DNA of 40,490 bases from Algoriphagus sp. (GTDB lineage Bacteria; Bacteroidota; Bacteroidia; Cytophagales; Cyclobacteriaceae): positions 1 to 40,490 of the forward strand of contig JANQWS010000095.1 of NCBI GenBank assembly GCA_030729785.1, given 5' to 3'. The notes under the pieces were generated by a model. The model searched no databases, was not told the DNA's origin, and saw only the letters and a program-made list of their open reading frames with translations. The stretch's first letter is position 1. Every line of letters begins with the position of its first letter. A program made the position numbers and the translations under genes. Positions 1-40,490 of the stretch are shown in pieces.

Positions 1-53
1 CAAAAGCTTACCTACTAGTTGTTACAGTTTCTACGGATATGTGTTGATTTTAG

Positions 54-181
54 TACAAAGTACCATGTACCAAGTACCAAGATGATGAACATTAGACATT
101 ATGTGAGATACTAGAAACAAGAAACAAGAAGCAAGAAACAAGACGATTAGTCTAAACTCTTGGCTCTTGGTTCTCGGCTCT
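54..181. repeat. Three degenerate 7-bp tandem arrays upstream of the 5S gene
   Basis: Three short arrays lie in this stretch, each keeping an exact 7-bp period. Positions 54-81 read TACAAAG, TACCATG, TACCAAG, TACCAAG. Positions 115-142 read AAACAAG, AAACAAG, AAGCAAG, AAACAAG. Positions 157-181 read CTCTTGG, CTCTTGG, TTCTCGG, CTCT, which is the same style of monomer on the other strand (CCAAGAG). The monomers differ by substitutions but not by length. Spurious reading frames through such arrays give repetitive peptides and are not genes. The function is unknown. The arrays end less than 20 bp before the 5S gene. Confidence 0.8.
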
Positions 182-198
182 AAAAGTCTTGCAAAGAT

Positions 199-310
199 TT
201 AGGCGGCCTAGCGCAGGGGTCCCACCTCTTCCCATCCCGAACAGAGAAGTTAAGCCCTGCAGCGCCGATGGTACTGGGGTTACACCCGGGAGAGTAGGTC
301 GCCGCCACAT
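199..310 (+). rRNA. rrf: 5S ribosomal RNA
   Basis: The sequence carries the conserved 5S core (CCCATCCCGAACAGAGAAG, then AAGCCC, then GCGCCGATGGTACTG, then GGGAGAGTAGGTCG). The ends close as helix I, with GGCGGC near 202 pairing with GCCGCC near 301-306. The length of about 110 nt fits bacterial 5S. It is followed after a few bases by a strong terminator. It is probably the last gene of an rRNA operon whose 23S lies left of the window; no 23S sequence is recognisable in bases 1-198, so this link is inferred. The exact ends may be off by a few bases. Confidence 0.93.
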
Positions 311-316
311 TATTGA

Positions 317-349
317 AGCCCTTCGATTTACTTCGAAGGGCTTTTTTGT
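317..349 (+). terminator. Rho-independent terminator of the 5S rRNA / rRNA operon
   Basis: A perfect 10-bp stem, AGCCCTTCGA (317-326) with TCGAAGGGCT (333-342), encloses a 6-nt loop and is followed by a T run. It begins about 7 bp after the 5S gene. Confidence 0.9.
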
Positions 350-360
350 TTTTAGCAGAA

Positions 361-652
361 ATACGAGATATAAAGTACGAAGTACGAGATACGAAGTACG
401 ACATCTAACTAATGTCGAACGCTAAACGCTGAGTGAAGAAGGAAGAAGGGGGGGTACTAGGCACCAAGTACAAAGTAGGGATTCGTGTGTTGATTCAAAT
501 GGTACTTTTGAAGGGGCATGGTACATGGTACTTTGCCTGCCTGCGGCAATCAGGCTCTTGCTTCTCGGCTCTTTTTTCTCGTTTCTTGGTTCTCGGCTCT
601 TGCCTCCCGTAGGCAGACAGGGGACTTCGTACCATGGTACATATTTCCAGAC
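361..652. repeat. Non-coding stretch with 7-bp arrays and degenerate palindromes
   Basis: No gene is credible here. Positions 361-402 hold six exact 7-bp units (ATACGAG, ATATAAA, GTACGAA, GTACGAG, ATACGAA, GTACGAC). A shorter array lies near 454-478. Positions 554-602 hold seven units (GCTCTTG, CTTCTCG, GCTCTTT, TTTCTCG, TTTCTTG, GTTCTCG, GCTCTTG). The last array sits between two decayed copies of a CAGG-type palindrome (about 535-555 and 602-620). These are in turn enclosed by inverted CATGGTAC (517-531) and GTACCATG (629-640) motifs. The region looks like a composite intergenic repeat element of unknown function. Confidence 0.7.
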
Positions 653-1564
653 TTAAATCTTGGCATAGCGCACATAGGCTATCCATTCCCCTTCGGGAGA
701 CCAACTGTGCACATTGATAGTTCCCTGCCCTCCAAAAAAAACAGGCGTCAAGTCCCTACTTTGCCGAGTAGTCAAATCAAAAATCCGAAGCTTTACATCT
801 TTACCAAAAGGATGAGATCCCTTTTGATCCTCTAAATAGGAAATGTAAACAAGGCTTTTATTGTCTGGTGAAGGGTGAGGAAACCAATTGTCTAATTCAT
901 CAAACGTAAGCTGCTCCTGTTCGCTTCCATCTCCCTTCATCCGGAAAAGATGCATCCTTCCGGTTCGGTGAGAATTGAAATAAATCCATTGTCCATCGTA
1001 ACTATATTCTGGACCATCGTCCAAGCCTTCTTCGGTGGTCAACCGAACTTCCTCCCCGCCCAGTATCGGTACTCGAAAAATATCCCATTTTCCTTCCCTT
1101 TGGGCACAGTAGGTCAAATAGTTTCCATCTGGGCTGATTCCATGCCAGTAACTCGGGTAATTTGGAGTGATTAGTGTTGGAGTACCACCTTCAAGTGGGA
1201 CGGTGTAAATTCTGGATCCTAGGCCCTTTTCATTTTTGCTGTAAACAAGGGTTTTCCCATCAAAACTGAGTCCATGGTCATTATTTACGGTGGAAATGAG
1301 GTCTTCTTGAACAAGACCCAAACTCCTCCCATTCAAGTCAATTTTTTCTAATTGTCCTCCCGAATTGATGAGCAAAAAATCCCCCTCCCTAGACCAATTG
1401 GGAGCTTCAAAGTGTCGATTTTGGCGGAGAATACTTTTTTCCTCGCCTGTTCTCACATTTAAAAGTACAAGTTCACTGATTACATTTTCTTGTACTTGGG
1501 CAACTCCTTTTACTCCCACTAGAAGTAATAGACCACCTACTATTAAGCTCTTCATGATTTTCAT
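653..1564 (-). CDS. Secreted TolB-like beta-propeller (WD40-like, PD40) protein
   Basis: A 303-residue protein with an N-terminal signal peptide (MKIMKSLIVGGLLLLVGVKG, cleavage near VAQ). Several repeated blades of the TolB/PD40 type follow, with typical phrases such as APNWSREGDFLLI, HGISPDGNYLTY, GPEYSYDGQWIYFNS, PHPSPDNKSLVYIS and HSWSPEGEWIAYV. Each blade has the pattern (W/H/P)SPDG followed by a hydrophobic strand. Such proteins act in the periplasm or on the cell surface, often as accessory or scaffold proteins; no catalytic domain is visible. Met4 is an alternative start. It stands alone, transcribed toward the 5S gene, and its 3' end abuts the repeat element. The specific role is unknown. 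Confidence 0.85.
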   Translation of the reverse strand: MKIMKSLIVGGLLLLVGVKGVAQVQENVISELVLLNVRTGEEKSILRQNRHFEAPNWSREGDFLLINSGGQLEKIDLNGRSLGLVQEDLISTVNNDHGLSFDGKTLVYSKNEKGLGSRIYTVPLEGGTPTLITPNYPSYWHGISPDGNYLTYCAQREGKWDIFRVPILGGEEVRLTTEEGLDDGPEYSYDGQWIYFNSHRTGRMHLFRMKGDGSEQEQLTFDELDNWFPHPSPDNKSLVYISYLEDQKGSHPFGKDVKLRIFDLTTRQSRDLTPVFFGGQGTINVHSWSPEGEWIAYVRYAKI

Positions 1565-1604
1565 TAGATATTGATTTTCATGAAGTTAGCAGTATATATT
1601 TTAC

Positions 1605-2648
1605 CTAGTTGACCACCTGTACAAAAAAATCATCCTTCGGTAAAAAAACGCCTATCTCCCAAAAAGTTTGCTTGTGCAAGCCCATGGTCGCCTCAAACCA
1701 AGCCTTGTCTTCTGAACTCACTGAAATCAATAGCCCTCCGCTTGTTTGTGGATCACACAAAGGCACCAACTCCATCCCATTCACGCCCGATACCTTGGAA
1801 TTAAAGGCGTTCCAATTCCGATAGGTATTGTCTGGGAAAATAAATTGCTGAATGTAATCAGCCACGCCCTCGATCAGAGGTAGCTTGTTAAATTCCAACT
1901 GCAAGGTGAGGCCTGCTCCCTCTGCCATTTCTAGCGCATGCCCAAGCAAACCAAATCCAGTGACGTCCGTAAGGGCATGTACCTCCTCGTGGTTGCCCAA
2001 GATCTCCCCAATGGAGTTGAGTTGACAAGCGTTGGTGATTAAGTTGTGGTAGTCTCGATCCTTGATTTTCTGTCTTTTCAGTGCAGTGGCTAAAACACCT
2101 ATCCCAAGTGGCTTGGTCAAAAACAACAAATCTCCTTCCTTGCTCCCTGTATTTTTCTTGATTTTTCTCGGGTGCACCAGTCCATTCACGGAAAGCCCAA
2201 AAATTGGGTCCTTGCCAGCAATGGAATGGCCTCCCGCTAGTTCTATCCCAGCCTGGGAACAAACCAATTTGGCCCCCTCCAGTACTTTTGCCGCTAGTTC
2301 AGGGGCAAGCTTTTCTACCGGCCAACTCAAGATTGCATTTGCGAAAAGTGGCTTTCCACCCATCGCATATACATCGGAAATGGCATTGGTTGCAGCTATG
2401 CGACCAAAATCAAAAGGATCATCCACTATGGGAGTGAAAAAATCTACGGTATTGATGATTGCAATATCTTCGGATACCTGGTAGACAGCGGCATCGTCTT
2501 TGCTTGAATTTCCTACGAGGAGTCGTGGATCAGTTTGTGCGAAGGAGCCACTTGCTCCAAGAATTTGATCCAATACGGCAGGTGCGATTTTACAGCCACA
2601 GCCGGATCCTTCACTCCATTCAGTGAGTCGGATGGGAGATTGTTCCAT
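1605..2648 (-). CDS. selD: Selenide, water dikinase (selenophosphate synthase)
   Basis: A 347-residue protein of normal SelD length. SelD makes selenophosphate, the activated selenium donor, from selenide and ATP in the cytoplasm. The N-terminal glycine-rich catalytic loop reads GSGCGCK, with Cys17 and Cys19; Cys17 takes the place that is selenocysteine in some SelD proteins. Other family hallmarks are VDFFTPIVDDPFDFGRIAA, NAISDVYAMGG, LAGGHSI, LTDVTGFGLLGHALEMA and DPQTSGGLL. Its start lies inside the 3' end of the upstream mnmH, with a 29-bp overlap, so the two are co-transcribed and probably translationally coupled. No SelA, SelB or tRNA-Sec is in the window, so within this context selenophosphate is most likely used for tRNA selenouridine. 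Confidence 0.95.
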   Translation of the reverse strand: MEQSPIRLTEWSEGSGCGCKIAPAVLDQILGASGSFAQTDPRLLVGNSSKDDAAVYQVSEDIAIINTVDFFTPIVDDPFDFGRIAATNAISDVYAMGGKPLFANAILSWPVEKLAPELAAKVLEGAKLVCSQAGIELAGGHSIAGKDPIFGLSVNGLVHPRKIKKNTGSKEGDLLFLTKPLGIGVLATALKRQKIKDRDYHNLITNACQLNSIGEILGNHEEVHALTDVTGFGLLGHALEMAEGAGLTLQLEFNKLPLIEGVADYIQQFIFPDNTYRNWNAFNSKVSGVNGMELVPLCDPQTSGGLLISVSSEDKAWFEATMGLHKQTFWEIGVFLPKDDFFVQVVN

Positions 2649-3675
2649 GGAGGGTATTTTTTGTTTGTATTAGTAAATTGAGTTGTGACTCCAAGTTAAG
2701 GTTATGCAATGCCAGATGGGTTGTTTTCCCTGGTTCGTGGCATTCAAGGTCATAGGTATAAGTCTTGTCATAGTACCCTAAGAGGTTGGCAATCCAAGCA
2801 GAATGGTTCTTTGCTTTGATATCATCTAGGGCCTGCTGCATGCGTAGTCCGCCGAGTTTCTTTTGGAGGCGCGTCACAGCTTGAAGTAAATCCTCTTCGT
2901 CCAAGGAAGCGTATTCTTCTGCAATATGCCCAATTCGTACTTCCTCGGTTTTTTCGATTTCAATCCGAAGACTCTTGGTCATCTGCTCGTAAAAAAGGTC
3001 TGGAAGGATGATACGGCCTATCCTTCGACTTTCCTTTTCTATCCAGATGGGTGCTTTTGGGTCGAGTAGGCGTAGCTGTTCGGCTAGTAGGTTTTCAAAT
3101 TGCTCCACGGTGGGCTGGGGTAATTGTCCGATACCACCAAAAGAAGATCCTTTATGATTTGCCAATCCCTCCAAATCCACCACTTGCTCTCCACGTTTGT
3201 TCAGCTCACGTAAAAGGACTGTTTTCCCAGTGCCTGTTTTTCCCCCGAGGAGGAGCAGGGTGTAGGTCTGCCTCACACAGGCATGGGTAAATGTCCGATA
3301 GGTTTTGTAGCCTCCACCTAATCGATACACTTGAATGCCAACTTGCCCCAAAAGCCAGGAAAAGATTTGGCTGCGCATACCGCCACGCCAGCAGTATAGG
3401 ATGATTTTTTTGTCTGGAAAGCGCTTCAGTGCCTCCTTTTGGAGCAGGTGAAATCGCGGACCTACCAGCTCAAACCCTTTTAGTGTAGCCTTTTCCGAAC
3501 CTGCATTTTTATATAAGGTGCCCACCACGACCCTTTCCTCGTCGTTGAGAATAGGCATGTTGACCGCTCCAGGTACATGGCTTTGTGCAAATTCCCCCTC
3601 ACTTCGTGCATCCACGATAGGGATCTGCTGGCGTAGTTGCCAAAATTTTTCTAAGGAGACGATTTCTTCAATCAT
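2620..3675 (-). CDS. mnmH: tRNA 2-selenouridine synthase (rhodanese family)
   Basis: A 351-residue protein (also called SelU or YbbB) that replaces sulfur by selenium at the wobble 2-thiouridine of some tRNAs, using selenophosphate. The N-terminal half is a rhodanese domain: IVDARSEGEFAQSHVPGAVNMPI is followed by the catalytic loop YCWRGGMRS with Cys95. The C-terminal half begins with a Walker A-type loop, GGKTGTGKT (144-152), then DLEGLANHKGSSFGG, a signature of this family. It precedes and overlaps selD by 29 bp, the classic two-gene selenouridine module. The start at 3675 gives the expected N-terminus. Regulation is not evident; a terminator for trxA lies directly upstream. Confidence 0.94.
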   Translation of the reverse strand: MIEEIVSLEKFWQLRQQIPIVDARSEGEFAQSHVPGAVNMPILNDEERVVVGTLYKNAGSEKATLKGFELVGPRFHLLQKEALKRFPDKKIILYCWRGGMRSQIFSWLLGQVGIQVYRLGGGYKTYRTFTHACVRQTYTLLLLGGKTGTGKTVLLRELNKRGEQVVDLEGLANHKGSSFGGIGQLPQPTVEQFENLLAEQLRLLDPKAPIWIEKESRRIGRIILPDLFYEQMTKSLRIEIEKTEEVRIGHIAEEYASLDEEDLLQAVTRLQKKLGGLRMQQALDDIKAKNHSAWIANLLGYYDKTYTYDLECHEPGKTTHLALHNLNLESQLNLLIQTKNTLHGTISHPTH

Positions 3676-3692
3676 GCAGTGAGAGATAGGAT

Positions 3693-3725
3693 AAAAAAAG
3701 CCGCAAAGGATTCTTTACGGCTTTC
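3693..3725 (-). terminator. Terminator downstream of trxA
   Basis: Read on the minus strand, AAAGCCG (3724-3718) pairs with CGGCTTT (3703-3697). An inner AAAG/CTTT continues the stem after one mismatch, and a run of Us follows. It lies between the trxA stop and the mnmH start, so mnmH-selD should have its own start of transcription or rely on read-through. Confidence 0.75.
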
Positions 3726-3745
3726 AAAGTGCTGTTGCGGCAGGA

Positions 3746-4066
3746 TTAGAGTTGAGCATCTAGCTTTTGAGCCAATACCGCTTTGGGAACTGCACCAACT
3801 TGCTTATCTACGATTTCTCCTCCCTTAAAAAATAGTAGGGTAGGAATAGATCGTATTCCAAAAGCCTGTGCTACAGAAGGGTTGGCATCTACGTCTACCT
3901 TCCCAATTACTGCTTTTCCTTCGTAATCTCCTGCTAATTCTTCCACTACTGGGCCGATCATTTTGCAGGGTCCGCACCACTCTGCCCAAAAATCAACCAA
4001 AATTGGTTGGCTTCCAGAAATGATTTCTTCAAAGTTTGCGTCGGTAATTTCAATTGCTTTTGCCAT
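3746..4066 (-). CDS. trxA: Thioredoxin
   Basis: A 106-residue single-domain thioredoxin, the usual length. The redox site WAEWCGPCK is intact, with the two cysteines of CGPC near residues 31 and 34. It is followed by the conserved VDVDANPSVAQAFGIRSIPTLLFFKGG containing the cis-proline. It is a cytoplasmic disulfide reductase supplying electrons to ribonucleotide reductase, peroxiredoxins and similar partners. A perfect -7 box lies about 30 bp upstream of the start and a terminator follows the stop. It is therefore likely a monocistronic gene, although it lies downstream of dnaE on the same strand. Confidence 0.96.
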   Translation of the reverse strand: MAKAIEITDANFEEIISGSQPILVDFWAEWCGPCKMIGPVVEELAGDYEGKAVIGKVDVDANPSVAQAFGIRSIPTLLFFKGGEIVDKQVGAVPKAVLAQKLDAQL

Positions 4067-4094
4067 GGGATGCTTTCTAGTAAAGTTCTTTTTT

Positions 4095-4102
4095 CAAATA
4101 TA
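4095..4102 (-). promoter_or_regulatory. Bacteroidota-type -7 promoter box for trxA
   Basis: On the minus strand this reads TATATTTG, a full match to the TAnnTTTG -7 element of the phylum's primary sigma factor. No clear -33 TTG partner is seen at the usual spacing. The distance to the trxA ATG (4066) is about 30 bp. Confidence 0.5.
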
Positions 4103-4182
4103 TCAGCAAAATGCGATTGAAGAAGAATAAGTTCCGTTCAATTTCAATTAATTGCTAGAGATAGACTTTTTTTTCATTAAGA

Positions 4183-7100
4183 TCACCGATCCATGATCTT
4201 GTAAGCTACTTCAGGTAGGAGCTTCAATTCCTTAATCAGTTCCGCACTGGGGTCTATTTTAATTTTTTTGGAGAAAAGCTCTAGACTGATATTCTCTTGC
4301 TGATCCACCACTTCAATATACAACTTGGCTTCGCCTTTGTACTTTGAGGTAATAGTTTCTAATTTTTCCATCAGTTCGTACGTCAGGTCATTCAAATTGA
4401 TATTGACCTTGAGTCCTTTAATTAGGCGGCCTCGAATTTCACTTAATAAAGAGATGGCATTGATTTTAAATTCCAACTCATTTTCATTTCCCCATTTTTT
4501 TTGAACTACTCCTCCAGAAATAAACAAAAACCAACCGGTCATGAAGTACTGTTTAAACTTTACGTAATCTTCCCCAAAGAGGAAGAAAGTAAAGGAGCCA
4601 TGGTAATCTTCCACCGTGAGTGTCCCAAAGGGCTTCCCATTTTTGGTTGTTCGATGGGCAAAGCTTGCTACTGAGCCGGCCATCCGCAACTCGTTTTTAC
4701 CTCTTAGTCCCTCCAAATCAGTGAGCGCTGTCAGGGTGGTATTTGTGAAAGAGTCAATCTCTAATTGGTATTCATCTAGTGGGTGCCCTGAAATAAAGAG
4801 ACCCACCACTTCTTTTTCAATATTCAGTTGCTGAATTTGTGAAAAAGGTTCCATAGGTGGTACGGAAGGCAGTGGGACCGCCGCAGTTCCTGAGCTGCCC
4901 CCAAAGAGACTGACCTGGGTACTATCTTCCTCTTGCTGTATTTTTTGTGCATATCGGCTTGCTTTCTCAATCAAACTGATGTCACCTTCTGGAGCCTCTA
5001 AGTATTGCCTACGGTGGTGTTCTTTAAAGCAGTCAAAGCTGCCTGCCATGGCCAATGCCTCCATGGTTTTCTTATTTAGCGCTCGTGAATTTACCCGTTT
5101 GGCAAACTCAAAAATAGTCGAATAAGGACCGTTACTGATTCGCTCCTTAATGATTTCATCTACAGCCCCCGCTCCAGCACCTTTGATCGCAGCCATACCA
5201 AATCTGATTTCCCCCTTGGAATTCACGGTAAATCCACTTTTGGATTCGTTGACATCGGGACCAAGAACTGATATTCCCATTCGTCTACATTCTTCCATGA
5301 AAAAGGTCACCTGCGTGATGTCGTTCATGTTGTTACTCAGTACCGAAGCCATGTATTCTGCCGGGTAATGCGCTTTGAGGTATGCCGTTTGGTAGGCAAT
5401 CCAGGCATAGCAGGTAGAGTGAGATTTGTTGAAGGCATAGGATGCAAAAGCTTCCCAGTCTGTCCAGATTTTTTCTAGCCTTTTTGCATCGTGTCCTTTG
5501 GCCGCCGCCTGCTCCACAAACTTGGGTTTCATCTTATCCAATACATCCTTCTGCTTCTTACCCATCGCTTTACGAAGGACGTCGGCTTCCCCCTTAGTGA
5601 ATCCTGCAATCTTTTGAGAAAGCAGCATGACTTGTTCCTGGTAGACGGTGATTCCATAAGTTTCTTCCAGGTACTCTTTCATGTCCTCTAGGTCGTAGGA
5701 GATGGGTTCTGCACCATGTTTTCGCTTAATAAAAGAGGGGATGTATGCCAAAGGTCCTGGACGGTAAAGCGCATTCATGGCAATCAAATCTGCAAAAACA
5801 GTAGGTTTTAGTTCGCGCATGTATTTTTGCATGCCCGGGCTTTCGTACTGAAAAATCCCAACCGTTTCACCACGCTGGAAGAGTTCATAGGTTTTGACAT
5901 CGTCAATAGGGAACTCGTCCGCATCTAATTGGATTCCGTGACGTTCTTTCACGATTTTGATGGCGTCCTTGATCAGAGTGAGTGTTTTTAGCCCCAAAAA
6001 GTCCATTTTTAGCAAGCCTGCAGATTCTACTACGGCGTTGTCAAACTGGGTACAAACCATGTCCGAATCCTTAGCTAAGGCCACCGGAACGAAGTTGGTG
6101 ATGTCAGATGGGGTGATAATAACTCCGCAGGCATGGATTCCCGTATTGCGTACCGACCCTTCCAAAACCGTCGCTTGGTTGATAGTTTTGGCTGACTCAT
6201 CAATGCCTTGTGCGACACGGATGAGCTCTTCTGCTTTTTGCAGCAATTCCCCTTGCCCTTTGAGTTTTTCCAATAAGGCAGGTCGATTCTTTGCCAATTC
6301 AAATAGGGTCTTCAACTTAATTTCAGGTACCAAGTTGGCTAATCTTCCGGCCTCTGCTAAGGGCAAGTTTAGTACCCGTGCAGTATCTCGAATGGCAGAT
6401 TTAGCAGCCATGGTACCGTAGGTAATTATTTGAGCAACTTGGTTGCTGCCGTACTTGTTGATCACATAGTCAATGACCGCTTGGCGACCTTCGTCATCAA
6501 AGTCAATATCAATATCAGGTAAGGATACACGGTCTGGATTTAGAAATCGTTCGAATAGGAGATCGTATTTGATTGGGTCAATGTTGGTGATTCCTACACA
6601 ATAGGCTACCGCAGAACCCGCTGCCGATCCTCTTCCAGGACCTACAGACACCCCCATGTCTCGAGCTGCCCGCGTAAAATCCTGAACGATCAAAAAGTAG
6701 CCAGGATAGCCTGTGTTTTCGATGGTTTTCAATTCAAAGTCCAGGCGTTCCTGAATTTCAGGGGTAAGTTCTGGATACCGTTTCTTAGCTCCCTCAAAGG
6801 TCAGGTAGCGGAGGTAGGAATTTTCGCCCCGTTTGCCCCCGTCTGCTTCGTCTTCCGGATGCTTAAACTCCTCCGGAATGTCAAATTTTGGCAACAAAAC
6901 CTCTCGAGCCAATTTGTAGGCTTCACACTTGTCTACAATCTCCTGAGTACAATGAATCGCCTCAGGTAAGTCAGCAAAAAGTTGCTTCATTTCCTCTGGA
7001 CTCTTGAGGTAAAACTCGTCGTTAGGAAAGCCAAATCTGAACTCTCTACCTCGCTTTCCTACATACTTTTTAGGCTTCTCGACCAGCTCTCCATCCTTTA

Positions 7101-8481
7101 CGCACAACAAAATATCGTGTGCTTTGGCATCGCCCTTTTCGTTATAGTAGCTGTTATTGGCAGCGAAATACTTGACCTCATATTTTTGGGCAAATTCTAG
7201 AAGCACTTCATTTACCTTGTCTTCTTCAGGAATGCCATGGCGGTTGAGTTCTACGTAAAAATCATCCCCAAATTGTTCCTTCCACCAGATAAAAGCCTCT
7301 TCTGCCTGCGTTTCTCCCACATTGAGGATGAGGTAGGGGATCTCGCCCCAAATGCCTCCTGTGGTAGCAATCAAATCTCCTTTGTACTGAACTAGAAGCT
7401 CTTTATCTATTCGGGGGACATAATAAAAACCTTCAATATTTGCATAGGAAGCGAGTTTGGCCAGGTTGTGGTACCCTGCCTTATTTTTTGCCAGAAGCAC
7501 AGTTTGGTACCCATCGTCCTTGGCGGTTTTATTCTTTCTATCCCGACAGAGGTTAAATTCTCCACCCAGGATTGGAGTGATATCCTTGCTCATGGCTTCT
7601 TTCACAAAGTGAAAGGCTCCCATCATGTTGCCATGGTCGGTCATGGCTAAGGCTTTCATTCCTTGGGATTTGGCTTTGGCAATGAGGGATGGGATTTCCG
7701 AAGTGGCCTGCAACACAGAAAATTGGGTATGTACATGCAGGTGGGTAAAAGGACTATCTGTTACCTCGCCAGAAGGTGCTTGCGGGGTCTGATTTTTTAC
7801 TGTTTTGGGAGTAGAAGCTTGCTTTGGGCTGGGCTGGGCAAAATTAGCTTCCCCAAGTACTGGAGCCTCGTACCGCACTTCTTCCCAATTTACGCCAGGC
7901 TCAGTAGCCTGTATTTTTTGATTGATTAGGCCAAAGAAACACCTTGCAGTGGCATCTACATCGTAAGCGGCATCGTGTGCGTCTCCAAAGCCTACACCAA
8001 AGAGCTTTTGGTGAAGCTCGGTCAAGGTCGGCCATTTGAATTTTCCTCCTTTTCCTCCAGGGAGCGCACAAAAATTGGTTGAAATGTCTTTGGTGTCCAG
8101 CTCAGCTTTGCCCTCAAAGGGCATGACTAGCGCTGCGCGCAGAAACTCTGAGCCTACCACATGGATGTCAAAGCCAATGTTGTGTCCTACCAAATACTTC
8201 GTTTGTGCTACATCCTCTCGAAAGACCTGGAGGATCTCTTGCAGGGGATGGCCTTCCTCCAAAGCGCGCTTGGTAGAGATCCCGTGTACTTTTTCCGCAT
8301 TGTAAGGAATGGTAAATCCCTCTGGGCGGATGATAAAATTCTTATTGGAGAGCAATCGGCCCTTTTCGTCATGCAATTGCCAAGCGAGCTGAACTAGGCG
8401 AGGCCAATTGTCCAGGTCCGACATGGGGGCATTGTACGATCTGGGTAATCCAGTAGTTTCTGTATCAAAAATTAAGTACAT
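4183..8481 (-). CDS. dnaE: DNA polymerase III alpha subunit with fused N-terminal proofreading exonuclease
   Basis: A 1432-residue replicative polymerase. Residues 1 to about 190 form a DEDDh exonuclease like DnaQ epsilon: DTET (D6, E8), VGHNIGFD (D105) and HDAAYDVD (H169, D174). A Pro/Ser/Thr/Gln-rich linker (about 205-244) leads to a PHP domain with HLHVHTQFS (H249, H251) and TDHGNMMG. The metal-binding histidines that E. coli DnaE has lost appear to be kept. The palm carries SVGPGRGSAAGS and PDIDIDFDD (near 654-662), the catalytic aspartates. An OB-fold near 1230-1300 (RMAGSVASFAHRTTKNGKPFGTLTVED) closes the C-terminal part. Polymerase and proofreading activities are thus in one chain in cis. 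The usual free-standing DnaE is about 1160-1200 residues. The start at 8481 gives the exonuclease N-terminus directly. Confidence 0.96.
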   Translation of the reverse strand: MYLIFDTETTGLPRSYNAPMSDLDNWPRLVQLAWQLHDEKGRLLSNKNFIIRPEGFTIPYNAEKVHGISTKRALEEGHPLQEILQVFREDVAQTKYLVGHNIGFDIHVVGSEFLRAALVMPFEGKAELDTKDISTNFCALPGGKGGKFKWPTLTELHQKLFGVGFGDAHDAAYDVDATARCFFGLINQKIQATEPGVNWEEVRYEAPVLGEANFAQPSPKQASTPKTVKNQTPQAPSGEVTDSPFTHLHVHTQFSVLQATSEIPSLIAKAKSQGMKALAMTDHGNMMGAFHFVKEAMSKDITPILGGEFNLCRDRKNKTAKDDGYQTVLLAKNKAGYHNLAKLASYANIEGFYYVPRIDKELLVQYKGDLIATTGGIWGEIPYLILNVGETQAEEAFIWWKEQFGDDFYVELNRHGIPEEDKVNEVLLEFAQKYEVKYFAANNSYYNEKGDAKAHDILLCVKDGELVEKPKKYVGKRGREFRFGFPNDEFYLKSPEEMKQLFADLPEAIHCTQEIVDKCEAYKLAREVLLPKFDIPEEFKHPEDEADGGKRGENSYLRYLTFEGAKKRYPELTPEIQERLDFELKTIENTGYPGYFLIVQDFTRAARDMGVSVGPGRGSAAGSAVAYCVGITNIDPIKYDLLFERFLNPDRVSLPDIDIDFDDEGRQAVIDYVINKYGSNQVAQIITYGTMAAKSAIRDTARVLNLPLAEAGRLANLVPEIKLKTLFELAKNRPALLEKLKGQGELLQKAEELIRVAQGIDESAKTINQATVLEGSVRNTGIHACGVIITPSDITNFVPVALAKDSDMVCTQFDNAVVESAGLLKMDFLGLKTLTLIKDAIKIVKERHGIQLDADEFPIDDVKTYELFQRGETVGIFQYESPGMQKYMRELKPTVFADLIAMNALYRPGPLAYIPSFIKRKHGAEPISYDLEDMKEYLEETYGITVYQEQVMLLSQKIAGFTKGEADVLRKAMGKKQKDVLDKMKPKFVEQAAAKGHDAKRLEKIWTDWEAFASYAFNKSHSTCYAWIAYQTAYLKAHYPAEYMASVLSNNMNDITQVTFFMEECRRMGISVLGPDVNESKSGFTVNSKGEIRFGMAAIKGAGAGAVDEIIKERISNGPYSTIFEFAKRVNSRALNKKTMEALAMAGSFDCFKEHHRRQYLEAPEGDISLIEKASRYAQKIQQEEDSTQVSLFGGSSGTAAVPLPSVPPMEPFSQIQQLNIEKEVVGLFISGHPLDEYQLEIDSFTNTTLTALTDLEGLRGKNELRMAGSVASFAHRTTKNGKPFGTLTVEDYHGSFTFFLFGEDYVKFKQYFMTGWFLFISGGVVQKKWGNENELEFKINAISLLSEIRGRLIKGLKVNINLNDLTYELMEKLETITSKYKGEAKLYIEVVDQQENISLELFSKKIKIDPSAELIKELKLLPEVAYKIMDR

Positions 8482-8700
8482 GGGAGACTCGGGGAATAAG
8501 CACTCAAATTAGGGCTTTAAAGGGGAAGCAAAAAATGGAATGACGGAAATTGTCAGAGTTTAAAATCAAATGTTTTGGTAATTGTCTCGTTAAGGAAGGT
8601 TGACTTTGTAGAAAGATTTTTTACCTTTCTCTTAGGCGGTTAATTCTTCTAGGTAGGGTCCTGAACTTGTTTCCTATTTTTCTTTTCTCTTCTTTTTTTA
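8482..8700. other. Intergenic stretch between divergent dnaE and the lipocalin-like gene
   Basis: AT-rich and without a convincing ORF. On the plus strand ATTGTC (8581-8586), then 15-17 bases, then TGACTTTG (8601-8608) resembles a -33/-7 pair with one mismatch in the -7 box. It could serve the plus-strand gene downstream. The last 40 bases are a pyrimidine-rich tract. Confidence 0.3.
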
Positions 8701-9090
8701 TTGACCCTACTTTTTTTTTTGGGTAAGTGGAAGCTTGAAAAGCACGGTCCTATAAATAGCTTTTTACAATCTGAGGTTTTGGCAGAGTTGGAATTAGATG
8801 AGCAGTTTGGGCTTCGAAATGCTGCAAGATTATATTTAGATAATCATTATTTAGAATTCAGGAAGGACACAGTCTTTTGGAAAGATGTTGAATCTGGCGA
8901 AAAAGGAGTGGTTGAGAAGAGTGGTAAATGGCATTTAATTGGAGATACCCTGATTATCATGGACTATGAAAAGACAGTTACCTCTAAATACTTAATTACA
9001 AAAGATGGCGAGGACGGATTCAGTCAAAGGGACATCTACCCAAGAGGTATCTCAAAAAGCCCTGTTATCTACAGCAGAACTAAAGAATGA
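8701..9090 (+). CDS. Lipocalin-like hypothetical protein with uncertain start
   Basis: A frame of about 129 codons whose body looks like a small lipocalin-like domain of the kind common in Bacteroidota. It opens FLGKWKLEKHG and has a central GKWHLIGDTLIIMDYEKT and a C-terminal YLITKDGEDGF. Such proteins are usually secreted lipoproteins with a signal peptide and a lipobox cysteine. Here there is no ATG. The frame can only begin with TTG (8701), immediately followed by a run of ten Ts (8711-8720), and upstream codons are almost pure pyrimidine. No Cys lipobox is seen. The 5' end may have been lost or frameshifted in the homopolymer. I name it from general pattern only; the function is unknown. 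Confidence 0.5.
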   Translation: MTLLFFLGKWKLEKHGPINSFLQSEVLAELELDEQFGLRNAARLYLDNHYLEFRKDTVFWKDVESGEKGVVEKSGKWHLIGDTLIIMDYEKTVTSKYLITKDGEDGFSQRDIYPRGISKSPVIYSRTKE

Positions 9091-9209
9091 GCAGTAGATG
9101 ATGACTTTTTTTAGCCTTAGCATACTGGATTAATTAGAGCAGGATATTAAAGTTTTGATTTAATTATCTAGTTTCATTTTAGGATAGAAATCTTTGAAGA
9201 GTTTTAACC

Positions 9210-10376
9210 TTAAAACCCAGGAAAGTCTCTCCATGAAATCAACTGCCCTTGGGATCTTTTTTGATTGAGATCGCCTGCATAGACCAAACCTTTAGTGGTT
9301 AAAGGCATGTCTGAGAGTTGCTCAAACTTGGTCAAGCCCTTGAAGTGCTCGGTAAGAATGGTCTCGCTCGCTTTGATTTCGTAGGCCTGCAGACTTCCTC
9401 CTTGATCCACCAGCAAATCCACTTCGTCGCCATGATTGTCTCTCCAAAACCAAGGGCTTTCATCACGATAGCTGTGGTGCATTTGCTTGTGAAATTCAGC
9501 AACTACCATGTTTTCAAATAAGGCACCTTTCACGGGATTCGTAAGGAGCGTTTCCCTGGTTTTGATTTTCAATAAGTAAGCCAAAAGTCCTGTATCGTAG
9601 AAATAAAGTTTTGGCGTTTTGACTACCCGCTTGCTGAAATTTTTGTGGTACGGATACAGCTGAAAGGTGATGTAACTAGACTCAAGCGCTGAGAGCCAAG
9701 ATTTTGCCGTAGGCTGACTGATACCAGCCTCATTGGCGAGGGAACTCATGTTCAAGAGCTGACCCGCACGAGCAGCACATAGGCTTAGAAAATTTTTGAA
9801 TATCCGTAACTCTTTCACCTCAATCAGTTCTGTTACATCACGATTTACATAGGTCTGTACGTAATTGGAGTAGAAAACCGCTGGAGCGATTTTTCGGTCG
9901 TAGAGTGCCGGATAGAAACCGTGAATCAATTGCTCCAAGGGATCCTCTGCGAGCAAATGGGCTTCCTTTAGTTCTTGAATGTCTAGGGGAAGTAGCTTGA
10001 AAAGCGCAACTCGGCCTGCCAGACTTTGCGTGATGCGCTCCATCAAATGAAAATTTTGCGAGCCAGACAAAATAAACCCTCCCATGCGATCAGGGCGGCT
10101 GTCCACCAAGGTTTGGAGGTAAGAAAACAAGGCGGGTGCCTGCTGAACTTCATCAAAGATCACCTGGTCATTGTATTCCGCTAGAAATCCATTGGGGTCC
10201 TTGAGTGCGAAGTCACGGGCATCCGGATTCTCCAAACTGACATACCGGTAATCGGGAAAAAGTGTCTTGAGCAAGGTGGTCTTGCCTGATTGCCTTGGTC
10301 CGGTTACAGCGAGTATCGGGTATTTGGTTTGGTATTCCCGTATTGCCTTGTAAATGTGTCTGTTGATTACGTTCAT
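9210..10376 (-). CDS. AAA-type ATPase with C-terminal DUF4143 domain
   Basis: A 388-residue protein. The N-terminal AAA_14 ATPase has Walker A GPRQSGKT (26-33), Walker B VIFDEVQ (D75, E76) and the sensor-like GGFILSGSQNF. The C-terminal half is the DUF4143 domain: a winged-helix-like NEAGISQPTAKSWLSALESSYI, then PKLYFYDTGLLAYLL, GALFENMVVAEFHK and the nuclease-like DEVDLLVDQGGSLQAYEIKAS. The latter resembles the PD-(D/E)xK pattern (E, D...E-x-K). The molecular role of this widespread family is unsettled. I chose the ATG at 10376 over an in-frame TTG at 10385. Four exact 22-bp repeats begin 20 bp upstream of the start and probably form its control region. It has no co-directional neighbours. 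Confidence 0.88.
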   Translation of the reverse strand: MNVINRHIYKAIREYQTKYPILAVTGPRQSGKTTLLKTLFPDYRYVSLENPDARDFALKDPNGFLAEYNDQVIFDEVQQAPALFSYLQTLVDSRPDRMGGFILSGSQNFHLMERITQSLAGRVALFKLLPLDIQELKEAHLLAEDPLEQLIHGFYPALYDRKIAPAVFYSNYVQTYVNRDVTELIEVKELRIFKNFLSLCAARAGQLLNMSSLANEAGISQPTAKSWLSALESSYITFQLYPYHKNFSKRVVKTPKLYFYDTGLLAYLLKIKTRETLLTNPVKGALFENMVVAEFHKQMHHSYRDESPWFWRDNHGDEVDLLVDQGGSLQAYEIKASETILTEHFKGLTKFEQLSDMPLTTKGLVYAGDLNQKRSQGQLISWRDFPGF

Positions 10377-10396
10377 GCACCACAAAGGAACGTATA

Positions 10397-10484
10397 ATTT
10401 TGAAATTGTACAAGGTTAACTTTGAAATTGTACAAGGTTAATTTTGAAATTGTACAGAGTTGATTTTGAAATTGTACAAGTAAA
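10397..10484. repeat. Four 22-bp direct repeats (iteron-like) upstream of the ATPase gene
   Basis: Copies start at 10397, 10419, 10441 and 10463, all at an exact 22-bp period with no spacers. The common core is TTTTGAAATTGTACAAG (copy 2 has C for the first T, copy 3 ends CAGAG). Copies 1, 2 and 4 contain the palindrome TTGTACAA. The period is two helical turns, so all copies face the same side of the DNA. This suggests cooperative protein binding. The array lies 20 bp upstream of the ATPase start codon. Confidence 0.9.
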
Positions 10485-10591
10485 TTTCTAGAATTTAGCG
10501 GGTCAATATTTTCAAAAAACTGGTTTTAAGGCAAAATAGGTTAAGCCTCAGCGATACTGCCGAACCCAAGAATCTTCAATTAAGCAGGTGA

Positions 10592-11236
10592 TTAACGCTT
10601 ATCCTCCCAAGGCATGTAGACTACCTTCTTGGTTTGAAAAAACTCCTCTTTGAAATAATCTTCTAAGTGATAGCAAACGTAGGACTTGCCTGTTTCCTCC
10701 ATTTCCTCATCTACATCACCACCTTTGAGGTATAGGATGCCGTTCGGATAGTCATTGATGTCTTCCTTTTTTATTTTTCCCTTTACCCAAGGGTAAAATT
10801 GGATCATGCGGGTGACTGCCCGGCTAACCACAAAATCATACTTCCGGACTAGCGATTCCGCACGGGCTTGTTGTGCTTCGACATTGGTCAATTTGAGTGC
10901 TTTGGCCACTTCTTTTACCACGGTGATTTTTTTACCAATCGAATCCACCAGGTGGAAGTGGGTATCTGGAAATAGGATTGCCAGCGGGATACCAGGAAAT
11001 CCACCACCCGTACCAATATCCAAAACCTTGGTGCCTGGTTGAAATTGAATAACCTTGGCGATCCCTAAGGAATGGAGCACATGGTGCACATAAAAGTGCT
11101 CCATGTCTTTGCGGCTGATTACGTTTATTTTGGCATTCCAATCCTGATAAACCTCCTCCAATTGCTCCAATTGCTGAAGCTGCTTGGCGGTAAGGCCTGG
11201 AAAGTAGGAGGCAATCAGGGCGCTTGTGGAGCTCAT
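10592..11236 (-). CDS. rsmG: 16S rRNA (guanine527-N7)-methyltransferase
   Basis: A 214-residue protein of normal RsmG (GidB) length. It methylates N7 of G527 in the 530 loop of 16S rRNA using S-adenosylmethionine. The SAM-binding motif reads VLDIGTGGGFPGIPLAILFPD, followed by HLVDSIGKKITVVKEV. The N-terminal WNAKINVISRKD and the DFVVSRAVTRM segment are family hallmarks. Its ATG overlaps the stop of the upstream sigma gene by one base (TAATG arrangement), so translation is probably coupled. It is the last gene of a three-gene operon. No terminator is obvious after it. Confidence 0.95.
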   Translation of the reverse strand: MSSTSALIASYFPGLTAKQLQQLEQLEEVYQDWNAKINVISRKDMEHFYVHHVLHSLGIAKVIQFQPGTKVLDIGTGGGFPGIPLAILFPDTHFHLVDSIGKKITVVKEVAKALKLTNVEAQQARAESLVRKYDFVVSRAVTRMIQFYPWVKGKIKKEDINDYPNGILYLKGGDVDEEMEETGKSYVCYHLEDYFKEEFFQTKKVVYMPWEDKR

Positions 11237-11847
11237 TAAATTTGGTTTTCTTTTCCAGCAGCAATTTCATAGAGCAGCTCACGGGAACGATGCAATTGCG
11301 CCTTTACAGTTCCTAATGGTTTGTCAAGCTCTTGGGCTATTTCCTCGTAGGAAAGCTCGTCAAAATACCGAAGTTTAACTAGTGTACGGTATTTGGCAGG
11401 AAGCTTGTCTACAAAAAGGCGTACCATCTCAATACGTTGAGACTTGATAAACTCGTCCTGAGGATTGTCGTCCTTGTCAGCTACATCCATCGTCACCGCA
11501 TTGCCATTGTCATCCGAAAAGGAATTGTTCAAGCTCATGGTTTTGAGCTTTTTCTTTCGGATAAAGTCAATGGCATTGTTGGTAGCAATCCGGAAAAGCC
11601 AAGTGGAAAAAGTATATTCTTTTTTGAAGCGATCCAAGTTGCGGAAGGCTTTTGCAAACGCTTCCATAGTTAGGTCATCCGCATCATCTGCATCTCGGAT
11701 CATTTTTAAAATCATGAAATAAACAGCTTTCTTGTACCTTTTCATCAAGGTAGCATAGGCTGCTTGATCCCTACCTTGCACAGCGCGGTCGATTAGTTCA
11801 AAATCTTCGAGCGCCTTGGATGAAAATTCACGTTCGTTACCGTTCAT
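11236..11847 (-). CDS. ECF-type RNA polymerase sigma-70 factor
   Basis: A 203-residue sigma factor with only regions 2 and 4. Region 2 reads DADDLTMEAFAKAFRNLDRFKKEYTFSTWLFRIATNNAIDFIRKKK. Region 4 reads LPAKYRTLVKLRYFDELSYEEIAQELDKPLGTVKAQLHRSRELL, a clear helix-turn-helix. I chose the ATG at 11847 because it forms an ATGA overlap with the upstream glycosyltransferase stop; a longer frame to 11889 exists but runs into that gene. No anti-sigma gene is adjacent, which is unusual for ECF factors. Instead it lies between a glycosyltransferase and rsmG. The target genes cannot be told from the sequence. Confidence 0.9.
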   Translation of the reverse strand: MNGNEREFSSKALEDFELIDRAVQGRDQAAYATLMKRYKKAVYFMILKMIRDADDADDLTMEAFAKAFRNLDRFKKEYTFSTWLFRIATNNAIDFIRKKKLKTMSLNNSFSDDNGNAVTMDVADKDDNPQDEFIKSQRIEMVRLFVDKLPAKYRTLVKLRYFDELSYEEIAQELDKPLGTVKAQLHRSRELLYEIAAGKENQI

Positions 11848-12977
11848 TTGTTGGTTTTTGCCTGATAGGAAATAGATCCAAGAACCCAAAAGTAGCCTAA
11901 ATACAAGAAATCATTCGTTAACACCTTCATTTTTGGCAAAATTCCTTGGATGTTTTTTGAAGCAGCATGAAATAGTAGCAGCAGCAAAAGTGATCGCATA
12001 CACATACTACTCAAAACAATCAAAAAATGTTCCCATTGTAAGTCAATTCCAAAATAAATTAACAAGCCTAATCCACCGATCCAATACAAGGCATGAGAAA
12101 TGCCATAACTGCCCATTTTTCGCTTGTCTTCTACTTTAAAAAATTTTTCGGAATGTAAGAGCTGCTTTTCCTGAATTATATATTCCTTCCAAGTGGCCGC
12201 TGGGTTTGCTACAGCAATGGCTTCTGGGTTAATCACCACTTTGCTATTTGCTCCCGTAGCATGGGTATTGATCCATAAGGAATCCTCTCCACCCTCAGTA
12301 TTCCAAAACCCTCTAAAGCCTTTTTTATCCATAAAAAAGCTTTTGCGGTAACTCAAGTTTTTTCCAGTTCCAGTGAAGGGTGATTTCCATAATCCAAAGG
12401 AAAAGGTGAAGAGTGCCCTTAAAATTGTTTCAAATTGAATCCATGAATTTAAAGAGTTCCCTTCCTTTTGTACTCCAGCAAATCCAATTGCAAACGTTTT
12501 TCCTTCTTCCCGTATTGGAGCAGTCATTTTACGCAGCCATTGGTTGGATTGCGGAATACAATCTGCTTCTGTGAATAAAATAACATCATTTTTCGCCACC
12601 TTAATTCCCAATGTAAGTGCAAATTTTTTCGCAGTGACGTGCTTTGGGGTATAGGTAATGGTTACCGACCGAAGTTTAGGATAGTGTGCCATGAGGTCTT
12701 CCAGAAGGCGTTTGGTACGATCTGTACTTTGGTCATTGACAATCAACACCTCAAATTTGGCGTAGTCTTGCTCAAATAGCTTGGGGATGAGTACTTTGAG
12801 TAACTTGAATTTATTTCTTGCTGTGACTAAAATGGTCACCCCTTCTTCCGGATACTGAATACTGGTAGTAGTTGACCCTTTAATGGGCCAAGCTGTTCTA
12901 GAAAAAATGAATAACAGATACCCCAATTGAATGAGGAATCCGATTCCGAAGAAAAACCACAATAAAAACAGGCCCAT
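11844..12977 (-). CDS. Membrane-anchored family 2 glycosyltransferase
   Basis: A 377-residue protein. It has an N-terminal membrane helix (about 3-26), a GT-A catalytic domain and two or three C-terminal membrane helices (about 290-370). The GT2 motifs are VTILVTARNK, VLIVNDQSTDRT (D82), the DxD-like FTEADC (E137, D139) and GGEDSLW near 230, close to the usual acceptor-site ED. It probably transfers a sugar from a nucleotide-sugar at the inner membrane for a polysaccharide or lipid; the substrate cannot be deduced. It is first in the operon with the sigma factor and rsmG, and a perfect -7 box lies about 20 bp upstream. Confidence 0.88.
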   Translation of the reverse strand: MGLFLLWFFFGIGFLIQLGYLLFIFSRTAWPIKGSTTTSIQYPEEGVTILVTARNKFKLLKVLIPKLFEQDYAKFEVLIVNDQSTDRTKRLLEDLMAHYPKLRSVTITYTPKHVTAKKFALTLGIKVAKNDVILFTEADCIPQSNQWLRKMTAPIREEGKTFAIGFAGVQKEGNSLNSWIQFETILRALFTFSFGLWKSPFTGTGKNLSYRKSFFMDKKGFRGFWNTEGGEDSLWINTHATGANSKVVINPEAIAVANPAATWKEYIIQEKQLLHSEKFFKVEDKRKMGSYGISHALYWIGGLGLLIYFGIDLQWEHFLIVLSSMCMRSLLLLLLFHAASKNIQGILPKMKVLTNDFLYLGYFWVLGSISYQAKTNK

Positions 12978-12994
12978 AGGTCAATTTTGCTGGG

Positions 12995-13002
12995 CAAATA
13001 TA
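12995..13002 (-). promoter_or_regulatory. Bacteroidota-type -7 box for the glycosyltransferase-sigma-rsmG operon
   Basis: On the minus strand this reads TATATTTG, matching TAnnTTTG fully, 18 bp upstream of the glycosyltransferase ATG. No -33 TTG is found at standard spacing. Confidence 0.5.
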
Positions 13003-13100
13003 AAATCAATTTCAGCAAGTCATTTAAGAATAAGTGGATATTTTTGTGCAATTAAGCTAGTGTAATAAAGGTAGTTCCAATTGCCTATATTTCCCCTTCC

Positions 13101-14231
13101 ATGAAATTTGTTTTAGAAAAAAAAGATAGCCAATCCCAAGCCCGAACAGGCACCCTAGAAACTGACCATGGCCTCATACAGACGCCTATTTTTATGCCAG
13201 TAGGTACAGCAGGGACAGTGAAGGCAGTGCATCAGCGTGAGCTAAAGCAAGATATCAAAGCAAAAATTATCCTAGGAAATACCTACCACCTCTACCTGAG
13301 GCCTGGTTTGGAGACCTTGGAAAAAGTGGGTGGCCTGCATCAATTTATCGGTTGGGACCGACCCATGTTGACCGATTCAGGTGGATACCAGGTGTTTTCG
13401 CTTGCAGGAACACGAAAAATAAAGGAGGAAGGGGTCACCTTCAAATCACATATTGATGGTTCGAAACATTTTTTTGCTCCCGAAAACGTGATGGATATTC
13501 AGCGCAGTATTGGCGCAGATATCGTCATGGCTTTTGATGAGTGTACTCCTTACCCCTGTGACTATTCCTATGCAAGGCAATCTATGGAGATGACCCATCG
13601 TTGGCTACTTCGCTGTCAAGACCGTTTTGATGCTACTGAAGGGAAGTACGGGTACAGCCAAAGCCTATTTCCTATCGTTCAAGGTTCGGTATACAAAGAG
13701 TTACGCATTCAAAGTGCAGAATTTATCGCCAAGCAAGGTCGAGAAGGAAATGCAATTGGAGGGCTTTCTGTGGGGGAGCCAGCCGAACTCATGTATGAAA
13801 TGACTGAATTGGTAACTGCCATTTTGCCAGCGGACAAACCTCGGTACTTAATGGGAGTGGGTACGCCCGCCAATATTCTAGAGTGCATCGCGTTAGGCGT
13901 GGACATGTTTGATTGCGTGATGCCCACTCGAAATGCGCGAAATGGAATGTTATTTACCTCAGAGGGAATTATCAACATCCGAAATGAAAAATGGAAAGAT
14001 GATTTTAGTCCCATAGATCCCGCAATTGGAAATGAAGTTAGTAGTACCTATTCAAAGGCCTATTTGAGGCACCTGACAGTGTCCAAAGAGATTTTGGCAG
14101 CGCAAATTGCAAGTATACACAACCTATCTTTTTACCTTTGGCTCGTTGGAGAGGCGAGAGCACATATTCAGGAAGGAGATTTTACGAATTGGAAATCAAT
14201 GATGGTCAAAAAAGTAAGCACTCGATTGTAA
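13101..14231 (+). CDS. tgt: Queuine/preQ1 tRNA-ribosyltransferase (TGT)
   Basis: A 376-residue protein of normal TGT length. It swaps guanine-34 for the queuine precursor preQ1 in GUN tRNAs. Hallmarks are MPVGTAGTVKAV, LGNTYHLYLRPG, LTDSGGYQVFSL (D92), GADIVMAFDEC, IGGLSVGEP, LMGVGTP and DCVMPTRNARNG, with the nucleophile Asp271. The usual CxCxxC zinc cysteines before the final helices are missing. The equivalent stretch (about 303-325) reads SPIDPAIGNEVSSTYSKAY, while the downstream SIHNL histidine is kept. From memory, other Bacteroidota TGTs also lack these cysteines, so this is probably lineage-typical and not a defect. It is directly followed by a permease gene one base after its stop. 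Confidence 0.94.
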   Translation: MKFVLEKKDSQSQARTGTLETDHGLIQTPIFMPVGTAGTVKAVHQRELKQDIKAKIILGNTYHLYLRPGLETLEKVGGLHQFIGWDRPMLTDSGGYQVFSLAGTRKIKEEGVTFKSHIDGSKHFFAPENVMDIQRSIGADIVMAFDECTPYPCDYSYARQSMEMTHRWLLRCQDRFDATEGKYGYSQSLFPIVQGSVYKELRIQSAEFIAKQGREGNAIGGLSVGEPAELMYEMTELVTAILPADKPRYLMGVGTPANILECIALGVDMFDCVMPTRNARNGMLFTSEGIINIRNEKWKDDFSPIDPAIGNEVSSTYSKAYLRHLTVSKEILAAQIASIHNLSFYLWLVGEARAHIQEGDFTNWKSMMVKKVSTRL

Positions 14232-14232
14232 A

Positions 14233-15306
14233 ATGAAGATTTTAGATCGGTTAATCATCAAGGAATTTTTAAAGACCTACTTTTTTGTGGTAGTGCTTCT
14301 CATTTTGGTAGTACTTGTGCTTGATTTTACCGAAAAAAATGACACCTACATTCGGAATCAAGTCCCTACATTGGATATTCTGGCTTACATGGGGAATTAT
14401 GGCTTGTATTTAAACAATCTGTTGACACCCATCACCGTGTTTATTTCCGTCATCTTCATCACTTCCAAGATGGCTGGCCGAACAGAAATCGTCGCAATTT
14501 TAAGTTCAGGCATCAGTTTTATTCGTTTGCTTCGTCCTTTTCTTTTTGCCGCAGTACTCATTGGGGCCACCAGTTTCGTGTTAAATGGATGGATCTTGCC
14601 TTCTGCTACTGCAGGTGTTGCTAAATTTAGAATGCAATACTTGGAAAAAGGGTCAGCTTCCACCGATCCGAATATTCACATCAAAGTAGGCCCAAATGCA
14701 TACGCCTACATCAGCAGGTTTTACAAAACGAGTTACACCGGCTACAGTTTTACATTGGAAGAAATTCGGGATGGAAGGTTGATATCTAAACTTTCCTCTG
14801 ACTTAATTCAATGGGATACTACCAAAAATGTGTGGAGACTTGAGAATTGGAGGCTTCGCATCTTGAAAGATAAGGGAGAGGACTATTTTACGGGAAGTGA
14901 GATGGATACCGTACTTTCCATCACCCCTACAGATTTTGAATTGCCGGCAAATCACCACGAGACGTTGAAGTTGCCAGAATTGAGCAAGCAAATCACCCTA
15001 CTCGAAGAGCGTGGCGCTGACAATGTGAGTTACTATCGGATTGAGCGGATAGTTCGCTATATGTCCCCATTTGCCTCCATTATCCTCACCTTTATTGGGG
15101 TGATCATGTCGGCTCGTAAAACGAGAGGGGGCTCTGGATTTCAAATTGCACTGGGGTTCTTCTTGGCTTTTGTGTACATTCTATTATTTATTTTATCACG
15201 CACCTTTGCAGAAGCAGGCACTACTTACCCAGTTCTTGCAGTTTGGCTTCCCAACTTACTTTTTGCTACTACGGGATTAATTTTGTACAAAACAGTCCCT
15301 AGATGA
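14233..15306 (+). CDS. LptF/LptG family (YjgP/YjgQ) inner-membrane permease
   Basis: A 357-residue protein with the YjgP/YjgQ layout. It begins with MKILDRLIIKEFLKTYFF and a first membrane helix (about 13-31). Further helices lie near 53-75 and 95-115, then a periplasmic beta-jellyroll-like middle (about 120-260), then three C-terminal helices (about 275-350). In the family, LptF and LptG are the membrane subunits of the ABC machine that extracts lipopolysaccharide from the inner membrane and passes it to the Lpt bridge. Which of the two this is cannot be decided from sequence alone. It starts 1 bp after tgt and overlaps the next gene by 4 bp, so the three are one operon. Confidence 0.88.
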   Translation: MKILDRLIIKEFLKTYFFVVVLLILVVLVLDFTEKNDTYIRNQVPTLDILAYMGNYGLYLNNLLTPITVFISVIFITSKMAGRTEIVAILSSGISFIRLLRPFLFAAVLIGATSFVLNGWILPSATAGVAKFRMQYLEKGSASTDPNIHIKVGPNAYAYISRFYKTSYTGYSFTLEEIRDGRLISKLSSDLIQWDTTKNVWRLENWRLRILKDKGEDYFTGSEMDTVLSITPTDFELPANHHETLKLPELSKQITLLEERGADNVSYYRIERIVRYMSPFASIILTFIGVIMSARKTRGGSGFQIALGFFLAFVYILLFILSRTFAEAGTTYPVLAVWLPNLLFATTGLILYKTVPR

Positions 15307-16205
15307 TTTCGACTACTGCGGCAAAAGATTATTTGCTACTTCATTTTATTGTGCTGATATGGGGAGGGACGGCTATCCTTGGATTGCTGATAAGTTTACC
15401 TTCTTTGGAGCTGGTTTTTTACCGAACCTTGTTGGCTACAGGAGGTGTCGCTATAGTGATGGCTGTGAAGAAAGTTCCTTTGGTTGTGGCCCCCAAAGAA
15501 TTACTCCAAATTGTAGGCGTAGGAGTGTTAATTTCCCTGCACTGGATCTTATTTTTCTGGTCTGCAAAAGTCTCCACCGCTTCGGTTTGCTTGGCGGGTA
15601 TGGCAACTACCTCCCTATGGACAGCATTCATTGATCCCTTGGTCAATAAAAAGGCAGTTAAACTGTATGAAGTGGCTTTAGGGCTCCTGGTTATTTCTGG
15701 TTTGGCAGTGATTTTTCAGTTTGAATCTGGCTATATCCTGGGGCTAGTGATGGCTGTAGGCTCTGCATTTTTATCAGCCTTATTTTCCGTATTCAATGGT
15801 CGCCTGACTCAAAGACACAGCCCGTATCAAATCACTTTGTACGAGATGGGCGCTGCTAGTTTGGTGGCATTGGTATTTCTTCCTATTTACGCCTACTTCA
15901 ATGAAAGTACCATTCAATGGGCATGGAAAGGAGACGACTGGTTTTGGCTCCTCATTTTAGGAGGGGTTTGTACGGTATATGCGTTTTCTGTTTCCGTAGA
16001 GTTGATGAAGCGCTTGCCTGTATTTTCCATAAACTTGACCATTAATTTGGAGCCGGTATACGGGATTATTTTGGCGGTGGTGATTTTTGGTGAAAAGGAA
16101 AAAATGACCGACCAATTTTACTTGGGAACAGGCATTATACTTATTTCTGTTCTGATGTACCCCGTCCTCAATTATTGGAATAAAAAAAGAAAATTGGTGT
16201 CTTAA
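15303..16205 (+). CDS. EamA/DMT superfamily transporter
   Basis: A 300-residue integral membrane protein with about ten hydrophobic segments arranged as two EamA repeats of five. Typical phrases are FIVLIWGGTAILGLLI, ALLATGGVAIV, WILFFWSAKVSTASVCLAGM near the end of repeat 1, and PVFSINLTINLEPVYGIILAVVIFGE near the end of repeat 2. The family exports or imports small metabolites such as amino acids. The substrate is not deducible. The start ATG overlaps the permease stop (ATGA), showing translational coupling. It ends the tgt operon; no clear terminator follows. Confidence 0.88.
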   Translation: MISTTAAKDYLLLHFIVLIWGGTAILGLLISLPSLELVFYRTLLATGGVAIVMAVKKVPLVVAPKELLQIVGVGVLISLHWILFFWSAKVSTASVCLAGMATTSLWTAFIDPLVNKKAVKLYEVALGLLVISGLAVIFQFESGYILGLVMAVGSAFLSALFSVFNGRLTQRHSPYQITLYEMGAASLVALVFLPIYAYFNESTIQWAWKGDDWFWLLILGGVCTVYAFSVSVELMKRLPVFSINLTINLEPVYGIILAVVIFGEKEKMTDQFYLGTGIILISVLMYPVLNYWNKKRKLVS

Positions 16206-16258
16206 AATAACCTGCAACTAAGATTTGAAAGTTAGATTCAAGGATATGTTGCGTCTAG

Positions 16259-17065
16259 TTACAAGCTTGCTTCAAAAACAGAATGGGTGGAGGGCCAGCT
16301 AGGTAGTATGGGTTTTTGATCAAACAATCCGAAAATACTAGATCCGGATCCTGACATAGAAGCATAAAAAGCTCCAGATTGGTAGAGTTTGGATTTTATG
16401 GCAGCCAACTCAGGATGGGCAAGAAATACAGAGGGTTCAAAGTCGTTGACCAATTCTTCTTTCCAACGGCCACGATCTGCTAAAATAGTCTCAAGTTTGG
16501 TTTCAGGAGTCTTGGGGACCACCCCAGCATAGGCCTCTTGGGTGCTCACATGGATTCCTGGATGAATCAGCACGAGGTAGGATCCTTGAAGGGATAGTGA
16601 AATTGGTTCAAGAATTTCACCTCTCCCACGAATAATTTTAGGAGTGTTTTCAATGAAAAAAGGACAATCACTCCCCAGTTCTGCAGCATATTCCTCTAAG
16701 AAGAAATCATCCAAGTGTAAATCAAAAAGGTTATTCATCAGCTTGAGCGCAAATGCACCATCGGCCGACCCTCCTCCCAGTCCTGCTCCCATTGGGATGT
16801 GCTTGTGTAGGTGGATTTGTAAATTGGGCAACCCCTGAAAATCTTTTTTAAGTAGCTTTTCCGCTTTCAAAATCAGGTTGTCCTTGGGATCTCCCGGCAC
16901 CGGTAATCCAGTAGCGGTCCAAGTGCTGTTTTTGTCCACAATCATTTCTAATGCATCGTAGAGCGGGATAGGAACCATACAGGACTCTAGGTCGTGGTAG
17001 CCATCTTTCCGCTTTTTGAGAACCTGAAGTCCGAGGTTGATCTTGGCGTTGGGAAAAGTAATCAT
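16259..17065 (-). CDS. ispE: 4-diphosphocytidyl-2-C-methyl-D-erythritol kinase
   Basis: A 268-residue GHMP kinase of the non-mevalonate isoprenoid pathway; it phosphorylates CDP-methylerythritol with ATP in the cytoplasm. The N-terminus PNAKINLGLQVLKKRKDGYH is the IspE signature (K8). The GHMP glycine-rich loop is PMGAGLGGGSADGA (91-104), GSDCPFF carries the catalytic Asp near 133, and the C-terminal motif is MSGSGSSIFG. I chose the ATG at 17065. An upstream in-frame extension to 17137 adds 24 hydrophobic residues that are not part of the family. A perfect -7 box lies about 16 bp upstream. It is transcribed divergently from the ilv operon. Confidence 0.95.
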   Translation of the reverse strand: MITFPNAKINLGLQVLKKRKDGYHDLESCMVPIPLYDALEMIVDKNSTWTATGLPVPGDPKDNLILKAEKLLKKDFQGLPNLQIHLHKHIPMGAGLGGGSADGAFALKLMNNLFDLHLDDFFLEEYAAELGSDCPFFIENTPKIIRGRGEILEPISLSLQGSYLVLIHPGIHVSTQEAYAGVVPKTPETKLETILADRGRWKEELVNDFEPSVFLAHPELAAIKSKLYQSGAFYASMSGSGSSIFGLFDQKPILPSWPSTHSVFEASL

Positions 17066-17080
17066 GGGCAACAATTTCAA

Positions 17081-17088
17081 CAAAAGTA
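17081..17088 (-). promoter_or_regulatory. Bacteroidota-type -7 box for ispE
   Basis: On the minus strand this reads TACTTTTG, a full match to TAnnTTTG, about 16 bp before the ispE ATG chosen here. If real, transcription would start close to or after the longer upstream start codon at 17137. This supports the shorter protein. Confidence 0.45.
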
Positions 17089-17402
17089 AGGGAAAAGAGG
17101 ATAGAATTAGTGTGTATTGATTTTTTAAAAACACCAATCAATCACTCTTTTTATTGTCATTTATCTGACTTATTATGCTGTTTATTATTGGAAACACGAA
17201 TGGAATTCAAAAAAATTGAAAAAAATAAAAATCAGTAGAATATTTTGATAAAGTTCGTGAATCGGGCAAATTTCAAAGATTCAAATTTGTGGATGGTTTA
17301 ATTTCAAAATTAAAGTCTGTAAATATAGATTTTACCCAATTTTTAACACTGAACTAGCCATTCCAAGAAGAATTAAATATTGTAAGTCTCGCTCCAGATA
17401 AT
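17089..17402. other. AT-rich divergent intergenic region between ispE and the ilv leader
   Basis: More than 300 bases without a credible gene. The stretch is strongly AT-rich (for example 17204-17260) and presumably carries the upstream control sites of the branched-chain operon. No clear inverted repeat or known riboswitch was recognised. Confidence 0.5.
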
Positions 17403-17410
17403 TAGTATTG
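17380..17410 (+). promoter_or_regulatory. Possible promoter of the ilv-leu operon leader
   Basis: TTG (17380-17382), a 20-bp spacer and TAGTATTG (17403-17410, one mismatch to TAnnTTTG) fit the spacing of the phylum's -33/-7 promoter. Transcription would start near 17415, about 35 nt before the leader peptide ATG. This is a motif-level guess. Confidence 0.35.
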
Positions 17411-17448
17411 CATAGTGATTCAATCCTGTGACCTCATTCCACTAGCTC

Positions 17449-17508
17449 ATGATTTACGCCTTGTTGCTTCCCCTGCGATTTAGCATTCTCCTTTCAATTT
17501 CCAAGTGA
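17449..17508 (+). CDS. Leader peptide of the ilv-leu operon (attenuation control)
   Basis: A 19-codon ORF, ATG 17449 to TGA 17506-17508, encoding MIYALLLPLRFSILLSISK. Six codons are Leu (17461, 17464, 17467, 17473, 17488, 17491) and three are Ile (17452, 17485, 17497), so 9 of 19 residues are end products of the operon downstream. The stop codon overlaps the 5' arm of a predicted antiterminator (17507-17522). A strong terminator follows 34 bp later and ilvD starts 12 bp after that. This is the layout of classical ribosome-mediated attenuation. No Shine-Dalgarno is evident before the ATG, as is common in this phylum. Its translation is inferred, not shown. Confidence 0.75.
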   Translation: MIYALLLPLRFSILLSISK

Positions 17509-17552
17509 GGCACAAGTTTATAGCGATATTCCTATACCTTATAAAGTGCCTC
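17507..17552 (+). promoter_or_regulatory. Predicted antiterminator hairpin of the ilv-leu leader
   Basis: GAGGCAC (17507-17513) pairs with GTGCCTC (17546-17552) and TTTATA (17517-17522) pairs with TATAAA (17540-17545). This makes 13 base pairs with a three-base AAG bulge. The 3' arm uses the same bases as the 5' arm of the terminator (17543-17552), so the two hairpins exclude each other. A ribosome at the leader stop codon would cover the 5' arm; one stalled at Leu codons would leave it free. Confidence 0.75.
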
Positions 17553-17574
17553 CAATTACAGAGGCACTTTTTTT
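17543..17574 (+). terminator. Attenuator terminator in front of ilvD
   Basis: A perfect 10-bp stem, AAAGTGCCTC (17543-17552) with GAGGCACTTT (17561-17570), has an 8-nt loop and is followed by Ts. It lies upstream of the first structural gene with its ATG only 12 bp further on. It can only act as a conditional stop for the operon's own transcript. Confidence 0.88.
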
Positions 17575-17586
17575 ATTTAAAATACA

Positions 17587-19275
17587 ATGGCCCAAAATCC
17601 ACTTAAAAAGCACAGTTGGGAAATAAGTGATAACCCTGAGCATCCAGCAGGAATGGCGATGCTGTATGCCACAGGCATGTCCGACAAAAAAATGAAGCAA
17701 CCCTTTGTTGGGATTGCTAGTTGCGGTTACGAAAGTAATCCCTGCAACATGCACCTCAATGACTTTGCTGCACATATCAAGGCATCCTCCCAAGAGGAAG
17801 AGCTGACCGGATTGGTATTTAATACAATAGGAATTTCTGATGGCACTTCCATGGGGACCTTGGGAATGCGCTATTCCCTTGTTTCGCGGGAAATAATCGC
17901 AGACTCCATCGAATCCTTTGTGCTAGGGCATTCTTTCGATGGGTGTATAGCCGTAGCTGGATGTGATAAAAATATGCCTGGTGCCATCATCGGAATGCTT
18001 CGAATCAATCGCCCTAGCATCATGGTGTATGGAGGTACCATTGCCTCAGGCCTCTACAAAGGGGAAAAGTTAAATATTGTCTCTGCATTTGAAGCATTTG
18101 GCAAAAAAATCCAAGGAACCATTACCCCAGAGGATTACGATGGGGTGATCCGAAATGCATGTCCTGGCGCAGGAGCCTGTGGGGGCATGTATACTGCCAA
18201 TACGATGTCTTCAGCCATTGAAGCTTTGGGCATGTCCTTGCCCTATTCAGCTTCCAATCCAGCTAATTCCCCTGAAAAATTACGGGAATGCCGGGAGGTG
18301 AATCATTACCTACGTATCTTATTGGAGATGGATTTGAAACCCAAGGACATCGTTACTCGAAAAAGTATTGAAAATGCAGTTCGGGTAGCTATTGCCCTCG
18401 GCGGTAGCACCAATGCTGTGCTCCATTTATTGGCGATTGCTCGGACAGCAGGGGTAGCATTTACCCTTCAAGATTTTAGAGAGCTCAATGGAAAGACCCC
18501 GATGGTCGGGGACTTTAAGCCTTCAGGCAAATTTCTAATGGAAGACTTGCACGAGCAGGGAGGTCTTCCAGCTTTCATGAAATACTTTTTAGAGCATGGA
18601 TACCTTCATGGAGATTGTCTTACTGTAACTGGCAAGACCTTAGCCGAAAATTTGGAAAAGGTAGAGGCGCTTATTCCTTCCAAAGTAAATGTGATCCATC
18701 CGGTAGAGACTCCAATCAAAAATACCGGTCACCTATGTATCCTAGAAGGCAACTTAGCTCCCGAAGGAGCTGTAGCTAAAATTACAGGCAAAGAAGGAAG
18801 GCTTTTTACTGGGCCAGCACGAGTATTCGATTCCGAGTTGGATGCCAACAATGCTATTCGTGACCATCAGGTCAAAGCCGGGGATGTAGTAGTCATCCGA
18901 AACGTGGGTCCAAAAGGAGCCCCAGGAATGCCAGAGATGCTCAAGCCAACCTCCATGATTATCGGGGCCGGGTTGGGTGCAGATGTTGCTCTTATTACAG
19001 ACGGACGCTTTTCGGGAGGTACACACGGGTTTGTGGTAGGTCATGTGACCCCAGAAGCTTGGTGTGGTGGGCCTATCGGCTTGCTCGTGGATGGTGATGT
19101 CATTACGATAGATACAGATAGCCAAGGGCTGCATGTGGCCGTCTCCGAAGAGGAGTTTGCAGTACGAAAATCCACTTGGATGCCCAAGTCTATTGAAGGA
19201 TTGCAAGGAACACTAAAAAAATACAATCGATTGGTGGCTACTGCCTCCGAAGGATGTGTTACCGATAAATTTTAA
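17587..19275 (+). CDS. ilvD: Dihydroxy-acid dehydratase
   Basis: A 562-residue protein of the usual length. It dehydrates 2,3-dihydroxy-3-methylbutanoate and 2,3-dihydroxy-3-methylpentanoate to the 2-keto acid precursors of Val/Leu and Ile. The iron-sulfur ligands and hallmarks are CGYESNPC (C46), AGCDKNMPG (C126) and [19 protein letters not shown] (C192, C198). The C-terminus has [24 protein letters not shown]. It is the first structural gene after the attenuator. Its stop lies 4 bp before the ilvB ATG. It is cytoplasmic and probably oxygen-sensitive through its Fe-S cluster. Confidence 0.97.
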
Positions 19276-19279
19276 TTCC

Positions 19280-20971
19280 ATGGAAACTAAAATGAGAGGT
19301 GCAGATATTGTCGTTCGTTCGTTGATTGCCGAACAGGCGGAGTTAATTTTTGGATATCCTGGAGGCGCAATTATGCCAGTATACGATGCGCTCTACGACT
19401 ACCACGACCAAATCAAACATGTGCTTACACGCCATGAACAAGGAGCGATCCATGCCGCTCAAGGCTATGCGCGTATCTCAGGGAAGGTAGGGGTTTGCTT
19501 GGCTACCTCTGGCCCTGGAGCAACGAATTTGATTACAGGATTGGCAGATGCACAGATTGATAGTACTCCTTTGGTATGCATCACTGGTCAAGTTGCGGCA
19601 CATTTACTAGGCACAGATGCCTTTCAAGAAACGGACATGATGGGAATTTCTATGCCGGCTACCAAATGGAATATTCAGGTAAGGCATGTGGAAGATATTG
19701 CTCCTGCAATTGCCAAGGGATTTTTTATTGCGCGCTCCGGTAGACCGGGGGCAGTACTCATTGACATTACCAAAAATGCACAAGTGGATTTCGGGGAGTT
19801 TAATTACCAGCCCTGCCAGGAGTTTAGGTCTTATGTGACCAAACGACCTATTTCTGTCCCAGCCCTGCAAGAAGCAGCAGCACTCATAAACAGTGCAAGC
19901 CGCCCGTATGTATTGTTTGGTCAAGGGGTGATTTTAGGGAAAGCAGAAGGGGAATTAAAAGATTTTCTGGATAAATCAGGCATTCCTGCGGCATCTACTT
20001 TATTGGGTTCCGGGGCGCTTTCCGAAGATCATCCTAGCTATGTGGGGAAATTAGGCATGCATGGCAACTATGCCCCCAATTTGCTGACCAACCAATGCGA
20101 TGTATTGATAGCAGTCGGCATGCGATTTGATGACCGTGTGACGGGAGACCTTTCGCGTTATGCCAAGCAAGCCAAAATCATTCATCTAGAGCTTGATCCT
20201 GCTGAAATTAACAAAAATGTCAAGGCCACAGTGGCAGTATTGGGAGATTGTAAAGATAGCCTGACCCAATTAACAGCTGTAATTTCTGCGAAGACCTATC
20301 CGGATTGGATGGCCAAATTTCGAACTTTGGAGCTTCAAGAAAAAGAGGCTGTGGTCCAACACGATCTTACTCCTACCAAGGTGGGTTTGACCATGGGAGA
20401 GGTAATTCACATCATCAATCGTTACAAAGCAGACGATGCAGTCTTGGTTACAGATGTAGGACAGCATCAAATGATTGCTTGGAGGTACTATAATTACAAA
20501 AAAACACGGACTCAAGTGACTTCTGGTGGCCTTGGAACCATGGGTTTTGCCCTGCCTGCAGCGCTTGGAGCTCAACTTCACGACTATTCCCGTCAGGTGA
20601 TTTGTGTGGTGGGAGATGGAGGAATTCAAATGACCATTCAAGAGCTGGGAACCATTATGCAAACCAAAGCTCCCGTTAAAATTGTTTTGCTCAACAACAA
20701 TTATTTGGGAATGGTACGCCAATGGCAGCAAATGTTTTTTGACAAACGCTATTCCTTTACGGAATTAGATAATCCTGATTTTATCAAGCTTGCGGAAGCA
20801 TACGGAATCAAAGCCCAAAAAGTGGGAGAGCGGGGCGATCTTCAAGAAGCCATTGAAGACATGCTGATTCACGACGGCCCTTATTTTCTCGAAGTGGTAG
20901 TTGAGAAAGAAGACAATGTCTTTCCTATGATCGCTACTGGTTGCTCCGTAGAAGAAGTTCGACTACACTAA
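19280..20971 (+). CDS. ilvB: Acetolactate synthase, large catalytic subunit
   Basis: A 563-residue thiamine-diphosphate enzyme that condenses pyruvate with pyruvate or 2-oxobutyrate, the first common step to Val/Leu and Ile. Family marks are EQAELIFGYPGGAIMPVYDAL, the catalytic Glu in RHEQGAIHAAQGYAR, GKVGVCLATSGPGATNLITGLADA, and the C-terminal ThDP motif GDGGIQMTIQELGTIMQTKAPVKIVLLNN. I chose the ATG at 19280; an in-frame extension to 19256 runs into ilvD. It is followed 9 bp later by the regulatory subunit. Confidence 0.97.
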   Translation: METKMRGADIVVRSLIAEQAELIFGYPGGAIMPVYDALYDYHDQIKHVLTRHEQGAIHAAQGYARISGKVGVCLATSGPGATNLITGLADAQIDSTPLVCITGQVAAHLLGTDAFQETDMMGISMPATKWNIQVRHVEDIAPAIAKGFFIARSGRPGAVLIDITKNAQVDFGEFNYQPCQEFRSYVTKRPISVPALQEAAALINSASRPYVLFGQGVILGKAEGELKDFLDKSGIPAASTLLGSGALSEDHPSYVGKLGMHGNYAPNLLTNQCDVLIAVGMRFDDRVTGDLSRYAKQAKIIHLELDPAEINKNVKATVAVLGDCKDSLTQLTAVISAKTYPDWMAKFRTLELQEKEAVVQHDLTPTKVGLTMGEVIHIINRYKADDAVLVTDVGQHQMIAWRYYNYKKTRTQVTSGGLGTMGFALPAALGAQLHDYSRQVICVVGDGGIQMTIQELGTIMQTKAPVKIVLLNNNYLGMVRQWQQMFFDKRYSFTELDNPDFIKLAEAYGIKAQKVGERGDLQEAIEDMLIHDGPYFLEVVVEKEDNVFPMIATGCSVEEVRLH

Positions 20972-20980
20972 ATTGACCCT

Positions 20981-21481
20981 ATGAAACGCTATACCATATT
21001 TGTCATCACTGAAAATTTTATTGGGTTACTCAACCGGATCACGATAATTTTTACACGAAGAGGGATTAATATCGACGCGCTCACTGCTTCTGAAAGTCGA
21101 ATTCCAGGAGTACACCGCATCACCATTGAAGTGACGGTTACCGAAGAAACGGTCATTCAACTAGTCAATCAAATCGAAAAAATAATCGATGTCATCAAAG
21201 CCTTCCACCACGAAGATTCTGGAGTAGTTTACCAAGAACTGGCACTTTACAAACTTCCAGTTTCTCGTCTTGACGGAGGGTTGGAGAAAATTATACGAGA
21301 ACATCATGCCAAGATAATTGCGGCAGAACAAGACTTTGTGGTCTTGGAATTAACCGGTCATAAAGAAAAAACGAGAGAACTTTTGGAACTCCTCAAAGAC
21401 TACGGAATCCTCGAATTTGCTCGTTCCGGTAGGGTAGCAGTTGCCAAACGCATGTTGACCATCGATTCATTTGTGAACTAA
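20981..21481 (+). CDS. ilvN: Acetolactate synthase, small regulatory subunit
   Basis: A 166-residue protein. The N-terminal ACT domain (YTIFVITENFIGLLNRITIIFTRRGINIDALTAS) is typical of IlvN/IlvH and would bind valine to mediate feedback inhibition of IlvB. The C-terminal half (about 80-160), with ELALYKL and LELTGHKEKTRELLELLKDYGILEFARSGRVAV, is the second regulatory domain. Its position directly after ilvB supports the call. It could equally be named ilvH. Confidence 0.95.
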   Translation: MKRYTIFVITENFIGLLNRITIIFTRRGINIDALTASESRIPGVHRITIEVTVTEETVIQLVNQIEKIIDVIKAFHHEDSGVVYQELALYKLPVSRLDGGLEKIIREHHAKIIAAEQDFVVLELTGHKEKTRELLELLKDYGILEFARSGRVAVAKRMLTIDSFVN

Positions 21482-21517
21482 ACTCAACCTAAAAATCTAT
21501 TCTTAACATCTTTTACT

Positions 21518-22561
21518 ATGAAATTGAAATTTGGAAACGTTGAAGAAAACGTAGTAACTAGAGAGGAATTTCCTCTAGAAAAAGCAAGAGAAGTCTTAAA
21601 AGACGAAGTGATTGCAGTCATAGGATACGGGGTGCAAGGCCCAGGTCAAGCGCTTAATCTTCGAGACAATGGCTTTAAGGTGATTGTAGGGCAGCGAAGC
21701 GGCTCTAAAACTTGGGATAAAGCCATTGCCGATGGTTGGGTACCAGGTGAAACTCTGTTTGAAATTGAAGAAGCCTGCTCTCGTGGGACAATTCTCCAAT
21801 TTTTGCTTTCAGATGCCGGTCAAATCACCTTGTGGCCTACCTTGAAAAAACACTTAACTCCTGGTAAGGCCCTTTATTTCTCCCATGGGTTTGGAATCAC
21901 GTACAAAGAGAAAACCGGAATTATTCCTCCCCCAGATGTAGATGTGATCTTGGTTGCTCCAAAAGGTTCAGGTACCTCTCTACGAAGAATGTTTGTCGAA
22001 GGGAGAGGTTTAAATTCTTCCTATGCAATTTACCAAGATGGCACAGGCAGAGCCAAGGAGCGCGTAGTGGCTCTTGGTATTGGTGTGGGTTCGGGCTACC
22101 TGTTTGAAACCGACTTCTACCGAGAGGTGACTTCAGATTTGACTGGCGAGCGTGGCACCCTTATGGGAGCAATTCAAGGTATTTTTGCTGCTCAATACGA
22201 GGTGCTTCGTGCGAATGGACATACCCCTTCTGAAGCGTTCAACGAGACCGTAGAAGAATTGACCCAATCCCTGATGCCACTGGTAGCTGAAAATGGAATG
22301 GATTGGATGTATGCCAACTGCTCTACGACTGCACAGCGAGGGGCTTTGGATTGGTGGAAGCCTTTCCGAGATGCGACTAAGCCTGTATTTGAAGCGCTTT
22401 ATGCGTCTGTAAAATCAGGAGCTGAGGCTCAAAAATCAATTGATTCGAACTCTAAGGCAGATTACAGAGAAAAACTTGAGGCCGAATTGGCACAACTTCG
22501 TGATTCTGAAATGTGGCAAGCAGGCGCAGTTGTACGCAAATTGAGACCAGAAAATAATTAA
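21518..22561 (+). CDS. ilvC: Ketol-acid reductoisomerase (NADP+)
   Basis: A 347-residue protein. It isomerises and reduces 2-acetolactate or 2-aceto-2-hydroxybutyrate. The N-terminal Rossmann loop is VIGYGVQGPGQALNLRDNG, followed by VIVGQRSGSKTWDKA, which includes the residues that usually bind the NADPH phosphate. The C-terminal knotted domain carries FETDFYREVTSDLTGERGTLMG, the metal-binding Asp/Glu site. The sequence departs from the common short class I form (for example PKGSGTSLRRMFVEGRGLNSS), a variant I associate with Bacteroidota. It starts 36 bp after ilvN. Confidence 0.95.
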   Translation: MKLKFGNVEENVVTREEFPLEKAREVLKDEVIAVIGYGVQGPGQALNLRDNGFKVIVGQRSGSKTWDKAIADGWVPGETLFEIEEACSRGTILQFLLSDAGQITLWPTLKKHLTPGKALYFSHGFGITYKEKTGIIPPPDVDVILVAPKGSGTSLRRMFVEGRGLNSSYAIYQDGTGRAKERVVALGIGVGSGYLFETDFYREVTSDLTGERGTLMGAIQGIFAAQYEVLRANGHTPSEAFNETVEELTQSLMPLVAENGMDWMYANCSTTAQRGALDWWKPFRDATKPVFEALYASVKSGAEAQKSIDSNSKADYREKLEAELAQLRDSEMWQAGAVVRKLRPENN

Positions 22562-22582
22562 TGTACCCAAACCCCAAAGGTC

Positions 22583-24091
22583 ATGAGTGAAAAGCTATGG
22601 ATATTTGATACCACGCTTCGAGATGGAGAGCAAGTGCCAGGATGTCAACTCAACACCCAAGAGAAAATCATCGTTGCAAAAGCGCTGGAAGAACTTGGTG
22701 TGGATATCATAGAGGCTGGTTTTCCAATTTCTAGCCCAGGAGATTTTTCCTCCGTGGTGGAAATATCAAAAGCCGTTTCTAATCCAATCATTTGTGCCCT
22801 ATCGCGGGCCGTAGAAAAGGACATTGAAGTAGCCGGAGCAGCACTTCAATACGCCAAAAAAGGCCGAATTCATACAGGAATAGGTGTTTCACCTTACCAT
22901 ATTCAATACAAGCTTCGAACTACGCCTGAGGATATTATCAGACGCGGGGTAGCGGCAGTTAAGTTTGCCAAGCGATTTGTAGAAGATGTTGAGTTTTATG
23001 CGGAAGATGCCGGTCGCGCAGAAGCTGATTTCTTGTGCAAAATAATTGAAGAGGTAATCAAAGCAGGTGCTACCGTAGTGAACATTCCTGATACGACGGG
23101 TTATTGCCTACCCGAACAATACGGAGCTATTATTTCTGGCTTGAAAAACCGGGTTCCTAATATTGATAAGGCCATCATTGCTACCCATTGCCACAACGAC
23201 CTAGGCATGGCAACTGCCAATACGGTGGCGGGTGTACAGCAAGGAGCTCGCCAAGTGGAAGTGACTATCAATGGAATCGGAGAGCGTGCCGGCAATACCT
23301 CATTGGAAGAAGTGGTAATGGCAATCAAATGTCATCAATCTATCCCCGTGTATACGGATATTGTGACTCCGAAAATTTACCATACCAGCCGCCTGGTATC
23401 CAAATTAATGAACATGCCTGTGCAGCCCAACAAAGCGATTGTGGGAAGAAATGCATTTGCACATTCTTCGGGTATCCATCAAGATGGGGTACTGAAGCAT
23501 CGAGAAAATTACGAGATCATGGACCCCAAGGATGTGGGCGTTGCAGAATCTACGATTGTACTAACTGCCAGGTCTGGAAGAGCAGCACTCAAGCATCATC
23601 TGGATGCCTTAGGGGTGGAGCTAGAAGGAGAAGCCTTGCGAGAAGTATACGAAGCTTTTTTAGTGCTTGCAGATTCCAAACGGGATATCGGAAGAAAAGA
23701 CCTATTGGAACTGGTTGGTAAATTCATCGATGAATCCAACTTTATCGAGTTGGACCAGGTCCACTACTCCTCGGATGGCGAAGCAACAGCTCAAGTAACC
23801 CTCAAAGTAGGCAATGCACTTCAAAATGCCACGTCTACTGGCGTAGGTCCAGTGGACGCCGTTCTCAAGGCTATAGAATCTATTGTACAGCCTCAAGTGG
23901 AGCTAGAGGAGTTTCTTATCCAAGCTATCACCCAAGGAAGCGACGATGTGGCCAAGGTGCACATGCGTCTCATTAAGTCTGACAAACCCTATTATGGGTT
24001 TGCATCCAACCAAGACATTGTACTCGCTTCTGCACAAGCATTTGTGGACGCACTTAACAAAATTCCAGTCAAAGAATATGCGACTGCCTAA
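22583..24091 (+). CDS. leuA: 2-Isopropylmalate synthase
   Basis: A 502-residue enzyme joining 2-ketoisovalerate and acetyl-CoA, the committed step to leucine. The TIM-barrel part has [51 protein letters not shown] and [17 protein letters not shown]. The following segment reads [18 protein letters not shown]. The C-terminal regulatory domain (about 390-500), where leucine binds in the family, is present ([31 protein letters not shown]). It lies 21 bp after ilvC. It is one of two related synthases in the operon and is the one matching canonical LeuA. Confidence 0.96.
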
Positions 24092-24093
24092 TT

Positions 24094-25500
24094 ATGGAAA
24101 AGACCACCTTATTTGATAAAATCTGGGATGCACACGTAGTTAAATCCGTGCCCGCTGGTCCTGATGTATTTTTCATCGACAAGCATTTCATCCACGAAGT
24201 GACCTCTCCAGTTGCCTTCCTCAATTTGGAAAAAAGAGGAATTGGGGTGAAATATCCTCACCGTACCATCGCAACCCCGGATCACAATGTGCCAACAGTT
24301 GATCAAGATCAAACCATCAAAGACAAGCTTTCCCGAATGCAAGTGGAAAGGCTTCGACAGAATTGTGCGAAATACGGTATAGAATTGCATGACTTGGGAT
24401 CGGCTCACCATGGGATCGTCCATGTGATTGGTCCTGAGTTGGGAGTAACTCAGCCCGGAATGACAATCGTTTGTGGGGACTCCCACACCTCCACCCACGG
24501 TGCCTTTGGCGCCATCGCCTTTGGTATTGGAACTTCCGAAGTAGAGATGGTACTCGCTACCCAATGCATCATGCAATCCAAGGCTAAGAAAATGCGAATT
24601 TCTGTAGAGGGTACTCTTGGCAAAGGCGTTACTTCCAAAGATATTATTCTGTACATCATCTCGAAGATATCTGCCGCAGGAGCCACAGGTTACTTTGTGG
24701 AATATGCAGGTTCAGCAATCCAAAGCTTATCCATGGAAGCCCGAATGACAATTTGCAACATGTCCATCGAGATGGGTGCACGCGGGGGGCTAATTGCCCC
24801 AGATGAAACTACCTTTGCCTATTTGAAAGGAAAAGAATATGCTCCGAAAGGGGAAGCATGGGATCAGGCCGTTGCACATTGGAAAACTTTAAAAACAGAC
24901 GATGGGGCTATTTTTGACAAAGAATTGGTCTTTGAAGCGGCAGACATAGAACCCATGATTACCTATGGAACCAATCCAGGGATGGGAATCAAAGTAAATG
25001 GGAATATTCCAAGTACCCAAGGGATGGAAGGTTCCAACAAGACTTCCTACCTCAAATCCCTAGAATACATGGGTTTTGCTCCCGGGGAACCTATTCTAGG
25101 AAAATCAGTAGACTATGTTTTTGTAGGCTCCTGCACCAACGGAAGAATTGAAGATATCCGCGCTGTGGCTCAATTTGTAAAAGGACATAAAAAAGCTGAT
25201 TCCATAACCGCATGGATTGTCCCAGGTTCTCGAGAAGTGGAAAAACAAGCTCAATCAGAAGGCTTGGTAGCTATTTTGGAGGAAGCAGGTTTTGAACTTC
25301 GGCAACCAGGATGCTCAGCTTGTCTTGCGATGAATGACGACAAAATCCCTGCAGGCAAATATGCGGTTTCTACATCCAACCGAAACTTTGAAGGACGTCA
25401 AGGTCCTGGAGCCCGTACCATGCTTGCCTCTCCCTTGACCGTAGCGGCAGTAGCGATTACTGGTCGAATTACAGATCCACGGGAAGTATTTCAGAATTGA
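24094..25500 (+). CDS. leuC: 3-Isopropylmalate dehydratase, large subunit
   Basis: A 468-residue aconitase-family protein binding a 4Fe-4S cluster. Hallmarks are [45 protein letters not shown] (first cluster Cys) and [14 protein letters not shown] (the other two Cys), then [21 protein letters not shown]. With LeuD it isomerises 2-isopropylmalate, and probably also (R)-citramalate supplied by the CimA-like enzyme downstream. It starts 2 bp after leuA. Confidence 0.97.
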
Positions 25501-25505
25501 AAATA

Positions 25506-25536
25506 CCTGCCTGCGGCAGGCAGGCAGGAAGGCAGG
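25506..25536. repeat. Palindromic CAGG-rich repeat between leuC and leuD
   Basis: CCTGCCTG (25506-25513) and CAGGCAGG (25517-25524) form an 8-bp stem with a 3-base loop. They are followed by further CAGG and GGCAGGC units to 25536. A better copy of the same family lies at 37849-37869 and decayed copies lie at about 535-555 and 602-620. It sits inside the 104-bp leuC-leuD gap, the longest gap in the operon, and would fold in the mRNA. Confidence 0.8.
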
Positions 25537-25604
25537 CAAAATTTATGGACTGCGGGGAAAAGACTACCCGAAGTTCTATTTGACCAACTTTGAACCAAAA
25601 AAAA

Positions 25605-26195
25605 ATGGCTTACGATAAATTTACCATTCTACAGAGTACAGCAGTACCCCTTTCTACAGAGAATGTGGATACAGATCAAATTATACCTGCACGCTTTTTG
25701 AAGGCCACAGAGCGGGAAGGCTTCGGTGACAACTTGTTTCGCGATTGGAGATACGACTCGGCAGGTACTCCAAAAGCTGATTTCGTACTCAATGATCCCA
25801 CTTACAGTGGAAAAATTTTGGTAGCAGGCAAAAATTTTGGGTCTGGTTCGAGTCGAGAACATGCTGTTTGGGCCTTGTACGACTATGGATTTCGTTGCGT
25901 AGTATCCAGCTTTTTTGCTGATATATTTAAAAATAACTGCCTAAATATTGGTGTGCTCCCAGTAACGGTTACCCCAGCCTTTGCAGAGAAATTGTTTGCC
26001 GCGATAGCAGCAGACCCCCAAACAGAAGTAGAAGTGAATTTGCCTCAGCAAACAATCACCCTACTCGCTACAGGGGATGCGGAGTCCTTTGATATCAACG
26101 AATACAAAAAGGACAATATGCAACATGGTTTTGATGACATCGATTACCTCATCAATATTGCTCCAGAAATAGAGGCTTTTGCCGGTAATAGGTAA
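25605..26195 (+). CDS. leuD: 3-Isopropylmalate dehydratase, small subunit
   Basis: A 196-residue swivel-domain protein of normal length. Hallmarks are STENVDTDQIIPARFLK near the N-terminus and GKNFGSGSSREHAVWALYDYGFR near the middle, with the substrate-binding GSGSSREHA loop. I chose the ATG at 25605; an in-frame TTG at 25590 is less likely. It pairs with LeuC. The 104-bp gap before it holds the CAGG palindrome. It ends 10 bp before the citramalate synthase gene. Confidence 0.96.
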   Translation: MAYDKFTILQSTAVPLSTENVDTDQIIPARFLKATEREGFGDNLFRDWRYDSAGTPKADFVLNDPTYSGKILVAGKNFGSGSSREHAVWALYDYGFRCVVSSFFADIFKNNCLNIGVLPVTVTPAFAEKLFAAIAADPQTEVEVNLPQQTITLLATGDAESFDINEYKKDNMQHGFDDIDYLINIAPEIEAFAGNR

Positions 26196-26205
26196 GTTTT
26201 TAAGC

Positions 26206-27744
26206 ATGGAAGCACGAAGATTGGAACTAATGGATACTACCTTGAGGGATGGAGAACAGACCTCAGGGGTGTCTTTTTTGCCTTCAGAAAAGCTTCACCT
26301 TGCCAAGGCCCTCTTAGAAGATTTAAAGGTAGATCGGATCGAGGTAGCTTCTGCACGAGTTTCCCCAGGCGAATTGGAAGGAGTGCAACGGATTACCCAA
26401 TGGGCTGCTCAGAAAGGATTCCTTGATCGAGTAGAGGTTCTTGGATTTGTGGACACCCCCATTTCAGTAGACTGGATTGTGGAGGCCGGTGCTCGAGTGC
26501 TCAACTTACTTACCAAAGGATCGCTCAATCATCTGGTACACCAACTGAAGAAAACTCCAGAGGAGCATTTTTCTGAAATTCGTCAAAGTATTTCCTATGC
26601 ACGATCAAAAGGTCTTCAAGTCAATGTCTACCTAGAAGACTGGTCCAATGGAATGCGCAATTCTCCAAACTATACGCTTCGCTTAATCGAAATGCTTGCC
26701 GAGCAACCTATTCAACGCGTGATGCTTCCGGATACGTTGGGGATTCTTTCTCCTTTGGAGGTACGTAGTTTTTTGGGAGAGGTTTTCTCCAAATTCCCTG
26801 ACTTACGATTTGATTTCCATGGACACAACGACTACGATCTAGCGATAGCCAATGTTCTTGAAGCCGTGCTTCAAGGGGTATCAGGCATTCACAGTACAAT
26901 CAATGGACTTGGAGAACGAGCAGGAAATGCTCCTTTGGAATCAGTAGTTGCGGTGATTAAGGATTTTACGGATTTGAAAATCGGCGTCCAGGAACAAAAG
27001 ATCTTTCGGGTATCCAAGTTGGTGGAACAATTTTCAGGGCAATACATTCCTGCCAACAAACCTGTAGTAGGTGAAAATGTATTTACTCAAACAGCCGGTA
27101 TTCATGCCGATGGAGATCAAAAAAAGAGTTTGTACTTCAACCAATTGCTTCCAGAGCGCTTTGGTAGAGAACGAAAATATGCACTTGGCAAAACCTCAGG
27201 AAAAGCCAATATTTCAAAGAATTTAGAGGCTTTGGGCATATCCTTGGAGCCGGATGAACTGGCTCGCGTAACGCAGCGCATCATTGAGTTGGGAGATAAA
27301 AAAGAGCGAGTAACAACAGAAGACTTGCCCTATATCATTTCAGATGTGTTACAAAATAACTCGTTTGCTAAAAATATTAGTATTGATGGCTATCAAATGA
27401 CCCATTCCAAAGGGTTGCGGCCTTCGGTACAGTTACGATTAAAAGTACACAATAGCTTTCATGATGCTACAGCCACCGGCGATGGGCAATACGACTCGTT
27501 CATGAAAGCCTTGAGTGCGATTTATAGCTCCCTAAAAAAGGACTTACCCAAATTAGTTGATTACCACGTGACTATTCCTCCTGGAGGGAAAACGGATGCT
27601 TTGGTAGAGACGGTGATTACCTGGGAGTATGGAAGACGATTCAAAACCAAAGGATTGGATCCAGATCAAACTGTAGCAGCCATGATGGCTACGGAGAAAA
27701 TGTTGAATATCATGGACAATCACCCAATGGAAATACATTCTTAA
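26206..27744 (+). CDS. cimA: Probable (R)-citramalate synthase (CimA, Leptospira type)
   Basis: A 512-residue member of the isopropylmalate/homocitrate/citramalate synthase family. The N-terminus has [20 protein letters not shown] and VDRIEVASARVSPGELE. Later motifs are NVYLEDWSNGMRNSPNY, FDFHGHNDYDLAIANVLEA, INGLGERAGNAPLESV, VFTQTAGIHADGDQKKSLY, PERFGRERKYALGKTSGKA and a C-terminal regulatory domain ending DQTVAAMMATEKMLN. These agree closely, as I recall it, with the characterised Leptospira interrogans citramalate synthase, and differ from canonical LeuA upstream. The enzyme would join pyruvate and acetyl-CoA; LeuCD and LeuB would then give 2-oxobutyrate for isoleucine. The operon contains no threonine deaminase gene, which fits. 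The alternative is a second isopropylmalate synthase. I chose the ATG at 26206 over an upstream TTG inside leuD. Confidence 0.82.
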   Translation: MEARRLELMDTTLRDGEQTSGVSFLPSEKLHLAKALLEDLKVDRIEVASARVSPGELEGVQRITQWAAQKGFLDRVEVLGFVDTPISVDWIVEAGARVLNLLTKGSLNHLVHQLKKTPEEHFSEIRQSISYARSKGLQVNVYLEDWSNGMRNSPNYTLRLIEMLAEQPIQRVMLPDTLGILSPLEVRSFLGEVFSKFPDLRFDFHGHNDYDLAIANVLEAVLQGVSGIHSTINGLGERAGNAPLESVVAVIKDFTDLKIGVQEQKIFRVSKLVEQFSGQYIPANKPVVGENVFTQTAGIHADGDQKKSLYFNQLLPERFGRERKYALGKTSGKANISKNLEALGISLEPDELARVTQRIIELGDKKERVTTEDLPYIISDVLQNNSFAKNISIDGYQMTHSKGLRPSVQLRLKVHNSFHDATATGDGQYDSFMKALSAIYSSLKKDLPKLVDYHVTIPPGGKTDALVETVITWEYGRRFKTKGLDPDQTVAAMMATEKMLNIMDNHPMEIHS

Positions 27745-27753
27745 TTTCATACT

Positions 27754-28821
27754 ATGGAAATGAAAATAGCGCTCCTGCCTGGCGATGGCATTGGGCCCGA
27801 AGTAATTGCACAGGCAGTAAAAGTGGTTGAAGCAATTGGAAAAAAGTTTGGCCACCACATCACCTTTCAAAAGGGTTTGGTGGGGGCATGTGCGATTGAT
27901 GCTACAGGCGATCCCTATCCAGATGCTACGCACGAGATCTGTGCGGCATCAGATGCAGTTCTTTTTGGAGCAATTGGTGACCCCAAATACGACAACGACC
28001 CCAAGGCCAAGGTGCGCCCTGAGCAAGGCTTGCTACGCATGCGACAAAAGTTAGGATTGTTTGCCAATGTTCGCCCTACCTTTACCTTTCCTTCTTTAGT
28101 CCACAAATCCCCCCTCAAGTTAGACCGAGTGGATGGAGTAGATTTAGTTTTTTTTAGGGAACTGACAGGAGGTATCTATTTCGGTGAGCCGAGAGGAAGA
28201 AATGAGCAAGGGACAAAAGCCTTTGACACCAATGTCTACAGCAAGGAGGAAATTGTACGTTTGGCAAGAATGGGTTTCGAAGCTGCTCAAAAGCGGAGAA
28301 AACTGCTGACCTGCGTGGACAAGGCAAACGTGATGGCCACTTCCAGATTGTGGAGAGAAACGGTCCAAGAATTAGCTTCTGAGTATCCAGATGTAAAAGT
28401 AGAGTATGAATTTGTGGATGCAGTAGCCATGCGATTGATTCAATGGCCCAAGGCCTACGATGTGTTGATTACTGAAAATCTTTTTGGGGATATTTTGACC
28501 GACGAGGCCTCGGTAATCTCTGGATCTATGGGCCTGATGCCTTCGGCCTCCTTGGGAGCCAAGGTGAAGCTATTCGAACCGATTCACGGTTCGTATCCGC
28601 AAGCGGCTGGCAAGGATATAGCCAATCCACTGGGAACAATTTTATCTGCTTCCATGATGTTTGATTATGCATTTGGATTGACAGCTGAGGCCAAATTGAT
28701 CAGCGACGTAGTCAATCTTTCGCTCGCCGAAGGAATCGTCACCGAAGACATCGCCGAAGGAGGGAAAGCCTACAAAACCTCCGAATTAGGAGACTGGCTA
28801 GCAGCAAAAATTCTGAGTTAA
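27754..28821 (+). CDS. leuB: 3-Isopropylmalate dehydrogenase
   Basis: A 355-residue NAD-dependent beta-decarboxylating dehydrogenase of normal length. Hallmarks are IALLPGDGIGPEV at the start, FFRELTGGIYFGEPRG (substrate loop), VDKANVMATSRLWRETV, TENLFGDILTDEASVISGSMGLMPSASLG (metal-binding aspartates) and FEPIHGSYPQAAGKDIANPLGTILSASMM. It acts on 3-isopropylmalate for leucine and probably on 3-methylmalate for the CimA route. It is the last gene of the operon and is followed by a strong terminator. Confidence 0.97.
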   Translation: MEMKIALLPGDGIGPEVIAQAVKVVEAIGKKFGHHITFQKGLVGACAIDATGDPYPDATHEICAASDAVLFGAIGDPKYDNDPKAKVRPEQGLLRMRQKLGLFANVRPTFTFPSLVHKSPLKLDRVDGVDLVFFRELTGGIYFGEPRGRNEQGTKAFDTNVYSKEEIVRLARMGFEAAQKRRKLLTCVDKANVMATSRLWRETVQELASEYPDVKVEYEFVDAVAMRLIQWPKAYDVLITENLFGDILTDEASVISGSMGLMPSASLGAKVKLFEPIHGSYPQAAGKDIANPLGTILSASMMFDYAFGLTAEAKLISDVVNLSLAEGIVTEDIAEGGKAYKTSELGDWLAAKILS

Positions 28822-28827
28822 GCTATG

Positions 28828-28870
28828 AACTAAAACACCACCTCGAAACGGGGTGGTGTTTTAGTTTAAG
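28828..28870 (+). terminator. Terminator of the ilv-leu operon, probably bidirectional
   Basis: A perfect 15-bp stem, AACTAAAACACCACC (28828-28842) with GGTGGTGTTTTAGTT (28852-28866), has a 9-nt loop. T-rich flanks occur on both strands. It begins 6 bp after the leuB stop. Its right arm overlaps the restored hepT stop codon (28861-28863), so it likely ends transcription from both sides. Confidence 0.9.
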
Positions 28871-29197
28871 AGTTGATCCAATTGAAAAACTAATTCTTCT
28901 AGGTCCTTGCTAAGGATGGACCATACAATTTCATAGTCAATCCCCAAAATAGTCGTGAACGATTCGATTTCTAAAGCCCCTTAATTTTTTCCATTCGATT
29001 TGAGGATGCTCAAATCTAAAATCCTCATCAATGCGCAGGGAAGCTTCTCCTATAATTTCAAAATTCCGTACTACCGCGTCGATGGTCTTGTCATCTGCTA
29101 AAAAATCTTCGAAAGATAGACCTTTGGTATATTTTAGGATCTTTTCAGCGGCTTCCTTCATGTCCAGGAGGAGTAAGTCACTTGATCTTTTAGACAT
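28861..29197 (-). pseudogene. hepT: HepT-like HEPN toxin with a C-terminal frameshift
   Basis: The frame from 29197 reads 86 residues to a TGA at 28937-28939. It holds the HEPN ribonuclease motif RNRIVHDY (R76, H81, Y83), the RX4HxY signature of HepT, then ends YFGD. If one C of the four at 28942-28945 is skipped, the frame continues for 26 more residues, beginning IDYEIVWSILSKDLEELV, to a TAA at 28861-28863. This gives 111 residues, the expected length and the expected family C-terminus. The break is therefore a one-base insertion in a G4 run of the mRNA. It could be real decay, a switchable tract, a +1 ribosomal shift at GGGG, or a sequencing error. It overlaps mntA by 8 bp. Confidence 0.85.
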
Positions 29198-29480
29198 AGA
29201 TTAACTCGTCTTTGATTTGCTCGAGATAGCGTGGTTTAATTCCTTTTTTTGACACCAAATCCACTTTGATTCCCAACAATTCTTCTAGTTCATCTCCTAG
29301 TTCAATAAACTCCGAACCTACGCTGCTGTGAAATTCTACCAGCACATCTAGGTCGCTCTTTGGGCTTTGTTCCTCGCGTGCGTAGGAACCAAAAATCGCA
29401 AGCTCTTTGATTGGATATTTTTGGAACAAGGATTTTTTCTGTTCCACTAACCTATTTTTTATCGTGAGGAGCTGGTTCAT
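29190..29480 (-). CDS. mntA: MntA-like minimal nucleotidyltransferase antitoxin
   Basis: A 96-residue single-domain nucleotidyltransferase. The catalytic signature GSX10DxD is intact: GSYAREEQSPKSDLD, with Gly31, Ser32, Asp43 and Asp45, followed by VLVEF. In characterised MntA/HepT pairs the nucleotidyltransferase neutralises the HEPN ribonuclease by adding AMP units to the tyrosine of the RX4HxY motif. The gene precedes hepT and overlaps it by 8 bp, the usual order for this module. The partner hepT is frameshifted. The pair is convergent with the ilv-leu operon. Confidence 0.88.
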   Translation of the reverse strand: MNQLLTIKNRLVEQKKSLFQKYPIKELAIFGSYAREEQSPKSDLDVLVEFHSSVGSEFIELGDELEELLGIKVDLVSKKGIKPRYLEQIKDELIYV

Positions 29481-29579
29481 GAGGAGATGAATCTAAACGC
29501 GACAAAGGCAAAGTTCTGTTGCTTTGAAGGCCATTAGTTGAACAATCTACTTAAATATACCTATTTTTCAGCTGTAAAA

Positions 29580-30356
29580 ATGCAGCACAAACCCTTTTCC
29601 TACCTCTTCTCCATTTCCTACTTCGGCGCCCGCTTCAAGGGATGGGCCAAGCAGCCTCAGCAGCCTACCGTGGAGGGGAAGTTGGAGCGGGTATTTCGCT
29701 ATGTTTTGGGACACGAAGATTTTCGATTAATTGGATCGAGTCGTACTGATTCAGGGGTGAGTTGTCGACAGGGATTTGTTCAGCTTTTTCTTAAAGAAGA
29801 ATTCGATTTTGAGCCGATTTTGCCAGCTTTAAACTTAAATTTGAATGGGGAAATTCGAATTTATTCGGTGCGGAAAATTCCCAGAGATTTCAATTTGATC
29901 CATTCGGTTAAACAAAAAACTTACCGATATTTTTTTTCAGACTCTGATTCTTTCCATCCATTTGCTTCGGCTTTCTTGACCAAGGTTACCAATAGTAACA
30001 CATTGGAACGCATGATGGAAAATTCATCCCTTTTCGTCGGTAAGCATGATTTTAGAGCCTTTAGCACAATTTCGGGGAATAAGAGGGATTATGTCAGAGA
30101 AGTTTTGGAAGCTAAAGTCTTTAAAACAGAAACTTTTTTCTTAGAGTTTTCTCCCGAAAAGGTGTACTGTTTCGAAGTAAGTGGAACGGGTTTTCTTTAC
30201 CATCAAGTTCGAAAAATGGTGCATGCGATTTGGCACTCATCCGCTGAGGAGATCAAGTTAAGGCTAGAAAATCCACATGCTCAATGGGAAACGATACCTA
30301 CTGCAGCACCCAATGGGTTGGTCCTTTGGCAATCGGTATTGGATTTGGATGACTAA
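29580..30356 (+). CDS. truA: TruA-like tRNA pseudouridine synthase (divergent)
   Basis: A 258-residue protein with the TruA fold outline. It has YLFSISYFGARFKGWAKQPQQPTVEGKLE, the catalytic loop GSSRTDSGVSCRQ (Asp57; canonical form GRTDxGVHA), KTYRYFF, VGKHDFRAFS and a C-terminal EVSGTGFLYHQVRKMV. It would isomerise uridines to pseudouridine, classically at tRNA positions 38-40. The motif SSRTDSGVSC departs from the usual GRTDAGVHA and the protein looks like a divergent paralog. The genome may hold a canonical copy elsewhere. I chose the ATG at 29580 over an upstream in-frame TTG. Confidence 0.85.
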   Translation: MQHKPFSYLFSISYFGARFKGWAKQPQQPTVEGKLERVFRYVLGHEDFRLIGSSRTDSGVSCRQGFVQLFLKEEFDFEPILPALNLNLNGEIRIYSVRKIPRDFNLIHSVKQKTYRYFFSDSDSFHPFASAFLTKVTNSNTLERMMENSSLFVGKHDFRAFSTISGNKRDYVREVLEAKVFKTETFFLEFSPEKVYCFEVSGTGFLYHQVRKMVHAIWHSSAEEIKLRLENPHAQWETIPTAAPNGLVLWQSVLDLDD

Positions 30357-30400
30357 TTTTTCAAATTGGTAAATCCTTTCCAAAATAACTCACTGTATTT

Positions 30401-31954
30401 ATGTTTTTATGGCTAAGTAAAAGCAGACTAACTGCTATTGGTTTTCTTTCGCTTATCAGTATCCTCGCTCCTGCGCAGCAAAAATCTGATAAAAAAAATC
30501 CAAACATTGTATTGATTTACCTTGACGATCTCGGCTATGGTGATGTTAGTGCCTATCAATCTGGTACACTTAGGACTCCCAATATGGATGTTTTAGCCAA
30601 CGGAGGATTGAGGTTTACGAATGGATATGCCTCCTCAGCTACTTGCACCCCTAGCCGCTATGCATTGCTGACTGGAACCTATCCATGGAGAAATCAACAA
30701 GCTAAAATTCTTCCCGGTACAGCCCCTTTAATCATTGATACAGCCCAGATGACTTTGCCAAAAATGCTTAAGGCTCAGGGATATGAAACCGCTGTGATTG
30801 GAAAGTGGCATCTTGGATTGGGAACTGGTTTTGTGGATTGGAATCAAGAAATTATCCCAAATCCCAATCATGTAGGATTTGACTTTTCGCATATTTTAGC
30901 TGCTACACAAGATAGAGTTCCTACAGTCTACATTGAAAATGGCTGGGTTGTTAATCTAGACCCGAATGATCCAATTCAAGTTGATTATGATAAGAATTTC
31001 GATGGAGAGCCCACTGGGCTATCTAATCCTGAAATGCTCACAATGAAGTGGCATCATGGGCACAACAATAGTATTGTTAATGGAATTCCACGTATTGGAT
31101 TTATGAAAGGGGGGCAGCGTGCTAAGTGGAGTGATGTGGATATGGCAGATCATTTTCTCCAAATAGGTAAAGCTTACATTACAGAGAAGGCATCTTCAGA
31201 AAAGCCTTTTTTTCTCTTTTTTCCCATGCATCAGCCACATGTTCCTCGTACTCCACACCCCAGATTTGAAGGTAAATCAGGTATGGGGCCACGGGGGGAT
31301 GCCTTGCTTGAGGCAGATTGGGTAATTGGTGAATTGTATACGACTTTGGAGATTGAAGGACTTTTGGAAAATACGCTTATAATTTTCACAAGTGATAATG
31401 GTCCTGTTTTAAACGATGGGTATTACGACGATGCGGTAGAAAAATTGGGAAATCATACCCCTTCAGGTCCGCTTCGAGGAGGAAAATATGCACTATTTGA
31501 GGCAGGAACCAAAGTGCCATTCGTTGTCTTTTGGAAAGGGGAAATCCAACTTGGAGTTTCCAATGCATTAGTATCCCAGATTGATTTATTGAGTTCTTTG
31601 GCCTCCTTAGTAGGAAGTTCTGAAACTGGAATGGATAGTGAAAACTTGATGGATGTATTTATGGGGAAAAGCCATGAAGGTCGGGAGGCAGTTATAGTGG
31701 AAGCAAGTACAAAAACAGCACTTCGAGCAGGGGATTGGGCCATGATTCCGCCTTATACTGGCCCAGCGGTCCAGAATCAAGTAAATATTGAGCTAGGCAA
31801 TTCTCCAGAATACCAATTATATAATTTGAAGATTGATCCGGGTCAAAGAAATAATTTATCCAAATCCAATCCTGAAAAGCTAGAAGAAATGAAGAAAATC
31901 TATCATTTAATCAGGGGCAATGGAAGTACAATCGAGCCGCTAGAATTAAAGTGA
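30401..31954 (+). CDS. Secreted type I sulfatase (arylsulfatase family)
   Basis: A 517-residue protein with a signal peptide (about 1-25, cleavage near APA-QQ). The sulfatase domain starts NPNIVLIYLDDLGYGDVS, where D42 and D43 bind the metal. The modification site is CTPSRYALLTGTYP, with Cys82 to be converted to formylglycine (CxPSR). Further metal and substrate motifs are GKWHLG, HQPHVPRTPHP and TSDNGP. It would cleave sulfate esters in the periplasm or outside the cell, typically from sulfated polysaccharides. No SusC/SusD pair or sulfatase-maturing enzyme is in the window. Its natural substrate is unknown. Confidence 0.93.
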   Translation: MFLWLSKSRLTAIGFLSLISILAPAQQKSDKKNPNIVLIYLDDLGYGDVSAYQSGTLRTPNMDVLANGGLRFTNGYASSATCTPSRYALLTGTYPWRNQQAKILPGTAPLIIDTAQMTLPKMLKAQGYETAVIGKWHLGLGTGFVDWNQEIIPNPNHVGFDFSHILAATQDRVPTVYIENGWVVNLDPNDPIQVDYDKNFDGEPTGLSNPEMLTMKWHHGHNNSIVNGIPRIGFMKGGQRAKWSDVDMADHFLQIGKAYITEKASSEKPFFLFFPMHQPHVPRTPHPRFEGKSGMGPRGDALLEADWVIGELYTTLEIEGLLENTLIIFTSDNGPVLNDGYYDDAVEKLGNHTPSGPLRGGKYALFEAGTKVPFVVFWKGEIQLGVSNALVSQIDLLSSLASLVGSSETGMDSENLMDVFMGKSHEGREAVIVEASTKTALRAGDWAMIPPYTGPAVQNQVNIELGNSPEYQLYNLKIDPGQRNNLSKSNPEKLEEMKKIYHLIRGNGSTIEPLELK

Positions 31955-32057
31955 AAAACTAAATTTTTTGCTCATAGACAACAGATTTACAAAGGTTTGA
32001 ATAGTTGGAATTTATCTGTCAGGCTATTTTAACCCAAACTTAAAGGATTTAAAAGCT

Positions 32058-32555
32058 TCAAAAATTAAGCTCCATCACCACATCGTCCATCACGAATCCA
32101 TTGCCAATATCGATGACCTCCTTGTAGACTTCTACAAATCCTTGGCTCCTATAAAAATCAATTGCTTTTTGGTTGTCCTTGTTCACATTCAAGGTCAAAC
32201 TTTGTTGACCTGCTTCCCGCATCCGTCTTGCTACCTCCTGAAGGAGTGCTTTTCCTATTCCTTTTCCATGATAGCTGGGGAGAAGGTACAATTTATGAAG
32301 TTTGGACTTTGATTCCTCCAAATAGAAAAGTTCGAATCCAGCAAATCCAATGGCTGTTCCATTCTCCTCAGCAATCAAAAAAGTATGCCCCCTCTCTACT
32401 TGCGATTCGAGTTGTGGCTGGTCATACATCCAATGGAGCATGTAATCAATCTGCTCCGTACTCAAAATATTTGCAAAGGTTGAAGGCCAAGTTTGGTTTG
32501 CGATGCTTTGCACGATGGAGAGTTCTTCCTTTCCAATTTGTCTGAGTTGAACCAT
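32058..32555 (-). CDS. GNAT-family N-acetyltransferase
   Basis: A 165-residue single GNAT domain. The acetyl-CoA binding segment reads LHKLYLLPSYHGKGIGKALLQEVARRM (motif A, Q/R-x-x-G-x-G/A type). It is preceded by GTAIGFAGFELF and followed by LTLNVNKDNQKAIDFYRSQGFVEV (motif B). The acceptor is not deducible. It lies 24 bp downstream of the E1 gene on the same strand, so it may be co-transcribed. The ATG at 32555 gives a normal N-terminus. Confidence 0.9.
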   Translation of the reverse strand: MVQLRQIGKEELSIVQSIANQTWPSTFANILSTEQIDYMLHWMYDQPQLESQVERGHTFLIAEENGTAIGFAGFELFYLEESKSKLHKLYLLPSYHGKGIGKALLQEVARRMREAGQQSLTLNVNKDNQKAIDFYRSQGFVEVYKEVIDIGNGFVMDDVVMELNF

Positions 32556-32579
32556 GGGTGTTGAATTTCTGGTTTGTAC

Positions 32580-34583
32580 TTAAAATGCAAGCAGTCCTTG
32601 AAGTTTATCTTTGAATCTATCCGCTGGGAGAAATTGTTTTTCTAAGTTGGGAGCAAAAGGCACAGGTGTATCCAAACTGCCTTCCCGCATCACGGGAGCG
32701 TCCAAATAGGAGAAGCAATGCTCTGAAATCCAAGCGCAGATTTCAGCACCAATTCCTCCAGTCAGCGTATCTTCCTGTAGGAAAATAACTCTCCCTGTTT
32801 TTTTAACCGTTGCTGCTACCGCTTCCTGATCCCATGGGAGCAAGGTGCGGAGGTCTAAGATATCTGCAGAGATACCGAGTTCTTCGACGGTCTTGGTGGC
32901 CCAATGTACCCCCATGCCGTAGGTGATGATAGAAACCTGTGTTCCAGTGGCTGCTAGGGCCGCTTTCCCAATTTGCACCGTGTAATAGCTATCTGGCACC
33001 GGCCCCGAGATGGATCGGTAGAGGAGTTTGTGTTCAAAGTAGAGGTAAGGATTAGGATCTTCCAAAGCAGCATTGAGCAAGCCCTTGGCGTCATGGGGAT
33101 TGGAAGGGTAAACGATTTTTAGCCCTGGGGTATGAAAAAACCAGGCTTCGTTGGACTGGGAATGGAAAGGTCCTGCAGCGGTACCGGCACCTGTTGGCAT
33201 GCGAACCACCACATCGGCAGCCTGGCCCCAACGGTAGTGAATCTTGGCCAGATTATTCACGATTTGATTGAAGCCCACACTTACAAAGTCGGCAAACTGC
33301 ATTTCAACCATGGTCTTGTAGCCTTTGATAGAAAGCCCTAGGCCTGCCCCAATAATCGCGCTTTCGCAGAGGGGTGTATTTCGTACACGGTCACCACCAA
33401 ATTGGGCCTTAAATCCATCTGTAATTTTAAATACTCCTCCGTAATCCCCAATATCCTGGCCCATCAACACCAGGTTGGGGTATTTCTCCATAGATTGACG
33501 AAGGCCATCGCTGATGGCATCGATGAAGCGCTTCTCTGTTTGCTCAGTGCCTGGAGTCCATACTTGTTGGGTCCAAGGAGCATACACATCGCCCAGTTCC
33601 TTATCTACTTGTGCACCCACTGCTTCTTCCGCAAAGGCAATTTCTAAAGCATCGTTGATTTGGTTTTTAACTTTTGCATCAAGTTTTTCTTTGAGTGCTT
33701 TATCCAGTACACCGATGGAAATGAGGTAATCCTCGTAGCGATCTACTGGATCCAATTGCCCCCATTCTTCCATCATGAATTTGGGAACATACTTGGTGCC
33801 GGATGCTTCTTCGTGGCCACGCATGCGGAAGGTGATCGCTTCGACGAGGACTGGTCTGGGATTTTCTCTTAGGTCTTCGGCAAGGTGCAAAATAGTATCG
33901 TAGACTTCTAGCACATTATTCCCCTGAATCCGTACTGCCTCCATGCCGTATCCGGGACCTTTTTCGGTGAAGTATTGGAAGGCAAACTGCTCCTCGCTCG
34001 GGGTGGAAAGTCCATAGCCGTTGTGTTCCACCACAAAAATCACTGGTAATTTCCAAACAGCTGCCACATTGAGCCCCTCGTGAAAGTCTCCCTCTGAACT
34101 TGCACCATCTCCTGAAAAGACGAGAGCCACTTTTTTCTCCCCAGCAAGTTTGTGTGCCAACCCAATTCCGTCAGCAATGGCCAACTGAGGACCGAGGTGA
34201 GAAATCATTCCCACAATATGGTGTTCGATGCTACCAAAGTGGAAGGAACGGTCTCTTCCCTTCGTAAATCCCAATTCTTTGCCCTGAAACTGGGCAAAAA
34301 GGCGTTCTAGGGGTAGATTTCGTCCAGTAAAAACACCCAAATTGCGGTGCATGGGTAGGATAAATTCATCCGAATCAAGGGCATTTACCGCACCGATTGA
34401 AATGGCTTCTTGCCCCCATCCACTAAACCACTTTGATATTCGTCCTTGTCGAAGGAGGATTAGCATTTTCTCTTCAATTCTTCGCGGCACTAGCAAAGAT
34501 TCGTAGAGGTTCAGTAGGGTCTCGTTAGAATGATTTTTTCGATCAAAAGCTAAATTTTGGGCGTTTGGGGCGGTGAATTCCAT
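32580..34583 (-). CDS. 2-Oxoacid dehydrogenase E1, fused alpha and beta subunits
   Basis: A 667-residue thiamine-diphosphate enzyme in which E1-alpha (about 1-350) and E1-beta (about 355-667) are one chain. The alpha half has RRIEEKMLILLRQGRISKWFSG and the ThDP motif GDGASSEGDFHEGLNVAAVWKLPVIFVVEHN (158-188). The beta half has LMGQDIGDYGGVFKITDGF, TPLCESAIIGAGLGLSIKGYK, EMQFADFVSVGFNQI and DLRTLLPWDQEAV. It decarboxylates 2-oxo acids and hands the acyl group to a lipoyl-E2. Similarity of wording is closest to branched-chain 2-oxoacid E1, but pyruvate specificity cannot be excluded. E2 and E3 are not in the window. Confidence 0.92.
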   Translation of the reverse strand: MEFTAPNAQNLAFDRKNHSNETLLNLYESLLVPRRIEEKMLILLRQGRISKWFSGWGQEAISIGAVNALDSDEFILPMHRNLGVFTGRNLPLERLFAQFQGKELGFTKGRDRSFHFGSIEHHIVGMISHLGPQLAIADGIGLAHKLAGEKKVALVFSGDGASSEGDFHEGLNVAAVWKLPVIFVVEHNGYGLSTPSEEQFAFQYFTEKGPGYGMEAVRIQGNNVLEVYDTILHLAEDLRENPRPVLVEAITFRMRGHEEASGTKYVPKFMMEEWGQLDPVDRYEDYLISIGVLDKALKEKLDAKVKNQINDALEIAFAEEAVGAQVDKELGDVYAPWTQQVWTPGTEQTEKRFIDAISDGLRQSMEKYPNLVLMGQDIGDYGGVFKITDGFKAQFGGDRVRNTPLCESAIIGAGLGLSIKGYKTMVEMQFADFVSVGFNQIVNNLAKIHYRWGQAADVVVRMPTGAGTAAGPFHSQSNEAWFFHTPGLKIVYPSNPHDAKGLLNAALEDPNPYLYFEHKLLYRSISGPVPDSYYTVQIGKAALAATGTQVSIITYGMGVHWATKTVEELGISADILDLRTLLPWDQEAVAATVKKTGRVIFLQEDTLTGGIGAEICAWISEHCFSYLDAPVMREGSLDTPVPFAPNLEKQFLPADRFKDKLQGLLAF

Positions 34584-34937
34584 AGAGGGTGATTTTCTAA
34601 ACTAAGGTACGCTAGGGAAAGTAATCGCCAAAAGGTTTTTGTATGGAGGGAGCTGATTTAGAAAAAGAAGTGACTTTGATTCCCTCTCCTGCAAGCGCCC
34701 CGACTTACGTCGGGGCTAAAAATAAATGCAAGGAGTTAAAAAATTTTGCTGTATGTGACGAAATTAGATAAAACTGGACCCCAACTTTCAAACCCTGCGT
34801 TAAGGTTGTTTTACCAATGTGTTAAGAAGGGGTGGGCAAGGGGAAAAAGGCTGCGTCCAAACCAGGGTCAAGTAGGCTGACTATTCTTTTTCAAGCCTTT
34901 TTACCTACCTTCGTCCTCCAAAATCGATGTAAATTCT
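34584..34937. other. Divergent intergenic region between the E1 gene and rimO
   Basis: About 350 bases without a gene. It must hold the promoters of both flanking genes; weak -7-like boxes are GTACCTTAG read on the minus strand near 34604 and TACCTTCG near 34906. The only clear structure is a hairpin at 34697-34716. No RNA gene or riboswitch was recognised. Confidence 0.45.
34697..34716. repeat. GC-rich hairpin (intergenic palindrome)
   Basis: GCCCCGAC (34697-34704) and GTCGGGGC (34709-34716) form a perfect 8-bp stem with a TTAC loop. No T run follows on the plus strand, so it is a poor terminator. It resembles a dispersed intergenic palindrome, but only one copy is in the window. Confidence 0.6.
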
Positions 34938-36251
34938 GTGAAAGCAAGAACATTAAAAAAGGATAAAGTCAACATCATCACGATGGGTTGTTCCAAAAAT
35001 CTGGTGGATTCTGAGGTACTCCTTACCCAACTTAAAGGCAATGGGATTGATGCCAGCCATGAGTCAGACCGTCAGGATAATAACATCATTATTATCAACA
35101 CTTGCGGATTTATTGACAATGCCAAGCAAGAATCCATCGATACCATTTTACAATATGTAGAGGCGAAGGAAAAGGGATTGGTAGACAAGGTCTATGTAAC
35201 AGGCTGCCTTTCGCAGCGATACAAAGATGACTTGGAGCAAGAGATTCCTCAAGTAGATGCTTTCTTTGGAACACGGGATCTACCCGCAATACTCAAAAAG
35301 TTCAAAGCCGATTACAAGCATGAACTGGTAGGAGAGCGGTTGCTTACCCATGCTAGTCACTATGCCTATATGAAGATATCCGAGGGCTGCGATCGTCCTT
35401 GTTCCTTCTGCGCCATCCCCTTGATGCGGGGAGGTCATATTTCCAGACCCATCGAAGAACTTGTCAAAGAAGCCCAGCACCAGGCTGCCAACGGCACCAA
35501 GGAACTGTTGCTCATCGCACAAGATTCGACTTATTATGGGTTAGACTTGTACAAAAAGCGTAACCTTGCTGAGCTACTTCGAAAGCTTTCTGACGTGGAG
35601 GGAATCGACTGGATTCGTCTGCATTACGCCTATCCGACTGGCTTTCCGATGGACGTCATCGAGGTGATGAAGGAGCGTTCGAATATTTGCAAGTACCTAG
35701 ACATACCCCTCCAACACGGTTCGACAGATGTGCTCAAAGCCATGCGTAGAGGAACTACCCGTGAGAAGCAGGAGGAATTGATTCACAGCATCCGTAACCT
35801 GATTCCTGAGATTGCGATTCGCACGACGCTTATTGCCGGACACCCTGGTGAAGGAGAAAAGGAATTCCAAGAGATGGTTGATTTTGTGGAACGAATGAAA
35901 TTTGAACGCTTGGGGGTATTTACCTATTCTCATGAGGAAAATACGCATGCTTTTGGGATGGAAGACCTTTTGTCTCAAGAAGAAAAGCAAGCGCGTGCCA
36001 ATCAGCTAATGGAAGTACAGGAACAGATTAGTTACGACCTCAACCAAGAAAAAATAGGCAAGACCTTCAAGGTATTGATTGATAAGAAGGAGGGTGGAAA
36101 TTTTGTGGGGCGTACCGAGTATGATTCGGTAGAGGTAGATAACGAAGTCTTGATCGATGCTGCCACTCAGTACTGTCGTGTAGGGGATTTTGTAACTGTT
36201 AAGGTATACGATGCTACCGAGTTTGACTTGTTTGCAACTGTAATAGACTAA
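34938..36251 (+). CDS. rimO: Ribosomal protein S12 methylthiotransferase
   Basis: A 437-residue radical-SAM enzyme that adds a methylthio group to the conserved aspartate of ribosomal protein S12. The N-terminal MTTase domain reads VNIITMGCSKNLVDSEVLLTQL, with further cluster cysteines in NTCGF and VTGCLSQRY. The radical-SAM triad is CDRPCSFC, in SEGCDRPCSFCAIPLMRGG, where the RimO-type context separates it from MiaB. A TRAM domain forms the C-terminus (about 375-437). The start is GTG at 34938; the nearby ATG at 34926 is followed at once by a stop. A terminator follows the stop codon. Confidence 0.96.
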   Translation: MKARTLKKDKVNIITMGCSKNLVDSEVLLTQLKGNGIDASHESDRQDNNIIIINTCGFIDNAKQESIDTILQYVEAKEKGLVDKVYVTGCLSQRYKDDLEQEIPQVDAFFGTRDLPAILKKFKADYKHELVGERLLTHASHYAYMKISEGCDRPCSFCAIPLMRGGHISRPIEELVKEAQHQAANGTKELLLIAQDSTYYGLDLYKKRNLAELLRKLSDVEGIDWIRLHYAYPTGFPMDVIEVMKERSNICKYLDIPLQHGSTDVLKAMRRGTTREKQEELIHSIRNLIPEIAIRTTLIAGHPGEGEKEFQEMVDFVERMKFERLGVFTYSHEENTHAFGMEDLLSQEEKQARANQLMEVQEQISYDLNQEKIGKTFKVLIDKKEGGNFVGRTEYDSVEVDNEVLIDAATQYCRVGDFVTVKVYDATEFDLFATVID

Positions 36252-36260
36252 AAAGTAAAA

Positions 36261-36285
36261 AAAAAGGAGCTGCGGCTCCTTTTTT
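36261..36285 (+). terminator. Terminator of rimO
   Basis: AAAAAGGAGC (36261-36270) pairs with GCTCCTTTTT (36275-36284) around a TGCG loop. The T run is part of the stem and continues after it. It starts 9 bp after the rimO stop. Confidence 0.85.
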
Positions 36286-36374
36286 ATGCAAAACATAAAA
36301 AAAATTGAAAACTTCAAGGCGGTTCATTCGTTCTTAAAGGACTGAAGTAATCTTGTTCAATTCAATTTATCAGT

Positions 36375-37754
36375 ATGAAATTTCTTCACCCGCTAGCCCT
36401 TCTTCTTCTTTTTTTAAGTAGCCATGTAGCTCACGCACAAGGCTATTTTTACTTCGGGAATTCAAATTTAGTAGGAACGGGGAGAATGGTTGGAACTAGT
36501 AAAGAAGGGGTTTGGGTTATTTATGGCCGAAAAGAACAAGTAGCAAATCCTATTTCGGCGGTAGCCGAAGTAGGAGAAATGGACGTCAAGGAAAACTTCA
36601 ATTTAGAATTTCCCCTTTACGAGCTGACCTTCAAAAGCAATCAGGTAGATGGGATTTTTCAAGAGTTTTACCCTGAGGGGATGACCAAGAAATTGGTAAA
36701 TTATCAAAATGGGCTGCTTCATGGAGAATTTTTTGAATTTAGTAGGCAAGGCGAGGTCCTTCTTTCAGGGGCTTATTTTGAAGGCGAAAAATCAGGAGAC
36801 TGGTTTGTGTACCGATCAGATGGCAGCCTAAAATCTGAATATAGTTACCAAAACAACCAACTGGAGGGGCTTTCCATTGCTTATTATGCCTCTGGCCAAG
36901 TTTCTGAGCGTATTCCATTTGAGAACGGCGAAATTAATGGATTGTACGAGTCCTTTTTTCCCGACGGAAGCTTGAAGCAAAGTGTGAATTTTGTAGGCGG
37001 TCAGGAGCAGGGAGAGTTCAACCAATTTCATGTGGATGGAAAATTGGCCATTGTGGCAAATTTTTCAAAGGGAATTTTGGAGGGGCTTTGGGAAAACTTC
37101 GATGAACAGGGCCGATTGCTTGCAAGGGGGGGGTACTTCCTAGGAGAGCGTACGGGCGAGTGGAAGGAGATTTATCCCCCTGTGTCTAATTTTTATCAGA
37201 AGGGTAACTATAAAGATGGCTTAAAGGATGGAAAATGGCAGGTTTTAGGAGCCGACGATTTTGTGCACCAGGAAGAGACCTTTGGAGAAGGAGTATTGTT
37301 AGCCATCAGTGAGTTTAAGACCCGCACTGGGGATAAGCTAGATGGGGGAAGTTTGGCAGAAGGTGATGGAAAAAGAGTCCTTTACGACGCGGAAGGAAAC
37401 CGACTAGAAAAGGGAAGGTATACCAATGGTTTGCGTTCGGGTACCTGGTATGCCTACTTTCCAGAAACCAATTTAGTAGCAAGGGCCGGAACTTATGTAA
37501 ATGGACAAAAGCGAGGAACTTGGAAATACTATGATTTTACTGGTCAGTTGGTGAGTGAAGAAGTTTTTACTACATCCTCCGAAGAATCTGAACGAACAGT
37601 AGGTTCTCCTACGGCAGCTGATTCCCCTAAGTCTAGGTCTTATCTGCCGCTACAGACGACTGGTGGAGGAATGGTTAACTCACAAGTTTTAGTTACTACC
37701 CCTGATGGGACGCTAGGTATTTCTGGGCCAGGAATGTTTCAGCGTTGGAATTAA
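36375..37754 (+). CDS. Secreted MORN/YwqK-type repeat protein
   Basis: A 459-residue protein with a signal peptide (MKFLHPLALLLLFLSSHVAHA). From about residue 95 to 390 it is built from roughly a dozen units of about 23 residues of the pattern GxxxGxWxxYxxxGxLxxxxxYxxG. Examples are LLHGEFFEFSRQGEVLLSGAY, KSGDWFVYRSDGSLKSEYSY and EINGLYESFFPDGSLKQSVNF. This is the repeat found in MORN proteins and in proteins annotated as YwqK-family antitoxins. That label does not imply a toxin-antitoxin role here, and no partner gene is adjacent. It is probably a periplasmic or surface protein. The C-terminal 60 residues are Ser/Thr/Gly-rich and not repeated. Confidence 0.85.
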   Translation: MKFLHPLALLLLFLSSHVAHAQGYFYFGNSNLVGTGRMVGTSKEGVWVIYGRKEQVANPISAVAEVGEMDVKENFNLEFPLYELTFKSNQVDGIFQEFYPEGMTKKLVNYQNGLLHGEFFEFSRQGEVLLSGAYFEGEKSGDWFVYRSDGSLKSEYSYQNNQLEGLSIAYYASGQVSERIPFENGEINGLYESFFPDGSLKQSVNFVGGQEQGEFNQFHVDGKLAIVANFSKGILEGLWENFDEQGRLLARGGYFLGERTGEWKEIYPPVSNFYQKGNYKDGLKDGKWQVLGADDFVHQEETFGEGVLLAISEFKTRTGDKLDGGSLAEGDGKRVLYDAEGNRLEKGRYTNGLRSGTWYAYFPETNLVARAGTYVNGQKRGTWKYYDFTGQLVSEEVFTTSSEESERTVGSPTAADSPKSRSYLPLQTTGGGMVNSQVLVTTPDGTLGISGPGMFQRWN

Positions 37755-37761
37755 TATAATT

Positions 37762-37913
37762 GAAATACAATTGAAATAAAATAGAAATAGCCCAAGCGAG
37801 CTCGGGGAAATAAGAAATTCAATTCGTATTTCTACCTTATTTCACGAAGCCTGCCTGACGCAGGCAGGCGAAGCGGTGTGTATTTCCATTCTATTTCTAT
37901 ATTATTTCCATTT
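37762..37913. repeat. Inverted 11-bp tandem arrays around a CAGG palindrome
   Basis: The left side has units GAAATACAATT, GAAATAAAATA and GAAATAGCCCA at exact 11-bp spacing (37762, 37773, 37784). The right side has TATTTCCATTC, TATTTCTATAT and TATTTCCATTT (37881, 37892, 37903), the same TATTTC/GAAATA core on the other strand. Inner inverted arms are GAAATAAG (37807-37814) and CTTATTTC (37836-37843). Between them and the right array, GCCTGCCTG (37849-37857) and CAGGCAGGC (37861-37869) form a perfect palindrome with an ACG loop. The 200-bp gap between two co-directional genes holds nothing else. Confidence 0.82.
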
Positions 37914-37954
37914 TCTTTCCCCATTTAACTAATTTCGCATCAAAATCACATTAA

Positions 37955-39118
37955 ATGACCCTGATCGAAGTAACCACCTCCGCACATCAAATTGAATTTA
38001 TCGAGATGGCCCTGTGGTTGTACCGTAACGAGAAGAATTGGATTCGTCCCATCGATCAGGACATTGAGGGGCTTTTCCATGCGGAGACCAACAAGCTTTT
38101 TAGAAATGGTGCCAAGGCCAAGCGCTGGTTACTCCAGGAGGAATCTGGTAAGACCATTGGACGGATTGCTGCATTTGTCAATCCCAAAATGAAGGAAAAG
38201 CAGCCTACAGGGGGTATTGGGTTTTTTGAGTGTATAGAAAATCAAGATGCCGCTTTTCTACTTTTTGATCAAGCCAAAGCCTGGCTGCAAAGCGAAGGGA
38301 TGGAGGCCATGGATGGGCCGATCAACTTTGGGGAGCGTGACAAGTGGTGGGGACTTTTAGTGGATGGATTTTCAGAGCCGAATTACAATATGCCCTGGAA
38401 TTTTGGCTATTACCAGTCCTTTTTCGAGAACTATGGATTTCAATTGTATTTCAAGCAATACACCTATGCACGTAATGTGCAAAATGTAGGATTTGATCAA
38501 AAAATGGTGCAGCGTGCCCAAGTAATCTTGGCAAATAAAGACTACAGCTTTCGCTACATCAAGGGCAAAGAACTCCAAGAGAAGGCGCCAGAATATTTTA
38601 TGACGGTGTACAACAAAGCATGGGCACGTCACCTAGGCAAGTCGATTGCACTTAAGGAGGCGCAATTGATGTTTGCCAAGATGAAACCGATTCTAGACCC
38701 ACGATTGATTTACTTCGCCTTTTTCAAAGGTGAGCCGGTTGGATTTTTTATTCAGATCCCCGAAATCAATCAGATTTTCAAGCATGTCAATGGCAAAATG
38801 GACTTGATCGGGAAACTTAAATTTCTCTGGTACAAGACCTTTTTTCCACCCAATAAAATGCTAGGCTTGGTCTTTGGAGTTGTTCCAGAGCACCAGGGTA
38901 AGGGGGTAGAAAGTGCGATTGTACTGAGTTATGACCAGATGAGTGGCAAGGCCTCGTTTCCTTACAAGACGATTGAGATGAATTGGATTGGCGACTTTAA
39001 TCCAAAGATGATGCGCGTTTGTGAGCAGTTATTGGCAGAGATTTACAAAACTCACCATACCTATCGCTATCTTTTTGATCGGGAAAAGCCCTTTGAAAGA
39101 CACCCTATTTTTGACTAG
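37955..39118 (+). CDS. Conserved GNAT-like protein of unknown function
   Basis: A 387-residue soluble protein. The N-terminal part (about 5-150) looks like an acyl-CoA N-acyltransferase fold: WLLQEESGKTIGRIAAFVNPK, then GFFECIENQDAAFLLFDQAKAWLQSEGMEAMDGP. A conserved-looking FGERDKWWGLLVDGF and NFGYYQSFFENYGFQ follow. The C-terminal part again resembles a GNAT domain (FVVP-type LVFGVVPEHQGKGVESAIVL). A double-GNAT arrangement is likely. No substrate can be named. It is isolated by the repeat region upstream and lies 97 bp before the kinase gene. Confidence 0.75.
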   Translation: MTLIEVTTSAHQIEFIEMALWLYRNEKNWIRPIDQDIEGLFHAETNKLFRNGAKAKRWLLQEESGKTIGRIAAFVNPKMKEKQPTGGIGFFECIENQDAAFLLFDQAKAWLQSEGMEAMDGPINFGERDKWWGLLVDGFSEPNYNMPWNFGYYQSFFENYGFQLYFKQYTYARNVQNVGFDQKMVQRAQVILANKDYSFRYIKGKELQEKAPEYFMTVYNKAWARHLGKSIALKEAQLMFAKMKPILDPRLIYFAFFKGEPVGFFIQIPEINQIFKHVNGKMDLIGKLKFLWYKTFFPPNKMLGLVFGVVPEHQGKGVESAIVLSYDQMSGKASFPYKTIEMNWIGDFNPKMMRVCEQLLAEIYKTHHTYRYLFDREKPFERHPIFD

Positions 39119-39120
39119 CC

Positions 39121-39172
39121 GAACCGGCAAGGTCCTATATATAACAACAGAACGACCGGTTCTAGTTCCGGT
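39121..39172 (+). promoter_or_regulatory. Overlapping inverted repeats before the PfkB-family kinase
   Basis: GAACCGG (39121-39127) is the inverse of CCGGTTC (39156-39162). The same right-hand bases also form a second stem, ACCGG (39155-39159) with CCGGT (39168-39172). The two stems exclude each other. The first could act as a weak terminator or an operator; no T run is present. Confidence 0.4.
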
Positions 39173-39215
39173 ACCAAAAGCAGATTAAATAGACATACCT
39201 CCAAAACATTAACGA

Positions 39216-40211
39216 ATGAAAAAGTACAACGTAACCGGCATCGGAAATGCCTTAGTGGATATTGAGTTTAAAGTAACTGACCAGTTTTTCACGGACAATG
39301 GGGTGGAAAAAGGCCTTATGACCCTAGTGGATGAGGAACGTCAAAACCACCTCATGCAGGTGATTCACCATGCCGAAGCCAAAAAGCAAGCGGGTGGATC
39401 AGCGGCCAACTCCGTGGTGGCAGTAAGCCAGTTTGGAGGCAAATCCTTCTACTGCTTCCGAGTAGCCAATGACGAATTGGGGCATTTTTACCTCCAAGAT
39501 TTGATTGATTCTGGAGTGGATATTGCCTTAACTTCTGCGCAACTCCAAACCGGGGTGACGGGGAAATGCTTGGTGATGGTGACCGAAGATTCGGAGCGGA
39601 CGATGAACACTTTCTTAGGAATCACGCAAAATTTTTCTAGCCAGGATGTGTATGATGCAGCCATCAAGGATTCTACTTATTTGTTTATCGAAGGATATTT
39701 GGTGACCTCTCCAAATGGCAAGGAAGCCATGCTTCATGCCAAGAAGGTGGCCGAAGCAGCAGGCACCAAGGTGGCATTGACTTTTTCAGACCCAGCCATG
39801 GTCAAATATTTCAAGGCCAACTTTGACGATGTGATTGGACACAGCGTAGATCTTCTTTTTGCCAACGAAGAAGAGGCACTGCTCTACACGGGCAAGTCTA
39901 CCTTGGTTGAAGCACGTGAAGAAATGAAAAAGGCTGCGAAGCATTTTGTCATCACGATGGGTAAAAACGGAGCCATGATCTTCGATGGAGACACCTTTAT
40001 CGACATCGAGCCTTATCCTACCCAGGCCATCGACAGCAATGGCGCTGGGGATATGTTTGCCGGTGCATTCTTGTATGGTATCACCAATGGACATTCCTAT
40101 GCGGAGAGTGGAAAGCTAGCCTCTATGGCAAGTTCGCGCATCGTAAGCCAGTTTGGTCCAAGATTGAAGTGGCATGAGGCGAAGGAAATTTTGACCAAGT
40201 TAATCCCCTAA
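39216..40211 (+). CDS. PfkB-family kinase, adenosine kinase-like
   Basis: A 331-residue ribokinase-fold kinase. The N-terminus reads YNVTGIGNALVDIEFKV, followed by KQAGGSAANSVVAVSQFGG (first PfkB signature area, GG motif in the substrate lid). The second PfkB signature is DSNGAGDMFAGAFLYGI with the catalytic base Asp279. It would phosphorylate a sugar or nucleoside with ATP; the wording and length are closest to adenosine kinase-like proteins annotated in Bacteroidota. The exact substrate is not settled by sequence. It is monocistronic in this view, with inverted repeats in the gap upstream. Confidence 0.88.
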   Translation: MKKYNVTGIGNALVDIEFKVTDQFFTDNGVEKGLMTLVDEERQNHLMQVIHHAEAKKQAGGSAANSVVAVSQFGGKSFYCFRVANDELGHFYLQDLIDSGVDIALTSAQLQTGVTGKCLVMVTEDSERTMNTFLGITQNFSSQDVYDAAIKDSTYLFIEGYLVTSPNGKEAMLHAKKVAEAAGTKVALTFSDPAMVKYFKANFDDVIGHSVDLLFANEEEALLYTGKSTLVEAREEMKKAAKHFVITMGKNGAMIFDGDTFIDIEPYPTQAIDSNGAGDMFAGAFLYGITNGHSYAESGKLASMASSRIVSQFGPRLKWHEAKEILTKLIP

Positions 40212-40351
40212 AGAGAGAGGTACAATCCCTATTGAGTTGTTCGAGTTCGCGCATCAGATTGTCCGTTTTACCATATTTTCCGTTTAAATCCCTTCGATTC
40301 AGAGTCGAATTCCTGGTTTTCATTCGGCATCATCGTCGTTGAAAGAGAAAA

Positions 40352-40367
40352 AAATAGGATCCTATTT
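40352..40367. repeat. Perfect 16-bp palindrome upstream of the gene starting at the window edge
   Basis: AAATAGGATCCTATTT is fully self-complementary with no loop. This favours a protein-binding dyad over an RNA hairpin. It lies about 115 bp before the next start codon. Confidence 0.5.
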
Positions 40368-40482
40368 ACCTAAAATGAAGTACAGTAGCGCTTTCTGAAA
40401 AAAGGACTTAAGTTTGTCTAAACTAATTTGCAGTTCATCCCGTACTTAATCCATTACCTTTTTATAACCAACCATTAGTACC

Positions 40483-40490
40483 ATGAAAAA
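40483..40490 (+). CDS. Start of a truncated gene at the window edge
   Basis: ATGAAAAA at the very end looks like the MKK start of a secreted protein. A TACCTTTT box (40455-40462) and a TTTG (40427-40430) upstream resemble a -7/-33 pair at slightly long spacing. Only two codons are visible, so nothing can be said of the product. Confidence 0.35.

Follow-up and report, generated by a model that had tools for sequence, protein, structure and literature searches.

Our analysis covered a window of 40,490 nucleotides from Algoriphagus sp. (genome G000, contig C95), a draft genome the IlvD of which is 93% identical to that of its closest relative among named records, an uncultured Algoriphagus (L001). 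The window holds a run of nine ilv and leu genes (Table 1), as stated in a first-pass annotation of the same DNA. Eight of these pass the cut-offs of specific NCBIfam models and one, a cimA-like gene, is named by best hit, with no listed NCBIfam model reaching its cut-off. The location of the cimA-like gene between leuD and leuB suggests that isoleucine is made via citramalate. The true start of ilvB may be downstream of the listed GTG. A 5S rRNA gene lies further away at 199-310. The element described here sits between the divergent ispE gene (16259-17137, minus strand) and ilvD, and 78 nt separate the stop codon of its leader from ilvD. A candidate promoter was called at 17380-17410 with TTTG-N19..21-TAnnTTTG, which we take to be the Bacteroidota promoter consensus, and transcription would start near 17415. 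By eye, TTG 20 nt ahead of TAAGTTTG or TAATATTG also occurs in four other loci (L111, L112, L114, L115), and TAAGTTTG, TAATATTG or TACTATTG was seen, uncounted, at the equivalent position in many relatives.

Table 1. Features of the ilv-leu locus in the window.
Feature	Positions	Strand	Evidence
-33-like element TTG, Bacteroidota-type promoter (putative)	17380..17382	+	20 nt upstream of -7-like element
-7-like element TAGTATTG, TAnnTTTG with one mismatch (putative)	17403..17410	+	position relative to -33-like element
Leader peptide ORF MIYALLLPLRFSILLSISK, 19 codons, TGA stop overlapping region 2	17449..17508	+	ORF; found in 45/45 leaders
Region 1, anti-antiterminator arm, Leu5-Leu7 codons, U17464 bulged	17460..17470	+	10 bp with 17507-17516; covariation in relatives
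Region 2, antiterminator 5' arm GAGGCACAAGTTTATA, begins within leader stop codon	17507..17522	+	pairing with region 3
Region 3, shared arm TATAAAGTGCCTC, antiterminator 3' arm	17540..17552	+	pairs with regions 2 and 4
Terminator 5' arm AAAGTGCCTC, part of region 3	17543..17552	+	pairs with region 4
Region 4 GAGGCACTTT (17561-17570), then U tract to 17574	17561..17574	+	terminator 3' arm
ilvD, dihydroxy-acid dehydratase	17587..19275	+	NCBIfam TIGR00110 above cut-off
ilvB, acetolactate synthase large subunit	19256..20971	+	TIGR00118 above cut-off
ilvH/ilvN, acetolactate synthase small subunit	20981..21481	+	TIGR00119 above cut-off
ilvC, ketol-acid reductoisomerase	21518..22561	+	TIGR00465 above cut-off
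leuA, 2-isopropylmalate synthase	22583..24091	+	TIGR00973 above cut-off
leuC, 3-isopropylmalate dehydratase large subunit	24094..25500	+	TIGR00170 above cut-off
leuD, 3-isopropylmalate dehydratase small subunit	25590..26195	+	TIGR00171 above cut-off
cimA-like, (R)-citramalate synthase (isoleucine precursor)	26179..27744	+	NF042433 as best hit (690 bits; cut-off 950)
leuB, 3-isopropylmalate dehydrogenase	27754..28821	+	TIGR00169 above cut-off

The first-pass annotation had proposed a leader ORF, a terminator and an alternative hairpin ahead of ilvD, and all three were found as described. The ORF contains six Leu, three Ile and no Val codons, so that branched-chain amino acid (BCAA) codons make up 9/19, against 22.5% of the 9220 codons in the 20 ORFs of the window. 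The terminator consists of AAAGTGCCTC, an 8-nt loop and GAGGCACTTT, a perfect stem of 10 bp (-14.4 kcal/mol) with TTTT after it. The alternative hairpin, or antiterminator, starts within the leader stop codon and uses the 5' arm of the terminator. At its base GAGGCAC (17507-17513) is paired with GTGCCTC (17546-17552) over 7 bp, and after a 3-nt AAG bulge TTTATA (17517-17522) is paired with TATAAA (17540-17545), giving 13 bp and -11.5 kcal/mol as drawn; the best fold of 17506-17553 retains the 7-bp base and has -13.6 kcal/mol. A pairing between regions 1 and 2 had been noted as a weak hairpin of 5 bp, which understates it: 17460-17463 and 17465-17470 pair with 17507-17516 in a helix of 10 bp with one bulged U (-11.8 kcal/mol; 0.013 against codon shuffles), and the 1:2 pairing covaries in relatives. 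In dinucleotide shuffles of 17380-17586 a terminator score of at least 14 (observed 14.2) was reached in 1/5000, and such a terminator together with a BCAA-rich leader in 0/5000. Eight terminators in the window score at least 12 (three on the plus, five on the minus strand), and a BCAA-rich ORF precedes only this one. The fold of 191 nt has a z-score of -2.5, with 3/200 shuffles equally good.

To follow the element through the family Cyclobacteriaceae, 50 regions upstream of ilvD were gathered, 14 from titled loci (L001-L014; Algoriphagus, Belliella, Aquiflexum, Mongoliibacter, Cognataquiflexum, Litoribacter and Echinicola) and 36 from same-genus genomes including the window's own. After five duplicates had been dropped, 45 distinct leaders remained, among them that of the window. 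Conservation of a Leu/Ile-rich mini-ORF and of the hairpins in relatives had been set as a test in the first-pass annotation, and the anatomy recurs in every one of the 45: each has a terminator and an ATG leader ORF, and each leader stop codon begins 2-8 nt ahead of the AGGC/GGGC of region 2. The stop is fused to region 2 (2 nt before AGGC) in 25/45, with TGA in 22 and TAA in three cases, begins 5 nt before AGGC in 1/45 and 7 or 8 nt before it in 19/45. The last run of Ile, Leu or Val (ILV) codons ends 13-14 nt before AGGC in 40/45, the exceptions being L008, L012, L083, L087 and L113. Leaders of relatives typically read MYKVVILLSLIILIGC or MYPLVVLLSFIILIGFSK; Val is present in 36/45 and absent in nine, namely the window's leader, seven more that have the same RFSIL core, and L012. 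The earlier suggestion that leucine and isoleucine form the signal thus suits the window's leader, which lacks Val, but not the group, for which the typical signal predicted from the codons is Val, Leu and Ile together.

A search with a covariance model (R1, threshold E 0.001) in 196 genomes of the family, representing 84 genera, gave matches in 53 genomes and 23 genera, or 21 genera once two genomes with chance matches are removed; the other 143 genomes had no match at this threshold. Of the matching genomes 48 were fetched for inspection of the neighbourhood, G179, G194, G209, G222 and G230 being left out, and ilvD was downstream in 46. The two without a nearby ilv-leu gene (L170 in G145 and L172 in G203, each the sole R1 match of its genome) were taken as chance and inflate the R1 tally by two genomes and two genera. 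Four weak matches in the order but outside the family (L153-L156 in G040, G352, G413 and G430), as well as L157, L168 and L171, were likewise taken as chance, with no ilv-leu homologue in the stretch.

No Rfam leader family matched the element at gathering score or fitted it at E up to 10, and the only match at gathering score in the whole window was the 5S rRNA. Leader-type scores stayed below gathering (Phe_leader 16.1 bits, cut-off 55; ylbH 12.9 bits, cut-off 50), and the lowest E-value, 0.026, belonged to a microRNA family (19.8 bits, cut-off 49.5). This bears on the idea that the element is a riboswitch or T-box, sensing a metabolite or a tRNA, and that the mini-ORF is a by-product, an idea with which alternative terminator and antiterminator hairpins, taken alone, are equally compatible. 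However, no known Rfam model of a riboswitch or T-box matched at the element, what is conserved is an ORF containing Ile, Leu and Val codons at a near-constant distance from region 2, and the 25-34 nt between arms 2 and 3 (44 of 45 leaders measured) leave little room for a ligand pocket. We consider a sensing RNA of this kind extremely improbable.

Pairing was then assessed in an alignment of the 45 leader rows (A1), the relatedness of which inflates covariation numbers. The terminator is paired in 94.9% of cells and has two doubly changed pairs, a number that 27/500 shuffles reach. The antiterminator is paired in 88.6% of cells (289/500 shuffles as high), and its covariation is no better than in shuffles (337/500 as high), because its arms hardly vary within A1. 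Covariation of both hairpins, which the first-pass annotation had named as a check, was seen for the terminator and, as regards the antiterminator, in more divergent genera but not above shuffles within A1. By duplex energy, the 2:3 pairing of the antiterminator stands at 0.05 or less in 43/45 leaders. The 1:2 helix of A1 has five pairs, joining leader codons 4-5 with GACTA next to region 2, is paired in 82.7% of cells and has 14 doubly changed cells against 2.1 in shuffles (1/500 as high) and three doubly changed pairs (36/500 as high); the window's own 1:2 helix uses a different register. Among 65 leaders, rows that are related and in part near-identical, the best 1:2 duplex has a mean of -10.8 kcal/mol against -8.1 for codon shuffles, with 14/65 at 0.05 or less and 44/65 at 0.2. 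A clear 1:2 helix is missing from some leaders, for example L088, L091, L092 and L126.

The weaker true R1 matches include four genera (g40, g53, g56 and g89; an example leader is MFSIVSIISLVVILIQKR). Region 3 reads GCTTC in these divergent genera, in 8/90 rows of a leader table in which at least eight rows repeat another, and GCCTC elsewhere. Its changed position faces A in region 2 in 8/8 rows (GAAGC, once GGAGC) and A in region 4 in 7/8, the eighth keeping G and forming G.U, while the remaining 82/90 rows are without GCTTC and have G as the region 2 partner in all 80 that were read. Region 1 is also shifted in the divergent genera, with GTTCAGC paired to GCTGAAC over 7 bp in L158, L160, L161 and L166. 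That one arm is paired with two others is as expected of mutually exclusive hairpins, and we regard this concerted change of three arms in eight divergent leaders as the strongest evidence that alignments offer for mutually exclusive pairing. It may go back to one or a few evolutionary events, and it is the divergent genera that lend covariation support to 2:3. The same observations speak to the reading that a plain intrinsic terminator or insulator precedes ilvD and that mini-ORF and alternative hairpin are there by accident; the terminator is indeed strong, and region 2, a near copy of region 4, might under this reading be a fortuitous repeat. The ispE gene points away, so the terminator does not belong to it, the mini-ORF is found in 45/45 leaders at near-constant spacing to region 2, and the three arms change together, all of which leaves a plain terminator very unlikely.

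The geometry of an attenuator was modelled with an assumed ribosome footprint of -15 to +15 around the P-site and with nascent RNA up to 17556. Under this model 2:3 of the window forms with a probability of 0.99-1.0 when the ribosome sits on any one of codons 1-17, and with a probability of 0 when it occupies Ser18, Lys19 or the stop codon. This bears out, within the model, two further proposals of the first-pass annotation, that a ribosome stalled up to 17493 frees the antiterminator arm and that one at the stop codon hides it; a modelled stop-codon ribosome blocks 2:3 in 45/45 leaders. Across the 45 leaders 385/389 of the Ile, Leu and Val codons lie at or before the modelled switch codon, which in 44/45 falls on the last ILV run or beyond it. 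Mean energies of the three pairings differ little, at -14.0 (1:2), -14.3 (2:3) and -14.9 kcal/mol (3:4). In an equilibrium model the 3:4 terminator wins at every ribosome position once region 4 has been made, stalled positions included, and the switch must therefore be kinetic and set by the order of synthesis. In the window model, RNA made up to 17556 adopts 2:3 entirely, and not 1:2, when no ribosome is present, which makes termination without translation doubtful in this species.

From the parts, conservation, covariation and geometry obtained by computation we infer promoter use, leader translation, termination, kinetic order and the response to amino acids. With high confidence, though on sequence and modelling, we interpret the element as a classical three-hairpin attenuator through which the ribosome would control transcription of the whole ilv-leu operon. 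RNA polymerase would start near 17415 and a ribosome would enter the 19-codon leader. With charged Leu- and Ile-tRNA plentiful, the ribosome would get to the stop codon and mask region 2 (17507-17522) with its footprint, leaving region 3 free to pair with region 4, and transcription would end near 17574. If Leu or Ile is scarce, the ribosome would stall at a control codon (Leu5-7, Leu9, Ile13-Leu14-Leu15, perhaps Ile17) and hold region 1 off region 2, so that the free region 2 could form 2:3 ahead of the synthesis of region 4 and polymerase would read through into all nine genes. On an untranslated leader 1:2 could form first and favour termination.

Outside the family, 66 more ilvD loci (L015-L080, by title mostly from Flavobacteriia) were scanned for a strong terminator after an ATG ORF with at least seven ILV residues in nine. 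Of 76 terminators on the forward strand, 39 (in 26 loci) qualified, compared with none of 62 on the reverse strand, and each of eight other residue sets gave none. At six in nine the scan returned 47 forward and two reverse cases in 33 loci. The long ORF that comes next is ilvE-like (290-301 aa) in 17 of these loci and ilvD (556-586 aa) in 15, with none found in L018; all five ilvE-like ORFs that were tested are branched-chain aminotransferases by best hit. These Ile/Val leaders before ilvE or ilvD are the predicted counterparts of the window's attenuator elsewhere in the phylum Bacteroidota. Complementarity of region 2 goes beyond shuffles in 19/39 leaders at 0.05 and 31/39 at 0.2, compared with 43/45 at 0.05 in Cyclobacteriaceae; some leaders hence need better modelling, the first of L055 above all. 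Judged by duplex energy, region 2 is not clear in, among others, L032 leader 2, L047, L051 leader 2, L055 leader 1 and L078. The last of these, a Saprospiraceae ilvD locus (L078:1128-1159), carries one long Ile/Val leader, MNIFSIVIISIIISVVVNDPQWGKCY, and its terminator is unrelated. L042 is titled Candidatus Rokubacteria; its IlvD is 62% identical to the window's, within the Bacteroidota range, and the title is perhaps a binning error.

Thirteen loci (L019, L020, L032, L040, L044, L049, L051, L055, L058, L059, L072, L076 and L077) carry two consecutive leaders, each followed by a terminator of its own, ahead of an ilvE-like or ilvD gene, and the second ATG comes 15-31 nt after the arm of the first terminator. 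By title they belong to Chryseobacterium (5), Flavobacterium (3), Tenacibaculum (2), Bizionia (1), Aquimarina (1) and an Ignavibacteriae MAG (1). The tandem leaders are Ile/Val-rich, apart from the first leader of L055, which is Leu-rich and doubtful. Leaders of unlike sequence (65 Cyclobacteriaceae rows and 26 other loci) also strongly favour GTC, CTC and ATT, compared with the codon usage of the genes themselves. Counted over leader rows that are related, GTC makes up 72% of 112 Val codons in Cyclobacteriaceae leaders versus 13% in window genes and CTC 35% of 229 Leu codons versus 14%; in the other Bacteroidota loci the figures are 44% of 100 versus 8% for GTC and 17% of 53 versus 3% for CTC. 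Pairing of 1:2 may explain part of the preference in Cyclobacteriaceae. Leader codon bias is discussed in terms of selective tRNA charging in PMC1183508. We lean towards the view that ribosome-mediated attenuation is a main control of BCAA synthesis across much of Bacteroidota and that many members, chiefly Flavobacteriia, stack two complete Ile/Val attenuators, the second starting 15-31 nt past the arm of the first terminator, as two gates for a like signal with a steeper or wider response. Leaders of both groups would then favour the otherwise uncommon GTC and CTC as if to use tRNAs whose charging falls first.

A further leader, MKTNANNYWWWHSKTFLGKAQKAVA, with three consecutive Trp codons, lies in the window genome immediately ahead of a trpE-like gene (L227, G000:C61). 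Its strong terminator is found some 860 nt into the reversed locus, and the element is likely a Trp attenuator judging from its codons and position. The trpE-like gene of this one genome was checked and has TIGR00564 as its best NCBIfam hit, below cut-off. A three-Trp leader with a terminator lies near trpE-like genes in 11/11 same-genus genomes (G000-G010) and in G039, and was not found near those of G036-G038. Scans of about 1500 nt on either side returned no histidine leaders near hisG in 13 loci and no Thr/Ile leaders near aspartate kinases in 30 loci. The Trp leaders help to weigh a translation-dependent leader of another sort, one that mainly reports whether translation proceeds and has little amino-acid specificity. 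A 1:2 hairpin that terminates without translation would agree with such a sensor, as would the breadth of the codon set, which comprises Leu, Ile and, among relatives, Val. Against it, BCAA codons dominate the leaders of BCAA genes and Trp codons stand before trpE, so that the codons match the product, and a general sensor of translation seems to us most improbable.

In Escherichia coli and Salmonella, ilvGMEDA, ilvBN and leu have BCAA-rich leader peptides and 1:2, 2:3 and 3:4 hairpins. Judged by anatomy and logic, the window's element is a classical leader-peptide attenuator with the defining features that a sequence allows one to test, and it shares with these systems the BCAA-rich leader, the three hairpins and the control of a BCAA operon. 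It differs from them in matching no Rfam leader family at gathering score, in the fusion of region 2 to the stop codon, and in that one attenuator stands before a joint ilv and leu operon with a citramalate-synthase-like gene. The attenuators of ilvGMEDA, ilvBN and leu are named in PMC1183508. Corynebacterium glutamicum ilvBNC, with terminator, antiterminator and anti-antiterminator hairpins supported by mutation, likewise has a short leader (MTIIRLVVVTARRLP) and the same three hairpin types, in a different phylum and operon, and its terminator and antiterminator overlap in a trinucleotide, compared with an arm of 7 or more nt here (PMC11857589). Staphylococcus aureus ilv also has a Leu-rich leader ahead of BCAA genes, and its attenuator peptide is described as working beside the regulator CodY (PMC5794164). 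The tandem attenuators of Salmonella mgtCBR comprise two leader ORFs in series, comparable to the Ile/Val tandems, and belong to a Mg2+ transport and virulence operon, whereas tandem leaders of Bacteroidota share one codon class (PMC3641672). Small ORFs reminiscent of leader peptides are reported from Bacteroides thetaiotaomicron (PMC7366714), and short leader genes of Bacteroidetes that lie 11-14 bp before genes, against 78 nt from leader stop to ilvD here, are counted as a matter of reinitiation (PMC4833913). A 2010 survey, apart from the Firmicutes case that it reports itself, knew leader peptides from Proteobacteria and Actinobacteria alone (PMC2965389). The first-pass annotation had spoken of Proteobacterial logic in a different phylum; the logic holds, but Actinobacteria and Firmicutes have also yielded descriptions of leader peptides. 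Among the matches listed for Bacteroidota leader peptides, attenuators and tandem attenuators (including the best 15 of 825, 20 of 32 and 15 of 77), with subscription papers mostly outside, we found no description of this attenuator. The survey of Vitreschak et al. 2004 (FEMS) is said to mention attenuators in Bacteroidetes/Chlorobi, and we therefore claim no priority.

Ribosome-mediated attenuation is an already known kind of mechanism, and the tandem arrays are the most novel lead. The element would give Bacteroidota, for which the 2010 survey knew no such case (PMC2965389), a well-supported amino-acid attenuator. It predicts how the nine-gene pathway would be controlled in Algoriphagus and its kin, and the alignment and covariance model are usable for annotation. 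With tandem attenuators for the same signal, the question why cells stack two switches becomes directly testable.
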